Assembly (NCBI GenBank): GCA_021813765.1
Contig: JAKAJM010000015.1
Location: 1 to 41,966 of the forward strand
Length of the DNA stretch: 41,966 bases
Reading direction: 5' to 3'
Origin: Nitrospirota bacterium
GTDB taxonomy: Bacteria; Nitrospirota; Thermodesulfovibrionia; Thermodesulfovibrionales; JdFR-88
Shown: one piece after another, positions 1 through 41,966 of the stretch
Numbering within the stretch: position 1 is the first letter of the stretch
How the letters are laid out: the number at the start of each line of letters is the position of its first letter
Notes under the pieces: generated by a model
The model's input: only the letters and a program-made list of their open reading frames with translations
Told to the model about the DNA's origin: nothing
The model's database searches: none
Program-made: the position numbers and the translations under genes

Positions 1-592
1 GGTCGGTTATCAGTATCCCCAGCCCTTTGTCTTTTAAATATCCTAGCATCTTTTTCAATTCTATTATAGCAATTGGGTCAATTCCCGCGAAAGGCTCGTC
101 AAAGAGCATGAAGCCTGGGCCTGCCGCTATTGAGCGCGCTATTTCCGTCCTTCTGCGCTCGCCGCCCGAAAGCCGGAACCCTTCCCGGTCGGCAAAATTG
201 CCCAGGTTGAACTCGGCAAGCAGCGTGTCAACGCGCTCCTCGATCTCTGCCTTTCCCCGGCCGTTCGTTATCTCAAGGACGGAGCGCAGGTTTTCCCTCA
301 CGGTAAGTTTTCTGAATATGGAGGGCTCCTGGGGCAGGTAGCTTATGCCCCTGCGCGCACGCTGGTACATGGGCAGGCAGCTGATGTCCTTGCCGTCAAG
401 CTCTATCTTGCCGCCCTCGGGTTTAAGAAGGCCCGCAATAACATAGAAAGTAGTGGTCTTGCCAGCCCCGTTCGGGCCAAGAAGGCCCACCGTCTCTCCG
501 GAGCGGACCTCCACGCTGATGTCCTTTACCACCGTGCGGCGGCCATATTTTTTGGTTATGTCCGTCGCTCTGAGTACGCGCCCGCCTGTCAT
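1..592 (-). CDS. lptB: LPS export ABC transporter ATPase LptB (C-terminus cut by window edge)
   Basis: Cytoplasmic ATPase that powers extraction of lipopolysaccharide from the inner membrane by LptB2FG. About 197 residues are visible. The ABC landmarks are in order: Walker A GPNGAGKT at residues 39-46, the Q-loop region YLPQEPSIF, the signature LSGGERRR followed by TEIARSIA as is usual for LptB, and Walker B FMLFDEPFAGIDP. The reading frame is open to base 1, so roughly the last 40 residues are outside the window. The ATG at 592 overlaps the lptA stop in an ATGA arrangement, which implies translational coupling. It is the last gene of the rsmB-to-lptB run. The family assignment is secure because lptA and lptC lie next to it. 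Confidence 0.95.
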   Translation of the reverse strand, partial: MTGGRVLRATDITKKYGRRTVVKDISVEVRSGETVGLLGPNGAGKTTTFYVIAGLLKPEGGKIELDGKDISCLPMYQRARRGISYLPQEPSIFRKLTVRENLRSVLEITNGRGKAEIEERVDTLLAEFNLGNFADREGFRLSGGERRRTEIARSIAAGPGFMLFDEPFAGIDPIAIIELKKMLGYLKDKGLGILITD

Positions 593-1122
593 TTGCTCTC
601 GATGAAGACCTGGCTGTTTTTCACGTCCATCTTGTCCGTGGAAACATAGTAGGTAATGGTCGTTCCTGTGACCACGGTCCTTGCCTGTGCTATCTTCGGG
701 TTTTCGCTGAAGAGGATGCTGTCGGTGGCCTTGTCATAATGCGCTTGTCCGGAGGTCACGACACGCCCCCCTTTTATAAGTTTTACGCTGCCCGATGCGT
801 CTATGGTCTTGACCCCGCCAGCCTCGTTGTAGTGCACTACCATCTTGTCGGCAAACAGCTGCATGCTGCCGTTTCTGGCCGCCACCCTTCCTTCAAAAAT
901 GGCGGTATGCGTGGCCTGGTCCGCCGATAGAGTGTCGGAAGTTATTATGGTGGGCCCTTTTGGTTTTTTTGTTTTTTCCTGAGGGGACGGCTTTTTGGCC
1001 CCGGTCGCGTTTTTCAGGCCCCTTTGCTGCGCCCACGCTTTTTGCTGAGGGAAAAGGGCGACGGAAAAAAAGGCCAGCAGCAGGGCCAGGGCGGATATGC
1101 TAATAAAAGATCGCTTTGACAT
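589..1122 (-). CDS. lptA: LPS transport periplasmic protein LptA (OstA-like)
   Basis: Periplasmic bridge protein of the Lpt machine that carries LPS between inner and outer membranes. It has 177 residues. It starts with a clear signal peptide (hydrophobic ALALLLAFFSVALF, cleavage probably after AWA, about residue 31), then a Lys/Pro-rich linker (about 38-56), then the OstA beta-jellyroll domain from about residue 57 to the end (ITSDTLSADQATHTAIFEG and later repeated strand pairs). The start overlaps the lptC stop by 23 bases and the stop overlaps the lptB start by 4 bases. The lysine-rich linker is longer than in enterobacterial LptA. Sequence alone supports the OstA family; the lptC/lptB neighbours make LptA the best name. 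Confidence 0.92.
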   Translation of the reverse strand: MSKRSFISISALALLLAFFSVALFPQQKAWAQQRGLKNATGAKKPSPQEKTKKPKGPTIITSDTLSADQATHTAIFEGRVAARNGSMQLFADKMVVHYNEAGGVKTIDASGSVKLIKGGRVVTSGQAHYDKATDSILFSENPKIAQARTVVTGTTITYYVSTDKMDVKNSQVFIESK

Positions 1123-1642
1123 TCCTGTCCAACCTCACATTCTTTTTCTGATCTGCTTCCAGTCCCAGGCCCTCTATTTTGATGCCTTTTTTGCTGAGGA
1201 GGACTTTGTCGCTGCCGCCGGTGTTGAGCTTTCCGCCCGGCACGATCTGCAGAGAGCTGGTTTTTACGTCAAATCCCTTTACCTGGCTTTTCACTCTGCC
1301 GCTCAGGGAAAGCGTATTGTTATCCATGTCGTATTGCCCCCGGCTGGCCGTAAGCCGTGCATTTTCAGAAGGGATGTCTATTGCCACGTCGCTCAGGCTC
1401 GCCGTGTCTCCGCTGGTGGAGAAGACCGCCTTTTTCGAGGTGGCAGACCATAATGTCCTGCTGCCAATGATATTCAGTACGTTTATATCGGAGAGAGAAG
1501 ATCGGTAACACGACTGCTTCTGCGGAGCCGCTTCATTTGTCTTGTGCTGCATGGAAAAAGAAAACGCAGACAGCACCGCCCCCAGAAGAAACAGGGCCGA
1601 AAGGGATTTTTTGCCTAACCGCGCCATATTCATGCCCGCCAT
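1100..1642 (-). CDS. lptC: LPS export protein LptC
   Basis: Bitopic inner-membrane protein expected to pass LPS from LptFG to LptA. It has 180 residues with one N-terminal membrane anchor (about residues 12-31, SLSALFLLGAVLSAFSF), followed by an LptC-type beta domain containing INVLNIIGSRTLWSATSKKAVF and LTASRGQYDMDNNTLSLSG. The ATG at 1642 directly abuts the aroE stop with no spacer. In-frame ATGs at residues 4 and 6 are alternatives that hardly change the protein. LptC is poorly conserved in sequence; the call rests on size, topology, the YDMDNNTLSLSG-type strand pair and the lptA/lptB neighbours. Confidence 0.88.
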   Translation of the reverse strand: MAGMNMARLGKKSLSALFLLGAVLSAFSFSMQHKTNEAAPQKQSCYRSSLSDINVLNIIGSRTLWSATSKKAVFSTSGDTASLSDVAIDIPSENARLTASRGQYDMDNNTLSLSGRVKSQVKGFDVKTSSLQIVPGGKLNTGGSDKVLLSKKGIKIEGLGLEADQKKNVRLDRNVKAIFY

Positions 1643-2494
1643 CTAATGGCCCTGCATCCCCTTAAGCAGGGCTTCACGCATCACATCGTGAGGCGGTCGC
1701 ACTCCCGTCCACAGCTCCTGTGCGAAGACACCCTGCCAAAGCAGCATCCCCAGGCCGTGAAAGGTCCTGAGCCCGGCCTTTTGGGCCTCCCGCAAAAAAG
1801 GTGTATGCCTGTAGATGAGATCGCCTGCCACCGAGCCCGGCGCCAGTTTGGAGGGGTCTGCCGGCAGAGGGTCTGTTTCCTTGAGCCCAAGAGGAGTGGC
1901 GTTTATCAGGACATCGACGCCGCCCAGGTCCAGGACGCCGCCGGCGGCCTCCACGTTGTTTCTTATCCTGTTCAAATCACCCACAAGTTTTTCGAGTTTC
2001 CCTTTGTCCAGGTCGAATATCCTCAGTGTGCGGGCCTTCTCCGAGAGATAATAGCTGACGGCACGCGAGGCCCCTCCGGCCCCGCAGATGAGTATGTTTT
2101 TGCCTTCCCATCCTATGCCTTCTTCAGCAAGCGACTGGATAAAACCCCTGCCGTCGGTGTTGTAGCCCCTGAGCCTGCCGCCGTCATTCACTATCGTGTT
2201 TACCGCGCCTATGAAGGCGGCCTCGCTGTCTACCTCATCCAGAAGCGGGATCACCTTTTCCTTGTGGGGGACCGTGATGTTCGCTCCCCTTATGCCCAGC
2301 GCGCGCACGGCCCGCACCGCCTCCGGCAGGTCTTCGGGCTTTATGTCCATGGCAAGGTAACAGTAGTCCAGGCCGGTCTGCCCGAATGCCGCGTTGTGCA
2401 TCTGGGGCGAGAGGCTGTGCCCCACCGGATGGCCGAAGAGGGCCAGAAGTTTTGTGCCAGCGGTTATCTTCATGCCTTTTTTTTCTGTCATCAC
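1643..2494 (-). CDS. aroE: Shikimate dehydrogenase
   Basis: Reduces 3-dehydroshikimate to shikimate with NADPH in the chorismate pathway; cytoplasmic. It has 283 residues, close to the family norm. Visible motifs in order: substrate-loop GHPVGHSLSPQMHN (about 21-34), NITVPHK with the catalytic lysine, GAVNTI, GYNTDGRGF, the nucleotide-binding GAGGASRAV, NATPLGL, and C-terminal HGLGMLLWQGV. The start overlaps the stop of the upstream radical-SAM gene by 4 bases (ATGA) and its stop abuts lptC. Its placement inside an LPS-export operon looks like simple co-expression rather than functional linkage. Confidence 0.97.
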   Translation of the reverse strand: MMTEKKGMKITAGTKLLALFGHPVGHSLSPQMHNAAFGQTGLDYCYLAMDIKPEDLPEAVRAVRALGIRGANITVPHKEKVIPLLDEVDSEAAFIGAVNTIVNDGGRLRGYNTDGRGFIQSLAEEGIGWEGKNILICGAGGASRAVSYYLSEKARTLRIFDLDKGKLEKLVGDLNRIRNNVEAAGGVLDLGGVDVLINATPLGLKETDPLPADPSKLAPGSVAGDLIYRHTPFLREAQKAGLRTFHGLGMLLWQGVFAQELWTGVRPPHDVMREALLKGMQGH

Positions 2495-3801
2495 GGCTGT
2501 CTCCCAATGGCCTCCAGAATTCCCTGAGGGGTTGCCCTTATGAGCAGGGCCTTGATGCCCAGGGCCGCCTCCATGTCCGTCACAGCCACATCGTCCAGGA
2601 ATATGTCCTCCCCATCCCTGACCACCGCCTCGGGCACGAGTAGTATATCATGCGACGGGGCGTATTCCTCGAGGCTTTTAAGCACGTCCCGCCCGGTAAG
2701 AAGCCCGGTAACGGTGACGGAGGGGCCAAAAAAGCGGTTTTCCACCGGGACAAGCGTTACATGGTGACCCTGTTTTCTGAGCTTCTCAAAAAACCTTGCC
2801 AGGTACGGATAGAATGACATGCCTGTAAAGGCCAGATATTTCAGACCCGAGGGGTTTTTCGCCTGGCCCGCCCTCCTGGCCTCGTGCAGGAACTGCGGGA
2901 CCATGCCCACGCCGTTTTCTATCTGCGGGAGTTCGCCGTATTCCGCGATGGGCGGCAGGCTTGAGCCGGCTTTTATATACAGTTCGTCAGCCCCGTATAC
3001 AATGTTTTCCCCGTGTTTTTTCCTGAAGCGCTTCTGGAACCGGTCTATCGTGTCCAGCGCTGCGGCCGCTTCCTCCCTTTCCACCGGTTTTATCTTCGAT
3101 TTGCTGAAGGAGGTAAGTCCGACCGGCACTACCGCTATGGACATTATGTAAGGATAGAAGGAGTAGAGGTCGCTGACCGTTTTGGCCAGGGCCTTGCCGT
3201 CATTGATACCGGGGCAAAGCACTATCTGCGTGTGCGCGCGGAGCTTGTTTTCCCTGAAAAAGCGCAGGTCTTTCATGATGTCCGGCGCCGCCGGGTTCCC
3301 GAGCATCTGCTTTCTTATCGCGTTGTCAGTGCTGTGGACGGAGATGTAAAGCGGGCTCAGCCTCTGCCTGGCTATGCGCTTTTTGTCGCAGTCCGTAAGG
3401 TTGGCCATCGTTATGTAATTTCCGTATATGAAGGACATCCTGTAGTCTTCGTCTTTCAGATAAAGGGATTTCCGCATGCCTTTTGGCAGTTGCGAGACGA
3501 AGCAGAATACACACCGGTTGCCGCATCTTTTTACGGGGAAATGCTTCAGGGTCATCCCGGGGTCTTCCCATTCAGGGACATCGAGCTTCACCCTGCCGGC
3601 CTTCCTGAACTCCATCTCCAGAGGGCTTCCGTCCTTGTGGAAGAAGAAATCTATCAGGTCCGAGATCCTGTTGCCGTTTATGGAGAGGAGTGTGTCTCCC
3701 GCGCCTATCCCGGCCATGGCCGCAAAGCTGCCGGGGGCCACGTTTTCCACCTCAACCCCTAGCTTTTCTCTCTGACGCAATCTTGAGCCCTCGTTGCACA
3801 T
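2491..3801 (-). CDS. DUF512 radical-SAM protein with N-terminal PDZ domain
   Basis: Putative Fe-S oxidoreductase of unknown reaction. It has 436 residues: an N-terminal PDZ-like region (about 14-70, VAPGSFAAMAGIGAGDTLLSING), a CX3CX2C cluster at Cys93, Cys97 and Cys100 (CGNRCVFC) that should bind a 4Fe-4S cluster and SAM, the diagnostic stretch QLPKGMRKSLYLKDEDYRMSF, and a DUF512 C-terminal part (NRFFGPSVTVTGLLTGRD). This arrangement is typical of the family common in clostridia. It overlaps the pgsA 3' end by 50 bases; a TTG at 3780 would shorten the overlap without damaging the PDZ fold. No substrate can be read from the sequence, and the neighbours (pgsA, aroE) give no clear hint. Confidence 0.9.
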   Translation of the reverse strand: MCNEGSRLRQREKLGVEVENVAPGSFAAMAGIGAGDTLLSINGNRISDLIDFFFHKDGSPLEMEFRKAGRVKLDVPEWEDPGMTLKHFPVKRCGNRCVFCFVSQLPKGMRKSLYLKDEDYRMSFIYGNYITMANLTDCDKKRIARQRLSPLYISVHSTDNAIRKQMLGNPAAPDIMKDLRFFRENKLRAHTQIVLCPGINDGKALAKTVSDLYSFYPYIMSIAVVPVGLTSFSKSKIKPVEREEAAAALDTIDRFQKRFRKKHGENIVYGADELYIKAGSSLPPIAEYGELPQIENGVGMVPQFLHEARRAGQAKNPSGLKYLAFTGMSFYPYLARFFEKLRKQGHHVTLVPVENRFFGPSVTVTGLLTGRDVLKSLEEYAPSHDILLVPEAVVRDGEDIFLDDVAVTDMEAALGIKALLIRATPQGILEAIGRQP

Positions 3802-4315
3802 ATTGCAGGCCTGAGGCCGCCGTCAGCCCGGCGGCAGTCCAAACCATCGCCTGGATGACAGCGGCCGTGATATGGCCATAATTGATTTTAAGGAGCACGG
3901 CCGTCAAAAGTGTAAACTGCGCGGCTATGGCGAGCTTTCCCGTCCGCGTCGGCTCAAGCCGCACCGCCCCCCCGGAAAGGCTCAGCAACCCCCATCCCAA
4001 TATAACTATTATATCCCTGCTTAAGACCACAATTGCAAGCCAGACCGGGATTATGCGGAGCGTGAGAAACACGATGAAGGCCGTAATGAGCATGAGCTTG
4101 TCCGCCAGCGGGTCCAGGAAAGAGCCTATATCGGGACTCTTGCCGCTGAGCCTCGCCACCATGCCGTCAAGCTTGTCCGTCACCGCCGCAAAGAGGAAGA
4201 TGAAAAAAGCGTAATCGAACCTCTGGTATGCCGCCGCTGTCGCGAAACAGGGGATGAGTATTATCCTTATCAATGTGAGTATGTTGGGGATGTTCAGCGG
4301 GATCGTGTTCAGCAT
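3752..4315 (-). CDS. pgsA: CDP-diacylglycerol-glycerol-3-phosphate 3-phosphatidyltransferase (PgsA-like)
   Basis: Inner-membrane CDP-alcohol phosphatidyltransferase, most likely making phosphatidylglycerophosphate. It has 187 residues with several membrane segments. It carries the full family signature: Asp47, Asp50-Gly51, Ala54-Arg55, Gly64, Asp68 and Asp72 (TDKLDGMVAR ... GSFLDPLADK), which hold the metal ions and CDP group. The opening IPNILTLIRIILIPCF is characteristic of PgsA. A 46-base A-rich spacer separates it from the upstream TPR gene, and its 3' end overlaps the DUF512 gene. Other alcohol acceptors are possible in this superfamily, but PgsA fits length and N-terminus best. Confidence 0.9.
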   Translation of the reverse strand: MLNTIPLNIPNILTLIRIILIPCFATAAAYQRFDYAFFIFLFAAVTDKLDGMVARLSGKSPDIGSFLDPLADKLMLITAFIVFLTLRIIPVWLAIVVLSRDIIVILGWGLLSLSGGAVRLEPTRTGKLAIAAQFTLLTAVLLKINYGHITAAVIQAMVWTAAGLTAASGLQYVQRGLKIASERKARG

Positions 4316-4361
4316 ATCTTTTGCGGGCGGGGCGCCCTCTGCTTTTTGTTTTTTTGTTTCT

Positions 4362-5474
4362 TCAGGGGATATTGACTGGCAGATTGCTGAAGTCCGGCTT
4401 TTTTAATCCAAGCCGCCTGTAGCAGCCAGGTTTTTTTAAACGTTTTGAAGGGGCGCCAAGCGGCCCTGCGAGCAGGCGCTCCAGAAGCCCGGAGGCGTGG
4501 CAGGCCTCCACCTCAAAGCCGTGTTTTTTTGCCGAATCGAGGGCCTTTTGAGCAAGGCCTGCGGCGGCTTTCATCCGACCCTCAGACCACTTGAACTCCG
4601 CTTCAGACAGCAGGCAGTATATCTTCCCCCTTGGGTCCCTGGTTTTGCCAAAGAGTTTTTCGGCCTCCTTAAGGGAATGGAGGGAGTTTACCTTTCTGCC
4701 CAGTATCGCCAACGATTTACTTGCGCTCCAAAGCGTATAGGAGGAGCTGACAATGTCGCCTATGCGCTTGTATACCCGCAGGGCTTTTTTGAAATAGGCC
4801 AGGGCCTCCTCATGGCTGCCGGTCATCCTGAGCGCGTTTCCGATGCCGCAGAAGGAGTACGCAAGCCCGAATGGGTCTTTTATCTTCCCGAAAAGCTCGT
4901 TTGCTTTTGTGTAATGGCCCAGCGAGGACTTGTATGCACCCTTGATCCTTGACGCCCCGCCAAGCCCGTTCAGGCAGTAGCCTGCCGCGTGCAGGTCGCC
5001 AAGACGGGTAAATATCCTTTTGGCCTCTGAAAAAGAACTTATCGCGCCCTCTATGTCGCCTTTTATCCTGAGAGTGCCTCCCTTTGACCAGAGCACGAAG
5101 GCCAGGGCTTCCTCGTCGTTCAGTTTCTTGTAGATCTTTTCGGACTGGCCAAGCAGAGCAAGGGCCTTTTTCCAGTCACCCTGGGCCCTGTGCGAAAGGG
5201 CGAGGCTTGCGGCGGCGTCCGCCTGGCGGCTGCGGCCTCCAAGTTTTTTTGCAAACGCTTCAGCCTTTTCGTAATGTTCTATGGCTTTGCCAAAATCCCC
5301 CAGCATCCTCCAGTTATGGCCCGAAAGCAGGTGGCAGTTAAAGAGGTTTTCGTAATCATCGGCCTTGAGCGTCCTCTGGACCGCCCGGAGCTCGGACAGG
5401 GATTTTCTGTAGAGGGCTTTCTGCCTCAGGGAGTCCGCCTTTTGGATTTTCCTGCTCTGTTTTTGATCTTCCAT
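4362..5474 (-). CDS. TPR-repeat protein of unknown function
   Basis: No specific function recognised. It has 370 residues, with no signal peptide or membrane segment, so probably cytoplasmic. Nearly the whole chain is built of about 40-residue tetratricopeptide repeats with the recurring pattern GD..KA...Y.KA...F..LGD..G.AY...G.G...R..G (for example GDIEGAISSFSEAKRIFTRL and GSHEEALAYFKKALRVYKRI). The 40-residue spacing resembles the TPR_12/kinesin-light-chain type. Such proteins are usually adaptors. It begins 1 base after the rpe stop and lies 46 bases before pgsA, so it is co-transcribed with them. The last about 40 residues are basic and lack repeats. Confidence 0.85.
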   Translation of the reverse strand: MEDQKQSRKIQKADSLRQKALYRKSLSELRAVQRTLKADDYENLFNCHLLSGHNWRMLGDFGKAIEHYEKAEAFAKKLGGRSRQADAAASLALSHRAQGDWKKALALLGQSEKIYKKLNDEEALAFVLWSKGGTLRIKGDIEGAISSFSEAKRIFTRLGDLHAAGYCLNGLGGASRIKGAYKSSLGHYTKANELFGKIKDPFGLAYSFCGIGNALRMTGSHEEALAYFKKALRVYKRIGDIVSSSYTLWSASKSLAILGRKVNSLHSLKEAEKLFGKTRDPRGKIYCLLSEAEFKWSEGRMKAAAGLAQKALDSAKKHGFEVEACHASGLLERLLAGPLGAPSKRLKKPGCYRRLGLKKPDFSNLPVNIP

Positions 5475-5475
5475 T

Positions 5476-6180
5476 TTATTTTCTCACCGAGCGTACAAGG
5501 CTGGCATAATCACCGGAGCCGTAAAAGGCAGACCCCATTACAAGGACGTCCGCCCCGGCCCTTACCGCCTCCCCGAATATCTCTCCGGGTTTTATCCCTC
5601 CGTCCACTTCTATCAGCGCGCCTGGGTTTTTTTCTTCGGCAAGTCTTTTGGCCTGGGTTATCTTTTCAAGCGCGTGAGGTATGAAGGTCTGTCCGCCGAA
5701 ACCCGGGTTGACGGACATGATGAGCACCATGTCCGTATCGTATATTATGCTTTGAAGGCTCGAAACAGGCGTTGCCGGATTAATGGCCACGCCCGCCCTG
5801 GCGCCCAGTTTTTTGATCTGGCTCACCGTCCTGTGCAGGTGGACGCAAGTCTCCACGTGTACCGTGACGAAATCCGCTCCCGCCCCGATGAAATCTTCCA
5901 GGTACCGGTCGGGGTCCTCTATCATAAGATGGACATCCAGAGGAAGGCTGGTCACACTCTTTATCGCGTTTACCACGGAGGGCCCGATGGTCATGTTGGG
6001 CACAAAATGGCCGTCCATTATATCCACATGGAACATGTCGGCGCCTGCCTCCTCTGTGGCCCTGAGCTCCTGGCCAAGCCGGAGGAAATCCGCCGATAAA
6101 AGAGAGGGGGCGATGTAGAATTTGCCCTCCGCCTTTTCTATTTTTTTATCCTTGTTTTTATCTTCCATGCCTTTGCCCAT
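5476..6180 (-). CDS. rpe: Ribulose-phosphate 3-epimerase
   Basis: Interconverts ribulose-5-phosphate and xylulose-5-phosphate in the pentose-phosphate pathway. It has 234 residues as a (beta/alpha)8 barrel. Motifs: IAPSLLSADF (about 23-32), HVDIMDGHFVPN with metal-binding His and catalytic Asp, DVHLMIEDP, MSVNPGFGGQ, and EVDGGI with the second catalytic Asp. The first about 20 residues are a charged Lys/Glu-rich extension not needed for the fold; an internal ATG at 6168 is an alternative start. The 56 bases before it, back to the PASTA stop, are AT-rich runs without a clear ribosome site. The order rsmB-PASTA-rpe is also seen in other deltaproteobacterial-type genomes as far as I recall. Confidence 0.96.
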   Translation of the reverse strand: MGKGMEDKNKDKKIEKAEGKFYIAPSLLSADFLRLGQELRATEEAGADMFHVDIMDGHFVPNMTIGPSVVNAIKSVTSLPLDVHLMIEDPDRYLEDFIGAGADFVTVHVETCVHLHRTVSQIKKLGARAGVAINPATPVSSLQSIIYDTDMVLIMSVNPGFGGQTFIPHALEKITQAKRLAEEKNPGALIEVDGGIKPGEIFGEAVRAGADVLVMGSAFYGSGDYASLVRSVRK

Positions 6181-6236
6181 TCAAATCAAAAAAACAAAAA
6201 ATCAAAAAAGATGAAATCAAAGATAATAATAAAATC

Positions 6237-6990
6237 TTAATCCGTTATCCCTGCCGGGCCGTTCAGGCCAGGGGCGCCACTGCCCCTGGCAGCACCCAGA
6301 AAAAAATACACCTTCTGTCCCGGGGAGACCCTTGCTCCCGGTTCCGGTTTTTGAGAAGATACGGTCTGTCCGCTGCCAGGGCCGGCATCGCCCGGCCCCT
6401 GGTTGCCCTCGAAAACCGGCTGCAGTCCAAGCGCCGTGGTCAGGCTTTGCGCCTGCGCAATGCCCATGCCGGTGAAATCGGGGCAGTAATAGCTTACCTC
6501 AGAGGGGCCTTTGCTTACAACAAGAGACACCGGACCGCTTTTTTCACCCGGGTTCGGATCCTGGGCCATAACTGTCCCTTTTGGTGAATTGCCAGAATAG
6601 ATGAGGATGGTCTTTAAAACCTTCAGGCCGGACTTCGCAAGAAAAGAGACCGCATCCGCCAGGCTCATTCCGATCACGGACGGCATACGCGGCGTTGCCG
6701 GACCAAGACTGAGCGCTACTTTCACAAGGCTGTCCAGCCTGGCGCTTTCGCCGGCCGCAGGGTCCTGCGCGATGATGGAGCCGGGCGGGACAACGGGGTC
6801 AAAATCCTTGCCGGTTACCTTCATCTTAAGCCCGAGGTCCCTGAGCTCGCTGATGGCGGCCTCCGGCGGCTTTCCTTTCAGGTCCGGAACGGCCACCGTT
6901 TTGTTCAGGAGGATGACCCTGTAAGTCAGGAAACCGGATGCCACCCCCAGAATGACGAATAAAAAAAAACAGGAGGATCTTTTTCTTCAT
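6237..6990 (-). CDS. Membrane-anchored triple-PASTA protein, reading frame broken by one base at an A/T9 run
   Basis: Envelope protein of three PASTA domains without a kinase; PASTA modules are known to bind peptidoglycan fragments or beta-lactams in Ser/Thr kinases and PBPs. Domain 1 starts TVAVPDLKGKPPEAAISELR, domain 2 MPSVIGMSLADAVSFL, domain 3 YCPDFTGMGIAQAQSL. The intact frame seen directly begins only at a GTG at 6944. An ATG at 6990 overlaps the rsmB stop (ATGA) and starts MKKKILLF, but is one base out of frame. Removing one base from the nine-A run 6961-6969 joins them and yields a good anchor (FFLFVILGVASGFLTY). So the gene is probably 250 residues, with either a sequencing error, a mutation, or slippage at the run. 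Confidence 0.85.
6961..6969 (-). other. Nine-base A/T homopolymer at the frame break of the PASTA gene
   Basis: On the coding strand this is a T9 run just after the codons for MKKKILL. One base fewer would fuse the coupled ATG at 6990 to the PASTA frame. Runs of nine or more A/T are known sites of polymerase slippage and also of sequencing or assembly error. Confidence 0.8.
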
Positions 6991-8360
6991 TGTTTTTTTA
7001 ATTTTGCCATAAAGAACCCGTCCATGTCCTGCCGGTGCGGATATGTCCTTAAATACCCCTTTTCAGAGAAGGGCAGGAGGAATTGAGGCATGTCCGTATC
7101 CAGCCGGAAATCGCCCCCCTGGCCGGAGGCAAGGAATTCGTCTATTACCATCTCTCCTTCTTCGGGTTCAGTTGAGCAGGTGGAAAAGACCAGGACTCCG
7201 CCCTTTTTAAGCGCCGGCGCCGCTGCCATCAGCATTTGCAGCTCTTTCCTGCCGGACCGGGCAAGCCACTCTTCGCCATGCCTGTATTTCACATCGGGGT
7301 TGCGCCTGATTACCCCAAGCGACGAGCACGGGGCATCAAGCAGGATCCTGTCAAAATATCCGGGCTTTTTGTAAACTGTGCTTTCCCTGGCGGTTATGTC
7401 CTCCTGTGCCGTGGAAACCGAGGTGATGCCCAGCCTCGATACGTTTTCCCGGATCCTGCCGATCCGCTTTTCGTCCGTATCCAAAGCGACTATCTCTCCC
7501 CGGTCTTTCATGAGCTCCGCTATGTGCGTGGTCTTTCCTCCGGGGGCCGCGCAGGCGTCCAGGACCTTGTCTCCCGGCACGGGAGCAAGAAGAAAGCCCG
7601 CAAGCTGCGCGGCCTCGTCCTGGGCGATGCAGAACGGGTGGATAAACCCCAGGTCACGGAAAGAGACGGCGCTTCCTCCTATTTTTATGCCCGCCGGGCT
7701 CACGCCGGAGGGCCCGGCGCTTATGCCGTTTGCGGCCAGCATATCAAGGACCTCTTCACGGGTTTTTCTTAGCGTGTTGACCCTGAGCGAAAGCGGAGGG
7801 ATGCGGTTGCCTGCAAGCGCCAGTGCCAGCGCCTCGTCAGCCCCGAACCTCCGTGCCCATCTTTTTATCAGCCACGAAGGAGTGGAGGTGAAGGTGCCGA
7901 TCGCGTCCAGCCTTTCCGCCTCTTTGGCAGAGGGGTTTTCCGAACGGGCCTTCAGTTGGTCCAATCTTTCCATAAGCGCATCCTTGCCGCGTGCGGCATT
8001 GCGCAAAACTGCGTTTACCAGGGCAGGCTTTCCTGCCCCTGAGAACTTTTTGTCCTTTTCAAGTCTCACCGCCTCGTTTACCGCAGCCCTCTCCGGGACG
8101 CGGGTAAAGATGAGCTGGTAAAGTCCCATCCTCAGGTTATCGAGCGTTGGGGTCTGTTTGGGCGCCTTGCTTAAAAACCCGTAAAGCAGGTGGTCAAGGA
8201 GATACTGCCTCCGCAGGACTCCATAAAGGAGCTCCATGAAAAGCGACCTGTCTCTTTTGCTGATCTGGCCGGGCAGGGCATCGAGCGCCTCTTTGGGGCG
8301 TGCGCCTTTCCTTATCTCTCTCAGCGCCTGCAGGACAAGCATTCGAACGTCATATGGCAT
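6987..8360 (-). CDS. rsmB: 16S rRNA (cytosine-967-C5)-methyltransferase RsmB
   Basis: Methylates C967 of 16S rRNA using SAM. It has 457 residues. An N-terminal NusB-like RNA-binding domain (about 1-140, SKRDRSLFMELLYGVLRRQ and VNAVLRNAARG) is followed by a Rossmann methyltransferase domain with motif I VLDACAAPGGKTTHIAEL, motif IV DAPCSSLGVIRRNPDVKYR and motif VI FSTCSTEPEEGE; the two motif cysteines are the catalytic pair of this family. It is the first gene of the leftward operon. The stop TGA overlaps the ATG of the PASTA gene. A weak ribosome site (AGCAGG) lies 11 bases before the ATG at 8360. Confidence 0.96.
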   Translation of the reverse strand: MPYDVRMLVLQALREIRKGARPKEALDALPGQISKRDRSLFMELLYGVLRRQYLLDHLLYGFLSKAPKQTPTLDNLRMGLYQLIFTRVPERAAVNEAVRLEKDKKFSGAGKPALVNAVLRNAARGKDALMERLDQLKARSENPSAKEAERLDAIGTFTSTPSWLIKRWARRFGADEALALALAGNRIPPLSLRVNTLRKTREEVLDMLAANGISAGPSGVSPAGIKIGGSAVSFRDLGFIHPFCIAQDEAAQLAGFLLAPVPGDKVLDACAAPGGKTTHIAELMKDRGEIVALDTDEKRIGRIRENVSRLGITSVSTAQEDITARESTVYKKPGYFDRILLDAPCSSLGVIRRNPDVKYRHGEEWLARSGRKELQMLMAAAPALKKGGVLVFSTCSTEPEEGEMVIDEFLASGQGGDFRLDTDMPQFLLPFSEKGYLRTYPHRQDMDGFFMAKLKKQ

Positions 8361-8403
8361 ATGGCAAAAAACCTGCTCAACTTTTTTATTTTTTCCTTTT
8401 GTA

Positions 8404-8438
8404 ATAATATATTATCCGGGTTTTAAGAAAAAAACCAA
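8404..8438. promoter_or_regulatory. Divergent promoter region between rsmB and dxr, with a 12-bp palindrome
   Basis: The 134-base gap between the two divergent genes holds a perfect palindrome ATAATATATTAT (8404-8415). On the minus strand TTGGTT (8433-8438), an 18-base spacer and TAATAT (8409-8414) form a plausible sigma-70 promoter for rsmB. On the plus strand TATTAT (8410-8415) could serve dxr, with only a weak -35. The two -10 boxes would overlap, so the two promoters may compete. Confidence 0.45.
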
Positions 8439-8494
8439 AAAGGGGAATAGAAGAAAAGACCTTGCGTTCCCGTGTGCAGAGGCCCTGAATAAAA

Positions 8495-9676
8495 ATGGTA
8501 AAAAAGATCGCGATCCTTGGCTCAACCGGTTCCATTGGCAAAAGCGCTCTTGATGTGGTTGAAAAATACCCGGAGCGCTTCAGGGTGGCCGCTCTTGCGG
8601 CATGCAGAAACCACAAGCTTCTGCTTGAGCAGATAAAGAAGTTCAAGCCTGAGATAGCCGCCCTCTCGGACCCGGAAGCCGCGTCCGCAATCCGCGGAAG
8701 GGCGGGTATACCGGTTTTGAGCGGCACGGAAGGGATTATTAAAACGGCCTCTTACGAGGGGGCGGATTTTGTCATTTCAGCCATCGTGGGCTTTGCCGGC
8801 CTGGCCCCCACACTTGCCGCGATCCGGTCCGGAAAGGACGTAGGCCTTGCCAACAAGGAGGCCCTGGTCACCGCAGGCAGTGTCGTCATGAAGGAGGCGC
8901 TGGAGCGCGGCGTGAAGGTCCTGCCGGTAGACAGCGAGCACAGCGCCGTTTTCCAGTGCATAGACGGCAGGGCGGGAAGCGGCGGACAGGGGCCTTTTGA
9001 CGGAGAGATAATCCTTACCGCCTCGGGCGGCCCTTTTCTTGGCAGGAGCCGCGCCGAGCTTGAGCACGTAACGGCGAAAGAGGCGGTGAGCCATCCGAAC
9101 TGGAAAATGGGAATGAAGATATCTGTCGATTCGGCCACGCTTATGAACAAGGGGCTTGAAGTTATAGAGGCGCACCACCTTTTCCAGGTCCCTCCGGAGC
9201 GCATAAGGGTGCTTGTCCATCCCCAAAGCCTGGTCCACTCGATGGTGGAGTTCCCGGACGGCTCTCTTATCGCGCAGCTTTCCGTGCCGGACATGAAGGC
9301 CCCCATCGCCTATGCCCTCTCTTATCCGGAGAGGCTCCGCGGGGTCATCTCCCGCCTTGACCTTACCCAATCGGCAGGGCTTACCTTCATGGACCCCGAT
9401 ACTGAGACGTTCCCGTGCCTGCTTTACGCCTACGAGGCCATCAGGGCCGGAGGCACAGCCCCCGCCGCTTTAAACGCCGCTAACGAGGTGGCCGTGGATG
9501 CGTTTCTTTCCGGCTCCATAGGATTTAACGATATTCCTGTTATAATTAAAAAGACCATGCAAAGCCACTTGAGCCAGAGGCTCGACGATGAAGAGGCCGC
9601 CGTCCTGGCGGACTCCGCTTCAAGGAAAACCGCTGCAAGCCTTGTGGAAGAAATAAAGAAGGAAAGAAGGAGATAG
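8495..9676 (+). CDS. dxr: 1-deoxy-D-xylulose 5-phosphate reductoisomerase
   Basis: Second step of the MEP isoprenoid pathway: converts DXP to MEP with NADPH. It has 393 residues, normal length. Motifs: NADPH-binding GSTGSIGKSALDVV (about 9-22), LANKEALV, metal-binding PVDSEHSAVFQ, TASGGPFLG, the flexible-loop and active-site region HPNWKMGMKISVDSATLMNK with GLEVIEAHHLF, and HPQSLVHSMVE. It heads the rightward run and is followed 3 bases later by rseP, a conserved pairing. cdsA and uppS, which often precede dxr, are not here. GAGG about 12 bases before the ATG is the only ribosome-site candidate. Confidence 0.98.
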   Translation: MVKKIAILGSTGSIGKSALDVVEKYPERFRVAALAACRNHKLLLEQIKKFKPEIAALSDPEAASAIRGRAGIPVLSGTEGIIKTASYEGADFVISAIVGFAGLAPTLAAIRSGKDVGLANKEALVTAGSVVMKEALERGVKVLPVDSEHSAVFQCIDGRAGSGGQGPFDGEIILTASGGPFLGRSRAELEHVTAKEAVSHPNWKMGMKISVDSATLMNKGLEVIEAHHLFQVPPERIRVLVHPQSLVHSMVEFPDGSLIAQLSVPDMKAPIAYALSYPERLRGVISRLDLTQSAGLTFMDPDTETFPCLLYAYEAIRAGGTAPAALNAANEVAVDAFLSGSIGFNDIPVIIKKTMQSHLSQRLDDEEAAVLADSASRKTAASLVEEIKKERRR

Positions 9677-9679
9677 TTT

Positions 9680-10774
9680 TTGATCCTGCTCTGGGCTGTC
9701 GTACTCCTGGGCATACTCATATTCGTTCACGAATCCGGCCACTTCCTGCTTGCCAAGCTCCTTGGCGTAAAAGTCCTGAAATTTTCCCTTGGTTTCGGTC
9801 CGAAGGTGGCAGGGTTTAAAAAAGGGGACACCGAGTACCTGCTGTCCGCCCTGCCTCTAGGCGGATATGTGAAGATGCTCGGGGAGGAGCAGGAAGAGGA
9901 GCTTGCTGAAAGCGAAAGGCGCTTCGCTTTCAACTTCCAGCCCGTCTGGAAGCGGATAATGATCGTCTTTGCCGGGCCTTTCTTCAATGTCCTTTTGGCC
10001 TTTTTTATCTTTTGCGTACTGCTTGCAGCAAAACTCCCCATCAACATCCCCAAATTTGCGGATATTACCCCAAAGGTCGGGGCGGTAATGAGCGACTCGC
10101 CCGCGGCGAAGGCCGGAATAATGCCCGGAGACATTATCACTTCGATAAATGGAAAACCCGTCAGCACATGGATGGACCTTGTTGCGGTGGTCAGCACCCA
10201 GGCAGGGCATGAGATATCCCTTACGGTCAAAAGAGGGGACAAGACCCTGTCTTTGAAGCTGGTGCCCGAGGCAGTCAGGGAAAAGACCATGGAAGGGCAG
10301 GTGGTGACGGTCGGAAGGATAGGCATCGAAAGGGCCGGAGACGCTATCCCCTTCTACATCATAAAGGCAGGCAGCATACTGGCTGTGCCTTTCAAGGCCT
10401 CGGCTGCAACTTACAGGCTTACTGTCTTTATAGGCCAGTCCGTAAAGAGTCTGATCACCGGGGTCTTTTCCTTAAGCCAGATAGGGGGGCCGATAACCAT
10501 TGTTCAGGAGTCCGGCAAGGCCGCGTCTCTTGGCATATTTTCCTATCTCATGTTCATGGCGTTCATAAGCATAAACCTAGCCGTGCTGAACCTGCTGCCT
10601 GTTCCGATACTGGACGGCGGGCATATCTTCTTTTTTGCAATCGAAGCAGTCAGAGGCAAGCCGCTCAGCGAGACTACCCAGGCGAATCTCCAGAGGCTGG
10701 GGCTGCTTCTTCTCGTAACACTTATGGCCTTTGCGATCAGGAATGACATAATGAGACTGATCAGGGGAGGCTGA
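9680..10774 (+). CDS. rseP: RIP metalloprotease RseP (site-2 protease, M50)
   Basis: Intramembrane zinc protease that, by family knowledge, cuts anti-sigma factors and signal-peptide remnants. It has 364 residues. The zinc motif HESGH (HEXXH) lies in the first membrane segment at about residue 16, with FSLGFGPKV, LPLGGYVKM, one PDZ domain (about 120-200, SPAAKAGIMPGDIITSING), and the third metal ligand in NLLPVPILDGGHIFFF near residue 310. E. coli RseP has two PDZ domains; this shorter form has one. The start is TTG at 9680 because a good GGAGA ribosome site lies just before it, over the dxr stop. It abuts the NUDIX gene. Confidence 0.96.
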   Translation: MILLWAVVLLGILIFVHESGHFLLAKLLGVKVLKFSLGFGPKVAGFKKGDTEYLLSALPLGGYVKMLGEEQEEELAESERRFAFNFQPVWKRIMIVFAGPFFNVLLAFFIFCVLLAAKLPINIPKFADITPKVGAVMSDSPAAKAGIMPGDIITSINGKPVSTWMDLVAVVSTQAGHEISLTVKRGDKTLSLKLVPEAVREKTMEGQVVTVGRIGIERAGDAIPFYIIKAGSILAVPFKASAATYRLTVFIGQSVKSLITGVFSLSQIGGPITIVQESGKAASLGIFSYLMFMAFISINLAVLNLLPVPILDGGHIFFFAIEAVRGKPLSETTQANLQRLGLLLLVTLMAFAIRNDIMRLIRGG

Positions 10775-10795
10775 TTGTCCCAGGAGGGGGGGCTG

Positions 10796-11260
10796 ATGCC
10801 AAGGGAAACAAAAGATCCGGTCAGGATACAGACTTCTGCGGGAGGGGTCATATACAGGCCGTCTCCAGGCGGGCCTTTTCCTTTTGCCGAAGTGGTCCTG
10901 GTCTCCGTGAAGGGCGGGAAGATATGGACTCTTCCAAAGGGCAAGGTCGATCGCAGGGAGAGCCTGGAGGAGACGGCCCTTCGTGAGGTCTCCGAAGAAA
11001 CGGGGCTCAAGGGAGAGCTTGCCGGCAAGATCGGAGAGATAACCTACTGGTATTTTCTTCCGGACAGGACCCGCTGCAAAAAAACGGTGCATTTTTTTCT
11101 TATGAAATATTTGAGCGGGAGCACGGAGGACCATGACTGGGAGGTGGACGATGCGGCATGGTTCCAGGTGGAGGATGCCATCAAGGCCGTTTCGTACCGA
11201 GGCGACAGGGAGATGCTGGAGAAGGCAAAGGAAATGATAGCCGGCAAAGCAGTTTTTTGA
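10796..11260 (+). CDS. NUDIX hydrolase
   Basis: Hydrolyses a nucleoside-diphosphate-linked substrate; which one cannot be told. It has 154 residues from the ATG at 10796, chosen because AGGAGG (10782-10787) sits at ideal distance; a TTG at 10775 in the same frame would add seven residues. It has a perfect Nudix box GX5EX7REVXEEXGL (GKVDRRESLEETALREVSEE followed by TGL). The sequence IWTLPKGKVDRRE resembles the Ap4A hydrolase/MutT-like branch. It is located between rseP and the heptose nucleotidylyltransferase in one transcription unit. Confidence 0.93.
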   Translation: MPRETKDPVRIQTSAGGVIYRPSPGGPFPFAEVVLVSVKGGKIWTLPKGKVDRRESLEETALREVSEETGLKGELAGKIGEITYWYFLPDRTRCKKTVHFFLMKYLSGSTEDHDWEVDDAAWFQVEDAIKAVSYRGDREMLEKAKEMIAGKAVF

Positions 11261-11309
11261 TTTTTATTCTTATTTTTCAAGAATCCAGAGGATAAGGCGG
11301 ACCTTTGAC

Positions 11310-11777
11310 TTGGGAAAGGTGATAGAAAGGGAAGATCTTAAAAAAGAGCTGGAGTCGCTCATTGAACGGATGCCCGGCGCCAGGGTCGTCTTTACTAACG
11401 GCTGCTTCGACATCATTCATGTGGGCCATGTCCGATATCTGCGGGAGGCTAAAAAACTGGGTGACGTGCTGGTCGTTGGCCTTAATACGGACGAGTCCGT
11501 TTCGCGTATAAAGCCCGGCAGGCCAATAAACGGCGAGAAAGAAAGGGCTGAGGTGCTCGCAAGCCTCGGGATGGTGGACTACGTGGTCCTTTTCCCCGAG
11601 GAAACCCCTTATGAGCTTATCAGGTATCTGGGGCCTCACGTTCTTGTGAAGGGCGGCGACTGGAAAAAGGAACAGATAGTGGGCTCTGATATCGTGCCGG
11701 TCACGCTTTCCCTGCCCTTTGAAGACGGTTTCTCCACAACCGCCATCATCAACAAGATCCGTTCCATGCCCGCGTGA
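11310..11777 (+). CDS. rfaE2: D-glycero-beta-D-manno-heptose 1-phosphate adenylyltransferase (separate RfaE domain II)
   Basis: Forms ADP-heptose for the LPS inner core. It has 155 residues, equal to only the C-terminal half of enterobacterial HldE; the kinase half is not in this window. Nucleotidylyltransferase motifs: TNGCFDIIHVGHVRYL with the HXGH active site, GLNTDESV, and LVKGGDWKKEQIVG, then the closing GFSTTAII typical of RfaE2. The start is uncertain: TTG at 11310 or GTG at 11319, neither with a convincing ribosome site. The 49 bases before it are T-rich. Substrate assignment is by family. Confidence 0.92.
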   Translation: MGKVIEREDLKKELESLIERMPGARVVFTNGCFDIIHVGHVRYLREAKKLGDVLVVGLNTDESVSRIKPGRPINGEKERAEVLASLGMVDYVVLFPEETPYELIRYLGPHVLVKGGDWKKEQIVGSDIVPVTLSLPFEDGFSTTAIINKIRSMPA

Positions 11778-11798
11778 ACATTTGAAGGGCCATGCCAG

Positions 11799-14700
11799 AT
11801 GGACATTCTAAAGGCCTTTGCCGAATTTAAAGAAAGTTTTCTTGTCCCCGGGTTTTTCCCAGGGGAGAAACCCGGCGGTATATTTTCCCTTAGGGGCTCA
11901 AGCCCTGCACTTGCGCTTGCAGTTTTGCATCTGGAGCAGGAGGGCAAGGGGAAAAAAAGGTACGAAAGCGTAAAACCGGTCCTTTGCGTTGCCCCTTCCG
12001 AGCAGGAGGCCATCCGCCTCCAGAGGGACACCGGGTTTTTTCTGGAACTGCTTGGCGCAGGGGAAAAGGGCAAAAAGACTTTTTTGCTGCCGGAGCCTGA
12101 CGGAGCCGAGCTCTCGGGCAGGCGGGCCGAGTTTTCTCTCCTGACAGGGGCTGCCAATTTTCCGAAGTCAAAAAAAACAAAAAATAGCAGGATGGTCTTT
12201 TTTGCCTCAAGGGCTGCGCTTGAAGCCCCCCTGTGGCCGGTAGAGGCTCTGGAAGAGAACATCGTCCGGCTTTCGTATCCAGGGTCTTTCCCGAGGGCCG
12301 TGCTTGAAAGGCGCTTGACCGCCATGGGATACAAGCCTGCCCCCATAGTAAGCCAGCCTGGGCAGTTCAGGATGAAGGGATGGATACTGGACATCTTTCC
12401 CGCCGGCGCGGATGACCCCGCCCGCGTGGAGTTCTTCGGGGACGACATAGACAGCATGAAGCTCTTCGATGTTGAAAGCCAGATGCATACAAGCGAAATC
12501 TTCTCCCTCACCGTCCTGCCGGTAAAAGAGCCGGAGGAAGGCCTTCCAGCGGACCTGAACGGCTTCACTCTTTTTGCGCTTGAAGGAGAAGCGCAGGCGC
12601 GGGAAGGTTTTTTCCCCTTGCATCCTTTCATAACACTTTCAGGGCTCCCCCTCAAGGGGGAAGAGGCCGAAGGCCGGCTGTCAGTCCCGGTGTCTTCTCT
12701 GGCCGGCCATGGGCTGCTAAGCAGCGAGCGGCGGGACGTGAACCAGATACCAGGCGCGGTAAAGACCCTTAGAAATGCCGGGTATGACATGCTCTTTGTC
12801 CTTTCCTCCCATTCGCAGGCGGACCGGGTGAAGAACATCATCTGGGAGGACGGGCTTCACATGCCGGTGCTGGAGCCCGAGGAGGTCTCCTCCTATGCAG
12901 GCGGGCTGTGCGCCACGTATGTGGCCCAGGGGCTTTCGGCCGGGTTCGGCCTGCCCGGGCTTCTGATAGTGACCGACCGGGAGCTTTTCGGAGAAAAGCC
13001 TGCCTGGAAGCCAATGAGGAAGTCCCGTATTTCGGGCCTCATCCATACGATGGACGACCTGCAGCCGGGAGACTTTGTGGTGCACAGCGACCACGGCATC
13101 GGAAAGTTCATTGGCATCGCCAAGCAAGAGTCCGATGGCGCCCGGTCGGACCTGATGATAATCGATTACGCCGGAGGCGCCAGGATATACCTGCCCTTGT
13201 ACGGGATAGAAAAAGTGCACAAGTACAAAAATCCCGAAGGTGCAAGCCCGCAGTTGGACAGACTGGGGGGAAAGGCCTGGGAGCGCAGAAAGGCGCGGGT
13301 GAAAAAGCGCCTTAAGGAAATGGCGGAAAAGCTCGTCCGCATATATGCCGAAAGGGAGATATCAAAAGGGTTTTCCTTCAGTCCGGACACGGAGCTGCAC
13401 AGGGAGTTTGACAGTTTTTTTCCCTACGAGCTGACCCCCGACCAGTCCCGGGCCGTGGCGGACATCAAAAAGGACATGGAGGGGCCGCGTCCGATGGAGC
13501 GACTCCTGTGCGGGGACGTGGGGTACGGAAAGACCGAAGTGGCGATGAGGGCCGCGTTCAAGGCGGTCTTCGATGGTAAACAGGTGGTGGTCCTTGTGCC
13601 CACTACGCTGCTTTGCGAGCAGCACTGGAGGACCTTCACCCGCCGGTTCTCCGCCTTCCCCGTGAAAATAGATTTTGTCAGCAGGTTCAAGGGAAAGGCG
13701 GAGAACCTTGCCGCGTATGAGGCCTTCGGCAAGGGTGAAACCGACATTCTCATAGGCACGCACGCAATTTTAAGGTCCGGACTGGAGCTGAAGAACCTCG
13801 GCCTTCTGATAATAGACGAGGAGCACCGCTTCGGGGTTGCCCAGAAGGAGCGCATAAAAGAGATAAGGAAAAATGTGGATGTGCTCCTGCTTACGGCCAC
13901 GCCGATCCCAAGGACATTCCAGATGGCGCTGTCGGGCATAAGGGACCTGAGCGTTATAGAGACCCCTCCCGAGGAGCGCCTCGCGGTCAAAAGCACCATC
14001 TCCGTTTTCGGGCATGAGGTGATCAAGGAGGCTGTGGAGGCCGAGCTTTCAAGGGGAGGGCAGGTGTTTTTCGTCCACAACAGGATAGAAGATCTTGAAA
14101 AGCTGCTGCGGCTCCTGCGCGAGCTTTTTCCTGGCATACGTATGGGCATGGCCCACGGGCGTATGAAGGAAAGCGAGCTTGAAAAAGTGATGATCAGGTT
14201 CCTGGACGGACAGCTTGACCTTCTTCTGTCCACCGCGATAATAGGCGCCGGGCTTGATATCCCGACGGCCAACACCATAATAGTGGACCGGGCTGACATG
14301 ATAGGGCTTGCGGACCTCTATCAGCTGCGGGGCAGGGTGGGCAGGGGCAATGTCAAGGCCTACGCATGGTTCCTGATCCCGGGCTACGACATCATCACCG
14401 AGGACGCCAGGAAAAGACTTGAGGCGCTGGAGGAGCTCAGTTACCTGGGGGCTGGCTTCAGGATCGCATTGAAGGACCTCGAGATAAGGGGGGCGGGCAA
14501 CCTGCTTGGCGGAGAGCAGTCCGGATATATCAGCGACATAGGGTTTGAGATGTATGTGGAGCTGCTTGAAAAGGCGGTGGCGGAGCTGAAGGGCGAGCCG
14601 GTGGTTGAGAGGGAAATGCCGCCTGTGGACCTGAGGGTTGAGGCCCTTATCCCGGAGACCTATATCGAGGACGTCTCCCTGAGGATAGGTTTTTACCGTA

Positions 14701-15053
14701 GGATATCCGCCGCCCAGGATGCAGGCGAGCTAAGGAAGGTAACGGGAGAGCTTGCCGAAAGATTCGGGCCGCTTCCCGATGAGGTGAAGAACCTGGTGCA
14801 GGTTATGTCACTGCGGATAGAGGCCGCCAGGGCATCGGTTTCGGCGATATCGCAGGCAGGAGGAAAGGCACGTTTCAGATTCCACCCGGAGGCATCTCCT
14901 CCCGTGGAGACGCTCCTCAGGGATTTCGCAGGAAAGTTGCGCTTCATGCCGGAAGGTTCATTCGAGGTGATGATCTCCGAGCGCATGGTATTAAGGGACG
15001 TTGCCCAGGTCCTCCGTCATTTGACAGGCAGCGGCGATTTTGTTATTTTCTAA
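11799..15053 (+). CDS. mfd: Transcription-repair coupling factor Mfd
   Basis: DNA translocase that removes RNA polymerase stalled at lesions and recruits UvrA. It has 1084 residues. Order: UvrB-like N-terminal module (about 170-240, QFRMKGWILDIFPAGADDPA), CarD-like RNA polymerase interaction domain (about 415-490, LQPGDFVVHSDHGIGKFIGI), helicase motor with Walker A GDVGYGKTE (about 573-581), DEEH box IIDEEHRFGV (about 671), LLTATPIPRT, and QLRGRVGRG, then TRCF C-terminal domain. It starts 21 bases after the previous stop. It is full-length with all motor motifs present. Confidence 0.97.
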   Translation: MDILKAFAEFKESFLVPGFFPGEKPGGIFSLRGSSPALALAVLHLEQEGKGKKRYESVKPVLCVAPSEQEAIRLQRDTGFFLELLGAGEKGKKTFLLPEPDGAELSGRRAEFSLLTGAANFPKSKKTKNSRMVFFASRAALEAPLWPVEALEENIVRLSYPGSFPRAVLERRLTAMGYKPAPIVSQPGQFRMKGWILDIFPAGADDPARVEFFGDDIDSMKLFDVESQMHTSEIFSLTVLPVKEPEEGLPADLNGFTLFALEGEAQAREGFFPLHPFITLSGLPLKGEEAEGRLSVPVSSLAGHGLLSSERRDVNQIPGAVKTLRNAGYDMLFVLSSHSQADRVKNIIWEDGLHMPVLEPEEVSSYAGGLCATYVAQGLSAGFGLPGLLIVTDRELFGEKPAWKPMRKSRISGLIHTMDDLQPGDFVVHSDHGIGKFIGIAKQESDGARSDLMIIDYAGGARIYLPLYGIEKVHKYKNPEGASPQLDRLGGKAWERRKARVKKRLKEMAEKLVRIYAEREISKGFSFSPDTELHREFDSFFPYELTPDQSRAVADIKKDMEGPRPMERLLCGDVGYGKTEVAMRAAFKAVFDGKQVVVLVPTTLLCEQHWRTFTRRFSAFPVKIDFVSRFKGKAENLAAYEAFGKGETDILIGTHAILRSGLELKNLGLLIIDEEHRFGVAQKERIKEIRKNVDVLLLTATPIPRTFQMALSGIRDLSVIETPPEERLAVKSTISVFGHEVIKEAVEAELSRGGQVFFVHNRIEDLEKLLRLLRELFPGIRMGMAHGRMKESELEKVMIRFLDGQLDLLLSTAIIGAGLDIPTANTIIVDRADMIGLADLYQLRGRVGRGNVKAYAWFLIPGYDIITEDARKRLEALEELSYLGAGFRIALKDLEIRGAGNLLGGEQSGYISDIGFEMYVELLEKAVAELKGEPVVEREMPPVDLRVEALIPETYIEDVSLRIGFYRRISAAQDAGELRKVTGELAERFGPLPDEVKNLVQVMSLRIEAARASVSAISQAGGKARFRFHPEASPPVETLLRDFAGKLRFMPEGSFEVMISERMVLRDVAQVLRHLTGSGDFVIF

Positions 15054-15054
15054 C

Positions 15055-15858
15055 ATGAAAAATATCATGCCCGCTTTCCGTCTTTGCCGTGAAAGGGCTT
15101 TTTCTTTTTTGCTTTTTGCTTTTTTTTTGTTCTTTCTCCTGTTCCCCTCCGTTCGTTCTAATGCCCAGGAGCTGAGCTTCGTAAATCCCCTCGCCCCGTA
15201 TTCCGTTTTCAGGACGTGGAGCGCCTTCTCGCTTCCAAAGGGCAGCACCGCCATCTCCTACAGCATAGAGCGGGCCAAGGACCCCAGCTTTTACCGGCAC
15301 ATACTTGGTCTTTCCTACGGGGTTTCGAACAGGGCGGAGGTCACGCTTAACGTCCCCTACGTTGACAATCTGCAAGGGGGAAGCGGGTTTGAGGACATAG
15401 GGGGCGCCTTTAAATACAGGATGCGGGGGGAGGGCAGATACATGCCTGCGGCCGCTCTGCTGGTAATGGGATATCTGCCTACCGGGAGGGACGCCCTGAG
15501 CCGTGACGGAGGCGTGGGCGGCGGGGCCGCCTTGAGCCGGAAACTCGGCCCGCTGATGGCCCACGCAAATATCTTCTACACGGTCTCTGGCAAAAGCAGC
15601 CTTAAGGATGAGTTCGATTTCCTTACCGGCCTGGAATTCGCCGCGGCCCATAACCTGAAGATGCTGGGAGAGTTCCAGCTCAGAAAGAGCGCCTTTTCTG
15701 ACAGGGTAGACCTCTCGGAGCTACGTTTTGGCTACAGGCTGTCCAGCGGGGGCGTTTACAATACGCTTGGCATCGGGTTTGACCTTAAGAACAGGCATCC
15801 CGAGTTCAGGCTTATGCTTGCATTCGGGGCCTCTTTCGGGCGCGTGACCGGGTATTGA
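15055..15858 (+). CDS. Outer-membrane beta-barrel protein, Phenol_MetA_deg-like
   Basis: Probable outer-membrane protein of unknown role. It has 267 residues from the ATG at 15055 (1 base after the mfd stop). An in-frame ATG at 15040, inside mfd, would add five residues, and none of the candidates has a ribosome site. A very hydrophobic signal peptide with a T9 run in its codons ends near SNAQE. The mature part alternates polar and aromatic strands, with ILGLSYGVSNRAEVTLNVPY and AAALLVMGYLPTGRDALSRD resembling the PF13557 family of barrel proteins. The final residue is Tyr (GRVTGY), as expected for recognition by the BAM machinery. Family assignment is from memory of motif style and is moderate. 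Confidence 0.75.
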   Translation: MKNIMPAFRLCRERAFSFLLFAFFLFFLLFPSVRSNAQELSFVNPLAPYSVFRTWSAFSLPKGSTAISYSIERAKDPSFYRHILGLSYGVSNRAEVTLNVPYVDNLQGGSGFEDIGGAFKYRMRGEGRYMPAAALLVMGYLPTGRDALSRDGGVGGGAALSRKLGPLMAHANIFYTVSGKSSLKDEFDFLTGLEFAAAHNLKMLGEFQLRKSAFSDRVDLSELRFGYRLSSGGVYNTLGIGFDLKNRHPEFRLMLAFGASFGRVTGY

Positions 15859-15909
15859 GCAAGACAAAAGATATTTACCGGCCGATTTTTTAATCTTCAG
15901 GCAAAATAG

Positions 15910-15915
15910 TATAAT
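15910..15915 (+). promoter_or_regulatory. Consensus -10 box 6 bases before the tatB-like ATG
   Basis: A perfect TATAAT ends at 15915 and the ATG begins at 15922. Transcription starting the usual 6-7 bases downstream would begin on or next to the ATG. No ribosome site lies between. The -35 region is only T-rich (15886-15892), so promoter strength is uncertain. Confidence 0.5.
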
Positions 15916-15921
15916 AAAACC

Positions 15922-16275
15922 ATGTTCGGAGACATCCAGGAGCTCCTTGTAATATTTATAATAGCCCTCCTTGTCGTTGGTCCCAAGAAACTGCCTGAAG
16001 TTGCAAAGGTAATGGGAAGATTTCTTGGAGAGCTTAAGCGCGCCCTGTCGGAAGTCCGGTTCGAACTGGATCAGGAGTTGGGTGCCCAGTCGAGGAGAGA
16101 GCAGGCACAGCAAGAGGCAAGCCGGGCAGGGCAGGAGATGGAAATTAAGGCAGATTGGGACAGTCCAGCGCATAAAGCCGCTTCAGACGGGCCGGAGGCC
16201 GGCAGTCCGGGGCATGAAAGCGGGGGCGCCCGAGCCGAAAGCGGCGAACCAGGCGCACCGGAACACAGGGCATAG
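15922..16275 (+). CDS. tatB: Twin-arginine translocase subunit, TatA/TatB family (TatB-like)
   Basis: Single-span membrane component of the Tat folded-protein exporter. It has 117 residues. Opening MFGDIQELLVIFIIALLVVG followed by PKKLPEVAK gives the membrane helix, hinge and start of the amphipathic helix. The MFxx..EL opening with Glu near position 7 and GPKKLPE resembles TatB more than TatA, but the two cannot be separated firmly. The C-terminal half (about 55-117) is a low-complexity Gln/Glu then Gly/Ala/Ser-rich tail. tatC follows after 3 bases, so they form one unit. Only one TatA/B gene is visible; another may lie elsewhere or this one may do both jobs. Confidence 0.9.
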   Translation: MFGDIQELLVIFIIALLVVGPKKLPEVAKVMGRFLGELKRALSEVRFELDQELGAQSRREQAQQEASRAGQEMEIKADWDSPAHKAASDGPEAGSPGHESGGARAESGEPGAPEHRA

Positions 16276-16278
16276 GGA

Positions 16279-17064
16279 ATGGCCGACGTAAGAATGCCCC
16301 TCACCGAGCACCTGGTCGAGCTGCGCAGGAGGTTGTTAGTCTCCTTTGCAGGTTTTTTTGCAGCGTTTTGCCTGTGTTTTTATTATTCCGGGACCATCTT
16401 CAAGGTCCTCACCATACCGCTTAGGTCATATCCCGAGATAAACCTTGTTTATCCCTTTTACCATCTGACAAAAAGGGCAAACACAACAAACCTGGTGTTT
16501 CTGGCTCCTGCGGAGGCCTTCTGGATGTATATAAAGATGGCCGCCATTGCGGCTTTCATTTTGTCCCTGCCGCTTATATTCAAGCAGGTATGGGGATTCA
16601 TATCGCCGGGGCTTGTGGCGAAGGAGAAGAGGCTGGTCGCCCCATTTGTGTTCTTCGCAACAGGGTTTTTCGTTTCAGGGGCAGCCTTTTGCTTTCTTGT
16701 CGTGCTGCCGTTCGCCCTGAACTTCCTTCTCCATTATCAGACCCAGTATGTAAAGCCGATGATATCCGTCGGCAACTACATGGATTTTTGCCTTAAATTC
16801 ATTCTTGCCTTCGGCGCCGTCTTTGAGCTGCCGATGATACTGGTGGTGCTTGCCAGATTGGGCGTGGTCTCCGCCCAGGGGCTGGCAAAAAACAGGAAAT
16901 ACGCCATCCTGGCGGCGTTCATAGTGGCCGCGATCCTTACCCCCACTCCCGACGCCTTCAACCAGACGCTTATGGCGCTGCCCATGATAGTGCTTTACGA
17001 GATAGGCATCATCGGCGCAAAGATATTTGGCAGGCGGTCCGCAGTTGAGCAGTCCGAGGGGTAA
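16279..17064 (+). CDS. tatC: Twin-arginine translocase subunit TatC
   Basis: Polytopic inner-membrane receptor for twin-arginine signal peptides. It has 261 residues with six predicted membrane segments. Motifs: N-terminal HLVELRRRLL, LVFLAPAEAFWMYIKM, FISPGLVAKEKR, FGAVFELPMILVVL with the conserved FELP, and AAILTPTPDAFNQTLMALPM. It starts 3 bases after the tatB-like stop. Its last 38 bases overlap the longest form of the small unknown gene downstream. The length is typical. Confidence 0.97.
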   Translation: MADVRMPLTEHLVELRRRLLVSFAGFFAAFCLCFYYSGTIFKVLTIPLRSYPEINLVYPFYHLTKRANTTNLVFLAPAEAFWMYIKMAAIAAFILSLPLIFKQVWGFISPGLVAKEKRLVAPFVFFATGFFVSGAAFCFLVVLPFALNFLLHYQTQYVKPMISVGNYMDFCLKFILAFGAVFELPMILVVLARLGVVSAQGLAKNRKYAILAAFIVAAILTPTPDAFNQTLMALPMIVLYEIGIIGAKIFGRRSAVEQSEG

Positions 17065-17323
17065 GAGCTTCAAATCCATAGCGCAGGACATCTCGGAGGG
17101 CTATGCCACCGTGAACCCAATATTCCTCAAGCCCTTCGAAAATGAGGACCTGAAGGCACTTTATGCGGAGCTTGAGAAATGCCTCACCGCGATAAGGTCG
17201 GAAAAATTCCCGCACGGTCAGATAGAGGCCATCAGGGCAAGAAACCTGAGGCTCCAGAGACTCTACGGGGCGGCGATGGTAATAAGGAATTTCGCCAGGG
17301 CAAAGCGTATAATCATTTTCTAA
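17027..17323 (+). CDS. Small helical protein of unknown function
   Basis: Unrecognised. Up to 98 residues, starting at TTG 17027 (overlapping tatC) or TTG 17045; no ATG is available near the N-terminus and no clear ribosome site is seen. From about residue 14 the sequence (FKSIAQDISEGYATVNPIFL, then LYAELEKCLTAIRSEKF and AIRARNLRLQRLYGAAMVIR) looks fully helical and charged, with codon use like its neighbours, so it is probably a real gene. It has no signal peptide or membrane segment. Coupling to tatC by overlap suggests co-expression. It ends 58 bases before the HEAT-repeat gene. Confidence 0.6.
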   Translation: MAGGPQLSSPRGKSFKSIAQDISEGYATVNPIFLKPFENEDLKALYAELEKCLTAIRSEKFPHGQIEAIRARNLRLQRLYGAAMVIRNFARAKRIIIF

Positions 17324-17344
17324 GCAGATCAAAAATTTTCCCGT

Positions 17345-17374
17345 TTGACCCCTTTTTGCCCCGTATGCTAACTT
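17345..17374 (+). promoter_or_regulatory. Sigma-70-type promoter for the HEAT/HD-GYP pair
   Basis: TTGACC (17345-17350), an 18-base spacer and TAACTT (17369-17374) make a good promoter. The ATG at 17382 begins 8 bases after the -10 box ends, and no ribosome site fits between, so the mRNA would start at or within a base or two of the ATG. Confidence 0.6.
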
Positions 17375-17381
17375 AAATACC

Positions 17382-19034
17382 ATGTCTGACGAGGACATTT
17401 TAAGGCCCGCACAGGAGCTCATCCAGGTCTTTCAGCGCGCGAAAAAAAGCTTGCGCATGTACCCGGCCAATAATCCCGTTTACTCCAAAACGATAGAGGA
17501 CGCCTTCAGGCGCACGGACGCCTTCCTGCTGGAATATGGCGACCTGGAGCTCAAATTCAGGCAGAGTGAGATCCTGCTTGGAGAACAGGTGGTATATCAA
17601 AGCCAGGACAAGGAGGACAACTTCGCATTTTTCTTTTTCAAGGACGGGGTGAGGGAGCTGGTTTTCAGGAGAGGTCTTTCGTCCGGCGAGCTTGGGGAAT
17701 TCCTGCGGGCCATATCTTTCGACTTTGAGCGGGATGGAGAGGAAGAGGACATAGTGACGCTCCTTTGGGAGCGTGATTTTGAGCACATAAAATACGTTAT
17801 CGATGAGAACTTCCTTTTGGAGGATAACGTTTATGAGGACCAGGCTATCGCTCACGCAAAAGGGGAGGGTGCCGATGAGCCGGAGCTAAAGCGCATCTAC
17901 GGCGAGATACTGAAAGATGAAGGTGGCCCATTGCAGCCGGAGGTAGCCCCCGTTACAAAGGCCGACCTGCTTGAGCTCTTGAAAGAGCTTGAGAGGGATT
18001 CCACCAGCAAACTGCCGAAGCTGACCGGAATGCTTTTCGATTTTTTCAGGGATGCCGGTCCTTCCGAATGCGCGGAACCGGTTGACCTCATGATAGAGGT
18101 ATTCGAATACTGCATAAAAAAGGATGATCTTCGTTCGGCGGTCGGCCTGCTCTCCAAGGCATCGGGCCCTGTTGCGGGAGCGCCGGACGCCGCCCTTGTC
18201 AAAAAAGAGCTTGGCCGCCTTTTTGAGTTCGCCAGCTCGCAAAAGATAGTGGGCATGCTGGGAGAAAGGCTTGATACCGGAGAGATGTTCGAAGCCGTAT
18301 TTGAGGAATACGTGCGGCACCTGGACAAGTCAGCTGTGCCTTCCTTCATATCCATACTGGGCGAGCTCAAGACCATCGAGGCCAGGAAAAGGATAATCAA
18401 CGCCCTGGTCTTCCTTGGCGGGAAGGACATTCAGGCCCTCGTGAAGGGCCTCTCTGATCCCAGGTGGTATGTGGTGCGCAATATTATCTATATACTGAGA
18501 CAGATAAAGGACCGAAGCGTTATCGAATATCTGGTGAAGACCGCCCGCCACCAGGACGTCCGCGTGAGAATGGAAGTGCTGAGGGCCTTTGGAGAGTTCG
18601 AGGGGCCCGGGGTGCTGCCGGCGCTGAGAGAGGCCCTCGACGACCCGGAGGCGTCCATAAGGATGATGGCTGTAAGGGCGCTTGGCAAGCTGATGTCTGA
18701 GCCGGCAAAGGGGATAATAGTTTCCCGCATAAACGGCAAGGGTTTTATCGATCTGGATTTCAATGAAAAAAAAGAGTATTTTGAGGTCCTCGCGAACTGG
18801 GGCGGTCAGGAGACGGAAGAGTTCCTTTTGCGCATGCTCAGGACCGGATCTTTTTTCAGGAAAAACAAGGTGGCGGAGCTCAGGGCGTGCGCAGCTTATG
18901 GGCTGGGGCTGCTTGGCAGCCGCAGCGCCCTGGAGCACCTCGAGAAGCTTAAAAAAGCGAAAAACAGGCTTTTGAGCGATTATTCCTACAGGGCGATTAA
19001 ACGGATAGAGTATGGACAGCAGCCGGGACATTGA
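17382..19034 (+). CDS. HEAT-repeat protein with an N-terminal domain shared with the next gene
   Basis: Probable scaffold or signalling partner. It has 550 residues, with no signal peptide. Residues about 10-115 form an alpha/beta domain (SLRMYPANNPVYSKTIEDAF, LELKFRQSEILLGEQVVY, FRRGLSSGELGEFLRAI) that matches the N-terminus of the downstream HD-GYP protein in spacing and character. The middle (about 115-310) is helical and acidic. Residues about 310-545 hold HEAT-type repeats (RWYVVRNIIYILRQIKDRSV, DVRVRMEVLRAFGEFEGPGV, EASIRMMAVRALGKL). It overlaps the HD-GYP gene by 23 bases, so the two are translated together. HEAT arrays usually bind proteins; the partner is most simply the HD-GYP protein. 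Confidence 0.85.
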   Translation: MSDEDILRPAQELIQVFQRAKKSLRMYPANNPVYSKTIEDAFRRTDAFLLEYGDLELKFRQSEILLGEQVVYQSQDKEDNFAFFFFKDGVRELVFRRGLSSGELGEFLRAISFDFERDGEEEDIVTLLWERDFEHIKYVIDENFLLEDNVYEDQAIAHAKGEGADEPELKRIYGEILKDEGGPLQPEVAPVTKADLLELLKELERDSTSKLPKLTGMLFDFFRDAGPSECAEPVDLMIEVFEYCIKKDDLRSAVGLLSKASGPVAGAPDAALVKKELGRLFEFASSQKIVGMLGERLDTGEMFEAVFEEYVRHLDKSAVPSFISILGELKTIEARKRIINALVFLGGKDIQALVKGLSDPRWYVVRNIIYILRQIKDRSVIEYLVKTARHQDVRVRMEVLRAFGEFEGPGVLPALREALDDPEASIRMMAVRALGKLMSEPAKGIIVSRINGKGFIDLDFNEKKEYFEVLANWGGQETEEFLLRMLRTGSFFRKNKVAELRACAAYGLGLLGSRSALEHLEKLKKAKNRLLSDYSYRAIKRIEYGQQPGH

Positions 19035-20409
19035 CCGTTTGTCAAGAGACGTAGTGAGCCAGCTTGCGGTGATTGTGCGCACCTCGCAGCTTCACGATCC
19101 CCGGAACGTCGCCGTGGCCACATCCATCGAGAAGTTCGTAGCGGTTGCCAACGTGATCATACTGGAGGAAAGCTCCATGGACATAGAGATCGTTGGCGAG
19201 TACTTCTACCTGAACGGCGAACGGGTAAAGTTCACGATGGAGCATCTCCTTAACTTCGATTTCCTGCAGAGGGAGTTTAAAAAAAGGGCCCTTGGAAGCA
19301 TAAAATTCAGGTGCGAGGTCAGCACAGCGGACATGCAGGAGTTTTTGACGGCTTTCATCTCCTGCCAGTTCCAGGCGGAGCCTTTTGAAGACCTCCTGCT
19401 CAAGACCGACGGCATGAGGTGCATAAGCGTGGGCAGGCTCCGCAGGATATCGGAGCAGTCCGATGTGGACATGAGAAAGACGGTGAAGAGGACCTACTTC
19501 AATGCCGTCTCTTTCACCAGGGGCGTCATGAACAAGATAAAAATAGGCGAACGCATAAGCATGAAGAAGGCCAAAAGGGTGGTAGAGACCATGGTGGACA
19601 CCCTTCTGGACAAGGAAGAGTTCCTCTTCGGGATGACCGTCATCAAGAACTATGACGAGTATACCTTCCACCACTCCGTGAACGTGAGCATCCTTTCGGT
19701 GGCGCTGGGGCAGCGGCTGGGAATGGACAAGAAATCCCTGATGGAACTCGGCCTTGTCGCCCTTTTCCACGATATAGGAAAAACGGTGATACCCAACGAG
19801 ATATTGAACAAGCCGACCGTCTTTGACGAGCATGACTGGAAGGTCATGGCCCGCCACCCCTTGTTCGGGGTGAAACTGATATTCAGGATGAAGAGTTTCG
19901 ATGCGGCCAGTGTGCGCGCGGCCATAGTGGCTTATGAGCACCACATACATCCGGACGGTTCGGGTTATCCGGGGATAAAGGCTCTGCCGGAGCTTGACCT
20001 GTTCAGCAGGATAGTGGCGATTGCGGACCAGTACGACGCCATGACCTCGTCCAGGGTTTATGCCCGGACTCCCATGACGCCAGACAAAGCGCTGGCGCTG
20101 ATGGTAAAGCGGGTCTCATCCCAACTGGACCCACTGCTTATGAAGTTCTTCATAAACCTGGTGGGCACTTACCCCGTAGGGACCCTGGTGGTGCTGGACA
20201 CACTTGAGTTGGGCGTGGTCTCTGCGGCAAACCAGGCCGACAGCATGAGACCACGGGTAAGGGTCATAACCGACTCGGGTGGAAACAGGATAGAACCTTG
20301 GGTCGCCGACCTCACCAAAAAAAACGCGGGCGGGATGTACTTAAGAAGCATACGCAAAACGGTGGACCACAATAAATACGGCATCAACCTGGCCGAATAT
20401 TTTCTGTGA
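19012..20409 (+). CDS. HD-GYP domain phosphodiesterase
   Basis: Predicted to hydrolyse cyclic-di-GMP. It has 465 residues. The N-terminal about 15-118 is the domain shared with the upstream HEAT protein, followed by a helical linker. The HD-GYP domain spans about 200-385: His220-His221 begin the metal site, HDIGK at 253-257, and HHIHPDGSGYPG at 310-321 carries the GYP signature in its active form. The last about 75 residues (VGTLVVLDTLELGVVSAANQ) form the small C-terminal beta region often seen after HD-GYP. It has no membrane segments. All catalytic residues I can identify are present. Confidence 0.93.
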   Translation: MDSSRDIDRLSRDVVSQLAVIVRTSQLHDPRNVAVATSIEKFVAVANVIILEESSMDIEIVGEYFYLNGERVKFTMEHLLNFDFLQREFKKRALGSIKFRCEVSTADMQEFLTAFISCQFQAEPFEDLLLKTDGMRCISVGRLRRISEQSDVDMRKTVKRTYFNAVSFTRGVMNKIKIGERISMKKAKRVVETMVDTLLDKEEFLFGMTVIKNYDEYTFHHSVNVSILSVALGQRLGMDKKSLMELGLVALFHDIGKTVIPNEILNKPTVFDEHDWKVMARHPLFGVKLIFRMKSFDAASVRAAIVAYEHHIHPDGSGYPGIKALPELDLFSRIVAIADQYDAMTSSRVYARTPMTPDKALALMVKRVSSQLDPLLMKFFINLVGTYPVGTLVVLDTLELGVVSAANQADSMRPRVRVITDSGGNRIEPWVADLTKKNAGGMYLRSIRKTVDHNKYGINLAEYFL

Positions 20410-20447
20410 TCGCGCCTGTCCTGCCAAGAGACATCTTAAAGTTTAAA

Positions 20448-20463
20448 AATAAGATTACTTATT
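20448..20463 (+). terminator. Weak AT-only hairpin after the HD-GYP gene
   Basis: AATAAG, loop ATTA, CTTATT, followed a few bases later by a run of T. Stem stability is low, so this may be a weak terminator or a chance palindrome. Confidence 0.25.
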
Positions 20464-20478
20464 GATTAGTTTTTTAAT

Positions 20479-20508
20479 TTGAACTGTCCGCCGGATTTTT
20501 TCTATAGT
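20479..20508 (+). promoter_or_regulatory. Promoter for the periplasmic rhodanese gene
   Basis: TTGAAC (20479-20484), an 18-base spacer and TATAGT (20503-20508). It is followed by a leader of about 65 bases and a strong ribosome site AAGGAGG (20564-20570) 10 bases before the ATG at 20581. Confidence 0.55.
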
Positions 20509-20580
20509 AAATCCATTATGGGTTGCAGCAGGGGTTTGATAATTTATCTTAAAACACTTGAACAAGGAGGACATGCACAG

Positions 20581-21537
20581 ATGAAAGTCAGGAAATGGAG
20601 TCGCTTGGTTTTGGCCGCATTTCTCATGGTGTTTTTTGCAGTCGCCGGAACAGCCTTGAAAGCCGCTAACGCGGCGGGCGCATCCCCGCTAATTGTGGAT
20701 GCCGGATGGCTGTCAGCGCATAAGAAAGCGGTTATCGTGGACGTAAGGAGCGGGAAGGCCTACCTCCACGGGCACATCCCAGGGGCGATAAGCATTCCGG
20801 TCAACGACCTTCAGACCAGACCCGATGCCATTATGTTCCCGGTGGCTCGCGAGGAAAAGATATTGGGGGAAAAGGGCCTCAGGATCAACTCGGACGTTGT
20901 GCTTGTCGGGGCCGGCAGGGAAATGGCCTATCTTGAATTCTGGATGCTCGACTATCTTGGAATGCCAGATATCCATGTCCTTAACGGCGGCATGGAGGAA
21001 TGGAAGGGGCAGCTTTCAACGAAAGAGACAAAACTTCCGGCTGCTGTGTTCAAGGCCAGGCCGAATCCCTCCAAATACGCTACAACAGGGTTCGTCTTGG
21101 CGCATCTGCACAAACCGGGTATAGTCCTGCTTGATGTGCGCTCCCCTCAGGAATACGCCGGCATAGACATAAGGGCGGTGCGCGGGGGCCATATTCCTGG
21201 CGCGGTGAACATGAATTACACGCACAACTACGTGGGAGACACGACACTGCTTAAGCCCATAAGCGAGCTGAAAAAGATATACGCCAAGCTGGACCCCAGG
21301 AAGCAGTATGTCACCTATTGCCAGACCGGCACCAGGGCGTCCAACACGTATTTTGTGCTGAGGGAGCTCGGGTTCAAGCATGTGAGGGTCTATGACGCCT
21401 CCTGGATAGTGTGGGGAAGCGACGAAAAGCTGCCCGTTGATGACGTGAGCTATTTCAACTTCGTGCCGCTGCTGAACACCGTAAAAAAACTGCAGAGGAA
21501 AGTGGACGCGCTTGAAAAAGCGGGCGCGGCGAAATAA
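20581..21537 (+). CDS. Exported tandem-domain rhodanese (sulfurtransferase)
   Basis: Periplasmic sulfurtransferase, by family a thiosulfate or mercaptopyruvate sulfurtransferase. It has 318 residues. Signal peptide residues 1-31 (cleavage near ANA). Rhodanese domain 1 (about 35-145) has VIVDVRSGKAYLHGHIPGAI but Gly110 (VLVGAGREM) where the catalytic Cys would be, so it is inactive, as is normal for the first domain of tandem rhodaneses. Domain 2 (about 168-290) has LLDVRSPQEYAG, GGHIPGAVNM and the active-site loop CQTGTRAS with Cys247. The C-terminal about 295-318 is a short coiled coil. ATG 20581 is chosen because of the AAGGAGG site; an ATG at 20573 is out of frame. Confidence 0.93.
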   Translation: MKVRKWSRLVLAAFLMVFFAVAGTALKAANAAGASPLIVDAGWLSAHKKAVIVDVRSGKAYLHGHIPGAISIPVNDLQTRPDAIMFPVAREEKILGEKGLRINSDVVLVGAGREMAYLEFWMLDYLGMPDIHVLNGGMEEWKGQLSTKETKLPAAVFKARPNPSKYATTGFVLAHLHKPGIVLLDVRSPQEYAGIDIRAVRGGHIPGAVNMNYTHNYVGDTTLLKPISELKKIYAKLDPRKQYVTYCQTGTRASNTYFVLRELGFKHVRVYDASWIVWGSDEKLPVDDVSYFNFVPLLNTVKKLQRKVDALEKAGAAK

Positions 21538-21557
21538 AGGCTGGAAGAGGATCAGTT

Positions 21558-21592
21558 AAAAGGGAGCCGGCCTTGGCCGGCTCCCTTTTTTT
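21558..21592 (+). terminator. Strong intrinsic terminator after the rhodanese gene
   Basis: Perfect hairpin: arm AAAAGGGAGCCGGCC (21558-21572), two T, arm GGCCGGCTCCCTTTT (21575-21589), running into T7. This is the best terminator in the window and separates the rhodanese from the cytochrome gene. Confidence 0.93.
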
Positions 21593-21634
21593 ATGTCTCC
21601 GCACGGAAAGCCATGGGTTGTGTTAGAATGGAGC

Positions 21635-21868
21635 ATGAAAAGCTTTTTTGGCTTTCTGGTCCTTGTAATACTGATAGTTGGAGCGCTCCTTATTCTCCCT
21701 AAACATAAATGGCCCCCTCTGCCTGATGACGCCGTCCACCGTGGGGCCGCCGCCGTTTCAGCCTGCATGGTATGTCATGGGCCTGGCAAAAGCCATCCCC
21801 TGCCAGCCTCACACCCGCCGAAATTTTCGTGTTTCAAGTGCCATAAGACAGAAGCAAAAAAGAAATAG
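21635..21868 (+). CDS. Small membrane-anchored diheme c-type cytochrome
   Basis: Probable electron-transfer protein. It has 77 residues from the ATG at 21635 (the frame is open further up to 21593, but that would begin inside the terminator tail). An uncleaved N-terminal anchor (about 5-21, FGFLVLVILIVGALLIL) is followed by two c-heme motifs, CMVCH (44-48) and CFKCH (66-70), with extra histidines at 54 and 60 that could be distal ligands. The heme domain therefore faces the periplasm. The PGKSHPLPASHP spacing between hemes resembles small fragments of multiheme cytochromes. It lies after the rhodanese terminator, so it needs its own promoter or read-through. Redox partner unknown. Confidence 0.85.
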   Translation: MKSFFGFLVLVILIVGALLILPKHKWPPLPDDAVHRGAAAVSACMVCHGPGKSHPLPASHPPKFSCFKCHKTEAKKK

Positions 21869-21885
21869 GAAAAGGCGCGGGTCTT

Positions 21886-22347
21886 TTATTTTTTGATGAA
21901 GGGCATGGGGAGGAGCTCCTTAAGGTCCAGCACCTTTATTGAGCTCCTTGAAGGAAGCACGATCTTTATTTCAGGGGCGTATTCAAAGAGCAGTTGCCTG
22001 CAGGACCCGCATGGATAACAGGTCTTTCCGCTGGCGCAGGTAATGGCTATTGCCCGCAGACCGGTCGCGCCCTCGGAAAGCGCCTTCATGAGTGCCACAC
22101 GCTCCGCGCAGACACTCAGGGTAAGTGAAGCGTTCTCCAGGTTGCAACCCGTAAACAGTCTGCCGTCATGCGCGATCACGGCCGCACCCACACGGAACCC
22201 CGAATAAACGGGGCGCGAGAAGGAAAGGGCTTCCTTTGAGGCTTTTACCAGTCTTTCGATATCCTGAGGCAAAAGGTCCAGGCTTTTGGGTCCCGCTCTC
22301 GTCAGTATTTGAAAACTTCGAGGATCTGCGACGCATCCTGGCGGCAC
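21886..22347 (-). CDS. cdd: Cytidine deaminase
   Basis: Zinc enzyme of pyrimidine salvage, deaminating cytidine and deoxycytidine. Key motifs: YSGFRVGAAV, GCNLENASLTLSVCAERVAL with zinc Cys and catalytic Glu (CAE), and PCGSCRQLLFEY with the other two zinc cysteines (PCXXC). This is the short tetrameric type with three Cys ligands. The outer start GTG at 22347 overlaps the preceding TPR gene by 46 bases and gives 153 residues; TTG at 22272 gives 128 residues, closer to the family length and beginning right at the conserved part. Neither has a good ribosome site. The stop lies 17 bases from the converging cytochrome gene. Confidence 0.93.
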   Translation of the reverse strand: MPPGCVADPRSFQILTRAGPKSLDLLPQDIERLVKASKEALSFSRPVYSGFRVGAAVIAHDGRLFTGCNLENASLTLSVCAERVALMKALSEGATGLRAIAITCASGKTCYPCGSCRQLLFEYAPEIKIVLPSRSSIKVLDLKELLPMPFIKK

Positions 22348-23006
22348 CAGGGAAGATCGCCCCCGCTTTGGAAGAAATTTTCCGCTTTTTCCATATTTCC
22401 CTTGAACCGGGGGTCGAACTTTATGGCCTGCTCCAGGCTTTTAGCCGCGTCCCCATAGTCCCCGGTCTGGTTGTATATGACCGCCAGCTCATAAAAGGCC
22501 GGGTAGTAATCTGACTTCCTGATAGTGGCCTGGGTGAGCGCATCTATTGCCTTGTTGTACTTCTTCAGCTTGAACTGGGCAAGGCCTAGATTGAAGAAGG
22601 CTTTTTCGGGAGTGGGGTAGAGCGGGTTTGAAAGCGCTTTTTTGCAGTAAGCGACGGCCTCGCTGTATTGTTTGCGCTGGTATTCGACCAGGCATAGGTT
22701 GTTATAGCCTTCGGAGAAATCCGGATCTATATCCACCGCCCTGGTAAAGGCTTTTTTAGCATTATCCGGGTCGTCCCATCGCAGGTAGACATAACCCAGC
22801 GCGTTATAGATGTCCTTGTCCCCGTCATAATATTCCAGAGCTCTTTCGAATTCCACGTACGCGGACTGATATTGGTTTGCGCGGAGCCTGGCCAGCCCAA
22901 GTTTGTAATGCAGGCCTGCCTCTCTTTTCTGCTCCGCCGTGGAGCAAGAAAAAGTCAGCAATATAATCAGGAGGGGAAGAAGGTATTTTTTACTTTTCCT
23001 GATCAT
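22302..23006 (-). CDS. TPR lipoprotein, PilW/PilF-like
   Basis: Probable lipid-anchored periplasmic TPR protein. It has 234 residues from the ATG at 23006 (MIRKSKKYLLPLLIILLTFS then Cys20), chosen because this gives a proper lipoprotein signal, although the residues before the Cys (TFS) deviate from the usual lipobox, and because AGGAG lies about 12 bases upstream. The frame is open to 23114 but the extra residues look non-coding. Five or so 34-residue TPRs follow (AYVEFERALEYYDGDKDIYN, AKKAFTRAVDIDPDFSEGYN, AVAYCKKALSNP, AIDALTQATI, AAKSLEQAIKFDPRF). The pattern resembles type IV pilus assembly lipoprotein PilW, but no pilus genes are nearby, so the role is open. Confidence 0.82.
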   Translation of the reverse strand: MIRKSKKYLLPLLIILLTFSCSTAEQKREAGLHYKLGLARLRANQYQSAYVEFERALEYYDGDKDIYNALGYVYLRWDDPDNAKKAFTRAVDIDPDFSEGYNNLCLVEYQRKQYSEAVAYCKKALSNPLYPTPEKAFFNLGLAQFKLKKYNKAIDALTQATIRKSDYYPAFYELAVIYNQTGDYGDAAKSLEQAIKFDPRFKGNMEKAENFFQSGGDLPWCRQDASQILEVFKY

Positions 23007-23182
23007 GGATATGGCTTTTCTCCTTGCATCTTGAAAAAAACTGCTGTAAAAACCTATTGAAAAAAAAACCCGCAGGCCATAACTGCCCGTTTTAAAAAAC
23101 TCTGCCTGCCACAAAAACTCTTTAGTAACTTAACAGAAACGATAGCCGCAAGTAAAGACGCAAGGGAGGTTTTTTATCTTTT

Positions 23183-24028
23183 TTAAGACAGTCTTCCGTA
23201 TTTGATGGCGTCTGCAACGCGGGCGGCCCTTACAGCCTCTTTAACGTCGTGGACCCTCACGATATTGGCCCCGTTCATGATTGCGATGGATACGGCGGCA
23301 AGCGTGCCTTCCATCCTCTCATCGACCGGCAGCCCGCCGCTGACTTTGCCGATAAAGGCTTTTCTTGACGGCCCCACCAGGACAGGCAGTCCAAGGCCTG
23401 TGAGCATTTCGAGGTCTCTCAGTATCTCCAGGTTTTGAATCGTGGTCTTGCCGAACCCGATGCCGGGGTCGATTATCATATTGCAGCGTTCCACACCCGC
23501 CCCGGTGGCAATCCTGATCGAGCCCCTCAGGTAGTCCAGTATCTCGGGTATAAGGGCCTCGTAGACCGGGTTTTTCTGCATGTCTTTTGGGGTGCCCTTT
23601 ATGTGCATAAAGACTACAGGGGTCTTGCGGACGGCAGCAAGCCCGGGCATTTCAGCATCGAATCTCATGCCGCTTATGTCGTTTATCATATCGGCTCCGG
23701 CATCGAGGGCTGTACGGGCCACCGAGGACCTGTATGTGTCTATGGAAATCGGCACGGATGATTTTTTTCTGATTGCCCTGATCACCGGCACCGTGCGGGC
23801 GGTCTCCACCTCTTCGTCCACGGGCATTGAGCCCGGCCTTGTGGACTCGCCGCCTATGTCGATAATGTCCGCACCAAGGGACGCCATCTCAAGGGCATGC
23901 TCCACCGCCATTCCAGGGTCCATGTGCCGTCCGCCGTCGCTGAAGGAGTCAGGCGTGACGTTAAGGATACCCATGATGAGCGTACGGCAGGAAAGGTCGA
24001 AGACGCACCCGCCGATCCTGAGCAGCAT
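23183..24028 (-). CDS. folP: Dihydropteroate synthase
   Basis: Condenses p-aminobenzoate with dihydropterin pyrophosphate in folate synthesis; the sulfonamide target. It has 281 residues as a TIM barrel. Motifs: LIMGILNVTPDSFSDGG (about 17-33), DIIDIGGESTRPGS, ISIDTYRS, INDISGM, DPGIGFGKT, LVGPSRKAFIG and closing RVHDVKEAVRAARVADAI. It follows ftsH after 70 bases, a gene order common in many bacteria. No ribosome site is seen before the ATG at 24028. The 176 bases downstream, before the TPR lipoprotein, contain no gene and only weak promoter-like sequence. Confidence 0.97.
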   Translation of the reverse strand: MLLRIGGCVFDLSCRTLIMGILNVTPDSFSDGGRHMDPGMAVEHALEMASLGADIIDIGGESTRPGSMPVDEEVETARTVPVIRAIRKKSSVPISIDTYRSSVARTALDAGADMINDISGMRFDAEMPGLAAVRKTPVVFMHIKGTPKDMQKNPVYEALIPEILDYLRGSIRIATGAGVERCNMIIDPGIGFGKTTIQNLEILRDLEMLTGLGLPVLVGPSRKAFIGKVSGGLPVDERMEGTLAAVSIAIMNGANIVRVHDVKEAVRAARVADAIKYGRLS

Positions 24029-24098
24029 TTGATTAATGGAGGAAAAAATTCTTTTTCATGCCTATTCGTTCCTTTCTTTTTTAGGCAGGAAAAAGAAC

Positions 24099-25910
24099 TC
24101 AGGCAGTCTGGATGCCCGGGTTGTTATAGTCCCTTATCAGGCTCTCTATCTCGTCGTTGTCCATCGTCTCCCGCTCAAGAAGCCGCAAAGTGAATTTCTC
24201 AAGCAGTCCCTGGTTCTCTGCGAGTATACTCTTGGCGTCCTGGTACGCCTCCATAACGAACCGTTTGACCTCTGCGTCTATTTCCTCTGCGGTTCGCTCG
24301 CTGTAATCCTTGTGCTTTGCTATCTCCCTGCCCAGGAATATCTGTTCATCCTTTTTGCCGAACGTAAGGGGGCCAAGCTTGTCGCTCATTCCCCATTCAG
24401 TGACCATCTTGTGGGCCAGTTCAGTGGCCTTTTCTATATCGTTTCCCGCCCCGGTGGTCATGTGGTTGAGCGCGATCTCCTCTGCGGCCCTGCCGCCCAT
24501 AAGCACCCTTAAGGTCTTGAACAGGAACTCCTTGGAGTAGGTGTACCTGTCGTCTATGGGCAGTTGCTGCGTCACGCCCAGCGCCCTGCCGCGCGGTATT
24601 ATGCTTACCTTATGGATGGGGTCGGTGCCCGGCGTGAGCTTTGCTACAAGGGTATGCCCCACCTCATGATAGGCGGTGTTCTTCTTTTCCTCGTCGTTTA
24701 TTATCATGCTCTTTCTCTCAACGCCCATCATGAGCTTGTCTTTTGCCATCTCGAAGTCGGGGGTCTCAACGGCGGCCTTGTTCTTTCTTGCCGCTATGAG
24801 GGCCGCCTCGTTCACGAGATTGGCCAGGTCCGCTCCGGAGAAGCCCGGGGTGCCGCGGGCCAGCTTTTCAAGCTGCACGTTCCCGTCAAGCGGGATATTT
24901 TTTGTATGGACCTTCAGTATCATCTCTCTGCCCTTGACGTCCGGCAGGGGCACAACCACCTGTCTGTCGAACCTCCCCGGCCTCAAAAGAGCGGGGTCCA
25001 GCACATCGGGGCGGTTCGTCGCCGCGATTACTATAATACCCTCTTTCCCTTCAAAACCGTCCATCTCCACAAGCAGCTGGTTCAGGGTCTGCTCCCGCTC
25101 GTCATGCCCGCCGCCAAGCCCGGCGCCCCTCAGACGCCCAACGGCGTCGATCTCGTCTATGAAGATGATGCAGGGCGCGTTCTTCTTGGCCTGGTCGAAG
25201 AGGTCCCTCACCCGCGAGGCCCCCACGCCCACGAACATCTCCACGAAATCGGAGCCGGAGATGCTGAAAAACGGCACGCCGGCTTCCCCGGCTATCGCTT
25301 TTGCAAGCAGTGTCTTGCCCGTGCCGGGCGGGCCTACAAGGAGCACCCCTTTTGGTATCCTGCCGCCCAGCTTGGAGAACTTGCCAGGGTCCTTCAGGAA
25401 ATCGATTATCTCGGAGACCTCGTCCTTTGCCTCCTCTATGCCGGCAACGTCAGCGAAGGTGAGCTTCACCGCCTTGTCCGACATGAGCTTTATCCGCGCC
25501 TTGCCGAAGGAAAGCGCCTTGTTGCCCCCGGTCTGCATCTGGCGCATGAAAAACACCCAGATGACGACCAGAAGCAGTATCGGGCCAAAGGAAAAGAGGA
25601 GGTTCATGTACCACGGATTTTCATCCGGAGGCTTGGCCGCGATGCTGATGTTTTTCTGTTCGAGGACGTCTACCAGTTTTCCGTACTGCGGGGGGGCATA
25701 GGTCTTGAAGTCCTTGCCGTCCTTGAGCTTGCCGGTTATGCTGTTGTTTTTTATTACAACCCCGGTTACATCGCCCGACTGGACCTTCTGCATGAAATCG
25801 GAGAAGATGAGGTTTTCAGTCGACGATTTCGGAGTGTTGAGGAGATTGAACAGAAGTATCATGAGGACCCCGATCAGGAGCCAGACGAACAGACCTTTTG
25901 CCAGATTCAA
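24099..25910 (-). CDS. ftsH: ATP-dependent zinc metalloprotease FtsH
   Basis: Membrane-bound AAA+ protease for quality control of membrane proteins and regulators. It has 603 residues counted from a TTG at 25910. Two membrane segments (about 5-23 and 105-122) flank a periplasmic domain; the AAA module has Walker A GPPGTGKT (193-200), Walker B IIFIDE (248-253) and the SRH region [20 protein letters not shown]; the protease site is HEVGH (415-419), where most FtsH have HEAGH. The start is uncertain: the strong ribosome site GGAGGT (25923-25928) is 6 bases from an ATT at 25916 but 12 from the TTG. ATT would add two residues (Met-Lys). Confidence 0.96.
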
Positions 25911-25922
25911 CTTAATGGTGTT

Positions 25923-25941
25923 ACCTCCAAAGTCTATTTTA
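25923..25941 (-). promoter_or_regulatory. ftsH ribosome-binding site and -10 box
   Basis: GGAGGT (25923-25928 on the minus strand) is the ribosome site; its spacing of 6 bases fits ATT at 25916 better than TTG at 25910. TAAAAT (25936-25941) is a likely -10 box; the -35 is not convincing. If this -10 is used, the leader would be very short. Confidence 0.5.
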
Positions 25942-26009
25942 ACATACGGGAAAAATTTAACACACGACGGGGCGCATAAGCCCCCGCCACATTTTCCGTT
26001 TTTTTATAA

Positions 26010-26726
26010 CTAGCCTTCAAGCGTGCTTTTCTGCAGCTTTATGATTTCTCTTATGCCGCTTCCTGCAAGGTCGAGGAGGCCGGCCAGCCTCTCCCTGCTG
26101 AACGGAGCCCCTTCGGCTGTGCCCTGGACCTCGACAAAGTTGCCACTTCCCGTCATGACGACATTCATGTCGACCTCTGCGCTCGAGTCCTCGGAATAGC
26201 ACAGGTCCAGCCTTGACTCCCCGCTTACGATCCCCACGCTTATGGCCGCAAGGTAGTCGTTTATGGGCATCCTGGCGATGACGCCATTTTTTACCGCCCG
26301 GGACAATGCGTCCCACAGGCAGATGAACGCGCCGGTAATGGCCGCTGTCCTCGTACCCCCGTCGGCCTGGATAACATCGCAGTCCACCCATACGGTACGC
26401 TCTCCGAGGGCCTCCAGGTTCACTACGGAACGCAGGCTCCTGCCTATAAGGCGCTGTATCTCATGTGTCCTGCCGCTTACCCTTCCCATGGACGCCTCGC
26501 GCGTTGTCCTTGTATGCGTGGCCCTTGGAAGGAGCGAATATTCGGCCGTCACCCAGCCCTTTTTCTGGTCCTTTAGAAAAGGCGGCTGCTTGTTCTCTAT
26601 GCTTGCCGTGCATATGACCCTGGTGTTGCCCATTTCAATGAAGACGGAACCTTCGGCCGTTTTAATGAAATCCCTGGTCAACCTGATGCATCTGAACTCG
26701 TCATTTTTTCTGCCATCCGGCCTCAT
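26010..26726 (-). CDS. rph: Ribonuclease PH
   Basis: Phosphorolytic 3'-5' exoribonuclease that trims tRNA 3' ends. It has 238 residues, standard length. Motifs: [12 protein letters not shown] opening, [69 protein letters not shown], and C-terminal [16 protein letters not shown]. The ATG at 26726 has a strong ribosome site GGAGG 6 bases upstream, which lies within the murI 3' end (26-base overlap), so rph is coupled to murI. rdgB, which often follows rph, is absent; ftsH follows with its own signals. Confidence 0.97.
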
Positions 26727-27600
26727 TCCATACCTCCATTAACTTGACTTCCTTTATTATCGCATCTCCGCCCGGACCGCGCTTTTGGCCCCCCGTCCCG
26801 CTTTCAGGAAGGAACCTGCCGCCAAGCGTCCTGAAGCGCTCCGGCGCGTCAGTTGCGTAAAAATCCCTTTCAGGAGGCAGGGAAACGTCCCTGAAAAGCT
26901 GTTTTTCTCCGAGCATCTTCCTGATCTCCTTTGCGGTTTCTTTTGCGGAGTCTATCAGGGCCACCTCCGGACCCAGCACGGCGGCGATGGTCCGTTTAAG
27001 GAGCGGGTAATGGGTGCAGCCCAGGAGCACCGTGTCTATCCCGTTTTCCGCGAACCCGGAAAGATATTTCCTGGCAGTGAGGAGGGCCACATCGTTGTCC
27101 ACCCATCCCTCTTCCACCAGGGGAACAAACAGGGGGCAGGGCCTGGAGAAAACTTCCACCCCGGGGCGGAGGGCCTCAAGCACCCTGGCGTACGCCCCGC
27201 TTCTTATCGTGGCTTCCGTTCCGATCACGCCTATTTTTCCGTTTTTAGACGTTCCGAGCGCCGCCTTTGCTCCAGGCTCTATAACGCCGATCACCGGCAC
27301 AGGGGCTTCGCCCCTCAGGGCCTCAAGGCTTACTGCGCTTGCAGTATTGCAAGCTATCACCAGCATCTTGATGCCCCTTGAGAGCAGGAACCTCATGTTC
27401 TCGAAGCTGTACCTGGTGACCACCTCGGCCGACCTTATGCCGTAGGGCACGCGGGCCGTGTCTCCCAGGTAGACCGTGCTTTCCCCGGGCAGCTCCAGGA
27501 TTATCTCCCTGAGGACCGTCAGCCCTCCAAGGCCGGAATCAAATACCCCTATCGGCGCGTTATTCAGGGCCTGTTCCATTTGATATCCCGTTTGCTGCAT
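26701..27600 (-). CDS. murI: Glutamate racemase
   Basis: Supplies D-glutamate for peptidoglycan. It has 299 residues from ATG 27600; an ATG at 27579 (MEQALNN) is an alternative. Motifs: [29 protein letters not shown], first catalytic Cys in [19 protein letters not shown], second catalytic Cys in [10 protein letters not shown]. The C-terminal about 35 residues (after GRFLPESG) are a Gly/Lys-rich stretch ending KEVKLMEVW that runs into rph. The 5' end overlaps the GerMN gene by 41 bases. It sits next to an amidase and GerMN protein, so three envelope genes cluster here. Confidence 0.96.
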
Positions 27601-28201
27601 TCGATACCCCCGTACTTTGAGGGGAGTTCGTGATCAGCTCTCTACCAAGCGGAACGTTTGCCAGCATGTGGCCGCCGATGGTCTCTATCTCGTTACCGTC
27701 TATAAGCAGGCGGACGTCCTTTATTCCGCTGACGTTGGAAAGCAGGCTCTCATAAAGCCCTCTCAGAAGCAGGTACTCGGTTAGAGCGTCCCCCTGGAAG
27801 TTCCTTCGGAAAGCATCGGACAGGTCGATAAAAAGTTCTCCGTCGGCTCCAAAGTAGGTCCCAAGGAGCCTTGTGTCCGGGGGAATGGACGGATCAAGCA
27901 TCCCCGCAGGCCCCTTAAGGAATTCCTGCACCGTGGCCCTGGCGGCGTCTTCTCTTGTCAGTATCATGGGCGTCACCACCCTTTCCTCCATCTGCAGATA
28001 TCCGTTCACCGGATAATATATCTTCAGCGGCGAGCTGCCCTGGACCTCCTGCGCCACCTGGGCGGCTGACGGCTTTTCCTGTTCTCTCTGTAGCCCGGTC
28101 CCCAAAGAAAGATAAAGATACCCTGCAGTCAGCCCGCCTGCAAAAAGAAGAACCAGTGCAACGGTGAAAAAGACCTTCCTTCCACGCTTGTCATTTTTCA
28201 T
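27560..28201 (-). CDS. GerMN domain membrane-anchored protein
   Basis: Envelope protein with a GerMN domain, a module also found in spore germination protein GerM and in LpqB; its molecular role is not established. It has 213 residues: a basic N-terminus and one membrane segment (about 10-32, VFFTVALVLLFAGGLTAGYL), a linker, then the GerMN domain (about 58-190) with LKIYYPVNGYLQMEERVV, ATVQEFLKGP, GELFIDLSDAFRRNF and VRLLIDGNEIETIGGHM. The C-terminal about 25 residues are Asn/Ser/Gly-rich. It overlaps the amidase by 11 bases upstream and murI downstream. The amidase-GerMN pairing suggests a shared role in peptidoglycan remodelling. Confidence 0.88.
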   Translation of the reverse strand: MKNDKRGRKVFFTVALVLLFAGGLTAGYLYLSLGTGLQREQEKPSAAQVAQEVQGSSPLKIYYPVNGYLQMEERVVTPMILTREDAARATVQEFLKGPAGMLDPSIPPDTRLLGTYFGADGELFIDLSDAFRRNFQGDALTEYLLLRGLYESLLSNVSGIKDVRLLIDGNEIETIGGHMLANVPLGRELITNSPQSTGVSNAANGISNGTGPE

Positions 28202-28853
28202 AGGCTCTCACCGCGCCTGCCACTGCCTGGGCAATGCGCCCGGCAACAGCCGGGTCCCTGTAATTGAGATATGCGGGGCTCGGGCATTCAAGCATCACCG
28301 CGGGAGCGCCTATCATATCCAGAAGGGGAAGGGGTATTTCCGTATAGAGCACGCTTACGTTCGGGAATGCCTGCTTGATCGACTGCTCAAGCGCTGAGGC
28401 GAAATCCCTGCTTTCCCCGATATAAGGGCGCTGCCTGTTTGAATAGAGGTAAAACTGCCCGGGGTCCGTCTGGTCCTGTGGCAGGCTGGTCACATAAATA
28501 TTGAAGGCTCCGGTCGAAGAAAGATGCACGCTCAGGAAAAGGCCCGGGGATTTGGCCTGGGCGGCCCGGGCCCGCTGGGATATGTCCATATACCTGTCTA
28601 CCGGCCTTGTGGCAAACGCCTCCGTCCCGGCGGCGCGAAGGGTGGAGATCACCGCCCTGGCGATCCTGAGGTCTGCGTCTTTTTCGTTTGTCTGCATGCC
28701 GTCCGGGCTGTTATATACTATGCCGGCGTCATACCCTCCATGGCCCGCGTCGACGACCACGGTATTGCCGGGTGAAGCAGCAGCTCCGGAAGCTTGCGCC
28801 CACAGCGTCATAAAGGCAAAGCAGACAATGAAAGCGGAAAGGAACTTATTCAT
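28191..28853 (-). CDS. N-acetylmuramoyl-L-alanine amidase (Amidase_3, AmiC-like)
   Basis: Periplasmic zinc enzyme that cleaves the muramyl-peptide bond. It has 220 residues from ATG 28853, chosen for the good signal peptide MNKFLSAFIVCFAFMTLWAQ with cleavage near ASGA; a GTG at 28874 would add seven residues. Amidase_3 landmarks: VVDAGHGGYDAG with the first zinc His, NEKDADLRIA with the zinc Glu, LSVHLSS with the second zinc His, and the catalytic Glu in AVMLECPSPAY. The usual SIHxN is SVHLS here. There is no SPOR, AMIN or LysM domain, so it is a minimal catalytic form. It overlaps fmt by 8 bases and GerMN by 11. Confidence 0.92.
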   Translation of the reverse strand: MNKFLSAFIVCFAFMTLWAQASGAAASPGNTVVVDAGHGGYDAGIVYNSPDGMQTNEKDADLRIARAVISTLRAAGTEAFATRPVDRYMDISQRARAAQAKSPGLFLSVHLSSTGAFNIYVTSLPQDQTDPGQFYLYSNRQRPYIGESRDFASALEQSIKQAFPNVSVLYTEIPLPLLDMIGAPAVMLECPSPAYLNYRDPAVAGRIAQAVAGAVRAYEK

Positions 28854-29799
28854 TAGTATCTTGCGTAAAAGCACCGTTCAAGACTTCCTTTTCCTTGATC
28901 TTCCTGCCTTGAAGGAATGCCTGGGCCGTCATCGGCTTTTTCCCTTCCGGCTGCACGGCGACCAGCGAAAGTAGGCCATCACCCGTGCCGACCAGCAGTT
29001 CCTGGCTCGCTTTTACCACCTCTCCGGGGGCTCCGTTTCCTTCCCTGGCTTCCACCTTCAATACCTTTATCCGCTCGCTTCCCAGGAAAAAATATGCTCC
29101 AGGCCAGGGGTTCATGCCCCTGACGAAGTTAAAAAGCTCCCCTGCCGTCCGTGCCCAGTTAATGAGCCCGTCTTCTTTCCTTAATGGCGGAGCATAGCTT
29201 GCCTCGCCTTCCTGCGGCTGCGGCTGTATCGTACCTTCTCTCATGCCCTTGATCGTTTTTAAAAGCAGACCGGCCCCTATTTCGGCCAGCCTCCCGGAAA
29301 GAGAGCCCGCATCATCTTCCCTGCGGATGGCGGTTTTCTCCATGAGCAGGATGTCTCCTGTGTCCAGCCCTTTTTCCATGAGCATGGTGGTGACCCCTGT
29401 TTCTTTCAGCCCGTTTATTATGGCCCTGGCTATGGGGGAGGCCCCCCTGAGCTGGGGCAATAGAGAGGCATGCACGTTTACCGGGGCGATGCTTGGGATG
29501 GAGAGTATCTCTTCGGTGAGGATCCTTCCGTAGGCCGCCACCACGAGAAACTCGGGAGAGTGACTTTTAAGCTCCTCCACTAACTCCCGGTCCTTGAGAG
29601 ACGCAGGCTGCAGGACTCGAAGTCCGTATTCCAGCGCGGCCTCCTTGACAGGCGGAGCCTTCACTTTTTTCTTTTCTTTGCCCCTTCCCGCTATGGCGTC
29701 CCTGCGAGTCACGACCGCGGCGATTTCCTCGCCCGCTCCATGCAGGGCTCTTAAAGACGGGACGGCAAACATGGGGGTGCCAAAAAAAACGATAGACAT
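28846..29799 (-). CDS. fmt: Methionyl-tRNA formyltransferase
   Basis: Formylates initiator Met-tRNA with 10-formyl-THF. It has 317 residues, normal size. Motifs: IVFFGTPMFAVPSL opening, FLVVAAYGRIL, active-site region NVHASLLPQLRGASPIARAI with catalytic Asn and His, MEKGLDTGDILL, and the C-terminal OB-like domain with WARTAGELFNFVRGMNPWPG and the closing PMTAQAFLQGRK. It follows def after a 25-base A-rich spacer, the classic def-fmt pair. No clear ribosome site. Confidence 0.97.
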   Translation of the reverse strand: MSIVFFGTPMFAVPSLRALHGAGEEIAAVVTRRDAIAGRGKEKKKVKAPPVKEAALEYGLRVLQPASLKDRELVEELKSHSPEFLVVAAYGRILTEEILSIPSIAPVNVHASLLPQLRGASPIARAIINGLKETGVTTMLMEKGLDTGDILLMEKTAIRREDDAGSLSGRLAEIGAGLLLKTIKGMREGTIQPQPQEGEASYAPPLRKEDGLINWARTAGELFNFVRGMNPWPGAYFFLGSERIKVLKVEAREGNGAPGEVVKASQELLVGTGDGLLSLVAVQPEGKKPMTAQAFLQGRKIKEKEVLNGAFTQDTNE

Positions 29800-29824
29800 G
29801 CTTTTTGTCTTTTTCTTTTTATTT

Positions 29825-30337
29825 TTACTCTGTGCGGCCCTTTTTGAAAATACGTTTTTTGTAAAGGCTTCTTTTAAGCGGGCTTGCCTTGTCCAGGATG
29901 AGTTTGCCCCGCAAGTGGTCTATCTCATGTTGCAGCGCTATGGCCAGGAGCCCGCCGGCCTCGATCTCCACCGGCTTGCCTTCACGGTCGAACCCTTTCA
30001 CAAAGACCTTGCTGGCCCGCTCCACCACCGATTTGAAATCCGGAAGGCTCAGACATCCCTCCTCTTCCTCCGAGATCCCTTCGGCCGCCACGATAACGGG
30101 GTTGACGAGCGTTATGAGAGGATATTTTTGCTTTTCTTCCCTGGAATTCACATCTATCACAAGCAGGTTTTTGGACACCCCCACCTGAGGAGCGGCAAGG
30201 CCCACGCCGGGTGCGGCGTACATGGTCTCGACCATGTCGTCCATCAGGCGCTGAAGATCGCCCGTTATGTTCGATATGTCGCCGGATTTCTCTCTAAGTA
30301 CCCGGTCGGGGTAGGTTCTGATCCTTAAAAGGGCCAT
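29825..30337 (-). CDS. def: Peptide deformylase
   Basis: Metal hydrolase that removes formyl groups from new proteins. It has 170 residues. The three motifs are intact: GVGLAAPQVG (motif 1), EEGCLSLP (motif 2, metal Cys), and QHEIDHLRG (motif 3, HEXXH). The C-terminal about 15 residues are Lys/Arg-rich. It has its own promoter-like sequence reaching to within 5 bases of the ATG and no ribosome site, so it may be translated from a leaderless mRNA. It heads def-fmt-amidase-GerMN-murI-rph. Confidence 0.97.
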   Translation of the reverse strand: MALLRIRTYPDRVLREKSGDISNITGDLQRLMDDMVETMYAAPGVGLAAPQVGVSKNLLVIDVNSREEKQKYPLITLVNPVIVAAEGISEEEEGCLSLPDFKSVVERASKVFVKGFDREGKPVEIEAGGLLAIALQHEIDHLRGKLILDKASPLKRSLYKKRIFKKGRTE

Positions 30338-30342
30338 TTTTA

Positions 30343-30372
30343 ATTATATTATTTTTGACTCTTTCCTGTCTT
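30343..30372 (-). promoter_or_regulatory. Promoter of def, -10 box 5 bases from the ATG
   Basis: On the minus strand: AAGACA (30367-30372), an 18-base spacer, and a perfect TATAAT (30343-30348). The ATG begins at 30337, only 5 bases on, with no ribosome site. The promoter lies across the 3' end of the zinc-ribbon gene. Confidence 0.6.
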
Positions 30373-30726
30373 TTTAAGGAAGACGTACTTGGGACGGCGG
30401 TCGAGCAGGCCGCCGATGCCGCCTGCGGCCTCATTGCCCCGGAAGTAGCGCCCAAGCCTCCTGTCAAAGCTGATCATCTCTTCCTGGTAAGCGCCTTCGG
30501 ATGCGCTCTGGGCAGCCTCATAGTCCTCGCCGTAAAGCAGGGTAAGCGCGTCATTGAACGCCTCGCCCAGCAAATGCCCGGTCTCGTCATAGGCATAAAC
30601 GGCCCCGCATTCGCACCGGCCCCCCGTGGTTTCGCCGAATCGCATGTTTATTTTGTGCGGTTCTTCAGGGACTCTTCCGCAGAAAGGGCAGGTCAGTACG
30701 CGGCGGCGGTCAAAAAAACCCGGCAT
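30349..30726 (-). CDS. Zinc-ribbon protein of unknown function
   Basis: Not recognised. It has 125 residues, with no signal peptide. Two Cys pairs, CPFC (Cys13, Cys16) and CECG (Cys38, Cys40), look like a zinc ribbon at the N-terminus. The middle (about 48-70, GHLLGEAFNDALTLLYGEDY) is helical, and the end is basic (LGRYFRGNE, DRRPKYVFLKK), which could suit RNA or protein binding. It lies between argJ and def; its 3' end contains the def promoter. The start ATG at 30726 has no good ribosome site. Codon use matches its neighbours, so I take it as real. Confidence 0.75.
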   Translation of the reverse strand: MPGFFDRRRVLTCPFCGRVPEEPHKINMRFGETTGGRCECGAVYAYDETGHLLGEAFNDALTLLYGEDYEAAQSASEGAYQEEMISFDRRLGRYFRGNEAAGGIGGLLDRRPKYVFLKKTGKSQK

Positions 30727-30776
30727 ATCTCATATGGTTTTTTAGATTACCATCACAAACCCTGGTTCGGAACATA

Positions 30777-31975
30777 TCAAGTCCTGTACTCCGCATTTAT
30801 CCGGATATATTCGTCCGTGAGGTCGCAGGTCAGGACTTTTTCGCTCTCACGGCCAAGGTTCAGGTCGACCAGAAGGCTTATCTCCCTGCTTTCACGCAGA
30901 AGCTTGCCCGCTTCGGCGTCTTTTCCTTTTGTCTGGCCTTTGCCCACAATCTTTATCTTCCCCATGTAGATGTCTACTTTTTCCTCTTCTATGCCGATCC
31001 CCGAGCGCCCAAGGGCCGCCATGATCCTGCCCCAGTTTGCGTCGTTTCCGAAAAAAGCGGTCTTGACGAGGGGGGATTCCGCAATGGTAAAGGCGCCTCG
31101 CAGGGCGTCTTTTTTCGTCCTTGCGCCCTTTACGTGCACCTCGATAAGCTTTGTGGCGCCTTCTCCGTCTCTGGCCACCATGCGGGCCAGCTCCATTGTT
31201 ACCGCGTCCAGATGGCGGCAAAAAAGCGCATATTGTCCGGATGACCTGGCTAACGGAGGATTCCCGGCCAGTCCGTTTGCCATGAGCAGGACGGTGTCGG
31301 AGGTCGATGTGTCGCCGTCCACCGTGATACGGTTGAAGATTTATCAGCCGAATCCCTGAGCGCCCGGTCCAGAACGGACTTTCCTGCTTTTACGTCCGTT
31401 ATGATGAAACAGAGCATCGTTGCCATATTGGGGTGGATCATCCCGGACCCCTTGGCCACCGCGGCTATCCGGACCTCCCTGCCATCGAGTTTGAAGCTCC
31501 TGGCAGCGTATTTGGGAAACGTGTCGGTGGTCATAATGGCACGGGCCACGTCCTCAAAAAATCCCGAATTCAGCGCCCCGGCCATGGCAGCGATCTTAGG
31601 CCTCACTCTCTCCATCGGCATGGGCGTGCCGATTACGCCTGTGGAGGCCACGAAAACCGTCTGCTCATCTATACCTAGCTGCCGGGCGGTGATGCGGGCC
31701 ATCTCCCTGGCGTCACTCATACCCTTCCGGCCCGTGCATACGTTTGCGTTTCCGCTATTTACGACTATCGCCCTGGCCTTGCCGCCCTTTATGCGTTCGA
31801 TATCAAGCTTCACAGGGGCGCCTTTTATCCTGTTCGTGGTGAAGACCCCTGCGGCCGCGGCATCCTCATGGCTGTATATCAATGCCAGGTCCGGCCTGCC
31901 GGGCTTCTTGATGGCGGCCTCCGCAATGCCGAAGCTGAAGCCTCTCGGGATTTTCATCCCCTTTGGGATATTCAT
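30777..31975 (-). pseudogene. argJ: Bifunctional glutamate N-acetyltransferase / ornithine acetyltransferase ArgJ, broken by a one-base deletion
   Basis: ArgJ recycles acetyl groups in arginine synthesis. The N-terminal piece (ATG 31975) has VVNSGNANVCTG, ASTGVIGTPMP and the self-cleavage site IHPNMATML with nucleophile Thr186. After SADKS the frame goes wrong (STVSRWTA). In the next frame the expected continuation FNRITVDGDTSTSDTVLLMANG appears and continues through AFFGNDANWGRIMAALGRSG to the proper end YIRINAEYRT. The break is at about 31338-31339: one base is missing between the codons for Lys-Ser and Phe-Asn-Arg. All else is intact and total length (about 399 codons if repaired) is normal, so a sequencing error or very recent mutation is likely. 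Ribosome site GAGAGG before the ATG. Confidence 0.93.
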
Positions 31976-32105
31976 CTCATGCCTCTCGATCCGGAGATTA
32001 TAAAAAAATTATGCCGGTATTTTTTTATGATGATAGATCAAATTATATCCGAAGCCGGTTTTTTTTCTTTTTTTTCTTTTTTTCGGTCCCGTTTATTGCA
32101 AAAGG

Positions 32106-33146
32106 TTACGGGAAAGCCGAAAGAGCGGGGAGGGCGGTATCCTCCGGGAAGCCCATCATGATGTTCATGTTCTGCACCGCCTGTCCGGCTGCGCCTTTTA
32201 CCAGGTTATCTATGGCCGTGATTACGATGAGCGTCCCGGTACGGGGATCGAATTTCAGCCCTATGTCGCACCGGTTCGTGCCCTTGACCGCATTTATATT
32301 GGGCAGGTTGTCGGCGCCAAGCACCCGCACAAAAGGCTCATTCCTGTAAACCTTCTCATAAAGCGCTACGGCGCTTTCGGTGGTCAACTTCTTCACAGTC
32401 TTCAGATAAACGGTGGTCAGTATCCCCCTGTTCACAGGCAGCAGATGGGGGGTGAAGTTGATGGTCACATCTTTCCTGGCTATCAAAGAGAGTTCCTGCT
32501 CGATCTCAGGCGTGTGCCTGTGGACGCCGACTGAATACGCCTTGAATCCCTCGTTTACCTCGCAGTATGAAAATCTGACGTCGGACTGCCTTCCCGCCCC
32601 CGAGGTGCCGGATTTGGAATCAACTATTATGCCCTCATGGCTAACGAGTCCGTTTTTGAGCGCTGGATATATCCCGAGGATGGCTCCCGTCGGGTAGCAT
32701 CCGGGGTTTGCGATCAGGGTTGCCTTTTTGATTTTTGCCCTGTGAAGCTCCGGAAGGCCGTAGACCGCCTTTTTAAGCGCATCCCCGTGTTCGTGCGTGG
32801 TGTTATACCACTTTTCATAGACGGCACGGTCCTTTATCCTGAAATCGGCAGAAAGGTCCACGACCTTCCTGCCCTCCCTGTGCAGAAGGGCGACAGCGGG
32901 CTGGGACGCCTTGTGGGGCAGGGCCATGAAAAAGAGGTCGGCTTTCCCAAGCAGCGAGTGGGGCTCCATGGGTTCGAAAAGGAAGTCCCCGTATTTGCTT
33001 AAATGTGGGAATATCTCGGCCGGGCTTTTGCCGGCCGACTTTTCGGAGGTCACGGAGACGACCTTTACGCCCGGATGGCCTGAGAGTATGCGCAAAAGTT
33101 CGGCGCCAGCGTAACCGCTGGCGCCGCATATAGCTACTTTAAGCAT
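32106..33146 (-). CDS. argC: N-acetyl-gamma-glutamyl-phosphate reductase
   Basis: NADPH-dependent third step of arginine synthesis. It has 346 residues. Motifs: ICGASGYAGAELLRIL (nucleotide site, about 6-21), FMALPHKASQ, VVDLSADFRI, catalytic Cys150 in IANPGCYPTGAILG, SGTSGAGRQ, and HRHTPEIEQEL. It starts 10 bases after rpsI; argJ follows after a 130-base AT-rich spacer. The pairing argC-argJ behind rplM-rpsI suggests arginine synthesis rides on a ribosomal-protein promoter. Confidence 0.97.
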   Translation of the reverse strand: MLKVAICGASGYAGAELLRILSGHPGVKVVSVTSEKSAGKSPAEIFPHLSKYGDFLFEPMEPHSLLGKADLFFMALPHKASQPAVALLHREGRKVVDLSADFRIKDRAVYEKWYNTTHEHGDALKKAVYGLPELHRAKIKKATLIANPGCYPTGAILGIYPALKNGLVSHEGIIVDSKSGTSGAGRQSDVRFSYCEVNEGFKAYSVGVHRHTPEIEQELSLIARKDVTINFTPHLLPVNRGILTTVYLKTVKKLTTESAVALYEKVYRNEPFVRVLGADNLPNINAVKGTNRCDIGLKFDPRTGTLIVITAIDNLVKGAAGQAVQNMNIMMGFPEDTALPALSAFP

Positions 33147-33156
33147 GGAATATAAA

Positions 33157-33549
33157 TTATCTCTTGGAGAACTGGAATCTCTTCCTTGCGGCCTTCTGTC
33201 CGTATTTCTTTCTTTCCTTGAGCCTGGGGTCCCTGGTAAGAAAGCCCTCCTTTTTGAGCTTGGGCCTCAGGTCGTTGTCCAGGGCGGTGAGGGCCCTGGA
33301 TATGCCGTGCCTCAATGCGCCGGCCTGGCCGCTCATTCCGCCGCCCTCAACATTGGCGGTAATGTCATATTTCCCGGTCAGGCCGCACAGCTCGATCGGC
33401 TGCCTGATCATCATCCGAAGGGTCTCCCTGGGGAAATAGTCATCCACCGGTTTCTTGTTGACGATGATCTGGCCCGTTCCGGGGGCCATGACCACTCTTG
33501 CAACCGAAGTCTTTCTTCTGCCTGTCGTCTTGTATGAGATCTCCGCCAT
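33157..33549 (-). CDS. rpsI: 30S ribosomal protein S9
   Basis: Ribosomal small-subunit protein whose C-terminal tail reaches the P-site tRNA. It has 130 residues. Motifs: [11 protein letters not shown] near the N-terminus, [19 protein letters not shown], and the conserved basic end [24 protein letters not shown] ribosome site precedes the ATG at 33549. Gap to rplM is 27 bases. Confidence 0.99.
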
Positions 33550-33576
33550 TCTATATGTCTCCTCGTTTCTTCGCTT

Positions 33577-34008
33577 TTACTGTATGGAAAGGGTCTCCGG
33601 CTGCTGCGCCGCATGCGGGTGCTCCGGCCCGCTATATACCTTGAGCTTCTTTATCATCTGGCGTCCGAGCCTGTTTTTGGGCAGCATGCCGTGGACCGCG
33701 TTCACGAGAACCTGCTCGGGCCTCCTTGAAAGCAGACTCTTGGCTGTTTCCGCCCTGAGCCCTCCGGGGTAGTTCGAATGCCTGTAGTAGACCTTCTGAT
33801 CGAGCTTCCTGCCGGTAAGCCTCACTTTTTCCGCATTGACAACCACCACAAAATCCCCGGTATCCACATGTGGGGTAAATATTGCCTTGTGCTTGCCTCT
33901 CAGATATGTCGCTATGCGGGTGGCCAGTCTGCCAAGCACCAGATCGCTGGCGTCAACAACGTACCATTTCCGCTCGACTTCGTTCTTTTTCGCAAACTGG
34001 GTTTTCAT
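33577..34008 (-). CDS. rplM: 50S ribosomal protein L13
   Basis: Early-assembly large-subunit protein, usually paired with S9 as here. It has 143 residues: [51 protein letters not shown], and [20 protein letters not shown]. Ribosome site GGAAGGTG directly before the ATG. Transcribed from the promoter at 34048-34077. Confidence 0.99.
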
Positions 34009-34047
34009 CCTTCACCTTCCTAGACTCTCTGGATTCAAGAATTTTAT

Positions 34048-34077
34048 AAGATAATCGAAAAACTGTCCAGATGTCAA
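34048..34077 (-). promoter_or_regulatory. rplM: Promoter of rplM-rpsI
   Basis: On the minus strand: perfect TTGACA (34072-34077), 18-base spacer, TATCTT (34048-34053). Transcription would begin near 34041, giving a leader of about 33 bases ahead of rplM. It lies in the gap after the MglA-like gene. Confidence 0.65.
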
Positions 34078-34091
34078 TCTTTTTTAGAATT

Positions 34092-35426
34092 TTAGAGGGC
34101 AAAAAGGCGCGAAAAGAACCCTTTTTTCTTTTTTAAGGCTTTTGCCGCTGCTTTTTCTTCGCAGAGCTGTTTAAGCTGGGCAAGGGATTCTTCCTGCAGG
34201 CGTCTTAGTTCCTTCAGGCTGGAAACGATAGTTTCGTCAACTCCGGCCATCTCCTTTTCTTTCGCACTCTGGCCTGCATGGATGGAATCGAGGGAAGGGG
34301 AGACGGCGCGAAGGACAGCCGCAGGCAGTCTTGAAAGAAGGTCCTTTATTTCCCTGAGCTGTTTTTCCATTTCAGGAAACGCAAGCGGCTGTCCGGATGT
34401 TTCCTGCTCTTTGAGGACTTCCCGGTTTTTTTGGGCTGTCTCCCAAAAGGCCTCCATCCGCGCCGTGGAAGACTTTAACTCCGCGCCCATGGTCTCCGTC
34501 CTAAGCGCCAGGCCGTCGAAGGATTTTTGCATCTCCTCCATATGCGCCATTACCAGATCGATCGCCTTGGAGAGTTTCTCCCGGGAGGCATCTTCCTGCT
34601 CCGCCACTTCCGGCCCCTCCGCTTCTCCGGCATGAATCTCGTCAAAGAAATGCCGTTCGGTCCGGACACTAAGAAGGGTTGGTTGCAATGATTCCGGGTC
34701 AAATGCCTGCCCTTCGTACATACCGGCGGATACACTTTCTTCGCCGGTTTCTGCGGAGTCCGGTGCCGTTTCCTGGCTGGCCGCTCCCAAAAAACCTGTT
34801 TTTTCCGTTTCCCCTTCCGGCCTTTTTCCGTTCCCGGCCGCGTTTTTTTTCTCCAGGTCCCTGATGAGGATATCGGTTATCCCTTTAAAAGTCTCCTCCA
34901 CGCCGTCACCCTTGACCGCTGAGGCAAGGAAAACGGCATATCCCTTTGCGTTCAGGTCGCCGTTTAGCTCTTCGACAGACATCGAGCTCCTAAGGTCGCG
35001 CTTGTTATACTGAAGTACGATCGGAATGCCGGCCGGATCGATGCCGTTTGCTTTCAGGTTTTCGATCATGCCCTGGAAACTCTCTTTGTTGTACTGCCTC
35101 ATCTCGCGCTGGGAATCTGCCACGAACACTATTCCGTCCGCTCCCTTGAGGACCAGCTTTCTTGTGGAGTTGTAGCGTATCTGCCCGGGCACCGTATAGA
35201 GCTGGAATTTGATGCTGAAATCGTTTATCTTGCCTGTTGTCACAGGCAGGAAATCGAAAAAAAGGGTCCTGTCGGTTTCGGTCGCCAGTGACAGGAGCTT
35301 CCCTTTGTTTTCCGGGTTCAGTATGGAATGCAGATGCTGGATGTTGGTGGTCTTGCCGCTTAAGCCTGGCCCATAGTAGACGACCTTTAGGGTAAGTTCC
35401 TTCGAGGCGTAGTTAAACAGCGCCAT
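34092..35426 (-). CDS. MglA-type small GTPase with long coiled C-terminal extension
   Basis: Residues 1-196 are an MglA-family GTPase, a bacterial Ras-like switch known to control cell polarity and motility. Walker A GPGLSGKTT (19-27), TVPGQIRYN (78-86) as switch II, QYNKRDL (139-145) as the base-specificity motif. True MglA ends near residue 195; here about 250 more residues follow: an acidic, Glu/Ala-rich linker (about 197-280), helical and coiled-coil stretches (about 280-430), and a basic-amphipathic end (ALKKKKGFFSRLFAL) that could touch the membrane. It overlaps the upstream GGDEF gene by 14 bases, so the two are translated together. No MglB gene is seen. Confidence 0.92.
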   Translation of the reverse strand: MALFNYASKELTLKVVYYGPGLSGKTTNIQHLHSILNPENKGKLLSLATETDRTLFFDFLPVTTGKINDFSIKFQLYTVPGQIRYNSTRKLVLKGADGIVFVADSQREMRQYNKESFQGMIENLKANGIDPAGIPIVLQYNKRDLRSSMSVEELNGDLNAKGYAVFLASAVKGDGVEETFKGITDILIRDLEKKNAAGNGKRPEGETEKTGFLGAASQETAPDSAETGEESVSAGMYEGQAFDPESLQPTLLSVRTERHFFDEIHAGEAEGPEVAEQEDASREKLSKAIDLVMAHMEEMQKSFDGLALRTETMGAELKSSTARMEAFWETAQKNREVLKEQETSGQPLAFPEMEKQLREIKDLLSRLPAAVLRAVSPSLDSIHAGQSAKEKEMAGVDETIVSSLKELRRLQEESLAQLKQLCEEKAAAKALKKKKGFFSRLFAL

Positions 35427-36805
35427 TTCCGATTATAGCATAGACGCCGTTCCGCGTACGCCGCTTCACCTTGTACATGGATTCATCGGCCAGGCGTATG
35501 AGCTCTTCCTGGGAATGGGCGCTCTCAGGATAGGAGGCCACCCCGAAGCTGGCCGTAATCCTGAGGTTATATCCCTCTTTTTTCAAAAACGCATGGTCCT
35601 GCACTGTCTGCCTTATCCTCTCGGCAGTCTTGGCGGCCTTTTGCGGCGGGGTCTGGGGCAGTATGATGACGAATTCGTCTCCCCCGTAGCGGGTGACTAT
35701 GTCGAGCTCTCTCAAGTGTTTTATCAGGAGTTGTCCCATCTCTACCAGCAGCCTGCTGCCAACAAGGTGGCCGAAGTTGTCGTTCACCGCCTTGAAATGG
35801 TCTATGTCCATGAATATGAGGCTTACGGAGGTGTTATAGCGGTTGCTCCTTAGCACCTCCGTCCCGATGGTCCTCATCATGTAGCGGGTATTGAACAGCT
35901 TCGTGAGGTCGTCGGTGACCACGAGCTCCTGCATCTTCTCATACAGGATGGACCTCTCTATTATCAGGGCGGCGTAATCGGTAAACCGGGCCATGTACTG
36001 CAGTTCCTGCCTTGTGAACTCGCCGCCCGATTTTCTGTTTATGAGCTCAAGCACGCCCAGTATCTTTCCCTTGCTCCTTACGGGCACGCATATTGCGGTT
36101 TTTATCTTGTGGCGCAAGTCCCTCTCCATTTTCATCATCAGGCCTGTTTCCCTGTACATGTCCTTTATAAGCAGGGGTTTGCCGTCTCTGGCCACGCTTG
36201 AGGCGATCGAATCTCCCGACACGGCGGACTTTCCGGCCTCTTTTTTCCAGAGGGGGCCCTCCGTTTTCTCAAGCTGCAGTCCTCCGGTCTCTTCGTCGAT
36301 CAGGTAGAGAGTGCAGTTTTCCGCCTCGGTCTTTTCCTTTATTTTTTTTGTGAGGAGCGAAAGGACGTCGGCCCGCTCGGAGGACGATGTGAGGACGTGG
36401 CTTAAGTCTTCGAAGAATTTTAGTTCGTCTCTTAGAGAGCTGTTTTCTTTTTTTAGGGCCGAGGCTTCGTCAAGGAGCCTTTTTTCGTCCTCCATCCGCT
36501 CCATAAGGCGGCTCAGGAACTCCGTGCCCGCGAGACTGGCATTTATCTGGTAAGTCAGTTTTTTTTTCTTGCAGAATGAAGGACCCTTGCCTGAAATGAA
36601 CAGTTTTGGCGTCTCGTCGGAGACTGAAAGAAGCTTTTTCATAGGCTCCTGCCTGGACAGGGCATACCCGCCGTTTATGATCACGAACGACGCGCGGGAG
36701 ATGGAGCCGGCCGCCTCTTCCGGGTCCTTGAATCGGGTGATCTTGTAAACTGATGAAGGCAATGCTTCCGAAAGGGACGGCAAGGCGTCCCCTATCAGGA
36801 AAACC

Positions 36806-36813
<8 letters not shown>
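35413..36813 (-). CDS. GAF-GGDEF diguanylate cyclase with degenerate receiver-like N-terminus
   Basis: Predicted to make cyclic-di-GMP. It has 466 residues: receiver-like fold about 1-105 in which the position expected for the phosphorylated Asp appears to be Asn47 (FVIINGG), coiled linker about 106-140, GAF sensor domain about 140-288 ([40 protein letters not shown]), then GGDEF about 300-460 with [23 protein letters not shown] and active-site GGDEF at 377-381. The I-site RELD (368-371) five residues before suggests product inhibition. No membrane segment. It overlaps secA upstream by 8 bases and the MglA-like gene downstream by 14. Confidence 0.92.
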
Positions 36814-39418
<2,605 letters not shown>

Positions 39419-39424
39419 ATATTG

Positions 39425-39430
39425 ATTATA
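39425..39430 (-). promoter_or_regulatory. secA: Consensus -10 box 6 bases before the secA ATG
   Basis: TATAAT on the minus strand, then 6 bases, then the ATG at 39418. No recognisable -35 at 16-18 bases and no ribosome site. It fits a leaderless start but could also be a chance match in an AT-rich gap. Confidence 0.45.
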
Positions 39431-39485
39431 TTAACATTAAACCGGGTGCTTCTAGTACCGCCGCGGGCATCCCCAAATGGCCGTT

Positions 39486-41645
39486 TCATTTTTCAGTCAG
39501 ACGTCTTTTAAGGGCTGTATGCCTGAGCGCGGTCTTGGCGTTTTTTACTGAAATGGCAAGGGCCTTGGGCTGGCCAAGCAGCACCACCAGCCTTTTTGCC
39601 CTTGTGACGGCGGTATATATGAGGTTCCTTTGCAGAAGCATGAAATGCTCGGTTACCACAGGCATGATGACGGCCGGGTATTCGCTTCCCTGGCTCTTGT
39701 GCACCGAAGCGGCATATGCGAGCTGGAGCTCATCGGTTTCCTCCAAGGCGAAATCCACGCTGCGTCCGTAAAAATTCACGGTTATCCCGCCCTTCTCAAT
39801 ACCGGTTATCCTGCCGGTATCTCCATTGTAGATGTCTTTTTCGTAATTGTTCCTTGTCTGCATCACCTTGTCCAGCACCCTGAACTGGCCGCCGCCAATC
39901 TGACTGCCCTGTCTGTTCAGGGCGGCCTGGAGCGCCCTGTTCAGGTTTGACACGCCGAGCACACCCCTGTGCATCGGCGAGAGCACCTGTACGTCCCTGA
40001 AAGGGTCAAAACCCCGGGCGGGGAGGGTTTTGGTGCACAGTTCAACTATCTTCTCAAGCACGGCCTGGGACTCTTCGATCTTCAGAAAATGGAAATCTCC
40101 GCCTCCACCGTGGAAGTAGGGCATCTCTCCACCGTTTATCCTGTGGGCGTTCACCACTATCATGCTTTCCCTGGACTGTCTGAATATCTCATCGAGCCTT
40201 TCGGCCGGGACGGCCCCCGAGGCTATCATTTCCCCAAGGACGTTGCCTGGACCCACCGAGGGCAGCTGGTTTGAGTCGCCCACCAGGATGAGGCCGCATT
40301 TTGGTGGAAGCGCGGAAAGCACGCGGGCCATCAGGGCGGTGTCTATCATGGAGCTTTCATCCAGAATGACCAGGTCGGCATCCACAGGATAGAGCCTGTT
40401 TCTCCTGAACCCGGTTGCAGGTGTGTATTCCAGCAGCCGGTGTATGGTCTTAGCCTCTTCATGGGAAAGCTCGGAGAGCCTTTTTGCGGCACGCCCCGTG
40501 GGGGCCGCCAGCCGGACCTTTTTGCCCCAGCGCTTGTATATTTTCAGGATGGCCTTTACGATTGTCGTTTTTCCTACGCCAGGCCCTCCGGTTATTATGA
40601 AGACCTTTTCGCGCGTTGCGCCCTTTACAGCCTGAGTCTGTTTCTGGGATAGTCCGAACGGCAGTTCCTTTTGCACCCATGCTGCGGCCTCCGAAGCGTC
40701 GGGCATGTCCGTGCGCCGGTGGTCCTTGAGCAACGTCTTTAGGCCGGCCGCCACCTCAACTTCGGCATCGTGGAGCGTCTTAAGATAGACGGCCGCCTTG
40801 CCGTCTTTCCCTCCGTCCGGCAAGGCGGCCCCGTCGATCACTATTTTCCCTTTTTCGGCGAGCGCGGAGGAGGCGTTTATGAGGTTTTCCCTTGGGATCG
40901 AGAGGTTTTTGCCGGCCTCCTCTATCAGTCGGTCATGCGGGTAGTAGACGTGCCCTTCATCGGAAAGCCGCTCAAGCATATAGAGTATGCCCGCCTCGGC
41001 GCGGAACGGGGACTCCCTTGGTATGCCGGTCCTGGCGGCGATGGCGTCTGCCTTTATGAAACCTATTCCAGAGACGTCCTCGGCAAGCCTGTAGGGGTTT
41101 GCCTTCAGTATCTGTATGGACTGGAGGCCGTACTGCCTGTAAATCTTCATCGCATATGGCGGGCTTATCTCAAACTCCTGGAAGGCTATCATCATCTCCT
41201 TCAATTCTTTTTGCTCTTTCAGGGACTTTTGCAGGCCCTCGATCTTTTTTGCACCGATCCCTTCCACCTGGGAAAGCCTGGAGGGGTCTTCATCGAGGAC
41301 CTTCATGGTCTCGGCGCCAAACTTCTGTACGATCTTTTTGGCCATGACGGGGCCGATGCCCTTTACGAGTCCGGAGGCCAGGTAACGCTCGATGGCTTGG
41401 GCGGAGTGCAGAGGGAGCTCCTCATGGCCGGAAGCCTTGAGCTGCCGGCCGTATTTAGGGTGCTCTTCCCATTTTCCGGATATCCTCAGGAGCTGGCCTG
41501 CGTGTATGTTTGGAAAATTGCCGGTCACGGTGACAAGCCCGCTGGCGTCCCCGGGCGGTGTGGCGGTGAGCCTGATAACGGCATAATGGCTCTCCGGATT
41601 ATAGAATACGACCCGTTCGACGGTTCCCCTGATCTCAATCTGCAT
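39486..41645 (-). CDS. recD2: RecD2-type ATP-dependent DNA helicase
   Basis: 5'-3' superfamily-1B helicase acting without RecBC, by family involved in DNA repair. It has 719 residues from the ATG at 41645 (MQIEIRGTVERVVFYNPESH), the usual RecD2 opening; the frame is open to 41702 but that part is AT-rich promoter sequence. An OB-like N-terminus is followed by helix-hairpin-helix pieces (GLVKGIGPVMAKKIVQKFG, VEGIGAKKIEGL), Walker A TGGPGVGKTTIVKAIL, Walker B VILDESSMIDTALM, GDSNQLPSVGPGNVL and motif VI region YAASVHKSQGSEYPAVI. It is divergent from the rRNA operon. Confidence 0.95.
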   Translation of the reverse strand: MQIEIRGTVERVVFYNPESHYAVIRLTATPPGDASGLVTVTGNFPNIHAGQLLRISGKWEEHPKYGRQLKASGHEELPLHSAQAIERYLASGLVKGIGPVMAKKIVQKFGAETMKVLDEDPSRLSQVEGIGAKKIEGLQKSLKEQKELKEMMIAFQEFEISPPYAMKIYRQYGLQSIQILKANPYRLAEDVSGIGFIKADAIAARTGIPRESPFRAEAGILYMLERLSDEGHVYYPHDRLIEEAGKNLSIPRENLINASSALAEKGKIVIDGAALPDGGKDGKAAVYLKTLHDAEVEVAAGLKTLLKDHRRTDMPDASEAAAWVQKELPFGLSQKQTQAVKGATREKVFIITGGPGVGKTTIVKAILKIYKRWGKKVRLAAPTGRAAKRLSELSHEEAKTIHRLLEYTPATGFRRNRLYPVDADLVILDESSMIDTALMARVLSALPPKCGLILVGDSNQLPSVGPGNVLGEMIASGAVPAERLDEIFRQSRESMIVVNAHRINGGEMPYFHGGGGDFHFLKIEESQAVLEKIVELCTKTLPARGFDPFRDVQVLSPMHRGVLGVSNLNRALQAALNRQGSQIGGGQFRVLDKVMQTRNNYEKDIYNGDTGRITGIEKGGITVNFYGRSVDFALEETDELQLAYAASVHKSQGSEYPAVIMPVVTEHFMLLQRNLIYTAVTRAKRLVVLLGQPKALAISVKNAKTALRHTALKRRLTEK

Positions 41646-41672
41646 GATAGTTATAATATAATAGTTATAATA
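41646..41672 (-). promoter_or_regulatory. Tandem AT-rich repeats and -10-like boxes before recD2
   Basis: On the minus strand TATTATAACTAT occurs twice, 14 bases apart. The nearer TATTAT (41653-41658) ends 7 bases before the recD2 ATG. No ribosome site or clear -35. Could be the core promoter, duplicated. Confidence 0.45.
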
Positions 41673-41742
41673 TATACGAGCGGCGGGATTGATGGTGACC
41701 ATATAAAGGCGCTGCCTTCAAGGAAAATTTCAGGCCGCAGGA

Positions 41743-41789
41743 TTTTTTTTAGAAAAAAGGTTGACAAACTTTTGGTCTTCGTGTAAGTT
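41743..41789 (+). promoter_or_regulatory. rRNA operon promoter with UP element
   Basis: AT-rich UP-like block TTTTAGAAAA within 41743-41758, perfect -35 TTGACA (41761-41766), exactly 17 bases, -10 TAAGTT (41784-41789). Transcription should start near 41796. This is the strongest promoter in the window. Confidence 0.85.
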
Positions 41790-41797
41790 AATAAAGT

Positions 41798-41810
41798 TGC
41801 TCTTTGAAAA
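41798..41810 (+). promoter_or_regulatory. boxA antitermination signal
   Basis: TGCTCTTTGAAAA closely matches the rRNA boxA (TGCTCTTTAACAA) that loads NusB/S10, and lies between the rRNA promoter and the 16S gene, the expected place. Confidence 0.75.
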
Positions 41811-41863
41811 GACTAGCCTAAAAAGTGCGTAGCACCCGGTCGATTCGAAAGTTCAAATGAGTT

Positions 41864-41966
<103 letters not shown>

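Follow-up and report, generated by a model that had tools for sequence, protein, structure and literature searches.

How crosstalk is avoided in cells that contain many c-di-GMP enzymes is not settled. In RpfG-type complexes, an HD-GYP enzyme acts through GGDEF and PilZ protein partners in c-di-GMP signalling; to our knowledge, such signalling has been little studied in Thermodesulfovibrionia, in other Nitrospirota or in Desulfobacterota. Among solved structures, the relatives of the HD-GYP protein described here are PmGH (PDB 4MCW, E=5e-24) and V-cGAP3 (PDB 5Z7C), with which it shares the HD_5/HD-GYP domain, seven metal ligands, the catalytic lysine and the GYP motif. The two-domain protein Bd1817 of Bdellovibrio (PDB 3TM8), described as enzymatically inactive (PMC4159591), likewise carries an HD-GYP domain after an N-terminal region, and the sequence match to it covers the HD part only. 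On the HEAT side, the repeats are of the HEAT_PBS type, as in the PBS-lyase-like proteins CpcE and NblB.

Here we describe a gene pair within a stretch of 41,966 nucleotides from a Nitrospirota bacterium (hereafter the window), of Thermodesulfovibrionia type to judge from its closest named relatives, in which a HEAT-repeat protein and an HD-GYP protein are encoded by overlapping genes and begin with the same domain (Table 1). HD-GYP phosphodiesterases and HEAT repeats are known kinds of protein; the domain common to the two is unnamed in the libraries searched. Our favoured reading, drawn from sequence comparison and held with modest confidence, is that the two proteins would be translationally coupled partners of one c-di-GMP signalling unit, associating through the shared N-terminal domain, with the HEAT protein placing or regulating the phosphodiesterase. 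An initial annotation of this DNA had given the coordinates, the reading frames and the 23-base overlap, all of which proved correct when re-checked, and its naming of the two proteins agrees with their Pfam matches: the first gene product matches HEAT_2 (PF13646) in four stretches (E=1.4e-29, 102.6 bits against a cut-off of 27.7) and the second matches HD_5 (PF13487; E=2.2e-24, 86.5 bits against a cut-off of 27.2).

Table 1. Positions in the window of the HEAT/HD-GYP gene pair, its domains and its upstream neighbours.
Feature	Position	Strand	Evidence or remark
tatA/B-like gene and tatC, upstream of the pair	15922..17064	+	Pfam E=2e-12 and 6e-68
Small conserved ORF, about 92-98 aa, between tatC and the HEAT gene; start codon uncertain	17027..17323	+	Cluster in 46/80 loci
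HEAT-repeat protein gene, first of the pair, 550 aa	17382..19034	+	HEAT_2 match; full-length orthologues in 46/61 genomes and 80 named loci
N-terminal domain of the HEAT protein, aa 4-118, with RMYPxNNP turn	17391..17735	+	BLASTP, hhalign, AlphaFold; no Pfam/NCBIfam match
HEAT repeats, top-scoring stretch, about aa 350-439	18429..18698	+	Pfam
HD-GYP protein gene, second of the pair, 465 aa, predicted c-di-GMP phosphodiesterase	19012..20409	+	HD_5 match; PDB relatives
Overlap of the HEAT and HD-GYP genes, 23 bp	19012..19034	+	8-26 bp in relatives, 11 commonest
N-terminal domain of the HD-GYP protein, aa 6-123, HDPxN replacing YPxNNP	19027..19380	+	BLASTP, hhalign, AlphaFold
HD-GYP catalytic domain; ligands H221, H253-D254, H282, H310-H311, D339, plus K257 and G318-Y319-P320	19639..20133	+	Alignment to PmGH

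The N-termini of the HEAT and HD-GYP proteins are homologous over about 115 residues. Compared directly, the two sequences align by BLASTP at 23% identity over 120 residues without large gaps (E=2e-4), and family profiles built independently from 28-30 orthologues each align by hhalign over 114-117 columns (E=1.4e-6 and 1.8e-6). Deeper profiles of 60 and 66 orthologues raise the similarity to E=1.3e-7 over 121 columns, with a probability of 94 and a score of 49.8, against 16.0 for a reversed profile and at most 25.7 (best E 0.002) in 200 column-shuffled versions. When the N-domain profiles were compared with the C-terminal halves, nothing comparable was found, the lone low E-value arising from 11 residues common to both pieces by construction. 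A further bridge comes from paralogous proteins of another class (class C, below): the HEAT N-domain profile finds the N-domains of their HD-GYP members at E-values down to 3.6e-7, and the class C HEAT and HD-GYP N-domains align with each other at E=2.3e-17 (hhalign), linking the HEAT and HD families. The column shuffles, the reversed profile and these bridging paralogues together rule out a chance likeness. The common N-terminal domain proposed in the initial annotation thus stands, the segments that it had matched (HEAT residues 21-72 and 81-111 with HD-GYP residues 22-74 and 82-115) being those that align, and the profile-profile comparison that it had suggested yields significant, collinear similarity. 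Against a pairing of the two copies stands their divergence: the HD-GYP proteins of the window's own class have lost the domain's YP motif.

Structure prediction for each protein, also suggested in that annotation, gave N-terminal models that match element for element. The AlphaFold models, computed from separate alignments, have an identical order of helices (H) and strands (E) at nearly equal residue numbers, namely H3-26 H32-52 E55-59 E63-66 [E69-73] H81-86 E90-95 H101-112 H124-131 E136-140 for the HEAT protein (pLDDT 87) and H3-27 H33-53 E56-61 E64-67 H76-91 E94-99 H105-120 H124-132 E138-142 for the HD-GYP protein (pLDDT 86.5). The predicted layout of the domain is a helix, a YPxNP or HDPxN turn, a second helix, two or three strands, a helix, a strand and a final helix. 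The annotators had been unable to name the domain, and no curated model accounts for it: residues 1 to 165-170 of both proteins match no Pfam or NCBIfam model above cut-off, the HD-GYP N-domain reaching only a sub-threshold DUF3919 match (16.8 bits, with the cut-off at 25) and the HEAT N-domain matching nothing. Searches of PDB sequences with the N-domain profiles likewise returned no match. Among solved structures, the best Foldseek E-values for the two models are 0.5 and 0.9 and the best Z-scores 3.5 and 4.3, and the matches from Foldseek and VIA-align are weak, mutually unrelated and mostly partial. PelD and GAF chains appeared at E-values near 1 and were not counted as evidence, and the N-terminal region of Bd1817 is not among these structural matches.

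The pair itself is strongly conserved. In all 80 named loci from Nitrospirota and Desulfobacterota the two genes are adjacent on one strand and overlap, HEAT coming first, and the same order with an overlap is found in 30 of 30 loci from relatives (the two samples share some genomes), where the overlap measures 8-26 bases and most often 11. A co-occurrence survey, as proposed in the initial annotation, found full agreement over 61 genomes: the HEAT orthologue, counted at E<1e-100, occurs in 46 of them and is missing from 15, and the HD-GYP N-domain occurs in and is missing from exactly the same ones. The window's own assembly, which is 85% complete, holds exactly two copies of the N-domain, on the HEAT and HD-GYP proteins only, although about ten other HD-GYP domains lie elsewhere in that genome. 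At phylum scale the domain is present in 60 of 118 Nitrospirota genomes, with 39 same-strand domain pairs 1.5-2.5 kb apart, and in 63 of 148 genomes from the phylum of a Desulfobacterota MAG, with 53 such pairs at the same spacing, the longer protein coming first in 50 of the 53; the identity of these pairs as HEAT and HD-GYP was confirmed in a sample of the Nitrospirota loci and in a few of those from Desulfobacterota. Conservation of the pair in two phyla, with the same N-domain on both members, points to joint action of the proteins in a complex. In one genome (G042; L139:3417-5440) the pair is decaying, with a shortened HEAT gene and a large internal deletion in the HD-GYP gene; congeners of this genome (G022, G033 and G060) are without either gene.

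The surroundings of the pair are conserved mainly on one side: tatA/B, tatC and the small ORF are often retained upstream, and the downstream side is variable. The small ORF has no Pfam match, and tatC lies close upstream in 51 of the 80 loci. Upstream of tatA in the window (15040-15858) is a conserved protein of 272 aa from the same gene cluster, also without a Pfam match and, on a reading of its sequence, possibly a beta-barrel. Downstream on the opposite strand, about 10-12 of the 80 loci (including L068, L078, L086, L090, L102, L110 and L114) carry genes for an MglA-like small GTPase, a GAF-GGDEF protein and secA, which were named by reading the sequences and not by profile search. Such a setting invites the reading that an old duplication simply left one domain on two operon neighbours behind tatA-tatC that act separately. 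Domain duplication clearly occurred, and unrelated genes such as tatC can sit in conserved operons; yet tatC is not always beside the pair, which is adjacent also in paralogous classes and amid other neighbours, and the HEAT and HD-GYP genes are lost together, so we consider a mere by-product of history highly improbable.

Those paralogous classes, found in relatives, repeat the arrangement with proteins of other sizes, and in Nitrospirota both members of such pairs bear the N-domain. In class B (L130, L131 and L137) a HEAT protein of 547-563 aa comes first and an HD-GYP protein of 387-399 aa second; in class C (L134-L136, L145 and L146) the corresponding lengths are 697-738 and 363-424 aa. 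The link between the two is not absolute: no HD-GYP gene adjoins those for the HEAT proteins of class D (L132, L133 and L138), and no HEAT gene adjoins that for a second HD-GYP copy (L142 and L143). Several solo matches of the A7 profile that at first resemble partnerless HEAT proteins do adjoin an HD-GYP protein whose N-domain only other profiles detect. A tree of 35 N-domains groups those of the HD-GYP proteins of classes A and B (98/90) and those of the HEAT proteins of classes A, B and D (90/96), and does not reject a single HEAT clade (AU p=0.42), a result that duplication of the pair as a whole would predict. Read most simply, a single ancient split gave a HEAT-type and an HD-type copy of the domain, and whole pairs were duplicated afterwards; with its short length, the tree does not amount to proof.

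Beyond the pair, the domain recurs in other signalling proteins. Both phyla have GGDEF-AAA_16-HEAT proteins of 1180-1450 aa in which one or two copies of it precede the HEAT repeats. In these giants a diguanylate cyclase is fused to a STAND-like AAA_16 ATPase and a HEAT arm. A single copy is found in two of them (L163:2329-6168 and L208:570-4109) and tandem copies in four, arranged as GGDEF-AAA_16-N-N-HEAT (L196:2624-6811, L197:1282-5490, L202:1942-6300 and L203:2291-6508). The idea that each tandem consists of one HEAT-like and one HD-like copy found no support, since the profiles nearest to both copies are HEAT-type or class C ones, with the N-domain profiles of the class A and B HD-GYP proteins more distant. 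A fusion of 1680 aa (L207:3514-8553) joins the N-domain and HEAT repeats to cNMP-binding and PilZ domains, and two further loci (L198 and L199) have a cNMP-binding gene after the gene for an N-domain HEAT protein; one of these two cNMP-binding genes weakly matches PilZ. Three histidine kinases (HisKA-HATPase; L164:1423-3234, L165:2281-4095 and L213:3394-5112) start with a single copy and carry neither HEAT repeats nor an HD-GYP domain in the same protein; a PAS domain is clear in those of L164 and L165. Its presence on GGDEF-ATPase-HEAT proteins, on the PilZ fusion and on histidine kinases marks the domain as a module of c-di-GMP-linked signalling. Nothing speaks more strongly for a part of the window's HEAT protein in such signalling than the ties of N-domain HEAT proteins to enzymes or proteins that make, break or read c-di-GMP.

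The same set of proteins bears on what the domain does. Tandem copies within single chains show two such domains kept side by side. Counting against pairing, adjacent genes with a common domain could also come from a shared ligand without contact, and the single-copy histidine kinases are equally compatible with sensing or homodimerisation by the domain. A sensor role is the main rival: both proteins would bind the same small signal through the N-domain, perhaps as homodimers, without touching each other, one input thereby reaching two outputs. The domain's place ahead of PAS-HisKA-HATPase in the kinases is typical of input domains, and its attachment to several outputs (HD-GYP, HEAT and histidine kinase) would suit such a role; direct pairing nevertheless explains the obligate overlap, the one-to-one co-occurrence and the tandem copies more simply, and we regard the sensor as rather unlikely.

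The catalytic residues of the HD-GYP protein are intact. Ligand positions were taken from the alignment to PmGH (PDB 4MCW), with ligands as given in PMC4159591, and all of the residues listed for this domain in Table 1 are identical in every one of the 79 rows that covers them, and likewise in 14 of 14 representatives of other classes. With all metal ligands and K257 conserved, phosphodiesterase activity is to be expected. The E/D-T-G motif that provides the eighth ligand in the trinuclear subgroup is replaced by Y217-T-F, and with Y217 in place of E185 of PmGH the family falls in the Y/F, predicted binuclear subgroup (PMC4159591).

Under the pairing model, overlapping frames would probably couple the translation of the two genes, with the consequence that synthesis of the HD-GYP enzyme coincides in place and time with that of the HEAT protein. 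The N-domains would then most likely bring the two proteins together, like the side-by-side copies in the GGDEF-ATPase-N-N-HEAT chains; the HD-GYP domain, with its predicted binuclear site, would hydrolyse c-di-GMP; and the HEAT superhelix may serve as a docking or regulatory arm that places the phosphodiesterase at a target or gates its activity. The initial annotation had offered competition for the enzyme's signal as a second option. Since one of the two carriers of the domain is an enzyme and the other has no enzymatic domain, the HEAT protein could alternatively be a decoy or inhibitor, competing through its N-domain with homodimerisation of the HD-GYP protein, with activity set by the ratio of the two. 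Coupled translation would indeed fix that ratio, although a constant ratio makes a poor switch, and the HEAT half is well conserved and elsewhere fused to GGDEF or PilZ, which argues that it does more than fill a dimer face; we therefore judge the decoy improbable. As for the heteromeric signalling complex put forward in the initial annotation, the same domain does stand on both proteins, and the complex itself draws indirect support from adjacency (80/80), co-occurrence (61/61), the paralogous pairs, the presence of just two copies in this genome and the GGDEF and PilZ fusions.

More tentatively than for the pair, and with slightly less than even confidence, we suggest that a widespread pairing domain may organise c-di-GMP complexes in Nitrospirota and Desulfobacterota. 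The domain would join HEAT scaffolds to HD-GYP phosphodiesterases from neighbouring genes and, in fused relatives, to GGDEF cyclases with an AAA/STAND-type ATPase or to PilZ receptors; a single domain would thereby provide the local wiring for making, degrading and sensing c-di-GMP. If true, a domain that links HD-GYP to a HEAT scaffold in an overlapping gene pair conserved in two phyla, and is reused with GGDEF and PilZ, would be a direct, testable wiring rule; at minimum, the analysis yields a domain that is missing from the catalogues searched and could be entered in profile libraries. In the open-access literature we found no paper tying HD-GYP to HEAT repeats in this sense, and none combining PilZ, HEAT repeat and c-di-GMP.

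Set against the described systems, the window's pair differs on both sides. In comparison with PmGH and V-cGAP3, the N-terminal partner of the catalytic domain here is the unnamed domain and not GAF or REC, and besides the exchange of E185 for Y217 the HHE motif reads HH(M/L/I) in this HD-GYP family. The window's HEAT protein falls far below the NCBIfam cut-offs that define CpcE and NblB (30 against 300 bits for NblB) and is without a phycobilisome context. Compared with RpfG-type complexes, the pair itself is without GGDEF or PilZ, and the HD-GYP enzyme instead has as its partner a HEAT protein whose gene overlaps its own and which carries the same N-terminal domain.
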